Positions 1 to 42,522 of a stretch of 42,522 bases of DNA are shown here, one piece after another. Source of the stretch: Magnetococcales bacterium (GTDB taxonomy: Bacteria; Pseudomonadota; Magnetococcia; Magnetococcales; UBA8363); assembly GCA_015228815.1 (NCBI GenBank), contig JADGCV010000034.1:1-42522 (forward strand), read 5' to 3'. Position 1 is the first letter of the stretch; the number at the start of each line of letters is the position of its first letter. Below the pieces are notes generated by a model. The model did not search any database. It was given only the letters and a program-made list of their open reading frames with translations, and was not told the DNA's origin. The translations under genes were made by a program, and so were the position numbers.

Positions 1-89
1 CCGATCCAGCGATTCTGGAAGCGTGGAGCCTCAGAATCTTTGAGGCCCGGTCATTGGGGGATGTGTTCGAAGATCCAGAATATGACTGA
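1..89 (+). CDS. Rpn-family nuclease (PD-(D/E)XK transposase-like), C-terminal end only
   Basis: The gene enters from the left edge. The readable frame begins at base 3 and ends in TGA at 87-89, giving 28 residues that finish ILEAWSLRIFEARSLGDVFE plus a short tail. This pattern (a helix with a tryptophan, then R-I/V-x-x-A/E-x-S/T-L-x-D-V-F) is typical of the extreme C-terminus of Rpn/YhgA-like recombination-promoting nucleases. It closely resembles the end of the gene at the right edge of the window (RILEEQSIEDVFQ). The catalytic domain lies outside the window, so intactness cannot be judged. The stop overlaps the start of the next, broken Rpn-like frame in the string ATGACTGA. Confidence 0.55.
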   Translation, partial: DPAILEAWSLRIFEARSLGDVFEDPEYD

Positions 90-275
90 TCACGATTCCA
101 TCTACCATCGTCTTTTTTCCCACCCAGAGATGGTAATGGACCTGCTGGAACATTTTTGGACGCCTCCCTTCTCGCCGAACGTGATCTCTCCCGTCTGACA
201 CGACTGAATACCAAATTCACCGCCACCACGGGACAACGCAAACGGGGAAACATGACGTGGGAATTGCTGATGTAA
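82..275 (+). pseudogene. Decayed 5' fragment of a second Rpn-family nuclease gene
   Basis: An ATG at 82 opens a frame reading MTDHDSIYHRLFSHPEMVMD, the usual N-terminus of Rpn/PD-(D/E)XK transposase-like nucleases (H-D-x-x-Y-x-x-L-F-S-H-P-E-M-V). That frame runs into TGA at 196-198. The expected continuation, an LDASLLAERDLSRL-type stretch followed by a GNMTWELL-type stretch, appears in another frame from about 155 to the TAA at 273-275. One frameshift near 155 and loss of everything after about 65 residues make this a pseudogene. The start overlaps the stop of the upstream copy by 8 bases, so the two were probably tandem copies. Confidence 0.6.
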
Positions 276-576
276 AATCCAGGGGGAGGAATTGTAGCTT
301 ACCCAACTGTCGCATTTCTGGGCTCCACGATATCAAGTCTGTTTTTTCCATACCCAGAACTCCATCCTATTGTATCATGTTTCTTGTCGTACTCGTCGCC
401 CCGTCATGAGGAACACCCCCGTGCGATCCCTGGATCGTCCAATGTTCAATAATCATGAATGAACATTCGGAAACGGTCGCAATGCAAAGACTGCCTCCGA
501 ATCGACCCATGGAATCTTTAGGATGCGACAATAAAAGATATTCATTGAGAAATTGAGACATGACAAGGAATACGGC
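276..576. other. Intergenic stretch with no recognisable gene
   Basis: About 300 bases between the decayed nuclease fragment and the FIST gene. A minus-strand open frame of 75 codons (367-594) has no family resemblance or convincing ribosome site and is taken as chance. The promoter of the downstream sensory cluster probably lies here, but I could not single out a credible -35/-10 pair. Confidence 0.4.
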
Positions 577-1728
577 ATGAACATCACACAACATTCATTT
601 CAATTACACGCCGTCGAACACCGCGACCGGACCACGTTTCGAACACAAAAAGCCAGGCTGGTTCTTGTTTTCGGGGCAGTGGCATTTTTCACCGCCAGGG
701 ACTTCATGGCAAGAATCCGGGAGATGTTTCCCGAAGCCGTCTTCGCCGGCTGCTCGACGGCGGGAGAAATCACCCCAACCGGAGTCCAGGAAGAAACCTG
801 TGTCATAACCGCCATTGATTTTGCCCATACGGAGGTCCGGGTCGTGGCTGCGGACCTTGAACGGATGGAAGATTCCCATCGGGCGGGCCTCTGCCTGGGA
901 ACGGATCTCGCCGGGGCGGACCTTTCGGGAGTCCTGATCTTTGGAACAGGGGTACGCATCAACGGCAGCGCCCTGATCGAGGGATTGACCCGTTCCATCG
1001 GCAACGACATCCCGGTATCCGGGGGCCTGGCGGGAGATGGCGGCGGGTTTGAAAGGACCTGGGTCCTGGCCGACAAAGAAGTTTCCGACCGCAAGGTCGT
1101 CGCCGTCGGACTGTACGGACGGAGAATCGGCCTGGGACATGGCTCCTTTGGCGGTTGGAAACCGTTCGGTCCATGCCGCGAGATCACCCGGGCCTCGGGA
1201 AACATTCTCCACGAAATCGATGGCGCCTCCGCCTTGTCCCTTTATCGCCGCTACCTGGGAGCGCATGCCCGGGATCTTCCCGAATCAGGGCTTCTTTTTC
1301 CTCTGGAAATTCTCAACGAAAATCAACATTCGGTAGGGCTCGTGCGCACCATTCTGGGAATCGATGAATCCTCCGGAAGCCTGATTCTGGCGGGAGCGGT
1401 TGCGGAAAACGGCTATCTGCGCCTGATGAGCGCAAGCAATGACGACCTGATCGCGGGGGCCCGGGAAGCGGCGCGCAGCAGTATGCGCAGTCTCGATCCG
1501 AAAACGATGCCCGGTCCGGGTCTGGCCCTTCTGGTCAGTTGTGTCGGGCGAAAACTGGTGATGGGTGATCGGATCGACGATGAAATTTCCGCGGTCATCG
1601 ACCAGATCGGTCCCCGCTTTGCCTGCACCGGCTTTTATTCCTACGGAGAAATCTGCCCCAAGGAAGGGATGGTGACCTGTCAACTGCACAATCAAACCAT
1701 GACCGTCACCCTTCTGATCGAAGATTGA
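577..1728 (+). CDS. FIST-domain sensor protein (FIST_N + FIST_C)
   Basis: FIST proteins (F-box and intracellular signal transduction) are soluble sensory modules thought to bind small ligands such as amino acids and to work with two-component or c-di-GMP proteins. The 383-residue product shows the FIST_N signature near its start (LVLVFGAVAFF, then FPEAVFAGCSTAGEI) and a FIST_C region ending FACTGFYSYGEICP. No signal peptide or membrane span is visible, so it should be cytoplasmic. The ATG at 577 is preferred over the in-frame TTG at 553 because AAGGA at 565-569 sits 7-8 bases upstream. The gene ends 5 bases before the ATG of a hybrid histidine kinase, so the FIST protein is probably an input partner of that kinase. 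The ligand cannot be told from sequence. Confidence 0.85.
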   Translation: MNITQHSFQLHAVEHRDRTTFRTQKARLVLVFGAVAFFTARDFMARIREMFPEAVFAGCSTAGEITPTGVQEETCVITAIDFAHTEVRVVAADLERMEDSHRAGLCLGTDLAGADLSGVLIFGTGVRINGSALIEGLTRSIGNDIPVSGGLAGDGGGFERTWVLADKEVSDRKVVAVGLYGRRIGLGHGSFGGWKPFGPCREITRASGNILHEIDGASALSLYRRYLGAHARDLPESGLLFPLEILNENQHSVGLVRTILGIDESSGSLILAGAVAENGYLRLMSASNDDLIAGAREAARSSMRSLDPKTMPGPGLALLVSCVGRKLVMGDRIDDEISAVIDQIGPRFACTGFYSYGEICPKEGMVTCQLHNQTMTVTLLIED

Positions 1729-1733
1729 CCTCC

Positions 1734-4700
1734 ATGCATCCATTATTGAAAAATCAGTTGCGACGGGTCCTTGGAATCGAAAGACCGGAAGACATCGAAG
1801 GAATTTCATCGATTCTGGGCGATCTTGCACAACATGACGGTCTTCCCCCGCCCATCGTGGGCCTTCTCACGCGCTTTGGCTTGTTACTCGATCGTGTCGA
1901 TCAAAGCTATCGCCAGTTCGATCGAGACCTCGACCTTCGCGCCCGAAGCCTGGAATTGAGTTCTCAGGAGCTGGCCTCGGCCAATGAACGCCTGCGCGAA
2001 GAAGCAGCGCTGCAGAAGTCGGCCATTGCCGCCTTGCGGGAAACCGCCAACCAACTTCTGAACAACGAAGATCACCAGGACCTGGAAAAAGACGCCGACA
2101 ATCTGGATAAACTTTCCACCCTGGTGGCCCGCATCGTCGAGGAACGATCCATCGCCCAGCGGGACCTGGAACGGCAGAAATTCGCCCTCGACCAGCATGC
2201 CATCGTCAGCATTACCGATACCAAGGCGACCATTCTCTACGCCAATGACAAGTTTTGTGAAATCTCCGGCTACTCCCGTGAGGAACTGATCGGTCAAAAC
2301 CACCGCCTGGTCAAATCCGAGGTCCATCCCACCACACTTTTCCAGGACATGTGGCAAACGATCACCCAGGGAAAGGTCTGGCACGGAGAGGTCTGCAACC
2401 GCGCCAAGGACGGTCGTCACTATTGGGTCGCCGCCACCATCGTTCCCCTTCTCGACCCGCAAGGACGTCCGGAACAGTACATTGCCATCCGTACCGACAT
2501 CACCCTGCAAAAAACCATGGAGGCGCAACTGCTCGAACAACGGCGCTTTCTGCAAAGCATCACCGATGCCATGGGCGAAGGGGTCTACTGTCTCGACGAA
2601 GGGGGCCATTGCACCTTCATGAATCCCGAGGCGCAACGGTTGCTCGGCTGGACGCTCGACGAAATCCGCCATCGGCCCTTCCATGATGTCACCCATTACC
2701 TGGATTCCCAGGGCAATCCGTTGCCCCGCGAACGGTGCCCCATCATGCAGTCGGTCACCTCCGGCACAACCTATCGTTCCGAAAACGACTGGTTCATCCG
2801 TCGCGACCAGACCCGATTCCCCGTCGCCATCGTCTCGGTGCCATTGATGGAGAAAACACGGGTGACCGGATCGGTCAGCGTATTCCAGGACATTTCCCGA
2901 CGCATGGAAGTCATCAACCTTCTGCAAACCGCCAAGGAAGAAGCGGAACATGCCAGCCTTCTGAAAAGCAACTTTCTCGCGAACATGAGCCATGAAATTC
3001 GAACACCGATGAATGGCATCATCGGATTGAGTCATTTGCTCATGCAGACCGAATTGACTCCCGTACAACGAGATCTTCTTGCCAAGATCGATCATTCATC
3101 GCGCAGTCTCCTCGGCATCATCAACGATATTCTCGATTTTTCCAAGATCGAGGCGGGAAAGTTGACGATCGAACACATTCCGTTCGACCTGACGCAACTG
3201 TTGCAGGAAATCACACCCGTCATCCAGGCGAAAATCCGGGAAAAAGGACTGGAGCTGATCTTCGATCTGAGTTCGGGACTGCCCGCGGTATTGATCGGCG
3301 ACCCCCTGAGACTGCGTCAGATTCTCCTCAACCTGGTGGCAAACGCGGTCAAGTTCACCGAAAAGGGGACCATCCTGATCGCCATGAAGGAAGAGATCAA
3401 GGATCATGAAACCCTGCTGGTGGGATTCAAGGTTCAGGATACCGGGATCGGTATTCCCCCGGAAAAAGCGGCACAACTTTTTCAGCCTTTCGTCCAGGCG
3501 GACAGTTCCTCCACCCGGCGCTATGGAGGAACCGGACTGGGCTTGGCCATCTGCCGTCAACTGGTCGAATTGATGGGGGGAAGCATCTCCGTCGAAAGCA
3601 TTCCCGGGTTGGGCAGCACCTTCCACTTTCGGCTTCCCCTGAAAATCGGACAACAGGCCCCCCCCGTGCAGTGCGTCCCCGAGGAAATGAACAACACCCG
3701 AATTCTCGTTGTGGACGACAGCGAAGCGGTACGCTCGATCCTGGGCGACATGCTGCGACAATTCGGCCTGGTGGTCGCATTGGCCGACAGTGGTCCGTCG
3801 GCCCTGTCGCATCTATCGACCGAAGGGTCCATTCCCGCCATCGATGTGCTCCTGCTCGACTGGCACATGCCCGACATGGACGGAGTCGAACTGTTGCAAC
3901 GAATGGAGCGTCTCGGACTGCGCCGCCCATGCACGATCATGATGACCGCCCACGGACTCGAACCCATGCGCACAGCCCTGGGAAGTCATCGGGTCGCCGC
4001 CATCCTGGAAAAACCGATCACCCCTTCATTACTGTTCGAAACCCTGTTGCGTGTCCTCGAACTGCCGCAGAGGGATCGGTCCATCCGTCCGGCCCCCGTC
4101 CCGGAAACTTCTCCACGAAGATCATCGTTCGGCAACAAAAGGGTACTTCTGGTCGAGGACCACGCCATCAACCAGGAGGTCGCTCTGGGTCTGCTCGAAT
4201 TGATGGGCATCACCGCCACCGTGGCGGGCAGCGGCGAGGAAGCGGTTGGGCACCTGCGGCGCCATCGATACGATATCGTTTTGATGGACATCCAGATGCC
4301 CGGCATGGATGGCTATCAGACGACCGAAATGATCCGAAGGGACCTGGCCCTTGAACGGTTGCCGATCATCGCCATGACGGCGCACGCCATGGCGGGAGAC
4401 CGGGAACGTTGTCTCGCCGCCGGCATGAACGATCATGTGGCCAAACCCATCGATCCGGGCATTCTGCAACAGGTACTGACCCGTTGGCTCGACGATGATG
4501 CGACCCTCCACCCCCTCCCTTTTCCAATCATTGAACCCATCCCTTCGCTACCCGTCATCCCCAGCGACGACTCCATCGTTTTTCCCGACACCATTCCCGG
4601 CATCGAACGGGACCTGGCCCTGTCGAACGTCAGCGGCAATCGGGTTCTCCTGCACAGGATATTGCGCAATTTTGCCGACCAGCACGCACAAAGCGATGAA

Positions 4701-5255
4701 CGTCTTCGGGAGTTCTTTTCCCTGGGGCAGTGGCGTGATCTCAACCATGCGGCCCACGCCATCAAGGGAACGGCCGCCACCATCGGCGCGGCAACCCTGG
4801 CGCAAATCGCCGGGGAAATCGAATCGATCGCCAATCGGCCCGAGGCAATCGTGAACGACAAGAATGCCTTCGACGCCCTGCTGAATCGATTCTCGACGAT
4901 ATTGGAAACGGTCGTCGGCGGAATTCGCGCCGCCATGGAAGATCGTGGAGGAAGAAACGAATCGATGCCGCTCCCGGATCACCCCGCCCCTGTCGATCCC
5001 GAACAATGGCGCCTGGCCCGTTCGTTGGCGGCCCGACTGGCACACCTGTTGACCGGAAACGATCCCGCCGCGGAAGAAATGGCGGAACAATTGCAGCGTC
5101 TTCTGGCAGGCACTCCCATGGAAACGACATGCCGAACCGTTCTCCATCATGCCGCCGCCTTCGATTTCTCCGATGCCATCCAGGCACTTGAGGTCCTGAA
5201 TCACACACTCGACCATCACAGAAAGGAGGACCATGAACCGCCTCCCAGGAAATGA
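1734..5255 (+). CDS. Hybrid histidine kinase, PAS-PAS-HisKA-HATPase-REC-REC-HPt
   Basis: A 1173-residue cytoplasmic phosphorelay kinase of BarA-like layout without transmembrane segments. Order: helical N-terminus (about 1-150), PAS with PAC (about 155-265; NDKFCEISGYSREELIGQN), second PAS (about 270-390), HisKA with phospho-acceptor His420 in NMSHEIRTPMNG, HATPase_c with N, G1 (DTGIGIP) and G2 (GTGLGLAI) boxes, receiver 1 (Asp709 in LLLDWHMPDMDG), receiver 2 (Asp852 in VLMDIQMPGMDG) and an HPt domain (His1008 in AHAIKGTAATIG). A final stretch of about 70 residues resembles the tail of the kinase at 6152-8020. The ATG at 1734 is preferred over a TTG at 1725 that overlaps the FIST stop. The kinase follows the FIST gene directly and overlaps the downstream binding-protein gene by 23 bases, so the three are probably co-transcribed. 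The output regulator is not encoded within it; the HD-GYP regulator at 8076 is a candidate. Confidence 0.95.
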   Translation: MHPLLKNQLRRVLGIERPEDIEGISSILGDLAQHDGLPPPIVGLLTRFGLLLDRVDQSYRQFDRDLDLRARSLELSSQELASANERLREEAALQKSAIAALRETANQLLNNEDHQDLEKDADNLDKLSTLVARIVEERSIAQRDLERQKFALDQHAIVSITDTKATILYANDKFCEISGYSREELIGQNHRLVKSEVHPTTLFQDMWQTITQGKVWHGEVCNRAKDGRHYWVAATIVPLLDPQGRPEQYIAIRTDITLQKTMEAQLLEQRRFLQSITDAMGEGVYCLDEGGHCTFMNPEAQRLLGWTLDEIRHRPFHDVTHYLDSQGNPLPRERCPIMQSVTSGTTYRSENDWFIRRDQTRFPVAIVSVPLMEKTRVTGSVSVFQDISRRMEVINLLQTAKEEAEHASLLKSNFLANMSHEIRTPMNGIIGLSHLLMQTELTPVQRDLLAKIDHSSRSLLGIINDILDFSKIEAGKLTIEHIPFDLTQLLQEITPVIQAKIREKGLELIFDLSSGLPAVLIGDPLRLRQILLNLVANAVKFTEKGTILIAMKEEIKDHETLLVGFKVQDTGIGIPPEKAAQLFQPFVQADSSSTRRYGGTGLGLAICRQLVELMGGSISVESIPGLGSTFHFRLPLKIGQQAPPVQCVPEEMNNTRILVVDDSEAVRSILGDMLRQFGLVVALADSGPSALSHLSTEGSIPAIDVLLLDWHMPDMDGVELLQRMERLGLRRPCTIMMTAHGLEPMRTALGSHRVAAILEKPITPSLLFETLLRVLELPQRDRSIRPAPVPETSPRRSSFGNKRVLLVEDHAINQEVALGLLELMGITATVAGSGEEAVGHLRRHRYDIVLMDIQMPGMDGYQTTEMIRRDLALERLPIIAMTAHAMAGDRERCLAAGMNDHVAKPIDPGILQQVLTRWLDDDATLHPLPFPIIEPIPSLPVIPSDDSIVFPDTIPGIERDLALSNVSGNRVLLHRILRNFADQHAQSDERLREFFSLGQWRDLNHAAHAIKGTAATIGAATLAQIAGEIESIANRPEAIVNDKNAFDALLNRFSTILETVVGGIRAAMEDRGGRNESMPLPDHPAPVDPEQWRLARSLAARLAHLLTGNDPAAEEMAEQLQRLLAGTPMETTCRTVLHHAAAFDFSDAIQALEVLNHTLDHHRKEDHEPPPRK

Positions 5256-6060
5256 AGCGAAATCCTTCATCCGGCGTTTACTCTTCCAGGAACCGATGCG
5301 TTTTCTTCTTCCGATGATCTTCCTGTGCGCTCCTCCAGTGGCATTGGCGGAGGTCATCACCCTGCGGGCCGACTCCTGGTGTCCCTATAATTGCGACCCG
5401 GAATCGGACCGGCCAGGCATCCTCATCGAAATCGCCAAGGAGATTCTTGGTCCCGCCGGTCATTCCATCGATTACCGGCTCATGCCGTGGAGCCGAACCC
5501 TGAACGAGGTTCTCAAGGGGAACATTTCCGGAGCGGTCGGCGTCATCCCTTCGGAAGCCCCCGAACTGATCTATGGCGCCAATCCGCTTGCCTACGACAA
5601 ACCCGGCTTTGCCTTCAACAAGGGAATGGAATTTTCCTATCGCGGTCCATCCTCGCTTGATCCCTTCAGAATCGCGGTCATCCGGGATTATCATTACGAC
5701 GACGGCGAAATCGATGCCTATTTGCAGGCCCATCAAACCGATTCCACCCGCATCCAGCCCAACGCCGGCGATAATGCCGGGATGGCCAATCTGAAAAAAT
5801 TATTGTCCCACCGCGTAGACCTTGTCCTCGACAGTCATGATGTCCTCGCGCATCTGGTGCATCGGCATCACCTTGGACAAAAGGTCGAACTTTACGCGAT
5901 CGATCGGTGGACAGGAATCCATATTGGTTTTTCTCCCGTCAAACCCGAATCCCGGAACCTGGCCAACCTTCTGTCCTCCGGTATTCCATCCCTGCGTCGG
6001 CAGGGAAGACTGGCTGAAATCTTCGCCCGCTATGGCCTTTCGGATCGTCAGGAGCCATGA
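5233..6060 (+). CDS. Periplasmic solute-binding protein, family 3 (amino-acid type), without transporter genes
   Basis: A 275-residue SBP_bac_3-type protein that would bind a small organic solute in the periplasm. The hydrophobic stretch MRFLLPMIFLCAPPVALA followed by E is a signal peptide core. The mature N-terminus carries ADSWCPYNCDPESDRPGILI, with a Cys pair likely to form a disulfide, then the usual EIAKEIL and YRLMPWSRTLNEVLKG segments. The ATG at 5233 has AAAGGAGG at 5222-5229 but leaves a long n-region; an internal ATG at 5296 would give a more ordinary signal peptide. There are no permease or ATPase genes nearby, and the gene lies between two histidine kinases, so a role as sensory co-receptor rather than in transport is inferred. 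The ligand is unknown. Confidence 0.85.
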   Translation: MNRLPGNEAKSFIRRLLFQEPMRFLLPMIFLCAPPVALAEVITLRADSWCPYNCDPESDRPGILIEIAKEILGPAGHSIDYRLMPWSRTLNEVLKGNISGAVGVIPSEAPELIYGANPLAYDKPGFAFNKGMEFSYRGPSSLDPFRIAVIRDYHYDDGEIDAYLQAHQTDSTRIQPNAGDNAGMANLKKLLSHRVDLVLDSHDVLAHLVHRHHLGQKVELYAIDRWTGIHIGFSPVKPESRNLANLLSSGIPSLRRQGRLAEIFARYGLSDRQEP

Positions 6061-6089
6061 CGAATGATTTTCCAGGAGGCTCCCTGACG

Positions 6090-6155
6090 ATGAGACAACA
6101 CGCCATGTTCCGATGGGGCCCGATTCTTCCATTCTTCAATGCGGGTCACCGATGA
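6090..6155 (+). CDS. Possible 21-residue leader peptide coupled to the downstream kinase
   Basis: A short frame starts at ATG 6090, ten bases after a perfect AGGAGG (6074-6079), and codes 21 residues (MRQHAMFRWGPILPFFNAGH then R). Its stop TGA (6153-6155) overlaps the ATG at 6152 of the kinase gene as ATGA. The kinase start itself has no good ribosome site, so translation of the leader could deliver ribosomes to it. No peptide family is recognised and the peptide may have no function of its own. Alternatively the kinase starts at an in-frame ATG at 6113, inside this leader. Confidence 0.4.
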   Translation: MRQHAMFRWGPILPFFNAGHR

Positions 6156-8020
6156 ACCATCCGATCATTCCAGGAATGCGCCGCTCCCTGATCGTCACGT
6201 TCACTTTGTTGATGCTGGCGTGTGCCCTCGTTCTCATCCCGTTGTTGACCGGCTTTCAGATATGGAAGGTTTATCTTCGTGAACTCAACCATCAACAGGA
6301 AACCCTCCTGGCCATGGGTGATGCCTTCCGTCATCCCCTGGAGGTTGCGGTCTGGAATGAAGATTCGGTCAGCATCGAGGCCCAACTGGGCAGCATCGTC
6401 CGTTTCCCAGGAATCGCCCGCGCCCGTTTGACGACCGATATTGGAGGCGCCACCGAAGGGACGATTTTTTCCGCCGGGATGCCGTCCACCGGGGGAAAAC
6501 GACTCTTCATCCGCCTGCATGAGCCTCATGAGGTTGCCAATCGACGCATTCTGGGCGAACTCGAACTGGAGGCGAACCGATCGGTCCTCAACGAAAAACT
6601 GACGAATGAAGCCTATGAAATCGTCATCCTGGCATCGTTTCAGGTCTTGTGTTTAAGTCTGCTTCTGACCATTGCCGTGCGCCATCTGGTTTCAAAACGG
6701 ATCGCCCTTTTGGCGCGTCAGGTCGAGCGACTCGGTGACAATCTGGAGTACCAGCCCCTGTCGGAGGCCGAAAGTCCCGATGAACTGGGACTCCTGGCCC
6801 AGGGGATCAACCGGATGCAACTGCATCTGCAACACAATTTCACCGAAATGAAACTGTTGAACGATCAGATCCAGCAGCATCGGGATCGACTGGAGGTTCT
6901 GGTTCAGGAACGAACCACCGCCTTGACAGTGGCCAATCAGGAATTGGCCGCGGCCCGGTTGAGCGCCGAAATGGCCAATCGCATCAAAAGCGATTTCCTG
7001 GCCAACATCAGCCATGAAATCCGTACCCCGATGAATGCCATGGTCGGATTCGCCCATCTGATGCTGCAATCGGAACTGACACCGCGACAACACGAAAACA
7101 TGCAAAAAATTGACGATGCCATCGGCAATCTGATGAAAATTCTTGGGGATCTGCTTGATTTCTCGAAGATCGACGCGGGAGAACTCGCCGTCCATCCCGT
7201 TCCCTTCAACCTGATGGAAATTCTCGGGACATTGCATCGTCATGCCCTGGCCAAGGGGCTCAAGAAAGGACTGAATGTCAATCTCGATGCAGCGACAGAT
7301 TTGCCCCGAACCCTGATCGGTGATCCCGTGCGACTGGGACAGATCATGCGCCATCTGGTCGAAAATGCCATCAAGTTTACCAGCCAGGGTGCCATCCAGC
7401 TGGTCGTCCGGGGCGACATCACCCCGGATCATGTTTTTCACCTTGATTTTTCGGTACGGGATACCGGAATCGGGATTGGTGAAGAACAAATGGCGCACCT
7501 GTTCCAGCCCTTTTCCCAGGTCGATGGTTCGTCCACGCGCCGGTTTGGTGGAACGGGACTGGGACTGGCCATCTGCCGGCATTTGCTGGAGCTGGTCGGC
7601 GGAGACATTCGTGTCGAAAGTGTACCCGGAGTTGGCAGCACCTTTTTCGTGCGGATTCCCTATCCTGTCTGTACCATGGAACATCCCATGCTCGTTCCGG
7701 AATCGCCCAACGCACCTCCGGACGAGGAACGCTTTGCCAGCGGCAAGATCCCTTGCCCGGCAGCCGGAAAAGTCCTTCCTCCGGAGGCGGCAACCGTCGC
7801 CCAGGCAGAAATTCTCATGGACCGTTTGGAATTTCTGATGCAATCGGCCGATCCCGAAGCGGGAGACTGGGCGCGGAAACTGGCGGATCTTCTTTCCACG
7901 ACCACGGTATCCAGTAAGGCGAATGTGGTGTTTCAACTGGCCAACGATTTTGACTTCGACGAAGCCATCAACGCACTCGGATCTCTGCGTCGGCTGTTGA
8001 CGGAGTCGTCCAGGGTTTGA
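6152..8020 (+). CDS. Membrane-bound sensor histidine kinase (periplasmic sensor, HAMP, HisKA, HATPase)
   Basis: A 622-residue inner-membrane kinase. A first span (about residues 11-33, LIVTFTLLMLACALVLIPLL) and a second (about 156-178, VILASFQVLCLSLLLTIAV) bracket a periplasmic domain of about 120 residues. A HAMP linker, a coiled coil and HisKA follow (His288 in NISHEIRTPMNA), then HATPase_c with DTGIGIG and GTGLGLAI. There is no receiver or HPt domain; a tail of about 110 residues resembles the end of the hybrid kinase upstream. The start at 6152 is chosen because it overlaps (ATGA) the stop of a small ORF with a strong ribosome site; ATG 6113 is the alternative. The periplasmic domain may read the binding protein encoded just upstream, and the HD-GYP regulator 55 bases downstream is the likely phospho-acceptor. 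Both links are inferred from position. Confidence 0.92.
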   Translation: MNHPIIPGMRRSLIVTFTLLMLACALVLIPLLTGFQIWKVYLRELNHQQETLLAMGDAFRHPLEVAVWNEDSVSIEAQLGSIVRFPGIARARLTTDIGGATEGTIFSAGMPSTGGKRLFIRLHEPHEVANRRILGELELEANRSVLNEKLTNEAYEIVILASFQVLCLSLLLTIAVRHLVSKRIALLARQVERLGDNLEYQPLSEAESPDELGLLAQGINRMQLHLQHNFTEMKLLNDQIQQHRDRLEVLVQERTTALTVANQELAAARLSAEMANRIKSDFLANISHEIRTPMNAMVGFAHLMLQSELTPRQHENMQKIDDAIGNLMKILGDLLDFSKIDAGELAVHPVPFNLMEILGTLHRHALAKGLKKGLNVNLDAATDLPRTLIGDPVRLGQIMRHLVENAIKFTSQGAIQLVVRGDITPDHVFHLDFSVRDTGIGIGEEQMAHLFQPFSQVDGSSTRRFGGTGLGLAICRHLLELVGGDIRVESVPGVGSTFFVRIPYPVCTMEHPMLVPESPNAPPDEERFASGKIPCPAAGKVLPPEAATVAQAEILMDRLEFLMQSADPEAGDWARKLADLLSTTTVSSKANVVFQLANDFDFDEAINALGSLRRLLTESSRV

Positions 8021-8075
8021 TTCCGGGTAAAGGATGCGCCCCGGATACATATACGGTCTTTAGGAGAATCCCGCG

Positions 8076-9188
8076 ATGGAAGCGAAAAAAACACACATCC
8101 TGCTCGTCGATGACGAATTGATCAACCTCAAGGTCCTGTCCAACCTTCTCCACGAATCCTATTCCATCAGCGTCGCCAAGGATGGACCCCAGGCCCTGGC
8201 GCGAATCGACACCGGTCCTCTTCCCGACCTGATCCTCCTCGATGTCATGATGCCCGACATGGACGGACTGGAGGTCTGCCACCGTCTGAAACAAAACGCC
8301 GCCACCGCCGACATACCGATCATCTTCGTGACCGCCCTGGGACAGCCACACAATGAAACCCGTGGCTTCGAAGCCGGGGCGATCGACTACATCACCAAAC
8401 CGATTTCACCTCCGGTCGTGCAGGCGCGAATCCGGACCCATCTTGCCCTGATCGAAACCCGACGCGCCTTGCGCGAACACAATCTGGAATTGGAACGTCT
8501 GGTCGCCTTGAGAACCAGGGAGGTGGTGCATACCCAGGATGTGACCATTCGCGCCATGGCCTCGCTTGCCGAAACCCGCGACAATGAAACCGGAAACCAC
8601 ATCCGCAGGACGCAACACTATGTGCGGGCCCTGGCGCGGCAACTGAGTACACATCCCGCGCATGCCTCCTTCCTGGATGAGCGCACCATCGAGCTGCTCT
8701 TCAAATCGGCGCCACTGCATGACATCGGCAAGGTCGGCATCCCCGACGCCATCCTGCAAAAACCGGGAAAACTGACGGCGGAAGAATTCGCGATCATGAA
8801 AAAACATCCCGAATTGGGCAAGGGGGCCATCCTGGCCGCGGAAGAAGATCCCGAACAAAACCCGATCTCATTTCTCCGTTTCGCCCGGGAAATCGCCTTC
8901 AGTCATCATGAAAAATGGAACGGTTCCGGATACCCCCTGGGACTCTCGGAAAACGACATTCCCTTGTCGGCCCGTCTCATGGCCCTGGCGGATGTCTATG
9001 ATGCCCTGATCAGCCGCCGGGTCTACAAACCCCCATTTTCACACGAAAAGGCCGTCGAAATCATCATGGACGGCGGCGACCGCCATTTCGATCCCGATGT
9101 CCTGGCCGCCTTCCTGGCCCAGGAAGAAACCTTCAAAAAGATCGCCGCCACCTTCAATGACATTCCGGGACAACACAAAACACCCTGA
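8076..9188 (+). CDS. Response regulator with HD-GYP c-di-GMP phosphodiesterase domain (RpfG-like)
   Basis: A 370-residue cytoplasmic regulator. The receiver domain (about 7-125) has phospho-acceptor Asp56 in LILLDVMMPDMDG. A short coiled linker leads to an HD-GYP domain with H215-D216 in LHDIGKVGIP and the GYP triad at 285-287 in HHEKWNGSGYP. Enzymes of this family hydrolyse cyclic di-GMP to pGpG and GMP, usually lowering second-messenger levels and favouring motility over attachment. It follows the sensor kinase by 55 bases on the same strand with an upstream ribosome site (TTTAGGAG), which suggests a kinase-regulator pair. A convergent GGDEF gene that would make c-di-GMP lies just downstream. 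Confidence 0.95.
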   Translation: MEAKKTHILLVDDELINLKVLSNLLHESYSISVAKDGPQALARIDTGPLPDLILLDVMMPDMDGLEVCHRLKQNAATADIPIIFVTALGQPHNETRGFEAGAIDYITKPISPPVVQARIRTHLALIETRRALREHNLELERLVALRTREVVHTQDVTIRAMASLAETRDNETGNHIRRTQHYVRALARQLSTHPAHASFLDERTIELLFKSAPLHDIGKVGIPDAILQKPGKLTAEEFAIMKKHPELGKGAILAAEEDPEQNPISFLRFAREIAFSHHEKWNGSGYPLGLSENDIPLSARLMALADVYDALISRRVYKPPFSHEKAVEIIMDGGDRHFDPDVLAAFLAQEETFKKIAATFNDIPGQHKTP

Positions 9189-9307
9189 GTTTCCACACCC
9201 ACCCATCCTGGCAATAATGTCCGGATAAACGATAGGGAAAAATTTCGAGGGTCACATCCCTTGGAATTACATTTTACCAATGTTATTGCATTTTCCCATG
9301 TTCTTCG

Positions 9308-10333
9308 TCAGGTGGCCACCTGGGACCGCCCCCCCGATTTGGCGCGATACAAGGCGGCATCCGCCTTTTCCCACCAGGACGCCAGGGAATCCCCCTTTTC
9401 CCATTGGGCCAGACCAATGCTCACCCCCAACCTTTTCCCTTCCGTCACCCCAATGTCAAGCCCCCGCACCGACTCGCAGATTCGATTCATGAGTCCATGG
9501 GCGTTGTGCAACGACGTATTGGGTAACACAAGTGCAAATTCATCCCCACCCGTTCGCGCCAACAGGTCGGCATCGCGAATGATGTTGGAAAAGGTACGCG
9601 ATACCCTGCGTAACACCTCATCCCCCTCGCCATGTCCCAGAGTATCGTTGATCTCCTTGAAATAATCCAAATCCAGACAGCCCAGGACCAGCGGCGCCCC
9701 ATACCGATCCGCCTGGATCCGCTCCTGTTCCGCCCGTTCCATGAATACCCTCCGGTTCACCAACCCCGTCAGGGCATCCTTGCGCGCCTGCTCGTACAAA
9801 TCTTCATAGACCAAGGCCCGCTCCAGTGGAACACGCAAATCATCGAGAACCGACTCGACCTCCTCCAGATTGCCATGACCGCGGGAAACATCGAGCCGAT
9901 GCATCAACAACAGGCTTTCGTTGCCTTCCTCATCAAGACTCCACCGCTGAAAAAACAACCCAAGCCCCTCCACCCGATCCCGCGCCTCGGAATCCTCCGG
10001 GTCCTCCAACAAACGCAGCGCCACCTCCAACAATTTCTGTCGGTGCGGACCATGGCAGGAACACGCGGCAGGATTTCGTCCCCTTCCCGAATGACGATAG
10101 GCCACCAGATCATGGTCGATCCTGGGTGACAGCCAACGTGAAAACGCCTCCAACATCGAATCCAGATCCAACGTTTCGCCCAACTTGCGATGCAGGTCGT
10201 ACACCCGCGAAAGGCGAATGGTTTCCCTTTTATAATCCTCGATCTCCTCCTGTAGATCGGTCGGATGCCTTGCAAACAGCAGCGGATTGATGTTCCGCGT
10301 CCGGCGATTCGAAAGCGATACGCTCATGCCCAT
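9308..10333 (-). CDS. GGDEF diguanylate cyclase
   Basis: A 341-residue protein that should make cyclic di-GMP from two GTP. The C-terminal half starts at DALTGLVNRRVF and carries an intact active-site GGDEF at 262-266. Just before it is R-D-A-D, which fits the RxxD inhibitory I-site, so product feedback is expected. The N-terminal 165 or so residues (YDLHRKLGETLDLDSMLEAF onwards) look like a divergent GAF-type input domain, without a membrane span. ATG 10333 is preferred because GAGGG at 10343-10347 sits 9 bases upstream; ATG 10342 would be too close to that site. The gene converges with the HD-GYP gene, placing synthesis and breakdown of c-di-GMP side by side. Confidence 0.92.
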   Translation of the reverse strand: MGMSVSLSNRRTRNINPLLFARHPTDLQEEIEDYKRETIRLSRVYDLHRKLGETLDLDSMLEAFSRWLSPRIDHDLVAYRHSGRGRNPAACSCHGPHRQKLLEVALRLLEDPEDSEARDRVEGLGLFFQRWSLDEEGNESLLLMHRLDVSRGHGNLEEVESVLDDLRVPLERALVYEDLYEQARKDALTGLVNRRVFMERAEQERIQADRYGAPLVLGCLDLDYFKEINDTLGHGEGDEVLRRVSRTFSNIIRDADLLARTGGDEFALVLPNTSLHNAHGLMNRICESVRGLDIGVTEGKRLGVSIGLAQWEKGDSLASWWEKADAALYRAKSGGRSQVAT

Positions 10334-10613
10334 GGGACCCATCCCTCAGTGTTTGTCCGGGTTCATGCTCCACACGTCATGGAACCCCGAATCCTTTTCC
10401 CCAAGCCCAATGTTCAACACCAGTATCTATCGGGGATTGCCAAGTTCGTGCCAAAAGAATGCACCGCGAAACGGGAATCAAAGAAACGGAAAGCATGTAT
10501 TTTTATCAATATTTATCAATAAGATACAAACAAGAAGCCCCGGAAGACGCGCCGTGATCGAAGCGCGGACGTGATGGGGAAGGGTGTTATTTCCGTCAGG
10601 AGGGAGGGCGCGC
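10334..10613. other. Intergenic stretch upstream of the GGDEF gene, no gene seen
   Basis: About 280 bases between the GGDEF start and the flagellin terminator. It includes an AT-rich patch near 10495-10530 (TTTTTATCAATATTTATCAATAAG region) that could hold the minus-strand promoter of the GGDEF gene. Small plus-strand open frames here have no family resemblance. Confidence 0.35.
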
Positions 10614-10644
10614 AAAAAAAAAGGTGGGGATATTTTTCCCCACC
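10614..10644 (-). terminator. Rho-independent terminator of the flagellin gene
   Basis: Read on the minus strand, GGTGGGGA (10644-10637) pairs with TCCCCACC (10630-10623) in a perfect 8-bp stem with a 6-base loop, followed directly by nine T residues (complement of the A run 10614-10622). It lies about 36 bases after the flagellin stop. Confidence 0.9.
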
Positions 10645-10679
10645 CGGCAATGAATGAACGTCAACAAAGGAAGGAGCGG

Positions 10680-11489
10680 CTATTGCAGGAGCTGCTGAAC
10701 CCGGGAAGATGAAAGTTTGTCGCCCTGAGTCTGGAGTGCCAGATTGGCCTGGGTGCGAAGAGAAAGGGCAATAAAGTTGGAGGCATCGTCGGCCATGTCG
10801 GCATTGAGAATGCGCCCCCCCGGAAACGCCAGGGATTCGGACAGGCGCGACAGGGTATCGGCGACATGGATCAACTGCGTTTGCGCGGAGCCCATTTCGC
10901 CGCGTTGATCGCTGATCCGTTGCAAGGCTTCGCTGGCGGCATTCAGAACGGTCTCGGCCCCCTCCTGGGTGGTGATGTCCACGGAGGCCATCACATCGGT
11001 AAGGTCCTGCAACTGGACCTGGGTCTGATTTTCGGGCTCGGAGCCGCTCTGGAACGACAGGGTTTGGTCGGTTGCCAAAGGATTGATGTCGTTGTAACTG
11101 GTTTCGGCAAGGATCGCCTGTATCTGGCCCTGGATGGCCTCCGCCTCTTCCTGAAGGCTTTGCCGGTCGGAATCGCTGGCTCCGGCATTGGCGCTTTGGA
11201 CGGCGAGTTCCTTGATTCTTTGCAAACCATCCTCGATTTCACCCAGGGCGGCATCGGCGACCTGCGTCAGGGAAATGCCATCGTTGACCTCCAGTCGCGC
11301 CTGACCCGCCCCCTGCATCTGACGGGTAAACCGGTCGGCGATGGCGATCAGGGCGGCGCTCTCGAAGCCCTGACCGGTCTTCAAACCGCTCCCGAGTTGT
11401 TTGAAGACCTCGCCGATGGATTTCAGCGTCGGATCGGTTTTTCCGGCAAGATTTTGCAGTGCGATACTGCTGGTTGCGATCATGGCCAT
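10680..11489 (-). CDS. Flagellin (short, D0-D1 type)
   Basis: The subunit of the flagellar filament, exported through the flagellar type III apparatus. The 269-residue product keeps the conserved N-terminal helices (IATSSIALQNLAGK near the start; an SGLKTGQGFESAALIAIADR segment; LTQVADAALGEIEDGLQRIKELAVQSANA) and the C-terminal helices (ISDQRGEMGSAQTQLIH, then ADDASNFIALSLRTQANLALQTQG). Almost nothing lies between them, so the outer D2/D3 domains are missing and the filament surface would be thin. Typical flagellins are about 270-500 residues, so this one is at the lower limit. It is a single-gene unit with its own terminator and a candidate sigma-28 promoter upstream. ATG 11489 is used; ATG 11483 is an alternative. 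Confidence 0.93.
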   Translation of the reverse strand: MAMIATSSIALQNLAGKTDPTLKSIGEVFKQLGSGLKTGQGFESAALIAIADRFTRQMQGAGQARLEVNDGISLTQVADAALGEIEDGLQRIKELAVQSANAGASDSDRQSLQEEAEAIQGQIQAILAETSYNDINPLATDQTLSFQSGSEPENQTQVQLQDLTDVMASVDITTQEGAETVLNAASEALQRISDQRGEMGSAQTQLIHVADTLSRLSESLAFPGGRILNADMADDASNFIALSLRTQANLALQTQGDKLSSSRVQQLLQ

Positions 11490-11817
11490 GATGGTTCTCT
11501 CTTTCTCCCCTGACTCGCTTTCCGCATCGACCGGTGGGTGAGGAGGTGGACCGAAGGGGATCCGAGTCCTTGTGACAGCCTACCCACCTATCCAGTTTAG
11601 CGGATTATTTATCGATGGTCCAGAAAAACCGCTTTGGGAGCACCCCGGGACGGTCCTGGTTTCATCAACGGACATGCAATTTGGATGCAATTTCTCCATG
11701 ATTCGTGACACTTTTTTTCCATGCGGGCGCAAGGCGATTAATTATTTTGTCTTTTCAATAGGTTGGAAACACGATCACGATTGGTTTCCCATGCCGTTTT
11801 TCGTCACGGACCAGGTT
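11490..11817. other. Intergenic region between flagellin and nth
   Basis: About 330 bases. Apart from the flagellin ribosome site (GGGGAG/GAGAGA on the minus strand) and the candidate sigma-28 promoter at 11609-11636, it has an AT-rich part near 11735-11765. No gene is supported. Confidence 0.4.
11609..11636 (-). promoter_or_regulatory. Candidate sigma-28 (FliA) promoter for flagellin
   Basis: On the minus strand CAAAGCGG (11636-11629) and ATCGATAA (11616-11609) are 12 bases apart. Compared with the sigma-28 consensus TAAAGTTT-N11-GCCGATAA, the cores AAAG and CGATAA are kept but spacing is one base long and the outer positions differ. It lies about 120 bases upstream of the flagellin start, a reasonable place for a class III flagellar promoter. 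Confidence 0.35.
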
Positions 11818-12501
11818 TCAATCCGGCAATTGTTGCCACGAACTTGATGATGACGGCAGATTTTTCCCCTCTTCCCCAAGGCCGATCCGGAGACACCATC
11901 GGGCGATGATACATCGATGGCATCCGGGCTTCCGCGCCGTACAAACATAACGCCCATGAAGGATCAGCCAATGATGGGCGTGACGGAGAAATTCCCCGGG
12001 AATTTTTTCGAGCAATTCCCGCTCGACCGTCAGGGGCCGGTTTCCCTGGGCAAGGCCCAACCGCCGGGACAAACGAAAAACATGCGTATCCACCGCCACG
12101 GTCGGATGACCGAAACAGACATTCAGGACGACATTGGCCGTTTTCCGCCCCACCCCCGGCAATGCTTCCAAGAGGATTCGATCGTCGGGAACGGCGCCAC
12201 CATACCGCTCGACAAGGATCCGACTCAACCCCAGAAGATGCCGCGCCTTGGCATTGAACAGTCCCAGGGTGCGAATCAGGGCGGCAATCCCCTCTTCCCC
12301 CAAGGCCACCATATCCTCGGGCGTGGGCGCGGCGCGAAAAAGAGCCTTGGTTACCCGATTGACCGCAACATCGGTAGACTGCGCCGACAACACCACCGCC
12401 ACCAGATGTTGAAAAGGGGTCTCGGAATGCAATTCGCCTTTCGGTTCCGGATTGGCTTCCCTCAAGGCGGAAAACAATGCGATGATATTTTCGTGGTCCA
12501 T
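11818..12501 (-). CDS. nth: Endonuclease III, base-excision DNA glycosylase/AP lyase
   Basis: Removes oxidised pyrimidines from DNA and nicks the abasic site. The 227-residue product has the helix-hairpin-helix motif LPGVGRKTANVVL with catalytic Lys120, the catalytic aspartate Asp138 in VDTHVFRLSRR, and a 4Fe-4S cluster loop with Cys187, Cys194, Cys197 and Cys203 (C-x6-C-x2-C-x5-C). These positions match the numbering of E. coli Nth exactly when translation starts at ATG 12501, which supports that start over an upstream TTG at 12531. A 24-residue C-terminal tail after the cluster includes a run of five serines. The gene is transcribed away from the oxidoreductase at 12630. Confidence 0.95.
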   Translation of the reverse strand: MDHENIIALFSALREANPEPKGELHSETPFQHLVAVVLSAQSTDVAVNRVTKALFRAAPTPEDMVALGEEGIAALIRTLGLFNAKARHLLGLSRILVERYGGAVPDDRILLEALPGVGRKTANVVLNVCFGHPTVAVDTHVFRLSRRLGLAQGNRPLTVERELLEKIPGEFLRHAHHWLILHGRYVCTARKPGCHRCIIARWCLRIGLGEEGKNLPSSSSSWQQLPD

Positions 12502-12569
12502 GGCCGTTTCGCAGATCAAAATGCCCGGCAAGACCTGCCGGTGAGGATGATAAAGTCAAAAACAAAACC

Positions 12570-12598
12570 CTGGGGGCAATCCCCCAGACCCTTTTTTT
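12570..12598. terminator. Bidirectional hairpin of terminator/REP type between divergent genes
   Basis: CTGGGGG (12570-12576) and CCCCCAG (12581-12587) form a perfect 7-bp stem with a 4-base loop. Seven T residues follow on the plus strand (12592-12598), and the minus strand also has T-rich sequence after the stem (GGTTTTGTTTTTG). It lies between the divergent genes nth and the molybdopterin oxidoreductase, an odd place for a terminator. Confidence 0.6.
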
Positions 12599-12629
12599 CT
12601 TTCAATAATTTTTTCCGAGACCCGATGAC

Positions 12630-14759
12630 ATGCCGCATCACTGTTACCCTCTTGTGTGCCCCCTCGACTGCCCCGGCGCCTGCGCCCTGGAAGTCACCGT
12701 CGCCGACGGTCGGATCCATGCCATTCGCGGTCGCGGCGACCACCCCTTCACCCAGGGGTTGATCTGCGGCAAGGTTTCCCGCTACCGCGACCTTCAGGAA
12801 GGACCACGCATCCTCTACCCCATGATCCGAACCGGCGCCAAAGGATCGGGACAATTCCGCCGCGCCAGCTGGGACGAAAGCCTCGACCTGGTGGCCCGAC
12901 GCCTCGAAACCATCATGAAACACACGACCCCGGAAGCGGTCTTCCCGTTCTTTTATGGGGGGACCATGGGCATCGTGCAACGAGGGGCCATCGAACGACT
13001 GACCCATCGGGCCGGATTTTCCCGAATGTCGGGAACGATCTGCTATCCCATCGGCTTTTCGGGATGGCAGGCCGGGGTGGGCCGCGCCGTTGGTCCCGAC
13101 CCCAGCGAAATGGCCACAAGCGACCTGGTGATTCTCTGGGGAATCGATGCCGCCGTCACGCACATCAGCCTCATGGGCCATGTCAAGAAAGCCAGGAACC
13201 AGGGAGGTCGTCTGATCGTCGTCGATCCCTATCGCAGCCGAACCGCCCGACTTGCCGACGACCACATCCAACCCCGCCCCGGAACCGATGGCGCCCTGGC
13301 CGTGGCAATGATGGGGGTCTTGTTGCGGGAAGGACTGGCCGATGCCGATTATCTGGCGCGTCGCACCGATTTCGATCCCCTCCTTGACCGTCATCTGCGG
13401 GAGAAACCCCCCGAATGGGCCGCGGACATCACCGGCATGGATCCCGAGACCATTCGATCCCTGGCCCGCCGTCTGGGAACGGCCCGCGCCCCCTTCATCC
13501 GGATCGGACTGGGAATGAGTCGCCAGTTCAACGGTGCGGTCAACGTCCATGCGGTCTCCTGTCTCGCGGCGATGACCGGGGCCTGGGACCGGCCTGGGGG
13601 CGGAGCGCTCTTCGCCACCGGAGACGCCTTTCACATCCAGGGAGAACCGGTACGCCAAACCCGCCTGATGGCGCAACCTTCCCGCATCCTCGACATGAGC
13701 CGTCTGGGACCGATGTTGACCGGCCCCAACCTTGATCCCCCCATCGGCGCCCTTCTGGTATTCAACGCCAATCCCGCCGCATCCTGCCCCGACCTGAACC
13801 AGGTCCATCGCGGACTGCTCCGGGAGGACCTGTTCGTCGTGGTCCATGAACAGGTCATGAGCGACACGGCCCGCTTCGCCGACGTGCTCTGGCCCGCGAC
13901 CACGTTTCTGGAAGAGGACGATCTTTACAAATCCTACGGTCAATACACGCTGCAAATCGGCAAGGGATGCCTCCCTCCCCGAGGAGAAGCCCGATGCAAT
14001 CATGATGTGGTCAACGCCCTTGCCATGGCCCTGGGTTACAACGAAGCGGCATTCCAGGGAACCAGCCTGGAACGGATCGACCAGGTGCTTGCCGCCTCCG
14101 ATTATCCCCCCCGTGAAACCTGGGAAAACCAGGGATGGCTCGACTGCCGCCCGCCGCGGGAAGAACGGCAATTCACGACCGCATTCCCAACCGCGGATGG
14201 CCGGTTTCATTTTTATCCCCACTGGACCGACCCCGCCATGCCGTCGATGCCCGACCACTGGCCGGTCAATGCCCGCGACCGGCAACCCCCGGGAAATCCG
14301 TACCCCCTCGACTTCATCACCCCCCCTTCCCTGGACACCCTCAACTCCACCTTCGCCCATCTGCCGGAAGGACGGCGGACCTGGGAACCGCCCCGATTGT
14401 GGATCCATCCCGAGGATGCCCGGTCGCGCAACATCGAGGATGGCCAATGGGTCAGCGTGACCAGCGCCACGGGCCGTCTGACCCTGAAGGCGACATGGTC
14501 CGACGCGGTCCGTCCCGGCCTGACACTGTGCCATGGGGTGCCTCGGGGCTCGATGTTTCGGGAAGGAATCTCCCTCAACGCCCTGACGTCAGCCGATTCG
14601 GTGGCGCCGGTGGGGGGGGCCGCCTTTCACGATAACCGGGTGGAGGTAACCGCCCTTGATCCCGCATCTGTCCCAGCTTCTGGGCCAGACGTTGCGCACT
14701 CTTCGGAGAATGAAAAAAAATTTCGGGTTCGATCGCGTTTTCATGGCGATGGCGAATAA
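12630..14759 (+). CDS. Molybdopterin-dependent oxidoreductase (bis-MGD, 4Fe-4S), cytoplasmic
   Basis: A 709-residue member of the DMSO reductase/formate dehydrogenase superfamily. The N-terminus binds a 4Fe-4S cluster through Cys10, Cys14, Cys18 and Cys46 (C-x3-C-x3-C-x27-C, ending LICGK). Cys138 in MSGTICYPIG is at about the position of the molybdenum ligand. Later segments (VFNANPAASCPDLNQV; VVHEQVMSDTARFADVLWPA; LEEDDLYKSYGQ) and the C-terminal molydopterin dinucleotide-binding domain (WIHPEDARSRNIEDGQWVSV to AAFHDNRVEV) are typical of the family. No Tat signal is visible, so it should be cytoplasmic. No partner subunit or cofactor gene is adjacent, and the substrate cannot be assigned. 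The last 60 or so residues overlap a convergent gene and look unconserved. Confidence 0.9.
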   Translation: MPHHCYPLVCPLDCPGACALEVTVADGRIHAIRGRGDHPFTQGLICGKVSRYRDLQEGPRILYPMIRTGAKGSGQFRRASWDESLDLVARRLETIMKHTTPEAVFPFFYGGTMGIVQRGAIERLTHRAGFSRMSGTICYPIGFSGWQAGVGRAVGPDPSEMATSDLVILWGIDAAVTHISLMGHVKKARNQGGRLIVVDPYRSRTARLADDHIQPRPGTDGALAVAMMGVLLREGLADADYLARRTDFDPLLDRHLREKPPEWAADITGMDPETIRSLARRLGTARAPFIRIGLGMSRQFNGAVNVHAVSCLAAMTGAWDRPGGGALFATGDAFHIQGEPVRQTRLMAQPSRILDMSRLGPMLTGPNLDPPIGALLVFNANPAASCPDLNQVHRGLLREDLFVVVHEQVMSDTARFADVLWPATTFLEEDDLYKSYGQYTLQIGKGCLPPRGEARCNHDVVNALAMALGYNEAAFQGTSLERIDQVLAASDYPPRETWENQGWLDCRPPREERQFTTAFPTADGRFHFYPHWTDPAMPSMPDHWPVNARDRQPPGNPYPLDFITPPSLDTLNSTFAHLPEGRRTWEPPRLWIHPEDARSRNIEDGQWVSVTSATGRLTLKATWSDAVRPGLTLCHGVPRGSMFREGISLNALTSADSVAPVGGAAFHDNRVEVTALDPASVPASGPDVAHSSENEKKFRVRSRFHGDGE

Positions 14760-15123
14760 ATTCCAGGACAGCCAGGAACAAAGCCGCACCCACCGCATCC
14801 GCCACGCAATCCCAGACATCGACAAAACGCCCGGGAACATAGTATTGATGCCATTCATCGGTGATTCCGTACATGGAAGCATACACCCAGGCCCAGATCC
14901 AGGGACGGCGAAAAAAGGGCCATTGTCGCAACATCAGCCAGGTCGATGTTGCCAGAATGCCATAGGCGACCATATGAATCACTTTGTCCTGGAATGGAAA
15001 ATCGGGCAAAGGGACCTCGACCACCCCCGAGGAAAGGTAGTAGATCCAGGCCGAATAGGACAAAGTGGCCAGGGTCCAGAAAATACGCATCGAAACTTTT
15101 GGATAATCGGAAGACGTGGCCAT
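14575..15123 (-). CDS. VanZ-like membrane protein
   Basis: A 182-residue inner-membrane protein of the VanZ-like family, whose cellular role is generally unknown. Four hydrophobic spans are visible: WTLATLSYSAWIYYL, VIHMVAYGILATSTWLML, WIWAWVYASMYGITDEW and DAVGAALFLAVLEFI. The conserved signature includes DKVIHMVAYG and DEWHQYYVPGRFVDVWDCVAD. The family core ends near LEFIRHRHE; the last 50 or so residues are basic and proline-rich and overlap the 3' end of the oxidoreductase gene by 185 bases. ATG 15123 is used; ATG 15090 would remove 11 residues. The first codon is only 3 bases from the divergent nagZ start. Confidence 0.8.
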   Translation of the reverse strand: MATSSDYPKVSMRIFWTLATLSYSAWIYYLSSGVVEVPLPDFPFQDKVIHMVAYGILATSTWLMLRQWPFFRRPWIWAWVYASMYGITDEWHQYYVPGRFVDVWDCVADAVGAALFLAVLEFIRHRHENAIEPEIFFHSPKSAQRLAQKLGQMRDQGRLPPPGYRERRPPPPAPPNRLTSGR

Positions 15124-15125
15124 TT

Positions 15126-16238
15126 ATGAATCGATACTCCAACCCCGCGGGGCATCTGGTAACGGGACTTTCCGGAAAGATTCTTCATCCGGAAGAACGA
15201 CAATGGATTATGGAACACAAGCCGGCGGGTGTCATTCTTTTTTCACGCAACCTGGGTACTTTGGATGAACTCGTCCCATTGATCCAGTCGATCCGGCTGG
15301 CCTCGGATCCGCCACCAACCGTGTGGCTGGATCAGGAGGGGGGACGGGTACAACGACTCCGGACCCCGCTCACCCGTTATCCCACGGCCCAGGCACTGGG
15401 CACGCTTCATGAACAGGATCCCGTCCGCGGGGCACGACTTGCCCGACTGTGGGGGACCCTCGGAGGACGGGAATTGCGTACACTGGGGATCGGAGTCAAC
15501 TGCGCCCCGGTCCTGGATCTTCGGGAACCGGGGGCCCACCCGGTCATCGGCGATCGCTCCTTCGGAAGTGAACCAGAGACCGTCATCGCCCTGGCCGGGG
15601 CCTGGCTCGATGGATTTTCCAGGAGCGGTGGCATGACCGTGGGAAAACATTTTCCAGGCCATGGCGCGGCCCAGGTCGATTCCCATCGCCAACTGCCGGT
15701 GATCGATCGGGACCGGACAGGACTGGAAAAGAGGGAACTGGCCCCTTTTCGCCGACTCGCCGCCAGGCTGCCGGCGATGATGACGGCCCACCTTGTCGCC
15801 CGTGGACTCGATGATCTTCAACCCGCAACCTGGTCCCCGGTCATCATGACCGGTCTCTTGCGCCGCGAATGGGGCTATCGCGGTCTTTTGGTTTCCGACG
15901 CCATCGAAATGCAGGCCCTGGATGGTCCCCTCGATCAAAGGACCCGACGGGCGATCCGGGCAGGGTGCGATCTGGTGCTTTGCTGTACCGGCAGACTGGA
16001 AGACAATGAGACGGCGCGCCTGGGAATCAAAGCCGCCCTGGAGGACCTTGCGACCACATCCGAAGGCCCAGGTCCGGTGCATGATGCCACGGAGATCGCA
16101 AAAATGCTCGCCCCCTTCCGCATCCCCCCCGGCAACTGGCGCCAATTACTGTCCGATCCCGAATACCGTCGCGACCGCGCCGAGCTTGAAACCCTCGCCG
16201 ATGACGCACTGGGAGCGGATCCCACCGCTCCGTCGTAG
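15126..16238 (+). CDS. nagZ: Beta-N-acetylhexosaminidase, glycoside hydrolase family 3
   Basis: Cleaves N-acetylglucosamine from 1,6-anhydro-muropeptides during cell-wall recycling in the cytoplasm. The 370-residue product has the NagZ hallmarks: PAGVILFSRN near the start, LDQEGGRVQRL, CAPVLDL, the active-site loop GKHFPGHGAAQVDSHRQLP with the catalytic His-containing segment, and the nucleophile aspartate in LLVSDAIEMQAL. There is no signal peptide, as expected. ATG 15126 begins shortly before the conserved VTGLSG segment; the ribosome site is weak. The start nearly abuts the divergent VanZ-like start, so each promoter must lie inside the other gene. Confidence 0.93.
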   Translation: MNRYSNPAGHLVTGLSGKILHPEERQWIMEHKPAGVILFSRNLGTLDELVPLIQSIRLASDPPPTVWLDQEGGRVQRLRTPLTRYPTAQALGTLHEQDPVRGARLARLWGTLGGRELRTLGIGVNCAPVLDLREPGAHPVIGDRSFGSEPETVIALAGAWLDGFSRSGGMTVGKHFPGHGAAQVDSHRQLPVIDRDRTGLEKRELAPFRRLAARLPAMMTAHLVARGLDDLQPATWSPVIMTGLLRREWGYRGLLVSDAIEMQALDGPLDQRTRRAIRAGCDLVLCCTGRLEDNETARLGIKAALEDLATTSEGPGPVHDATEIAKMLAPFRIPPGNWRQLLSDPEYRRDRAELETLADDALGADPTAPS

Positions 16239-16320
16239 ATTCGGCGGTTGACCCGAAAGAAAAAACAAGAGACACTCTCCTCCAGGACCACCATAATCAC
16301 CAGGGAAGCGATCACCAGCC

Positions 16321-16713
16321 ATGTCCTTCGGAAGTCATCACAAACCGCTCCAGCTCCGCCAGATCTCCAAGGAACGACGCATCGTCATCACATGGTCCAG
16401 CGGCGAGACGTTCGACTATACCATGGAATTTCTTCGGGTCATGTGCCCATGCGCCAAGTGCAGCGGACATACTCCCGACCAGGCGCAACTGATCGATGGC
16501 AAACAGGATGTCACCATTCAGGCCATCACTCCGGTCGGGCACTATGCCGTCAAGTTCACATTCAGCGATGACCACGACAGTGGCCTTTATTCCTGGGATA
16601 CGCTCCACGAACTGGGTACTCGACAGGAAACCCTCTGGCAGGCGTACCTGGAAGCCCTCGAAAAAGCAGGAAAGCGCCGCAAGCCATCGATCATTCCCAT
16701 CAAGATGGTCTGA
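16321..16713 (+). CDS. DUF971 (gamma-butyrobetaine hydroxylase-like N-terminal domain) protein
   Basis: A 130-residue cytoplasmic protein consisting of a single DUF971 domain. Recognisable segments are ISKERRIVITWSSGETFDYT, the Cys-containing stretch VMCPCAKCSGH, PVGHYAVKFTFSDDHDSGLY and SWDTLHELG. Stand-alone DUF971 proteins are common in proteobacteria, and the Cys/His pattern suggests metal binding, but no reaction is established here. It lies 82 bases after nagZ on the same strand and before a tRNA gene. Confidence 0.85.
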   Translation: MSFGSHHKPLQLRQISKERRIVITWSSGETFDYTMEFLRVMCPCAKCSGHTPDQAQLIDGKQDVTIQAITPVGHYAVKFTFSDDHDSGLYSWDTLHELGTRQETLWQAYLEALEKAGKRRKPSIIPIKMV

Positions 16714-16755
16714 GACGAACGAGTACGCAATCTCCGCACGGAAAAAGAAAATCTC

Positions 16756-16784
16756 TTGCCCTGTCTCGGGAACCAGGGCACAAT
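16756..16784 (+). promoter_or_regulatory. Candidate sigma-70 promoter of the tRNA-Glu gene
   Basis: TTGCCC (16756-16761) and CACAAT (16779-16784) are separated by exactly 17 bases, each matching 4 of 6 consensus positions. Transcription would start about 13 bases before the mature tRNA at 16804. Confidence 0.45.
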
Positions 16785-16803
16785 GCGCCTTCGATACGCC
16801 AAA

Positions 16804-16879
16804 GTCCCCATCGTCTAGTGGCCTAGGACGCTGGCCTCTCACGCCGGTAACACGGGTTCGACTCCCGTTGGGGACGCCA
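16804..16879 (+). tRNA. tRNA-Glu (anticodon CUC)
   Basis: A complete 76-base cloverleaf. The acceptor arm GTCCCCA (16804-16810) pairs with TGGGGAC (16869-16875), followed by discriminator G and an encoded CCA at 16877-16879. The anticodon stem CTGGC/GCCGG encloses the loop CTCTCAC, so the anticodon is CUC and reads GAG (glutamate). The T arm is ACGGG-TTCGACT-CCCGT. No clear T-rich terminator follows. Confidence 0.96.
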
Positions 16880-17008
16880 ATAAGATCAACAAGTTAGAAA
16901 AGAAATCCTCCCGAAATTCCCCCGCATCTCCAAAATATCTCCATAATACGGTCTGAAACCGACTGTGTCGCTTCCTGGAGGGAATTCCCAGGATCCTTCC
17001 ACGAAAAT

Positions 17009-17521
17009 CTAAAGCAACTTCACCAGCGCCGCCACGACACCAACGGCAATGACCATCAGGCTCCCGAGCTTGATCACCATGCGTTGCTCCAGTTCCTTGA
17101 TGTCCCGCTTCAATTCCGTTCGGACCAACTCAATCTTGGCATCGAGTTCCTTGAACCGAACTTCAACCTTCGCGTCCAGTTCCTTGATGTCTCGCTTCAA
17201 CTCGGCACGGACCGAGTCGATTTTGACATCAAGTTCCTTGATGTCCCGCTTCAATTCCGTTCGGGCCAACTCAATCCTGGCATCGAGTTCCTTGATGTCC
17301 CGCTTCAATTCCGTTCGGGCCAACTCAATCCTGGCATCGAGTTCCTTGATGTCTCGCCGCAAGCCGGCATCGACCTCGGCCAAATCCCTCTTGGTGGCCA
17401 GCCGGTCCTCGATCAGGGTGACGAGGGCCTCGGCCTGGATGGCCGCCTGCCGCTCATCGACCCCGGCATCCCTCAGTTTCTTGACGTAGGTATAGGTATC
17501 AAATGCAATCGCCTGGGGCAT
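17009..17521 (-). CDS. DUF1640/CCDC90-like coiled-coil protein with C-terminal membrane anchor
   Basis: A 170-residue protein. The N-terminus (AIAFDTYTYVKKLRDAGVDERQAAIQAEAL) is the typical start of DUF1640/CCDC90-type coiled-coil proteins. Next comes a long charged coiled coil made of an 18-residue repeat (ELKRDIKELDARIELART), and the C-terminus is a single hydrophobic span (SLMVIAVGVVAALVKLL) that would anchor it in the membrane. ATG 17521 is chosen because AGAGGAG lies 8 bases upstream; a GTG at 17554 would add 11 residues. Function is unknown. Mitochondrial relatives include regulators of the calcium uniporter, but that cannot be carried over to bacteria. Confidence 0.85.
   Translation of the reverse strand: MPQAIAFDTYTYVKKLRDAGVDERQAAIQAEALVTLIEDRLATKRDLAEVDAGLRRDIKELDARIELARTELKRDIKELDARIELARTELKRDIKELDVKIDSVRAELKRDIKELDAKVEVRFKELDAKIELVRTELKRDIKELEQRMVIKLGSLMVIAVGVVAALVKLL
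17092..17394 (-). repeat. In-frame 54-bp tandem repeats inside the coiled-coil gene
   Basis: The unit beginning GTTCCTTGATGTC (plus-strand view) recurs at 17092, 17146, 17179, 17233, 17287 and 17341. Spacing is 54 bases, except for one short 33-base unit (17146-17178) that has lost 21 bases, or seven codons. The units starting at 17233 and 17287 appear identical. Each full unit codes 18 residues, so the frame is kept whatever the copy number. Confidence 0.9.
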
Positions 17522-17989
17522 CGGTCGCTCCTCTTGAACGGTTCCAGTCACCACTCATTCTATCCCTCTAATGAAGAAACTTGACAACCGTGGCGATCGG
17601 GAAGCAGTTTGAGGTTCGGGAACGCCCTCGGCCTTGATTTAAATTTACCTTCGAAATCATCGAGTATGACGATTTTCAAGCCATACCGTTCGATGCCCTT
17701 TGCCTATTCCAGAACCGAACGTTTTCCCCGGCATCATTTTCCATGATTTCACCTTGCCCGTCCATCGGAATTTCACCAGGGACCCCGGTCCGAGTAGAAG
17801 AAAAACGGGAGAAAAGATCCGTGACTCCATTGCCACGCTTGTTGTATCCTTGAAGGAGTGTTGCGATAATACGTCACAATCGTCTATAAATTTATTTTAA
17901 CACAGTCAAACTAGTGTTTTTGCAGATCGGGATCCGTCTTTAGAATTCGTTTCTCCGTGGCATTGAGCCAACAGCGACCAGGAGCTGCC
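17522..17989. other. Intergenic region before the PstS-like operon
   Basis: About 470 bases. Apart from a candidate promoter at 17842-17870 I see no gene. A minus-strand frame (about 17565-17690) reading GIERYGLKIVILDDFEGK is protein-like but has no start codon and an in-frame stop right before it, so it could be a gene remnant. The AT-rich part (17870-17900) precedes the operon. Confidence 0.35.
17842..17870 (+). promoter_or_regulatory. Candidate sigma-70 promoter for the PstS-like/kinase/HD-GYP operon
   Basis: TTGTAT (17842-17847) and GATAAT (17865-17870) are 17 bases apart. The -10 box matches 5 of 6 positions, the -35 only 3 of 6. It lies about 120 bases before the ATG at 17990. Confidence 0.35.
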
Positions 17990-19003
17990 ATGAAGCCTTC
18001 ATTTTTCAGTCTGGGGCTGTTCGCGGTTTTCATACTCCTGAAAATGACGCAACCGGGCTGGAGCCTTCCCGAGGAACCGGAGGTTCTGAAAGGATTGGCC
18101 TTTTCCGATCCCGACGCGATTCTGGAACAGACGGAGGAATGGAAACGCCAGCCGATCCGTCATCAGGAAAGTGACCGGGGCGTTGAAGTGGCGCTGCTGT
18201 TGGACCAGAACATCCATCCGGGTTTGCGGCCCCTGGTGGAAGAGTTTTCCCGGAATCACGGGATCCGGGTTTCGGTGCGCGAAGGAACGTGTGGCCCCGC
18301 CGCCGAGGGGATCCGGCGCAAGGAGGTGGATATTGGCGGATCCTGCTGTCCCGCCGGGATCATGGACCGTCTGCCCGGACTTCGTTGGCATACCATCGGC
18401 ATCTCGCCGATGGCCATCCTTGTCCATGCCTCCGATCCGGTGGAATCACTTCCGGCGGCGACGATCCGGGATATTTTTCGGGGAACGTTGACGCGATGGG
18501 GGCAGATACCGGGAGTTGGCGAACATTTTCCCAGGGACAGCATCATCCGTCCGGTCACCCGGCTCCATTGCAAAACCCGACCGGGACACTGGCGACTGAT
18601 TCTGGACAACGAAGATTTGTTTGGTCCCCGGGTCAAGGAAGTCGGGACCATTCTCGACATGGTGATCAGCGTGGCGAACAACCATGGCAGTATCGGTTAT
18701 CTTGAAAATTGGGAAATCATCAATGATCCCAAGTATAGAACATCGGTCCGAGCCATTCGGGTCGATGATCGGGACCCTCATGACCCCAAGGCCGTGGCCT
18801 CTGGAAAATATCCCTTCTACTGGGTCTATAACGTCTCCACCTGGACCTCCGCGGCCACAGCCAATCCGAAAGCCCAGGAACTGGTCCGTTTTCTCCTGGC
18901 CCAGGCCCACCGGATCAATCCCGAGCATCATGTGGTTCCAGCCAGCGAACTGAAAAAACAGGGATGGAAATTCAAGGACGACGAGCTGATCGGAGCGCCA
19001 TGA
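17990..19003 (+). CDS. PstS-like periplasmic binding protein with cysteine cluster
   Basis: A 337-residue substrate-binding protein of the phosphate-binding (PBP-like) superfamily. Residues 1 to about 23 (SLGLFAVFILLKMTQPGWS) form a signal peptide. The family segments are FSRNHGIRVSV, the binding loop around GTCGPAAEGIRRKEVDIGGS, the TIRDIFRGTLTRWGQI motif, and NNHGSIGYLENW. It departs from PstS by having cysteines in or near the expected ligand loop (TCGPAA and SCCPAG) and one in RLHCKTRPG. ATG 17990 is chosen because AGGAG lies 6 bases upstream. No permease or ATPase genes follow. Instead the stop overlaps the start of a membrane histidine kinase (ATGA), so I infer that this protein presents a ligand to that kinase. 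The ligand could be an oxyanion or a thiol-reactive species and is not known. Confidence 0.85.
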   Translation: MKPSFFSLGLFAVFILLKMTQPGWSLPEEPEVLKGLAFSDPDAILEQTEEWKRQPIRHQESDRGVEVALLLDQNIHPGLRPLVEEFSRNHGIRVSVREGTCGPAAEGIRRKEVDIGGSCCPAGIMDRLPGLRWHTIGISPMAILVHASDPVESLPAATIRDIFRGTLTRWGQIPGVGEHFPRDSIIRPVTRLHCKTRPGHWRLILDNEDLFGPRVKEVGTILDMVISVANNHGSIGYLENWEIINDPKYRTSVRAIRVDDRDPHDPKAVASGKYPFYWVYNVSTWTSAATANPKAQELVRFLLAQAHRINPEHHVVPASELKKQGWKFKDDELIGAP

Positions 19004-20988
19004 TGGCCTCCATTTCCGAAACACCCAACAAATTCTGGCCGATCCTTTGGCGAAGAACGACCTTGACCGCCAAGGCGTTGTTCGTGTCGATCACGATGGG
19101 TTTGGGATTCTGGATTTTGACCGACCTGTGGCAATCGTCGTTGCTCCGCGAAACCTTCCGCCAGGAACAAATGCGCACCCTGGAAATCCAGGCACATCAT
19201 GACCGCCTTCTTTTCGATGAATTCATCAGGAAACAGGAACAATCGGTACGACTGTTATCCCATCTGGCCCCGCTGATCGACTGGACCAGGGAAAAAAGGG
19301 AAGAATGGCGTCAGCCCCCGACTTCCATTCGCTCATGGAATGGGGAAAATCGACCCCCATGGTTGCCGCTTCCATCGATCATGCGCCATTTGCTCGCATC
19401 ATCATTCATGTTGTTACTGGATGACCGGAAAAGGGTTCGGGAATTCTTTACCATGGACGAATCGCGCCTGGAACTGCCGGACAGCGTCACGAAGACATTG
19501 ATTCCACACCTCCTTGGGACAGACGAGCACAGCCATATCGTCTCCGACGGCGATGGAACGATTTATCTGATCAACGGCAGTGGAACCCTGGGCAGGAAAA
19601 GTTCCACGCAACCGGATGCGTTCATTGTATCGGTCATCGCCATGGACGATCATTTTCTCACCCTTTTCCATACCCGTTCCAACTCGGACAGCATCGTGGC
19701 CCTGATCAACGGTAACGATACCAAGGTGTTTGCAAGTGATCACCCTGAGAAAATTCATGTCGGGGCCACCCTGGAACAACTTGAAAAAAAATACGATGTG
19801 TTCGGAAAAAGATTTCTTGATTACAACTTTTCCATCGATGTCCCCATCCATTTTGCCACCCTGGTCTCCAAGGATGACCTGTCCCGGATCATCAACGAGG
19901 TCATTCATGACGAGCGCAAAAAACGGGCGATTGGTTATTGGACACTTTCGTTGGTATTCTTTGCGCTGGTTTTCTTCCTGACCCGGAAATTGACGACATT
20001 CACCGAAGGGATGATCGGAAGCGCCATCGCCCAATTGGGACTGAAAAAACAAAATGTCGCCAAAGGGGACCAATTATTGATCATGGGCGAACAATTTCAG
20101 TGGATGATCGACGAGATCCTCCGCTCCAGACGGCGTGAAATCGCCCGACAGGAGGAATTGCAAGACACCAATTTTGCCTTGCAACAATCCCTGATCGTCG
20201 TCAAACGGACCCAGGCGCAACTGGTCGAGGCGGAAAAGATGGCCTCCCTGGGCAACCTGGTTGCCGGGGTCGCCCACGAAATCAACACCCCCGTCGGATC
20301 GAGCGTCACCGCCGCCTCCTTTCTGAAACAGGAAAGTCAAAAATGCGCCGCCCATTTTTCCGATGGCACCTTGAAAAAATCCGAACTGGAAAACTATTTC
20401 CAGGATGTCACGGAATCGACGCAGATGATTTTGCAAAATCTGAATCGGGCTGCGGACCTTGTACGAAGTTTCAAACAGGTTGCCGTGGACCGTACCAGTG
20501 AAACAAAACGAAAATTTCGTCTCCATGAATGCATTCAACAGACATTGCTCAGTCTTCGTCCCCATTTGAAGAAGACGCGACACAAGATCACCGTCGATTG
20601 CCCCGAGACTCTGGAAATAACCAGTTTTCCAGGGGCATTTTCCCAGGTGGTCAGCAATTTTGTCGTCAACTCCCTCATGCATGGCTTCCATGAAATCGAG
20701 GAGGGAGAGATTTTCTTCAGGATCGAACCGCGTCATCAAGAAGTTCTTTTCCAATATTCCGACAATGGCCATGGAATGGACGAGAGTGTCCGACAACGTG
20801 TGTTCGAACCCTTCTTCACGACGGCACGGCATCGCGGCGGCAGTGGTTTGGGAATGCACATCGTTTTCAACCTTGTCACCCAAACCTTGAAAGGAACGAT
20901 ACGCTGCATCAGCAATCCAGGTCAGGGAACCCTGATGGAGATCCACCTTCCGCTGGACCCCGACTCCTGCCAGGAGGAAACATCATGA
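19000..20988 (+). CDS. Membrane-bound sensor histidine kinase with large periplasmic domain
   Basis: A 662-residue kinase. A first span at about 24-44 (LFVSITMGLGFWILTDLW) and a second at about 309-330 (WTLSLVFFALVFFL) enclose a periplasmic domain of about 265 residues. A coiled coil follows, then HisKA with His426 in MASLGNLVAGVAHEINTPVG and HATPase_c with an N box (NFVVNSLMHGF), G1 (DNGHGM) and F/G2 (FEPFFTTARHRGGSGLG). There is no receiver domain. The start ATG at 19000 overlaps the stop of the binding-protein gene and the 3' end overlaps the next gene (ATGA both times), so the three proteins are probably made in fixed proportion. The periplasmic domain is a natural docking site for the binding protein encoded upstream; this is an inference. 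Confidence 0.93.
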   Translation: MMASISETPNKFWPILWRRTTLTAKALFVSITMGLGFWILTDLWQSSLLRETFRQEQMRTLEIQAHHDRLLFDEFIRKQEQSVRLLSHLAPLIDWTREKREEWRQPPTSIRSWNGENRPPWLPLPSIMRHLLASSFMLLLDDRKRVREFFTMDESRLELPDSVTKTLIPHLLGTDEHSHIVSDGDGTIYLINGSGTLGRKSSTQPDAFIVSVIAMDDHFLTLFHTRSNSDSIVALINGNDTKVFASDHPEKIHVGATLEQLEKKYDVFGKRFLDYNFSIDVPIHFATLVSKDDLSRIINEVIHDERKKRAIGYWTLSLVFFALVFFLTRKLTTFTEGMIGSAIAQLGLKKQNVAKGDQLLIMGEQFQWMIDEILRSRRREIARQEELQDTNFALQQSLIVVKRTQAQLVEAEKMASLGNLVAGVAHEINTPVGSSVTAASFLKQESQKCAAHFSDGTLKKSELENYFQDVTESTQMILQNLNRAADLVRSFKQVAVDRTSETKRKFRLHECIQQTLLSLRPHLKKTRHKITVDCPETLEITSFPGAFSQVVSNFVVNSLMHGFHEIEEGEIFFRIEPRHQEVLFQYSDNGHGMDESVRQRVFEPFFTTARHRGGSGLGMHIVFNLVTQTLKGTIRCISNPGQGTLMEIHLPLDPDSCQEETS

Positions 20989-22562
20989 CCGCGGAAGCCC
21001 CCCTTTTTTCCATCGAAGAGTCCCACGCCACGGAGAACGGTCCACCGCCGAACCAGGTCATCGACCGGGATCTTCAATCCCAGGCGCCCGTCTGGAAGAT
21101 CATCGTCGTCGATGACGAAGTGGAGGTCCATGCCATTACCCGTCTTGTATTGCGCCGGTTCTCGTTCGAAGGAAGGCCGGTTCAACTTTTGTTCGGGACC
21201 TCCGGAGCCGAAGCGGTTCGCCTGCTTCACGAGCATCCCGATGCGGCGATTCTGCTTCTGGATGTGGTCATGGAGGTCGAAAGCGCCGGACTGGATGTGG
21301 TCCGGCATGTACGGGATGAAATGCAGAACCATTTCATACGGATCATCATTCGCACGGGACAGCCGGGAAACGCCCCGGAAGAAGAAGTTTTCTCGCAATA
21401 CGAAATCAATGACTACAAGGAGAAATCCTTCCTGACCGGTCAAGGTCTCGTCACGTCGATCCTGTCCGCCCTTCGTTCGTATCGTGACCTTCGCGCCCTG
21501 GAAAACATGCGCAAGGGACTGACTCGAATCATCGGCGCGACGGAAGATTTGTTCAAACCCAATTCGATCAAGACCCTGGCCAGCGGCATCCTGACGCAAC
21601 TGGCAGCGATCATCGGACTGGAACACAACGGCATGAAGAGCGATATTTCCTGCCTGGCCTGTTCCAACAGACGGGGAACGATGCGTGTCTACGCTGGAAC
21701 GGGACGCTTCGAACAGGCCGTTGGTTCCGAAATCAAAAATGTCGTATCGGCGGAGGCGCAAAAACGCATCGAGGAAAGCCTGGCCAAGGAACGCTCCCTT
21801 TTTTTCGATCATTGTTATCTGGGTTATTTCAAAACAGCCCTGGGGATCAATCTGATCTTCATGGAAGGGCATCAACCGATCGGTCATCTGGAAAGAAAAC
21901 TGGTCGAAGTTTTTTCGGCCAACATCACCTTTGCCTTCGACAATCTGTCGTTGAACCGTGAGGTCATCGAAACCCAAAGAGAGGTCACCTTCACTCTGGG
22001 CGAGGTCATCGAGGTTCGTTCCCAGGAGACGGGACACCATGTGCGCCGGGTCGCCCTGATTTCGAAACTTCTGGCATCGAAACTGGGTCTGGAGGAGGCG
22101 GAGGCGGACATTTTGTACATGTCCTCGCCCCTGCATGACCTCGGCAAGATCGGCATTCCCGACCCCATCCTCAACAAACAAGGCCCCCTCGATCCCGAAG
22201 AGCGCCGCATCATGCAGGAACATGCCCGCATCGGAAACGACATTCTCAAGAATTCATCGCGTTCGATCCTCAAGGCGGGTTCCATCATCGCCTACCAGCA
22301 CCATGAACGTTGGGATGGCACCGGGTATCCTCAAGGACTCAAGGGAGACCGGATTCACATCTTTGCCCGCATCACCGCCATTGCCGATGTCTTTGACGCC
22401 CTGTCCTCCGACCGCTGCTATCGCAAGGCGTGGCCCATGGATCGAGTGATGGCATTCTTCCACGAAGAGAAAGGGCGGCATTTCGATCCAACCCTTGTGG
22501 ACCTGCTGTTCGATCAGGCGGAAATCCTGATGCAGATCAAGAACAATCTCAAGGATCTGTAA
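20985..22562 (+). CDS. Response regulator with DUF3369 and HD-GYP domains
   Basis: A 525-residue cytoplasmic regulator. The receiver (about 35-165) has Asp93 in ILLLDVVMEVESAGL, the variant typical of this subfamily. DUF3369, a GAF-like domain (about 180-330), follows, then an HD-GYP phosphodiesterase domain with H384-D385 in LHDLGKIGIPDPIL and the GYP triad at 447-449 in HHERWDGTGYPQG. It should break down cyclic di-GMP under control of the kinase encoded upstream, with which it overlaps by 4 bases. The DUF3369 segment has cysteines in ISCLACSNRRGT, a possible redox or metal site. The gene ends the operon; no clear terminator hairpin was seen after 22562. Confidence 0.94.
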   Translation: MTAEAPLFSIEESHATENGPPPNQVIDRDLQSQAPVWKIIVVDDEVEVHAITRLVLRRFSFEGRPVQLLFGTSGAEAVRLLHEHPDAAILLLDVVMEVESAGLDVVRHVRDEMQNHFIRIIIRTGQPGNAPEEEVFSQYEINDYKEKSFLTGQGLVTSILSALRSYRDLRALENMRKGLTRIIGATEDLFKPNSIKTLASGILTQLAAIIGLEHNGMKSDISCLACSNRRGTMRVYAGTGRFEQAVGSEIKNVVSAEAQKRIEESLAKERSLFFDHCYLGYFKTALGINLIFMEGHQPIGHLERKLVEVFSANITFAFDNLSLNREVIETQREVTFTLGEVIEVRSQETGHHVRRVALISKLLASKLGLEEAEADILYMSSPLHDLGKIGIPDPILNKQGPLDPEERRIMQEHARIGNDILKNSSRSILKAGSIIAYQHHERWDGTGYPQGLKGDRIHIFARITAIADVFDALSSDRCYRKAWPMDRVMAFFHEEKGRHFDPTLVDLLFDQAEILMQIKNNLKDL

Positions 22563-22768
22563 CCTTCTTTCTCGTCGCCGAAACCGGCCCGGTCATCGCA
22601 CCATTTCTGTGACGGTTATCCATTGTCTTAAACACCATCCTATGATGATCGAACGGAAAATAACGCTGTCATTTCATTTTTTTTGTGTTATTCATATTCC
22701 AGTGGGATTTTTTTCATCCCTTACAACCCGGTTTCCAACCCAATTGATGGCAACAGGAGAATCAATCG

Positions 22769-23269
22769 ATGACAAGAACCGTTTGCCAGGAGGCGATCGA
22801 CCTGATCAAGAATGCCGAAGGATGTTATCTGACCGCCTATTATTGTCCGGCACATATTCCGACGATTGGCTACGGGCATACCAAGGGCGTCACACCGGCG
22901 GATGTAGCGAACAAAAAAACCATCACCAAGGATGAGGCGGAGAAGTTGTTGCTCAAGGATTTGAGTATCGTTTCCGACCAGGTCGAACACTATGTCAACG
23001 TTGGTCTGTCGGATGAACAGTTTGGCGCCCTGGTCAGCTTTACGTTCAATCTGGGCGCGGGCAGCCTTTCGGAAAGCACTCTTTTGAAAAAGTTGAATAG
23101 TGGCGATTATCTCGGCGCGGCCAACGAATTCGACCGGTGGGTCAAATGCACCGTCAACGGTGCCAAGGTGACACTGCCGGGCCTGGTAAAACGGAGAACA
23201 AACGAAAAAATGCTCTATCTGTCCGGAACCCACATGGATACCGCGATGCCGCAATCGGTCACCTTTTGA
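22769..23269 (+). CDS. Lysozyme, glycoside hydrolase family 24 (phage-type endolysin)
   Basis: A 166-residue muramidase that would cut the glycan strands of peptidoglycan. The active-site pattern of GH24 endolysins is present: Glu17, Cys26 (aspartate in T4 lysozyme, often cysteine in the wider family) and Thr32 within TIGYGHTKGV, followed by FGALVSFTFNLGAG and the C-terminal LVKRRTNEKMLYL. No signal peptide or signal-anchor is seen, so export would need a holin or another route, and no holin or Rz gene is adjacent. AGGAG lies 9 bases before the ATG. The gene may be a domesticated phage gene; no other phage gene is in the window. Confidence 0.9.
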   Translation: MTRTVCQEAIDLIKNAEGCYLTAYYCPAHIPTIGYGHTKGVTPADVANKKTITKDEAEKLLLKDLSIVSDQVEHYVNVGLSDEQFGALVSFTFNLGAGSLSESTLLKKLNSGDYLGAANEFDRWVKCTVNGAKVTLPGLVKRRTNEKMLYLSGTHMDTAMPQSVTF

Positions 23270-23319
23270 TCATGGCGCCGTATCGCTGATCCGCGGACGG
23301 TCATGGATCCGGGATCGCA

Positions 23320-24204
23320 TCACATGCCGATGGCCGAAAGATCAAGGCCATCCTTATCGACCGGGGGACACCAGAAACAACTGCCTGTCAGGGGGCGGGT
23401 AAACTGGAACAGGGCGTCGGTAATCCCGTCCTCCAGACCGGTCATGCGTCGAAGTTGCGCTTCAAAGGGATCCAGGGACCGGCCAAAAGCGATGAACATC
23501 AACCCGGCACCCGATTCGTTGGCCCAGGGCATGGACCGACGCACGACAAAGGCGGTGGGATCGAAACTTTCCTGGGCGGTCCGTTTGACATGCGCCGATT
23601 GCGGTGCATCGCCGATTTCCTCATTGTCATCACGGCGACGACCGATGATGTGGTCCTGTCGATCCCTGGAGAAGGATTCGAATCGGGTCAAATCGGAGCG
23701 CCATTGCTGGACCGCGACAAAACTCGACCCGTCCAGGCCGGGTCCACATCCCGAAAGGATGGCGGTGGATCGGGCATCGTCATCCTTCGGGTTTTCGGTG
23801 CCATCCTCATAACCGGTCAGATCCAGGCCCCGGTCGTACTTGAACAGATCGATCGCGCGAACAGGTCGGAAGGCCGCGCCCACCCGCGCCAGGAAGGCGC
23901 GTGTATCATGAAGCACATGACCTGGATCCTCGCCACGCCCCCAGCACCAGAGATCGGCCTGGGTGGCGGGGACCGTCACGCCGGGTCCGGTCATGGCGGA
24001 AAAGGGGCGCAATCCAGGAACTGCACGATTCAATCCCCGAATCAACCCCGGACCGAGGCCAATCACGAAACGACCATCGCCCGGCAAGTTTTTCAAGGCG
24101 CCGAGAACCGAGACGACATCGCCCCCAGGAATTGCCTCAAGTTCGACGGCACGTCCGTGACTGGGAATCTCCTCAAGAATTCCCTTCTGGAAAGGCCATG
24201 TCAT
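23320..24204 (-). CDS. DyP-type heme peroxidase
   Basis: A 294-residue dye-decolourising-type peroxidase, which uses hydrogen peroxide to oxidise various substrates. Key residues are visible: the distal GxxDG motif at 131-135 (GYEDGTENP, Asp134), the proximal heme ligand His205 in SAHVKRTA, and the arginine pair in VRRSMPW (222-223). Length and the lack of a Tat signal fit the cytoplasmic YfeX-like branch. The ATG at 24204 is chosen because AAAGGA lies about 9 bases upstream and the family N-terminus begins near there; an upstream extension to 24366 adds only unconserved sequence. The gene converges with the lysozyme and is divergent from the His/Cys-rich secreted protein. Confidence 0.92.
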   Translation of the reverse strand: MTWPFQKGILEEIPSHGRAVELEAIPGGDVVSVLGALKNLPGDGRFVIGLGPGLIRGLNRAVPGLRPFSAMTGPGVTVPATQADLWCWGRGEDPGHVLHDTRAFLARVGAAFRPVRAIDLFKYDRGLDLTGYEDGTENPKDDDARSTAILSGCGPGLDGSSFVAVQQWRSDLTRFESFSRDRQDHIIGRRRDDNEEIGDAPQSAHVKRTAQESFDPTAFVVRRSMPWANESGAGLMFIAFGRSLDPFEAQLRRMTGLEDGITDALFQFTRPLTGSCFWCPPVDKDGLDLSAIGM

Positions 24205-24559
24205 GTTTTCAATCCTTTCAACGGATGCCGGTCCACCATTCGATCGGCTGCGGGAAAACATATCGCACCAACGATCAATAATCCAATTTTTTATGAAACA
24301 CCGCTCCGTCAGCACGAATGGCGACAAACGCCGAGGCATCAGGATTGTCGATCCGATGTCCATCAATCCCCCTGCACATAGTTCCGTTAATACCTTTCTC
24401 CATTGGTTTTCGTTTTCTTAGAGTGAATTATTCATCATTTCATTAATCAATTGTCTGTAATTTAAAAAAATTTTCAATTTAGCCACTTGTGGTTTGCCCC
24501 GATCTTCGATAATTTTTCCCTGACCTGCTTACAGCCATTCAGCAAGAGGGAGTTCGGAC
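24205..24559. other. AT-rich divergent intergenic region
   Basis: About 355 bases between the divergent DyP peroxidase and His/Cys-rich genes. The part from about 24410 to 24490 is distinctly AT-rich (runs such as TTTAAAAAAATTTTCAATTT) against a GC-rich background, and probably holds promoters for one or both genes. No confident -35/-10 pair could be fixed, and no gene is supported. Confidence 0.45.
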
Positions 24560-24967
24560 ATGAAAATCGTCACTCTGGCCATCGCCGCCGGTGCGTTCGC
24601 CGCAGTGGGATTCGCGGACGTCACCCAGGCCCACGTCCCCTACCACGATGCCATACCCCATACCCACCACGCCCATCCTGGAGATTGGAAATCGGGAGGG
24701 TGGACCCAATGGCACAACCAACCCGGCTTCACCCAACTGGGCAGCGTCGGAACCCAGCTTTTCCAGGTCCACGAAAAAGGAGTCGTCGGTTACCATCCTC
24801 ATGCCTGGCATGGGTACTCTGGCTACAGCTACTTTTACGGAATTTCCAGCCCCATGATGGGCAAGGTCTGTACCTGCCCCCACTGCAAGGAAGCCAGCGC
24901 CCAGTGTACCTGTCCCCCCGGCGCCTGCTCCTGCCCCCATCACCAACATCATGCCGAGAAAAAATGA
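24560..24967 (+). CDS. Small secreted His- and Cys-rich protein, probable metal binder
   Basis: A 135-residue protein of no family I recognise. Residues 1-24 form a clear signal peptide (IVTLAIAAGAFAAVGF core, cleavage likely after TQA). The mature part begins HVPYHDAIPHTHHAHPGD, has tryptophan- and tyrosine-rich middle segments (HPHAWHGYSGYSYFYG), and ends with seven cysteines in CTCPHC and CTCPPGACSCP followed by HHQHH. About 16 histidines and 7 cysteines in about 110 residues suggest binding of copper, zinc or nickel in the periplasm or outside; this is inferred from composition only. GAGGGAG lies 6-7 bases before the ATG. A second His-rich secreted protein follows 150 bases later. Confidence 0.8.
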   Translation: MKIVTLAIAAGAFAAVGFADVTQAHVPYHDAIPHTHHAHPGDWKSGGWTQWHNQPGFTQLGSVGTQLFQVHEKGVVGYHPHAWHGYSGYSYFYGISSPMMGKVCTCPHCKEASAQCTCPPGACSCPHHQHHAEKK

Positions 24968-25118
24968 TTTCCAACGATGAAAATGATTGGCAGACGTTCC
25001 CGCGAAAGAGCGATGATTCGTGACCGGGACTCAAAGTCCAGGCTGTCCTGACCGGCGCCATCAAATCCCTTCAACAGACAACACCATTCAAAAACTACTA
25101 AAATATGGGGTAATCACG

Positions 25119-25466
25119 ATGAGAAAGATGTCAAACGTTTCAACCCTCGCCGTTCTGTCTCTGGCGGGTGCCATGTTTGTCGGATCCAGCTTTACCGCCG
25201 CGACCCCTGCCAAGGCCGATGTCGTCACGGCGACCATCCTTGCCGGTTCCGCCCTGGGATTGACCCTGTGGCATGATCCCTGGCCGGTGCGCGCCCTCGT
25301 CCGTCCGATCGCCTACGTTCTTGATGTACCCAATCCCATCAAGACCCATACCCATTGTCACGGCTATTACGGTCATTACGACCATTATGTCCACGTCGGT
25401 GTTCAACCTCATTGCCACTCCGGCATCATGGCTACCGAACAGACGCCCGCTCCCGCGGCGAAGTAA
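25119..25466 (+). CDS. Small secreted His-rich protein
   Basis: A 115-residue protein without a recognised family. A signal peptide (STLAVLSLAGAMFVGSSFTA core) is likely cleaved after PAKA. A hydrophobic stretch VVTATILAGSALGLTLW follows, and near the C-terminus a dense His cluster THTHCHGYYGHYDHYVHV then PHCHSG, with two cysteines. The tail is Ala/Pro-rich. The ATG at 25119 gives a proper signal peptide; the longer frame from 25020 does not. The ribosome site is weak (GGGG 9 bases upstream). Together with the preceding gene it suggests a pair of exported metal-binding proteins. The gene ends before a strong hairpin. Confidence 0.75.
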   Translation: MRKMSNVSTLAVLSLAGAMFVGSSFTAATPAKADVVTATILAGSALGLTLWHDPWPVRALVRPIAYVLDVPNPIKTHTHCHGYYGHYDHYVHVGVQPHCHSGIMATEQTPAPAAK

Positions 25467-25478
25467 TCCTGACCTGAT

Positions 25479-25518
25479 CCCCGGTCGCGTTGCGATTCGA
25501 ACCGCAACGCGACCGGGG
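25479..25518. terminator. Perfect 16-bp hairpin between convergent genes
   Basis: CCCCGGTCGCGTTGCG (25479-25494) pairs perfectly with CGCAACGCGACCGGGG (25503-25518) around an 8-base loop. There is no T run on either side, so it is not a textbook intrinsic terminator. Its place between the convergent His-rich gene and lon suggests it blocks or insulates transcription from both. Confidence 0.7.
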
Positions 25519-25574
25519 CAGGCCCGGGACGCATCAACCTTTCCATGATTCGCCCGGATCCGGTATCAACAGGT

Positions 25575-28115
25575 TTATTCGAAAACAAGTTTGGGGACCT
25601 GGGGATACTTTGTGACGAAGTGAACGGTAAACCCTTCGCGAATGTATTCGGGGACCTCTTCGTAATCCTTGCGGTTGGCCTCCGGCAGAATCAATTCCCG
25701 CAATCCGACCCGGCGGGCAGCGATGACCTTTTCGCGAATCCCCCCCACTGCCAACACCTGTCCCGTCAAGGTGATCTCTCCCGTCATGGCCAACTGTCGC
25801 GAAACCGGTACATTTTGGGCCAGGGACAGGAGTGCCGTCGCCATCGTCACCCCCGCCGAGGGGCCATCCTTGGGAGTGGCGCCCTCGGGAACATGAAGAT
25901 GAATCATCTTCTCTTCCAACAATGCCACATCGCCCCCCAACGCCTTGCATTGGGCCAATATGTAATGATAGGCAATCTCCGCCGATTCCTTCATCACCTC
26001 GCCCAACTTTCCGGTCAGTGAAAACCGTGACTTGCCTGTCCCATAGACCACCGCTTCCACATCCAGGGTTGCCCCGCCCATGGAAGTCCAGGCCAGTCCC
26101 GTCACGATTCCAACCCCGGAAAACGGCTTTTCATCACGAAAATCAGGTTTCCCCAGAAAATCGACCACCTGGTTCTGCCCCACATGGATCGGCGTCTGGG
26201 CGTTGGATTCGAGAATCCGTACCGCCGCCTTGCGGGCGATGGCGCCGATCTTTTGTTCCAGACGCCGCACCCCCGCCTCACGGGCGTAACCCTCGATGAT
26301 GGTACGCAGCGCATCCCGCGAAAAACGCAGATGATCCCGCGTCAAACCATTCTTCTGCAACTGCTTGGGTATGAGATGGTTGCGGGAAATGTTGACCTTC
26401 TCCTCGCTGATGTATCCCGACAAACGAATCACCTCCATCCGATCCATCAAGGGACGCGGAATGGTGTCGAGCTGGTTGGCGGTGCAGATGAACAATATTT
26501 TCGACAGGTCGAATCGGACATCCACATAATGGTCGAGGAATTCCGTGTTTTGTTCCGGATCCAGCACCTCCAGCAACGCCGACGCCGGGTCCCCCTGATA
26601 ACTGGCACCGATCTTGTCCACCTCATCGAGCATGATGATCGGATTGGCGACTTTCTTCAAACGCAAGGCCTGCATCACCTTGCCGGGCATCGCTCCGACA
26701 TAGGTGCGGCGATGCCCCTTGATTTCCGCCTCGTCTCGCATCCCGCCAACCGAAAACCGGAAAAATTCCCGTCCCACTGCCTGGGCCACCGAACGACCAA
26801 TCGATGTCTTGCCGACCCCTGGCGGTCCAACCAGAAGAATGATCGACCCGCCGATCTCCCCCTTGAGCTTGCCCACGGCCAAAAATTCAAGGATGCGCTC
26901 CTTGACATCGTCCAGGCCATCGTGATCGCGGTTGAGTATTTTTCGCGCCCGCTTGATGTCAAGTTTGTCCTTGGAATAAACCCCCCAGGGCAGGCTGGTC
27001 AGCCAATCGACATAGTTGCGCGTCACCCCGTATTCGGAAGAACCGGTCTCCAATACCGACAGTTTGTCCAACTCGTCGTCGATCTTCTTTTCCGCCTCCT
27101 CGGGCAGGGTCAGTTTTTTCAACCGCTCCCGGAACTGCTCGACATCGGCGGTACGGTCGTCCTTGGTGATGCCGAGTTCCTTCTGAATCTCCTTGAGTTG
27201 CTCCCGCAAAAAGAAATGACGCTGATGTTCCGATATGCCCTCCTCGACCTGCTTGGAAATCTTGTCCTGAACCTTGACCATTTCCAGTTCCTTCTTGAGA
27301 AGCACCAGCACTTTCTCAAGACGTTCGCGGATGTCGAGCGTTTCCAGAACCTCCTGGAGTTCCTCGCGCCGGGAACTGGTCATCGAGGCGACAAAATCGG
27401 CCAAACGGTCGGGCTCGCCAAAGTTGTGCCGCGACAGGAACATCTTGACCTGTTCCTGATACAGCGAATCGTACTTCAGGATTTCCTTGAGGGAACTGAT
27501 CACCGCCAGGGTGTAGGGTTTGATGACCTCCGCATCAAAATTGGCGGGCGTCTTTTCATGATGGAGCACCCGGGCGACGATCGGCGGTTCCGCTTTTTCG
27601 ATACCGCTGATCTCGAAACGGGAGATCCCCTCCGCCAGGAGCTTGACCTGTTTGTTCTCCTCGTTGACCGCCGCCTCCATGATGCGGGCGACCGTACCAA
27701 AACGGAACAACTGCCCCGCGTCGAACACCTTTTCTCCATCCTCGGCATGGGACAATACGATGCCGAACATCTTGCCCGGCGTATCCAGGGCATAACGGAT
27801 GGTGTCGTAATAGGGCGATCCTTCAACCTGTATCGGCGTCAGCATGCCAGGGAAAAAAGGGCGTCCCCCCAGTGGATAGATCACCAGTTGCGCTGGCAAC
27901 AGGTCATCAAGCCGGGCGGGCGGATGGTTTTGCGCCGATGCGGCGGATTGGGATGGTACCCCCGGTTGCGACTCGGATGGCACACCCGAATCCCTGACAC
28001 CATTGTCTTCCGTCGTTGCATCCGGTTCACGCTCCCGGCTTTCCCCGGTTTCCGGCTCTTCAACCACCTTGTCCACCGTTTCGGAAACCTCTGGATTCTT
28101 TGGATCGTCTGACAT
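25575..28115 (-). CDS. lon: ATP-dependent Lon protease
   Basis: The cytoplasmic AAA+ serine protease that degrades misfolded and regulatory proteins. The 846-residue product has the LON substrate-binding N-domain (about 70-270), the AAA+ module with Walker A GPPGVGKT at 430-437 and Walker B IMLDEVDKIG, and the protease domain with the Ser753-Lys796 dyad (DGPSAGVTMA and GIREKVIAARR). Before the N-domain lies an unusual extension of about 60 acidic, Ser/Pro-rich residues (SDDPKNPEVSET onwards). ATG 28115 with AAGGACG upstream is used; the frame could run to 28238, but that would cover the heat-shock promoter. The sigma-32-like promoter at 28183-28211 suggests heat-shock control, as known for E. 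coli lon. Confidence 0.97.
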   Translation of the reverse strand: MSDDPKNPEVSETVDKVVEEPETGESREREPDATTEDNGVRDSGVPSESQPGVPSQSAASAQNHPPARLDDLLPAQLVIYPLGGRPFFPGMLTPIQVEGSPYYDTIRYALDTPGKMFGIVLSHAEDGEKVFDAGQLFRFGTVARIMEAAVNEENKQVKLLAEGISRFEISGIEKAEPPIVARVLHHEKTPANFDAEVIKPYTLAVISSLKEILKYDSLYQEQVKMFLSRHNFGEPDRLADFVASMTSSRREELQEVLETLDIRERLEKVLVLLKKELEMVKVQDKISKQVEEGISEHQRHFFLREQLKEIQKELGITKDDRTADVEQFRERLKKLTLPEEAEKKIDDELDKLSVLETGSSEYGVTRNYVDWLTSLPWGVYSKDKLDIKRARKILNRDHDGLDDVKERILEFLAVGKLKGEIGGSIILLVGPPGVGKTSIGRSVAQAVGREFFRFSVGGMRDEAEIKGHRRTYVGAMPGKVMQALRLKKVANPIIMLDEVDKIGASYQGDPASALLEVLDPEQNTEFLDHYVDVRFDLSKILFICTANQLDTIPRPLMDRMEVIRLSGYISEEKVNISRNHLIPKQLQKNGLTRDHLRFSRDALRTIIEGYAREAGVRRLEQKIGAIARKAAVRILESNAQTPIHVGQNQVVDFLGKPDFRDEKPFSGVGIVTGLAWTSMGGATLDVEAVVYGTGKSRFSLTGKLGEVMKESAEIAYHYILAQCKALGGDVALLEEKMIHLHVPEGATPKDGPSAGVTMATALLSLAQNVPVSRQLAMTGEITLTGQVLAVGGIREKVIAARRVGLRELILPEANRKDYEEVPEYIREGFTVHFVTKYPQVPKLVFE

Positions 28116-28182
28116 GAACTTCGTCCTTGCGTAAATGGCCAGCGGGCGAACAGCAGCACGTCCTGTCTGCTTGTTTTCCACT

Positions 28183-28211
28183 ATATGGGGCCAGTTTGCA
28201 TAATATGCAAG
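28183..28211 (-). promoter_or_regulatory. Sigma-32 (heat-shock) promoter of lon
   Basis: On the minus strand CTTGCA (28211-28206) is followed after 15 bases by CCCCATAT (28190-28183). Against the sigma-32 consensus CTTGAA-N13-17-CCCCATNT, the -35 matches 5 of 6 positions and the -10 matches fully. Transcription would start about 60 bases before the lon ATG. Confidence 0.75.
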
Positions 28212-28428
28212 TCCGCCGAAACGAATCGGCGCCCTCAAAGGGGTGATCCATCATGAATCAAACGCTGAAGAGGACGGGTGAACAGCAAACATATCCACGG
28301 AGAGCAAGAAAAACCGGTCAAACGACGCGAGGGACACTACCAGGAACATTCCACACGTACATCACCCAGTCCCGAACCCTTGCCAATAGCAGCAAAAGGA
28401 TCCGGGACCGGGAACATGACGCATCGTC
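28212..28428. other. Spacer between erpA and the lon promoter
   Basis: About 217 bases following the erpA stop on the minus strand. A plus-strand frame (28253-28570) runs into erpA antisense and has no family resemblance. No terminator hairpin with a T run was found, so read-through from erpA into lon is possible. Confidence 0.3.
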
Positions 28429-28782
28429 TCAAGAATTGGCGCAGCCGCCCGACGTGTTCGGAGTGAAGGATTTGCCACAACCGCAGGAACTGGCGGCATT
28501 GGGATTCTTGATGACAAACTGGGATCCGTTGAGATCCTCGACAAAATCGACCTCCGCTCCACGCAGATAATTGCCCGACATCGGATCCACCAGAACCTTC
28601 ACGCCCTCCGATTCGATCAAGGCATCGTTGTCTTCCTGATTTTCGTCAAAGGTGAAACCATACTGAAATCCGGAACAGCCACCTCCGGAGACAAAAATGC
28701 GCAACTTCAGATTTGGGTTGTTCTCTTCGGCCAGAAGGGAACCGAGTTTCCTGCTGGCATTCTGGGTCAAGGTCACTGGCAT
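28429..28782 (-). CDS. erpA: Iron-sulfur cluster insertion protein ErpA (A-type carrier)
   Basis: An A-type carrier that passes 4Fe-4S or 2Fe-2S clusters to target proteins. The 117-residue product has the three invariant cysteines in [11 protein letters not shown] and in SSCGCGKSF, plus the family segments [10 protein letters not shown] and [16 protein letters not shown]. The length fits E. coli ErpA (114). ATG 28782 is chosen because GAGGAG lies 10 bases upstream and the protein then starts right at the conserved MPVTLTQNA; a longer frame up to 28893 adds only unconserved sequence. It lies upstream of lon on the same strand. Closely related IscA or SufA proteins are possible, but no isc or suf genes are adjacent. 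Confidence 0.88.
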
Positions 28783-28976
28783 GAAAGGATTCTCCTCAAG
28801 AATTGTATTGGCATCGGGCAGGATCATGGCATTGCCCGACGAATCATGCAAACATGGACGGAATTTTTCCGAAGTCTTTCCTGGCAGTATCATGCAACGA
28901 TGTCGTCATGGCAACAAATTTGTTTTTCTATTGGACAAGCCCCGACATTTCCACTTTCCGGCAAGGCAAGGTTTCG

Positions 28977-30266
28977 ATGTCCGAAGACTCCGTTGAAAAA
29001 AGGCGATTTCCGCTCCCCATCGTGGAAGGATGGCGCGACCGGTATTGGACCCTGAGGGGGCACCTGTCGCGCCTGAGGCGGCTGGGCAACCTTTCCGACC
29101 ATGAATTCAAGCGGTTGGCCATTGAGGATCAGTGGAAATTTCTGCGCCGGAAGGAAATCCGGGTACATGGAGAAACGGCACTCCGCGCAAACGAAGCTCT
29201 GAACTGGCTGTTTCGCGCCCAGGATGCCACCACCGATGATGGCGTGTCCATGGGTTGTTTTCCGATGGACGAGGGCAACACGATCTGGCGGCCTTCTTAT
29301 CCTGAAACCACGGGCTACATCATCGTCACGCTCCTGGAATACGCCGATGCGTTTCAGTGCCCGGAGGCAAAGAAACGGGCCCGAATCATGGGATTGTGGG
29401 AAGCAGCCATCCAGATGCCCTCCGGAGCGGTTCAGGGAGGGATGGTGGTGGAGGCATCCCGTCAGGCTCCGGCGGTATTCAATACCGGCATGGTGTTGCA
29501 GGGATGGACCGCCCTGTTGCATCGGGAATGGAACGACACCCTGGCCCGTGCGGCGACGAAGGCGGCGGATTTTCTCGTCGCCGACCAGGGAGCGGACGGC
29601 CATTTCCGCACCCATGGCCCGTTTGTCCGCCAGGATCGCATCAAGACCTACAATGTTCTGTGCGCCTGGCCACTCTATCGTCTGGGCGTCCTCCAAAACC
29701 ATGAGGGATACCGCCGGGCAGCCCTGAAATCGGCCCGGGCGGCCATGTCGCGACAACAGGCCAACGGCTGGTTTGCCCAGAACGATCTGACCCGTCCCGA
29801 GGCACCACTGACCCATACGATCGGTTACACGCTTCAGGGGTTGCTGGAGGTCGGCGCAGCAGCCAACGACGCCGAAATGATCCATTCGGCCTCCCGCGGA
29901 CTGGAACCTCTGCTCGCCCGTATCGATTCCCGCGGTTTTCTGCACGGTCGCTTCGACGAACGTTGGCGACCGGTGGGACATTCCAGCTGTCTTACCGGCA
30001 GCGCCCAGATCGCCATCGTCTGCTATCGCCTCCATGAAATCGCCGGTCAGCGCCACCATCGGGAATACGGTGACCGCCTCGTCGATTTCCTGAAGGGACT
30101 GCAAGACATCACCACCCCCCACCCCGGAATTCGTGGCGCCCTGGCCGGATCCCATCCCATGTTTCTCGGCGGCTACATGACGGCAGGATACCCCAACTGG
30201 GCGACCAAATATTTTCTCGATGCCCTCATGCTCCAGGATCGCCTCGATCGATCCGATGGATCATGA
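28977..30266 (+). CDS. Uncharacterised protein, probable alpha/alpha-toroid fold
   Basis: A 429-residue soluble protein that I cannot place in a named family. Repeated helical hairpins with aromatic-rich turns are visible (SYPETTGYIIVTLLEYADAF; VFNTGMVLQGWTALLHREW; TYNVLCAWPLYRLGVLQNH; THTIGYTLQGLLEVGAAAN; LTGSAQIAIVCYRLHEI; GYPNWATKYFLDALMLQ). This pattern suggests an (alpha/alpha)6 barrel like those of six-hairpin glycosidases, polysaccharide lyases, epimerases of the AGE type or prenyltransferase/cyclase repeats. Conserved-looking acidic and aromatic residues line the repeats, but no catalytic signature can be named. There is no signal peptide. ATG 28977 has AAGG six bases upstream. The O-glycosylation ligase nearby makes a role in polysaccharide synthesis thinkable but unproven. 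Confidence 0.75.
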   Translation: MSEDSVEKRRFPLPIVEGWRDRYWTLRGHLSRLRRLGNLSDHEFKRLAIEDQWKFLRRKEIRVHGETALRANEALNWLFRAQDATTDDGVSMGCFPMDEGNTIWRPSYPETTGYIIVTLLEYADAFQCPEAKKRARIMGLWEAAIQMPSGAVQGGMVVEASRQAPAVFNTGMVLQGWTALLHREWNDTLARAATKAADFLVADQGADGHFRTHGPFVRQDRIKTYNVLCAWPLYRLGVLQNHEGYRRAALKSARAAMSRQQANGWFAQNDLTRPEAPLTHTIGYTLQGLLEVGAAANDAEMIHSASRGLEPLLARIDSRGFLHGRFDERWRPVGHSSCLTGSAQIAIVCYRLHEIAGQRHHREYGDRLVDFLKGLQDITTPHPGIRGALAGSHPMFLGGYMTAGYPNWATKYFLDALMLQDRLDRSDGS

Positions 30267-30332
30267 TCAACGCCGTGGTCATTTCCAGGGTCCACCATAC
30301 TTGATTGTTGGGCTGAAAGAAAAATCGCTCCG

Positions 30333-32201
30333 TCAGGTCCAGCGATACTTTAAGATCTCCCGAACCGCCGGCAACCGCGGCAATTCGAGGAGTGTCTGTC
30401 CAAGAATCTCCAGTCCCTGACCTCCCAGGTCCATGCCAATGGTATAAAGCCCCCCGGAACGACTTTTTCCCGAGATGGATTTACCATTGATGTCCATCCG
30501 GGCCAACAATTCAAGGACCTGCAATAAAGCCCCCGCCTGGTGCTGCACGTTGAAGGAAACGTGCAGGGAAACCTGGGTATTGCTCAAATCCCAGTGCCCC
30601 TTTTCCCACTCGTCGGGATGAATCCGGGGGCAATCCCGACGATGCACGATCCACAGGCCATCTTCCGACAGACGACCGACGATTGCATCCGGTGGGACCG
30701 CAAGACAGCAGGTGGACCAACGGATGTCCTCGCCCGTCAGGGAGGTCATCTGGAAGGTGCCGGAGGTGCTGCGATTGATCCCCTTCAGGGTGGAGCGACC
30801 GCTTTTGAGCGCCTGTTTGATCAGGGTACGCGCCCGGGCTGTCTTGACACTTTGCAGCCAGGAACGCTGTGGCCAACCGTTTCTGGCGGTCAGAATCCGC
30901 ACGACATCACCATCCTGCAACGGATAATCGGCCGCCCGCGGAATCTCGTTGACCTTGGCCCCGATGCAGCGATGCCCCAGATCGGTGTGAATCATGTAGG
31001 CAAAATCCAATACCACGGCCCCCACCGGAAACGTATGTCGGTCTCCCTTGGGCGTATAGACATCCAGAAGATCGGGCAGGACATGGGCATGTACCTCCGA
31101 CATGCGCAGATCGCTGTCGCCCAGGGTTGCCAAAAGACGCATATACTTGGCCGGATCGGGTCCACTGACGCCCCATTCCGCCAACACCCCCATGCGGTTG
31201 GCCAGGTCGTCGTGTTTACGCACCACCTGGATGTTGATGGGATTGCCTTCCCAAAGGATGCGACTGGTCAAGGCGCGAAAACCATTGACCCTCGGGGCGT
31301 TCATGTAATCGCGCACATGCCGGGGCAGTGGACCGAACAAAGCGTGCATCTTGCCCAGTACCCGCCACGCCGCGTCATCGTCGGCGACCAACAGCCGAAT
31401 CCGGTACACCGGCCATCCCACCCGCATCAGATGCCCGGTCCCCGGTTTTTCCGACAGGCAGAAAAAATCGGAAAGGGTCTTGCCCTCAATGGTAAAATCA
31501 TGGGCCAGATGTTCACCAAGCACCTGTTTCAGATGCCGGCTCAACTGATCCATGCTCGAACGCCCCTTCAGGATCAGCTCGTCGAGGATCTTTCGCGCCT
31601 GGCGATTCTGTACCGGCATCAGGAACGGCAAGATCCGATCGATGATGGCATCGGCCAGGGTGATCATCCCCAGCCTCCGGGCAACCCCGACATAGATCAG
31701 GGAAAGGCTGGCCTTGTTCCTCGCCTTGTCGGGACCGTGGACGTACAGGGTTTCGGCGTTGTGGTACACATCGAAGGTTTTGATGATCAATACCCGCAGG
31801 TCCTTCGATGCCGACTGGAGAATGCGCCGATAGGTCGCGGGCAGGTCCCCGGCCCCGGTTTGCAGGTTGCGAATTTTCGAAAGGGCCAACACCAGGCGCA
31901 AGACATCGGGATCGAACTGCTCGATCTTTTGCCGGGCGTTGGCCTCGGGAGGGGCATCCTCGACGGCATCGTGCAGCAGGGCAGCGCAAACAGCCACATC
32001 GTCGTTGAGCCCCCACGACAGAATATTGTAGGCGACACTGAGGCAGTGACTGACATACGGTCCGCCATCGACCTTCCTGGTCTGACCCTGATGAAATGCC
32101 ATCGCCATCGTCGCCGCATCCAGAACGCGATGGCCCGCCTCCACGCCAAGTCTGGTCCGGGACAGATTGACGAGTTCCTCGACGTGTTGTTCAGGTTTCA
32201 T
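30333..32201 (-). CDS. RelA/SpoT-family protein, intact hydrolase site, degenerate synthetase
   Basis: A 622-residue member of the long RSH family with HD hydrolase, synthetase, TGS and C-terminal ACT regions. The hydrolase residues seen in Rel/SpoT are kept at almost the same numbers: His52, His77-Asp78, Glu81-Asp82 (LLHDAVEDAP), Asp144 and Asn148 (FDVYHN). The synthetase region is eroded: the usual GYQSLHT reads GFRALTS (307-313), and the EVQIRT segment reads NIQVVRK (323-329), so the catalytic glutamate is lost. The TGS domain is clear (LLDVYTPKGDRHTFPVGAVVLDFAY) and an ACT-like end is present (SFNVQHQAGALLQVLELLAR). It should therefore degrade, not make, (p)ppGpp, if it is still an enzyme. 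ATG 32201 matches the family N-terminus; the ribosome site is poor. It sits apart from the usual rpoZ-spoT context. Confidence 0.85.
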   Translation of the reverse strand: MKPEQHVEELVNLSRTRLGVEAGHRVLDAATMAMAFHQGQTRKVDGGPYVSHCLSVAYNILSWGLNDDVAVCAALLHDAVEDAPPEANARQKIEQFDPDVLRLVLALSKIRNLQTGAGDLPATYRRILQSASKDLRVLIIKTFDVYHNAETLYVHGPDKARNKASLSLIYVGVARRLGMITLADAIIDRILPFLMPVQNRQARKILDELILKGRSSMDQLSRHLKQVLGEHLAHDFTIEGKTLSDFFCLSEKPGTGHLMRVGWPVYRIRLLVADDDAAWRVLGKMHALFGPLPRHVRDYMNAPRVNGFRALTSRILWEGNPINIQVVRKHDDLANRMGVLAEWGVSGPDPAKYMRLLATLGDSDLRMSEVHAHVLPDLLDVYTPKGDRHTFPVGAVVLDFAYMIHTDLGHRCIGAKVNEIPRAADYPLQDGDVVRILTARNGWPQRSWLQSVKTARARTLIKQALKSGRSTLKGINRSTSGTFQMTSLTGEDIRWSTCCLAVPPDAIVGRLSEDGLWIVHRRDCPRIHPDEWEKGHWDLSNTQVSLHVSFNVQHQAGALLQVLELLARMDINGKSISGKSRSGGLYTIGMDLGGQGLEILGQTLLELPRLPAVREILKYRWT

Positions 32202-32471
32202 GAAGGTCGCCGAAGGATTGGCTCCGCCAGGCCAACTCTTGCGAAACCGGCCTGGAAACAAGACGGACCATTAAGAAAAGGTTCGCCTCCAGATCGTCAT
32301 GATGCAGGGAAAATGGAGGAAGGTCAATTCAATGAAAAGCACCTTCCGACCAAAACCGAAAAATGTTTCCCGAAGTCGTCACGCCTACCGAAGAATGCCA
32401 CCGTGATCTTTCCGGCCCCAAGCCAGCGATTCAAGACCTTCCCCGGGTCCCTATCCATCGGGGGGCCCAAT

Positions 32472-33953
32472 TCAGGATAAGGACCGCTCCGCGGACAACC
32501 GCACCGGAAAAACATGCCGCATTGCTGAACGTCGTTCACCAGAAGTTTCATGGCTTACGTCATTCCGGATCTTGAATGTTTTCTTTGCCATCCAGTACAA
32601 AATAACAATAATACTCATATAATGATAGGGAAGATCGTAGTAGGCCAATCCAAGGGAAATCCCGGCGGTGTAATAGCCGACAAAGCCCAGCATGACCATT
32701 TTTGCCAGAGTGGCACTCCAGGACAGTTCCGGATCCTTGCGACACCGGGAAACCACCCACCAACCGCACCTGAGACTGGTCAAATGCATGAATATCCAAA
32801 TGAAAAGCCCCACATAGCCCTGTTCGGCCAAGACCTCGAAGTAGATCGAATGGGCATCATGCCGAAAAACACCCGGCGTATAACGATCGAAAACTCCCTG
32901 AGTGAACGCTCCGAACCCTCCCCCAAGGAACGGACGATCCTTGGCCAATGCCCGGGCCATGGCCCAGGCATTGAAGCGACCAATGACCGAGAGATCCTGT
33001 AGAATCTCGGCATCATCCTTGATCAATCCTTTTTTTGGCCCCAGTTCATCAATCATGACAATCGCTTCCGAAACCGCCATTGGCAATTCCAAGTCATTGA
33101 GAAACAATGATTTCAAGGGGAACGACGCGAGAATGAAAGACATGTTCAATGATTCGAGCATGGGACTGACACGATTGACCCATCGATCCGGCATCATCGA
33201 AACGGCCAACGGAACAATGAATACCATTATGGCAATAGCCTTCACTTTTTTCCGCGAAAAAATCCAGAACACCGTTCCCATGGAGATCAGGGCCACCAGA
33301 CCTCCCCGGGAATAACTGCCGAAAATGGCAAGAACACATAAAAAATTATGCCCCAGCAACCCCAAACGGACAATCAGTTTCTTTGATTCAATCATGAAAT
33401 AAACAGACAAGGGCAACGTCATGTTCAGGGCCAGGGCGAAGGTATTATTATCGGCAATGAATGAATATTCGGGCCCCATCACCCGGAAATAGCCCCCCTT
33501 GATGAGCGTGAACAACCCTCCCTTGAAACCAAAAAAACCGATGGAAATGGCAATGATTGCTATGAGCGTGATAATCTGCTTTTTTTCCTTGATCAGAATG
33601 TAGGTGACGACGACCAAGACCTGGATCTTGACGAAACGGTCCCATTCGGCCCATGCCGCCCCCGGTTCCAGGGCGTTCATGGCTGTCACCGTTGTCCAAA
33701 AAATAAACAGAATCCAGAAAAATACCGGGGACACAAAAGGAATCCCTTTTCGTACCTCCCCGGAACGAAACATGGCCAGGATCGTGACAAGGGCAACAAA
33801 GTAATTAAATCTGAAATCGTAGGCAAAACCCCATGCCAACCGGTGCGGGGTCATGTAGGTCAACCAAGCCCACATGTACACCCCATAATGCGGGCGAACG
33901 AAAATCAGCGGAAGGGAGCCAAAGACGATCAGAGTCAATAACAGGTCACGCAT
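32472..33953 (-). CDS. O-antigen ligase-like membrane protein (exosortase A-associated O-glycosylation ligase type)
   Basis: A 493-residue polytopic inner-membrane protein. The N-terminus (MRDLLLTLIVFGSLPLIFVRPHYGVYMWAW), the FNYFVALVTI segment, IADNNTFALALNMTLPL, GSYSRGGLVAL and the periplasmic-loop motif RHDAHSIYFEVLAEQGYVGL match the putative O-glycosylation ligase family found with exosortase/EPS systems. Ten or more spans are visible. Residues about 262-320 (RVSPMLESLN to AEILQDL) form an extra loop that relatives, as I remember them, do not have; they pass from MPDRW directly to the RFNAW segment. ATG 33953 fits the family N-terminus; ATG 33971 would add 6 residues. No exosortase or glycosyltransferase gene lies in the window. 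Confidence 0.85.
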   Translation of the reverse strand: MRDLLLTLIVFGSLPLIFVRPHYGVYMWAWLTYMTPHRLAWGFAYDFRFNYFVALVTILAMFRSGEVRKGIPFVSPVFFWILFIFWTTVTAMNALEPGAAWAEWDRFVKIQVLVVVTYILIKEKKQIITLIAIIAISIGFFGFKGGLFTLIKGGYFRVMGPEYSFIADNNTFALALNMTLPLSVYFMIESKKLIVRLGLLGHNFLCVLAIFGSYSRGGLVALISMGTVFWIFSRKKVKAIAIMVFIVPLAVSMMPDRWVNRVSPMLESLNMSFILASFPLKSLFLNDLELPMAVSEAIVMIDELGPKKGLIKDDAEILQDLSVIGRFNAWAMARALAKDRPFLGGGFGAFTQGVFDRYTPGVFRHDAHSIYFEVLAEQGYVGLFIWIFMHLTSLRCGWWVVSRCRKDPELSWSATLAKMVMLGFVGYYTAGISLGLAYYDLPYHYMSIIVILYWMAKKTFKIRNDVSHETSGERRSAMRHVFPVRLSAERSLS

Positions 33954-34227
33954 CGATCGCCCCAGGTACATTCCATTGAATTTTCAATCGAATCATCAAT
34001 TCCACGGTCGTTCCCGACCGCCCTGTCGGACACATGCGCCCCCATGGATCGACCCTGTTTTCGTCTTCGGTTCGACCGAGGCTATCCTGAGCGGCAATCA
34101 TTGCGCAACGAAATTTCTCCTTCTTTTTCCATCCCTGGCCCGATTCCGACCATCGAATAAAAAAATCCAGTGTTTCATGATGTTTTTTTGGGTATCATGT
34201 CTCGATCGAATCAGGAGCGCCCGGACC

Positions 34228-34701
34228 ATGGTCAATCGTTTCACGGATCATCTGGCCCTTGGGATCGCCACCCTCGGAGGTGTCGGTCGATGGGGCAAAG
34301 CGCCAGGAACCATGGGTTCACTGGTCAGCCTTCCCTTGTGCCACCTGGCACTCGTCGTGGGAACGCTCTGGCATGTACTGGCCCTGGGTTTCATCATCGT
34401 CATCGGCACCTGGGCCGCTGCCCGGGCGCAGTCGATCCTTCAGGACAAGGACCCCGGAGAGGTCGTGATCGATGAAATGGCGGGAATGATGTTGACCATG
34501 ATTGGCGCCCCGGAAGGATGGGTCTGGCTCCTCATCGGATTTCTGGCGTTTCGCGTCTTCGACATCTGGAAACCCTGGCCCGTGGGCTGGTTGGACAGGA
34601 CTTTACCCGGAGGATGGGGTATCATGGCCGATGACCTGGCGGCGGGCGTCTACGCCTGGCTGGTGGTGACCTTATCAACCTTCATCAAGGTGTCCGCATG
34701 A
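34228..34701 (+). CDS. pgpA: Phosphatidylglycerophosphatase A
   Basis: Dephosphorylates phosphatidylglycerol phosphate to phosphatidylglycerol at the inner membrane. The 157-residue product has the PgpA hallmarks GKAPGTMGSL, DPGEVVIDEMAGM and FRVFDIWKPWPVGWLD, with hydrophobic spans around LALVVGTLWHVLALGFIIVI and WVWLLIGFLAF. The ATG at 34228 begins the family N-terminus (FTDHLALGIATLGGVG) and has AGGAG 11 bases upstream. Its stop overlaps the start of cinA (ATGA), so the two are translationally coupled, a common pairing in alphaproteobacteria. Confidence 0.95.
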   Translation: MVNRFTDHLALGIATLGGVGRWGKAPGTMGSLVSLPLCHLALVVGTLWHVLALGFIIVIGTWAAARAQSILQDKDPGEVVIDEMAGMMLTMIGAPEGWVWLLIGFLAFRVFDIWKPWPVGWLDRTLPGGWGIMADDLAAGVYAWLVVTLSTFIKVSA

Positions 34702-35870
34702 AGTGTCTCCTGGTTTTGCCGCAATGGAGCGAATCCAAATCGATCTACCCCGCTTCGGGGCGGCCCCATCTGGACCTGCTCCTCCAATGCCTGGGTTATT
34801 CCGAAATCGTCATCCGCGAACTGGAACCCGATTCCCCTTTCGATCCTGGCGATGTCGAAGAATCCTTCGGCCTGATCCTGATCCAGGCGGATACACGCAA
34901 TACCCATGGAAGACTGCGCCGTTCCGTCCTGTCCAACCTTGGACTCTCCCTGGGATTGGATGGTCCCGCCTCCGATCGCCTGCGCGTCGTCGGCGCCCGC
35001 CCCCTCTACGATCCCTCGGGAATTCCCAGTGGCTTCGTCATTCGCCGCCGGGGACGCATCGTCGCCTTTTTCGAACGACCGCTCTGGAATCTGCGGATGG
35101 AATTGATCCATGTCGTCCGGACCCTCCTTCATGAAGAGGAACATTTTCGTCGTCCCCGCTTCGATGTCTGCTGGCTGGTCGAATCCCATGGGCAAAACCT
35201 CAATCTTCCCCAGAATACGGCGGATGACGAAGTGGCCCAGTTCCAGGTACGTCACCTCCCCGATGGCGATTGTGCCGTCATGATGTCCTCCGTCATCGGG
35301 GAAGAATTCCGCAACCGGATGCGTTCACTTCTCGGAACCCGCCTTTATGCCCTGAACCCGCGGCCACTGGAAGAAATCTGTGGTCAAATGTTGCGTGACA
35401 CCAAACTGACCGTCGCCGTCGCCGAATCCTGCACCGCCGGTCTGGTCGCGGCCCGGCTTTCCTCCGTGGCGGGCAGCAGCCATTACCTGATGGCCGGTTT
35501 CGTGACCTACTCCAACCTGGCCAAGAACCGTCACCTCGATGTCGCCGACGTCCTGATCGAACGCTGCGGCGCGGTCAGCCCCGAGGTGGCACTGAGCATG
35601 GCCAGAAATGCGCTCCGTTCCGCCGGGACCGATCTGGCCGTTTCGGTCACCGGCATCGCCGGTCCCGATGGCGGAACTTCCGACAAACCTGTCGGCACCG
35701 TCTACCTTGCCGCAGTCTCCCGCAAGGGCACGACCCTGGAACACAAGGCCTGCTTCACCGGATCCCGCGATCAGGTCCGCCTTCAATCCAGCCAGATCGC
35801 CCTCCATCTTCTCAGACGTCTGGCCCTGGAACACCGTTACGAGGGGATGAATTCGGGAAAGAATCCATAA
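34698..35870 (+). CDS. cinA: CinA-family protein: nicotinamide-nucleotide amidase with divergent N-domain
   Basis: The C-terminal 165 or so residues (from about 225) are a clear CinA C-terminal/PncC amidase domain, which converts NMN to nicotinate mononucleotide: TVAVAESCTAGLVAARLSSV with the active-site serine, then FVTYSNLAKNRHL, GAVSPEVALSMA and SVTGIAGPDGG. The N-terminal 220 residues do not show the usual CinA MoCF/COG1058 motifs (no GDELL..G..DTN or GGLGPTxDD). Faint traces remain (PSGFVIRRRGRIVAFF as a product-loop-like stretch). The domain may be a degenerate MoCF module or an unrelated one. The start overlaps the pgpA stop by 4 bases, and the 3' end is 7 bases from the convergent rnc stop. 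Confidence 0.85.
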   Translation: MKCLLVLPQWSESKSIYPASGRPHLDLLLQCLGYSEIVIRELEPDSPFDPGDVEESFGLILIQADTRNTHGRLRRSVLSNLGLSLGLDGPASDRLRVVGARPLYDPSGIPSGFVIRRRGRIVAFFERPLWNLRMELIHVVRTLLHEEEHFRRPRFDVCWLVESHGQNLNLPQNTADDEVAQFQVRHLPDGDCAVMMSSVIGEEFRNRMRSLLGTRLYALNPRPLEEICGQMLRDTKLTVAVAESCTAGLVAARLSSVAGSSHYLMAGFVTYSNLAKNRHLDVADVLIERCGAVSPEVALSMARNALRSAGTDLAVSVTGIAGPDGGTSDKPVGTVYLAAVSRKGTTLEHKACFTGSRDQVRLQSSQIALHLLRRLALEHRYEGMNSGKNP

Positions 35871-35877
35871 AAAAATT

Positions 35878-36654
35878 TTATTCGAATCGTTCCTTTTCCG
35901 CCAAACTCTGGACCAGAGTACCAAAAACCTGTGCCGCAGCGGTCTGTTCGGCCATCCTCTTGGATTGTCCCGTACCGATCCCCGGTTCCTGCCCTTTCAC
36001 GAAGCATTCCACCTGAAAAAGACGGTCATGAGGAGCACCGCTGACCCGAACCACCCGATATTGAGGCAAAGAACGGCCCATTCCTTGAAGTTTTTCCTGC
36101 AACAAGGTTTTGTAGTCCTTATCCCAGCGACCATCCTTTAATTTTCGAATACGTGAACCAAGTTTTTCCGCCGTCACACGCAAAACCGCATCGTATCCAC
36201 CATCCAGATAGATGGCCCCGAATACCGCCTCGATGCTGTTGCCCAGAATCGATGGTTTTTTCCTGCCGCCACTGAGATCCTCCCCCTTGCCCATTCGAAG
36301 ATGGTCGCCCAGAAGAAGTTCTTCACCCAGATCCCCCAGGGTCCGGGTATTGACCAGCGATGCGCGCCAGGTAGACAACAACCCTTCCGAAGCCTTGGGA
36401 AAATGGTGATAGAGGAGGGCGGAAACCGCCAGGTCGAGCACCGCATCTCCCAAAAATTCCAACCGTTCGTTATGATTGTTACCTCCGGGGTCCTCCACCC
36501 GGGAATCGACGGATCTTGGGGCCGACCGATGGGTCAAAGCCAACTGCAACAGTGCCTTGTCGGAAAAAACGTAGCCCAGAAGGGCTTCCAGATTCCGTAA
36601 ATCTTCCTCCACCCCCGGTCGTCCTTCGCCTGTTGGCTCATCGAATTGCGTCAT
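35878..36654 (-). CDS. rnc: Ribonuclease III
   Basis: Cuts double-stranded RNA, including rRNA precursors. The 258-residue product has the signature HNERLEFLGDAVLDL, the second catalytic segment LGNSIEAVFGAIYLDGGY, and a C-terminal dsRNA-binding domain (DYKTLLQEKLQGMGRSLPQY to SKRMAEQTAAAQVF). ATG 36654 is used; a TTG at 36663 directly after the upstream stop would add three residues. The gene is the last of the minus-strand series lepA-lepB-DUF4845-rnc. Era, which normally follows, is absent; instead the convergent cinA begins 7 bases on. Confidence 0.95.
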   Translation of the reverse strand: MTQFDEPTGEGRPGVEEDLRNLEALLGYVFSDKALLQLALTHRSAPRSVDSRVEDPGGNNHNERLEFLGDAVLDLAVSALLYHHFPKASEGLLSTWRASLVNTRTLGDLGEELLLGDHLRMGKGEDLSGGRKKPSILGNSIEAVFGAIYLDGGYDAVLRVTAEKLGSRIRKLKDGRWDKDYKTLLQEKLQGMGRSLPQYRVVRVSGAPHDRLFQVECFVKGQEPGIGTGQSKRMAEQTAAAQVFGTLVQSLAEKERFE

Positions 36655-36663
36655 GACATTCAA

Positions 36664-37008
36664 TCATTGGCCCGCTTCATAGCGCAGAACCATTTCTTCA
36701 TATCCGGGCACGACAAACGTCGTTCCGCCAACTTCAAGCGAAAGAGGAATGCGCTGGGTAACGACGACCTGGTATCCATATTTGGTTTCCCGGAATTGGA
36801 AGGTCTCCTTGGTGGTTGTTATATTCGAGCGATCCAGTTCAAAATTGACGCGACGCATCACCTCCTGCAGCGGCAGATTGGCATAATCGAGCACCACACG
36901 ATCGGCCAGGTCCTTGAGTACGTAATAATCATAGATTCCAGGTCCCGCCTTGCCGAGAAACGTCAACAGCAGCCCGAGAACTCCCCCAAGCAACATCAAT
37001 CTGGCCAT
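36664..37008 (-). CDS. DUF4845 single-span membrane protein
   Basis: A 114-residue protein with one N-terminal transmembrane helix (LMLLGGVLGLLLTFLGKAG) and a small outer domain (YDYYVLKDLADRVVLDYAN; ETKYGYQVVVTQRIPLSLEV). Length, topology and position between lepB and rnc match the DUF4845 family, whose job is unknown. AAGGAG lies 7 bases before ATG 37008. It lies 61 bases after lepB, and its stop is adjacent to rnc. Confidence 0.85.
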   Translation of the reverse strand: MARLMLLGGVLGLLLTFLGKAGPGIYDYYVLKDLADRVVLDYANLPLQEVMRRVNFELDRSNITTTKETFQFRETKYGYQVVVTQRIPLSLEVGGTTFVVPGYEEMVLRYEAGQ

Positions 37009-37069
37009 GAACCGACTCCTTCTTTCGAGCAGACTCCGGAGGGGCGATTTGCGAAAACGGACATCGGAT

Positions 37070-37951
37070 TCATCGGACCAGGGTCCCGAGCCGTTCCCAA
37101 CGCAGCCGGCCATTCTGATCATCCCAGGACCAGAAAATGGCCAGGGCGCGTCCCACGAGACGATGGGCGGGGACAAACCCCCAAAAACGGCTGTCATTGC
37201 TGTTGTCGCGATTATCCCCCATGACGAAATAGTGTCCCGGTGGCACCACCTCATCGGTGATTTGATCGGAAAAGGAAAAGGGACGGACCAGGATGGAATG
37301 AGACGCATCCTGAATGCGTTCGTCGAAAAGCGCCGATTCAACCTCGGCGCCCCGCTCGTTGCGGTAGGTATACGTACCCGCCCCTTCATAGGCGACGGGT
37401 TGATCGTTGATATAAAGACGCTTGTCCTGATAGACGATCCGATCCCCGGGAAGACCGATGATGCGTTTGATGTAATCCTTGGTAGGGTCGCGCGGATATT
37501 CGAAGACCGCGATGTCCCCCCTTTTGGGACCATCCCCCATGAATAAACGATCCCGGGTAAAGGGAATGCGGTGGCCATAAGCGAATTTGCTCACGAACAG
37601 ATAGTCGCCCACCAACAGGGTGGGAATCATCGAACCCGAAGGAATCTTGAACGGTTCGATGATGAAGGTGCGCACCAGAAGGGCGATCCCGACCGCCAGG
37701 ACGATCGCTTCATAATATTCGACGACGGTGGGGTCTCTTTGCAGAAACCATCGTCCCCGCCACGCGAAGAGCCCCCCTGTCACCAGAAGCGCCACCGCCA
37801 CCACCGGTCCCCAGGGAAAGGACCCTTCCTCGACCCCTTCGCCGATGGTGCTGTAGCTTCCCAGCATGTAAATGCCGGCGATGATGAACATTGCCGCATG
37901 CCACAGATGTCTGATCCCCGTTGCCTTGGGTTCCCCCTTGTTGGAATCCAC
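37070..37951 (-). CDS. lepB: Signal peptidase I
   Basis: Removes signal peptides from exported proteins at the outer face of the inner membrane. The catalytic dyad is Ser107 (in IPSGSMIPTL) and Lys162 (in DYIKRIIGLPGD), and the family box GDNRDNSNDSRFWGFV is near the C-terminus. The 293-residue protein has two extra hydrophobic spans before the canonical one (about 16-33, WHAAMFIIAGIYMLG; about 48-64, WGPVVAVALLVTGGLFA), then the usual membrane anchor (about 79-97). The start is a GTG at 37951, 10 bases after the lepA stop. It is part of the lepA-lepB-DUF4845-rnc set. Confidence 0.95.
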   Translation of the reverse strand: MDSNKGEPKATGIRHLWHAAMFIIAGIYMLGSYSTIGEGVEEGSFPWGPVVAVALLVTGGLFAWRGRWFLQRDPTVVEYYEAIVLAVGIALLVRTFIIEPFKIPSGSMIPTLLVGDYLFVSKFAYGHRIPFTRDRLFMGDGPKRGDIAVFEYPRDPTKDYIKRIIGLPGDRIVYQDKRLYINDQPVAYEGAGTYTYRNERGAEVESALFDERIQDASHSILVRPFSFSDQITDEVVPPGHYFVMGDNRDNSNDSRFWGFVPAHRLVGRALAIFWSWDDQNGRLRWERLGTLVR

Positions 37952-37961
37952 GTCACATCAC

Positions 37962-39779
37962 CTATTCGACCTTGAGGACGGCCAGGAAGGCTTCCTGTGG
38001 GATTTCCACCTTTCCCACCTGTTTCATCCGTTTTTTCCCGGCCTTTTGTTTTTCCAAGAGTTTTCTTTTTCGTGTCACGTCACCGCCATAACATTTGGCG
38101 GTGACATTCTTTCGCAATGCCTTGACCGTTTCCCGGGCGATGATCTTGGCGCCGATGGCTGCCTGAATGGACACCTCGAACATTTGCCGATGAATGATTT
38201 CCTTCATTTTTTTTGCAAGATCGCGCCCCTTGGACTGCGACTTGTCGCGATGAACGATGCTCGAAAGGGCATCCACCGGATCACCGTTGATCAAGACATC
38301 CAATTTGACCAGTGGACCGGGACGATATTCAAGCCATTCATAATCCATGGATGCATAGCCCCGGGTGATCGACTTGAGACGATCATGAAAATCCATGACG
38401 ATTTCATTGAGCGGCATTTCAAACTGGATCAGGACCCGGGTATCGGAGACATAGACGATGTCGCGTTGCACACCGCGGCGTTCGTTGCACAACTGCATGA
38501 CCGGCCCCATGTATTCCGCGGGGGCCATGATGGAGGTCTTGACGAAGGGTTCCTCGATGACATTCCAATGGTTGGTGGGCGGCAGATTGGCGGGATTGTC
38601 CACTTCCATCACGGTTCCGTTGGTCAGAACGACACGGTAGACCACGCTGGGAGCGGTTGTGACCAGTTCCAGATCAAACTCGCGTTCCAGGCGTTCCTGG
38701 ACGATTTCCATGTGCAACATGCCCAGAAAACCGCACCGGAAACCAAATCCGAGGGCAGGAGAGGACTCCGCCTCGTAGATGATGGCCGAGTCGTTGAGGG
38801 AAAGTTTTTCCAGGGCCTCCTTGAGCCCCTCGAAGGCGGCGGAATCCACCGGATAGAGTCCGGCGAAGACCATGGGCTTGACCGCCTTGAAACCGGGAAG
38901 ACGTTCGCCGGCAGGCCGTGCGGCATCGGTGATGGTATCCCCCACCCGCGCCTGGGACAACTCCTTGATCCCGGCGATCACCAGTCCCACTTCCCCCGCG
39001 CCCAGGGTTTCGACATCGACGACGCGGGGGGTGACGACGGCGATGCGGTCCAGGGCGTATTCAAGCCCGGAACTCATGAGACGAATCTTGCGGGTACGGC
39101 TTTCAATCCGTTTTTGTGTCGAAAGGGTCCCTTCGTAGACCCGAACCAGAGCGACCACCCCCAGGTAATTGTCATACCAGGAATCGACGATCAACGCCTT
39201 GAGCGGCCCTTCCGGATCGCCCTTGGGCGGGGGCATCCGCCGAACGATCGCTTCGAGGATGTCATCGATGCCGATTCCCGACTTGGCGGAACATTCGATC
39301 GCATGGGAGGCATCCAGACCGATCACCTCCTCGATCTGGGCCCGGACCCGTTCGGGATCGGCGGAAGGGAGATCAATCTTGTTGATGACCGGGACGATTT
39401 CCAGATTGTTTTCCATGGCCAGGTAGACGTTCGCCAGGGTCTGGGCCTCGACTCCCTGGGCTGCGTCCACCACCAGGAGCGCCCCTTCGCAGGCGGCGAG
39501 CGACCGGGAGACTTCATAAGAGAAATCGACATGGCCCGGAGTATCGATCAAATTGAGGATGTAGGTTTCACCGTCCTGGGCAACATAGCGCAACCGGGCC
39601 GACTGGGCTTTGATGGTGATGCCGCGTTCTCGTTCCAGGTCCATGCTGTCGAGCACCTGGTTGGACATGTCGCGCAGCTCCATCGCCCCGGTCCGTTCGA
39701 TCAGGCGGTCGGCAAGAGTGCTCTTCCCATGGTCGATATGGGCAATGATGGAAAAGTTTCGGATACGGTTCAGAGTCAT
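37962..39779 (-). CDS. lepA: Elongation factor 4 (LepA), ribosomal back-translocase GTPase
   Basis: A 605-residue translational GTPase that acts on stalled or mis-translocated ribosomes. The GTP-binding motifs are intact: AHIDHGKST (G1), RGITI (G2), DTPGH (G3), NKID (G4) and SAKSG (G5). The EF4-specific C-terminal domain is present, ending in the basic stretch [18 protein letters not shown] and GKKRMKQVG. The length fits the family (about 600). ATG 39779 is used. It is the first gene of the lepA-lepB-DUF4845-rnc series and follows the FliX-like gene by 80 bases. Confidence 0.97.
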
Positions 39780-39859
39780 TCACGCGCCACGTCGAAGGCA
39801 TTGGATTCTGCCGGGCTGCCTGTCGGGGGACATGCGGGCGCTGCGGAGAACCAGGAAAT

Positions 39860-40327
39860 CTACTTATAATCCCCCCGATCGCTTTTTGCCAGTTCCACCG
39901 TGGCCAAAACCGTCGTCCGATGCAACAAGTCGCGTTCCAGACCGGAGGTCGGAGTCGCCGAGAGGGTCCGGAGGGCATTGTCCCGGGTCTTGCGCAGATG
40001 GGTCCGCAATTGCATGTTGGCCAGGGAATCGTTGCGCCCCCCTGTCCCTTCCAGGTCCCGACCCAGGGCGGCCAGGGAATCGAGAAGTTCCCCGGTTTGC
40101 AGCAGTTGTTCCCGGCGTTGATGCGAGGTCGGTTCCCGATCACCCGTGGCCGCGACAGGTCCAATGGCCGTGACCGTCTCGACTGCCTCGGTCTCCTGGG
40201 CCCCGGCAACATCGGCCAGATGACGGGCAAAAATTTCCCCCTTGATGCCATCGATACCACGGCTCTTTGCGGAAGAGATCGAACCGGAAGCGGGCGAATC
40301 GGTCTTTCCCACGCGGCGGATGCTCAT
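39860..40327 (-). CDS. FliX-like class II flagellar assembly regulator
   Basis: A 155-residue soluble protein. The C-terminal half resembles alphaproteobacterial FliX: a helix with REQLLQTGELLDSLAALGRDLEGTG, a middle helix LRTHLRKTRDNALR, and the ending HRTTVLATVELAKSDRG, which fits the typical I-E-x-R-x-x-V-E-L-A-K finish. The N-terminal 50 residues are disordered-looking and Ser/Gly-rich (VGKTDSPASGSISSAKSRG). FliX in Caulobacter works with the sigma-54 activator FlbD to couple flagellar assembly to gene expression. AAGGAG lies 7 bases before ATG 40327. No flagellar basal-body gene is adjacent, so the gene is isolated from its usual setting. The assignment rests on pattern only. Confidence 0.6.
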   Translation of the reverse strand: MSIRRVGKTDSPASGSISSAKSRGIDGIKGEIFARHLADVAGAQETEAVETVTAIGPVAATGDREPTSHQRREQLLQTGELLDSLAALGRDLEGTGGRNDSLANMQLRTHLRKTRDNALRTLSATPTSGLERDLLHRTTVLATVELAKSDRGDYK

Positions 40328-40425
40328 ACTGGGCTCCTTGTCTTGATTTGTATGGGGTCCACGTCGTCGAATCCCTGACCCTGATGATCCTACAAAGGCC
40401 GTGCCAATTCGAGCGAACCTGTATT

Positions 40426-40454
40426 CGGGATCCGGGGGATCTGGGGGGATCCCG
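40426..40454 (-). other. Inverted repeat downstream of leuA
   Basis: CGGGATCC (40426-40433) and GGATCCCG (40447-40454) form an 8-bp stem with a 13-base loop that itself contains GGGGATC strings. It lies about 30 bases after the leuA stop on the minus strand, without a T run, and may act as a weak terminator or RNA 3'-end structure. Confidence 0.4.
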
Positions 40455-40484
40455 GGAAAACTCCGACCAGGAAAAGACTGTCCC

Positions 40485-42032
40485 TTAAATTCCCTTTTGC
40501 AAAAGCGTGTCCCGGCAGACCAGTTTGTTGAGCGCATTGATAAACGCCCGGGCCGAGGCGACGATGACATCGTTGTCCGCCCCCTGACCCTGAACCAAAC
40601 GGCCTCCCTGTTCCAGACGCACCGTCACCACCCCCTGGGCATCCATCCCCTGAGTCACGGCGCTCACCTGATACAGGTTCAGCCGGGCCGCGCCCGCCTC
40701 GGGGATCAATTGGTGAATCGCCTGGAAGACGGCATCGATCGGTCCGACCCCGGTCCGGGTCGTTTCAAGGACCGTTTCGCTCCCCGCCTGAATCGCGACC
40801 GCGGCCATCGGAGTGTCCTGCATTCCCGAGACGACATGCAGTTTGACCAACCGATAATGGTCATCCTCGCGAATGACCTCGTCGTCCACCAGGGCGAGGA
40901 TGTCTTCGTCGAACAGTTCCTGCTTCATGTCCGCCAACCCCTTGAAACGGCGGAAGGATCGATCCAGTTGCCGATCGTCCAGTTCATACCCCAGTTCCTT
41001 GAGCCGTTCCTTGAAGGCATGCCGTCCCGAATGTTTTCCCAGGACCATGCGGTTGGTCGCCAGACCGATCGATGCGGGGGTCATGATTTCGTAGGTGGTC
41101 ACCTCCTTCAGGACCCCGTCCTGATGGATGCCCGATTCGTGGGCGAAGGCGTTGGCGCCGACGATGGCCTTGTTCGGTTGCACCGGAAAACCGGTAATGG
41201 CCGAAACCAGCCGCGAGGAACGGATGATTTCCGTCGTTTCGATGCGCGTTTCAAGGTCGTGAAAGGGGAGATGATCGCGCCGGGTCCGGAGGGCCATGAC
41301 CACCTCTTCCAACGCGGCATTGCCTGCCCGTTCACCCAGGCCGTTGATGGTACACTCCACCTGGCGCGCGCCGTTGGCCACCGCCGCCAATGAATTGGCC
41401 ACCGCCAGACCCAGATCGTTGTGACAGTGAACCGAAACCACCGCCTTGTGGATATTGGGGACATGGTTCATCAGATGGGCGATCCGGGCACCAAATTCCT
41501 CCGGCATGGTATAGCCCACCGTATCGGGAATATTGACCGTTCGCGCCCCCGCCGCGATGACCGCTTCGACGATGCGGCAGAGAAATTCCAGTTCGGTCCG
41601 CCCGGCATCCTCCGCGGACCATTCGACATTCGACGTATAGCGAACCGCATGCCGCACTGCCGCCACCGCCGCCTCGACAACCTGATCCTGATCCATGCCG
41701 AGTTTGTGCCGGCGATGGATGGGACTGGTGGCAATGAAGGTGTGAATGCGCGGATCGGTCCCTTTGGACAACGCCTCCCAGGCGCGATCGATATCCTCGA
41801 ACCGGGCCCGGGCCAGTCCGGCAACACTGCATCCGCGGATGTGGTGGGCCACCTCCCGAACCGATTCAAAATCACCCACCGAGGCAATGGGAAAACCCGC
41901 CTCGATCACATCCACCCGCAACCGTTCCAGTTGTCGGGCAATACGCAGCTTTTCCTCGATGTTCATCGAGGCGCCGGGGGATTGCTCACCGTCGCGCAGC
42001 GTGGTATCGAAAATCAGGATCGGTTCCGCCAT
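40485..42032 (-). CDS. leuA: 2-isopropylmalate synthase
   Basis: Catalyses the first committed step of leucine synthesis, condensing acetyl-CoA with 2-oxoisovalerate in the cytoplasm. The 515-residue product has the TIM-barrel signatures [37 protein letters not shown] and [15 protein letters not shown] with metal-binding residues, the linker [12 protein letters not shown], and a C-terminal LeuA dimer/regulatory domain (about 390-510) expected to bind leucine as feedback inhibitor. ATG 42032 is preceded by TTGAGAG. A run of 12 G (42073-42084) lies about 40 bases upstream. The enzyme stands alone here, without leuB, leuC or leuD. Confidence 0.97.
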
Positions 42033-42072
42033 CTCTCAAGGTTCCATTCATGCCGTTGCCGCAAACAAACCC

Positions 42073-42084
42073 GGGGGGGGGGGG
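42073..42084. repeat. Homopolymer of 12 G (12 C on the leuA strand)
   Basis: Twelve consecutive G residues, preceded by CC. On the minus strand this is a C12 tract about 40 bases before the leuA start codon, in its expected 5' untranslated or promoter region. Confidence 0.95.
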
Positions 42085-42189
42085 CCAACGTTCACTCCAA
42101 GTAACGCAAGTTTGCCATATTCACTGTGGATACAAAAAGCGTTTCGGTCGCCTTGCAAGGCCATCGCGGCGAAACTATTTCATTATAGC

Positions 42190-42522
42190 CTATTGAAAAA
42201 CATCCTCTATTGATTGCTCCTCCAAAATGCGCTCCGTCCACCGCTCCAGGGTTTCCAGGTCCGCCTGGGCCAGCCGGGCTTGCACCCAATCCGGCACGGA
42301 AGCGCCGAACCGTCGCTGAATCTGGCGAAGCAAGGTGCGCATCTCACCTTCCCGAAGACCTTCCCGAAGGCCTTCCCGAAGGCCCTCCCGATGTTCCTGG
42401 ACCAGACGATGCTCGAATTTTGGCAGGGAAAATATTTTCTCCTCCGGCATTACATCAAGCATGAACTTGAACAGATCCTCACCCAGGCCCATGACATATT
42501 CCGGCGTCATCTCCTGGGCCTC
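42190..42522 (-). CDS. Rpn-family nuclease (PD-(D/E)XK transposase-like), C-terminal part, cut by window edge
   Basis: The frame is open to the right edge (it begins EAQEMTPEYVMGLGEDLF on the minus strand), so the N-terminal catalytic domain is outside the window. The visible 110 residues include the variable RLVQEHREGLREGLREG repeat region seen in many Rpn/YhgA-like proteins, a helical part (MRTLLRQIQRRFGASVPDWV), and the characteristic end LETLERWTERILEEQSIEDVF. Such proteins are RecA-independent recombination-promoting nucleases related to transposases. Their copies are often broken, and whether this one is intact cannot be seen. Confidence 0.7.
   Translation of the reverse strand, partial: EAQEMTPEYVMGLGEDLFKFMLDVMPEEKIFSLPKFEHRLVQEHREGLREGLREGLREGEMRTLLRQIQRRFGASVPDWVQARLAQADLETLERWTERILEEQSIEDVFQ
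42347..42394 (-). repeat. Four tandem 12-bp units in the Rpn-like gene
   Basis: The unit CCTTCCCGAAGR (plus-strand view) occurs at 42347, 42359, 42371 and, with changes, 42383. It encodes a repeated Leu-Arg-Glu-Gly. The 12-base period keeps the frame when copies are gained or lost. Confidence 0.85.

Follow-up and report, generated by a model that had tools for sequence, protein, structure and literature searches.

A two-gene unit built on lineage-specific modules, one product rich in His and Cys, as a candidate envelope-attached metal buffer in Magnetococcales

To our knowledge, dedicated bacterial metal stores that lie outside the cytosol are few, namely Csp1 and the bufferins. Csp1 (TIGR04401), an exported Cys-rich metal store, is a four-helix bundle that leaves the cytosol by the Tat route, and genomes with bufferins encode an MNIO enzyme, usually beside the precursor gene. 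Bacterial metallothioneins of the SmtA/BmtA type (PF02069) are small proteins with dense CxC cysteines and with histidines, and those that are known are cytosolic. Bufferins (the DUF2282/PF10048 family and Buf2) are described in PMC12452194 as small, Sec-exported, Cys-bearing proteins that chelate periplasmic copper. Here we describe two adjacent small genes, A and B, from an uncultured relative of the magnetotactic cocci, which resemble each of these systems in part: A shares small size and dense CxC cysteines with histidines with the metallothioneins (a likeness in features, with no homology implied), it is small, apparently Sec-exported and Cys-bearing like the bufferins as PMC12452194 presents them, and A and B together can be likened to Csp1 in their putative metal role. 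Unlike metallothioneins, however, A has a signal-peptide-like start and an envelope module; unlike the Tat-exported bundle Csp1, neither protein has an NCBIfam match; and in contrast to bufferins, no MNIO enzyme was detected in the genus that carries A and B, and the two proteins match no family.

The window analysed is a whole contig (C34; 42,522 nucleotides) of a 4.2-Mb genome with a stated completeness of 99.2%. Gene A (24560..24967, plus strand; ATG at 24560, stop codon ending at 24967, 135 aa) encodes a signal peptide, His patches, a QWHP/GTQ module and a Cys/His tail, and gene B (25119..25466, plus strand; stop codon ending at 25466, 115 aa) encodes a signal peptide, an LGG module and a His/Tyr tail. 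The most likely start of B is the ATG at 25119, for which the list of open reading frames gives a GTG at 25020 instead, and purine-rich stretches resembling ribosome-binding sites precede both genes. Judged by eye, both N-termini resemble Sec signal peptides with AxA-type cleavage near residue 24 in A and near residue 33 in B, the probable signal peptides being residues 1-24 of A (24560..24631, plus strand) and 1-33 of B (25119..25217, plus strand), and we infer from this that both proteins are exported by Sec. The sequence-only reading of this DNA had reported two adjacent genes for small, exported, unrecognised proteins; the reading frames lie where it placed them, A then B, and neither protein fits any Pfam or NCBIfam family.

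A and B behave as real genes and are under purifying selection: dN/dS was 0.17, 0.12 and 0.21 for A in three pairs (a fourth being saturated) and 0.14, 0.09, 0.26 and 0.10 for B in all four. Identity to the window copy ranges from 38 to 59% for A and from 59 to 69% for B. The search for co-occurring pairs that had been proposed for this locus recovered both genes, adjacent, on the same strand and with A before B, in six of the eight genomes of the genus (its own included), at a spacing of about 64-151 bp. Orthologues of A and B were found in neither G003 (74% complete) nor G007 (97% complete), and beyond the genus, in 40 other genomes from the order and 13 from the phylum, the two proteins had only partial matches. 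A pattern scan for B over contigs of 84,980 species, which detects only sequences carrying WHDPWPV or YD[HS]YVHVG, returned 37 stretches, from which five MAG loci were confirmed (nWRX3bin12, HA3dbin1, DCbin4, nWRX3bin6 and DCbin2), all titled 'Magnetococcales bacterium'; as given in PMC6783814, DCbin4, HA3dbin1 and DCbin2 belong to one proposed family-level group ('WMHbin1') of Magnetococcales. Neither plasmid sequences nor PADLOC and PHROGs contained a match to A or B.

Ahead of the pair, where an AT-rich promoter region had been claimed, the 5' region is AT-rich and is conserved across the six pair-bearing genomes. It includes a TTTCATTAAT element (24438..24447, plus strand) that is identical in all six and a conserved 30-bp promoter-like block (CTTG...TTCGATAATTT; 24486..24515, plus strand) that precedes A in each. 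This block, for which we infer promoter activity, occurs in one exact copy per pair-bearing genome, and a search allowing up to two mismatches found it in neither G003 nor G007 and gave no control hits; a simple sigma-70 scan misses it and lists two other sites at about chance level. Because the block is found solely before A, it is unlikely to be a regulon element, and we rejected that reading. Beyond B, where B and Lon converge, the intergenic stretch contains a hairpin with a perfect 16-bp stem (25479..25518, unstranded), and a folding energy of -47.1 kcal/mol (z -6.9) was obtained for 25464-25535. This agrees with the strong hairpin noted earlier at the end of the pair, although no T-run follows and a simple terminator scan omits it; it is possibly a terminator that lacks a T-run.

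A heme peroxidase had also been placed beside the pair, and the window does contain one, a DyP-type enzyme (PF20628) on the opposite strand and divergent from the pair, but its position is not conserved: DyP adjoins the pair in none of the five other orthologous loci, for which 2-16 kb of upstream sequence were examined, and we therefore rejected a link between the two. A phage-type lysozyme/endolysin gene (PF00959, phrog_7; 22769-23269) lies between a signalling gene and the DyP gene. Lon adjoins the pair in the window, G004 and G005, and among the genes listed we recognised by eye Pst/PhoU-like genes near the pair in G001 and G006 and hydrogenase-like genes in G002. The order and orientation of the pair are thus kept across at least two different neighbourhoods, and at the six loci no metal-handling gene was seen to neighbour it consistently.

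The sequence-only reading had further ascribed dense His clusters to both proteins and seven cysteines in CxC/CxxC-like spacing to one of them. Measured against the other proteins of the window (4064 residues, 3.1% His, 1.0% Cys), mature A (111 aa) is enriched in both residues, with 16 His (binomial P 3e-7) and seven Cys (P 1e-4); mature B (82 aa) is enriched in His (nine; P 9e-4) and shows no enrichment in Cys (two; P 0.19). The seven Cys of A fall within 22 residues (P 1e-4) and form three CxC motifs (P 0.003; 200,000 residue shuffles in each case), a clustering beyond that expected from composition, and lie with an HH-x-HH motif in the Cys/His tail (24869..24964, plus strand), which is supported by alignment, composition and shuffles. 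The tail of B (25347..25463, plus strand; alignment and composition) is rich in Tyr, Gly and His. Among the orthologues the two proteins part ways: each of the six A orthologues has 7-8 Cys (P ≤ 2.5e-4) and 8-16 His (P ≤ 0.03) in its mature part, whereas B orthologues hold 5-13 His and at most two Cys, and in two of the six the His enrichment is not significant (P 0.11). The Cys description of A and its retention among orthologues consequently stand, as does the His clustering of A and of the window copy of B, while for B orthologues it holds less well; since the A orthologues keep their clusters, the loss of clusters that would have counted against a metal role does not apply. Cys 104, 106, 116 and 123 and His 52 and 127 of A are invariant in all six, further invariant residues including W43, G47, W48, Q50, G61 and G64-T65-Q66; in the A proteins of G001 and G006 two CxC motifs have lost their second Cys, and a His run adjoins the first. 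Invariant in B are most of D34-A59 (LAG-ALGL-LWHDPWPVRA) and HGYYG-YD-YVHVGV.

Matches of A to proteins other than its orthologues centre on residues 35-75, with E values down to 1.2e-7, and define the QWHP/GTQ module (residues 39-73; 24674..24778, plus strand; profile and pairwise matches), a segment of 35 residues that in A begins about 14 residues past the predicted cleavage site, placing QWHP/GTQ near the mature N-terminus. We built a profile of this segment (A4) from 20 rows, four of them A orthologues and A itself one row, leaving out the near-duplicate orthologues G005 and G006 and matches without an assigned locus. It matched 41 of 48 Magnetococcales genomes, with up to six matches per genome (tandem modules counted singly), and none of 251 other sampled Pseudomonadota genomes. 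Negatives outside the order, for this and the other modules, refer to Pseudomonadota only, at a cut-off of E 0.001 with about 21-27 first-look candidates scored per genome, and because A4 and the corresponding profile for B (A7) contain window segments, the window's own scores are partly by construction. No Pfam or NCBIfam family covers the GTQ module; a PDB sequence search with it gave chance-level stretches of 11-13 residues, mostly in antibody chains (best E 0.079), and of 33 pattern matches in viral contigs none was confirmed, a 35-residue query being hardly confirmable by tblastn.

We examined 47 distinct GTQ-module proteins, a subset of the matches for which loci were fetched (G006 merged with G001). 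Under a crude rule, all 47 begin like proteins with a signal peptide, and 38 end in an OmpA-type C-terminus, recognised with a profile derived from members of that set; 14 of these 38 carry a lipobox-like sequence by regular expression only. Pfam confirmed PF00691 in five of five module representatives and placed TSP3 above cut-off in three of the five. The nine proteins that lack OmpA comprise one cut by masked bases, three with Lys-rich tails and five that are A and its orthologues. Like the OmpA-domain envelope proteins of the order (PF00691, often with TSP3 repeats, PF02412), A combines a signal-peptide-like start with the module near the mature N-terminus, but in place of an OmpA domain and TSP3 repeats A carries His patches and a Cys/His tail, PF00691 being absent from A and B in the Pfam scan. 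Because the module is common to OmpA-type relatives, A looks like an envelope-attached protein with a His/Cys tail where its relatives carry OmpA. Three of the 47 proteins, all OmpA-type, contain three tandem modules (L089 4855-5895, L090 4225-5211 and L091 90-1064), and the module therefore behaves as a repeatable unit. In G031 the gene immediately after a small Lys-tailed GTQ-module gene (L088 4770-5237) is a Tat-type Csp1 gene (L088 5309-5764; identified by TIGR04401, E 1.5e-45). Another Lys-tailed module protein, L086, runs off its contig, and the adjacency, seen in one of the two Lys-tailed relatives with downstream sequence, is a hint only.

B likewise opens its mature part with a shared segment, DxxTATxLGGxALxxxLxHxxxP, here termed the LGG module (residues 34-63; 25218..25307, plus strand; profile). 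The A7 profile (13 rows, three of them B orthologues and B itself one row; the doubtful L015 was left out, as were L017 and L025, in which no module is visible) matched 18 of 48 Magnetococcales genomes and none of the 251 other sampled Pseudomonadota genomes. Since pairwise matches of B to non-orthologues are weak (E no better than 1.8e-5 within the genus and 4.9e-4 outside it), its membership in the family derives from the profile. One of the six B orthologues hit PF14863 at E 0.033, short of that family's cut-off, and we put this down to chance. Most other LGG proteins have tails rich in Pro, Gln and Tyr, and some small ones resemble B, for instance through SSHHHGYY in L123 7140-7430. Of 28 distinct LGG proteins in the loci retrieved, 11 are immediately preceded by a gene for a protein with an 'HPxDYWW...PSxxGxWDY' segment, a count by regular expression that misses some cases, such as one upstream of the LGG gene of L013; LGG genes are thus often the second genes of small secreted pairs. 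A/B is a repetition of this layout with a metal-ligand-rich first partner, B differing from other LGG proteins, whose mature N-terminus it shares, in its His/Tyr tail and in having A as its partner. In seven of the eight genus genomes, all but G004, the positions of the profile matches point to two LGG-module genes separated by about 1.1-1.5 kb, such duos lying at L123 about 5660-7430, L125 about 5840-7383 and L050 5817-7266. The HPxDYWW segment itself was found in 33 of 48 Magnetococcales genomes and in none of the 251 other sampled Pseudomonadota genomes. It occurs, as HPxDYWWxxxPSxxGxWDY, in small signal-peptide-bearing proteins (e.g., L124 5698-6102 with 4871-5701, and L126 4942-5532 with 5498-6070), the two tested having no Pfam match, and homology between the GTQ and DYWW modules was not supported (hhalign probability 0.6%). 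The GTQ and LGG modules are, as seen so far against the 251 sampled Pseudomonadota genomes, restricted to Magnetococcales.

Comparison with described metal-binding families gave no counterpart for either protein. All six A orthologues returned no Pfam family at E up to 1, bacterial metallothionein (PF02069) included, and neither the A orthologues nor B had an NCBIfam match, so that TIGR04401 does not recognise them; as no Csp1 (TIGR04401) was detected in the eight genus genomes either, we rejected A and B as Csp1. PF03860 was found in none of the 48 genomes of the order, but it is an insensitive probe here, given that the G031 Csp1 protein itself scores 16.3 bits, below the cut-off of 20.4. 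The MNIO family (PF05114) was absent from the eight genus genomes, the control search being positive in two of 14 known genomes, and DUF2282 (PF10048, the Buf1 family) matched neither A nor B. With neither Csp1 nor MNIO detected in these eight genomes, no such system visibly occupies their niche; this leaves room for another and proves nothing. In PDB sequence searches A retrieved one COX17 chain at chance level (E 2) and B retrieved nothing, and AlphaFold models from six-row alignments (pLDDT 39.7 and 40.3) had no confident fold and were too poor for use. Open-licence PMC literature, searched by subject rather than by module sequence, held nothing apparent on these proteins or modules.

We consider it about an even prospect that A and B form a self-contained two-gene unit, an envelope-attached extracytoplasmic metal buffer, the architecture being observed and the metal function proposed from it. 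Both proteins would be exported by Sec; the module of A would keep it in the compartment of its OmpA-type relatives, the outer membrane/peptidoglycan layer, where its CxC/His tail may, much as a metallothionein does, chelate a soft or borderline metal, with Cu(I) or Zn(II) as the likeliest candidates. The short hydrophobic LGG segment of B could bring it into contact with a membrane, and B would add weaker His sites and partner A; together the two would buffer surplus metal at the envelope. We count for such a buffer the retention of the pair and its order in six of eight genomes, the purifying selection, the private promoter-like block, the ligands of A retained in all six orthologues with Cys clustering beyond composition, the predominance of OmpA-type proteins among module proteins (38 of 47), the failure to detect Csp1 or MNIO in the eight genus genomes and the Csp1 gene that follows the G031 module gene. 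Against it we count the absence of a metal-binding family match, the non-significant His content of B in two of six orthologues and its low number of Cys (two at most), the two broken CxC motifs of G001 and G006, the lack of a consistent metal-handling neighbour, the poor structure models, the omission of the conserved block from the simple promoter scan, and the fact that the G031 relative adjoining Csp1 lies in another family and has a Lys tail rather than a metal tail. Periplasmic cysteines may, moreover, oxidise to disulfides.

In a thiol-redox or oxidative-stress role, the three CxC motifs of A would act as a periplasmic disulfide or peroxide buffer with B as partner and metals uninvolved; the divergently adjoining DyP gene of the window would fit, but DyP does not adjoin the pair at the other five loci, neither A nor B matches a redox family, and the many histidines of A would be left without a role, which makes this account improbable. 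Somewhat better placed, though still unlikely, is the view of A and B as components of the envelope or surface matrix with low complexity, cross-linked through Cys and self-assembling or adhering through their His/Tyr/Gly tails, with any metal incidental. In other proteins these modules are joined to OmpA parts (38 of 47), Lys-rich tails (three of 47) or Pro/Gln/Tyr-rich tails, all of them structural-looking and devoid of metal ligands, and both the models without a confident fold and the Tyr/Gly/His-rich tail of B suit it; what speaks for metal instead is that CxC clustering and invariant Cys near His, typical of metal sites, are present in all six A orthologues, and that the Lys-tailed and OmpA-type relatives have no such Cys/His tails. 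We give little credence to a metallochaperone pair that hands Ni or Cu to a specific envelope metalloenzyme: two partners with different ligand sets and the hydrogenase-like genes seen by eye near the pair in G002 accord with delivery, but that neighbourhood occurs at one of six loci, the others having Lon (three) or Pst/PhoU-like genes (two), and low complexity with a variable number of ligands is more in keeping with buffering than with a specific chaperone. Least probable by far, to the point of being negligible, is an MNIO-modified copper-binding RiPP, in which A would be a precursor exported by Sec and have its Cys turned into heterocycles: A is small, apparently Sec-exported and Cys-bearing, as PMC12452194 has it for bufferins, yet no PF05114 was found in the eight genus genomes against two of 14 in the control, A and B fit no Pfam family, and this reading is unsupported.

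The envelope-attached metal buffer would be a known functional kind, an extracytoplasmic His/Cys-rich store, which in A/B is carried on uncharacterised, lineage-specific modules. A broader and rather doubtful proposal is that Magnetococcales combine short N-terminal envelope modules of their own (QWHP/GTQ, LGG and HPxDYWW) with interchangeable tails in a kit of which A/B would be the metallothionein-like version, a metal sponge docked at one particular site of the envelope together with its cognate partner. If true, bacterial metal storage would gain a new class of system, and a new mechanism of envelope docking would come to light in the magnetotactic cocci. A separately evolved, envelope-attached metal store would add a new design beside Csp1 and the bufferins, and the modules pose the question of whether the module alone decides where a protein is located. 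The lineage modules, one of them present in 41 of 48 Magnetococcales genomes, point to an uncharacterised side of the cell envelope in bacteria known for magnetotaxis.
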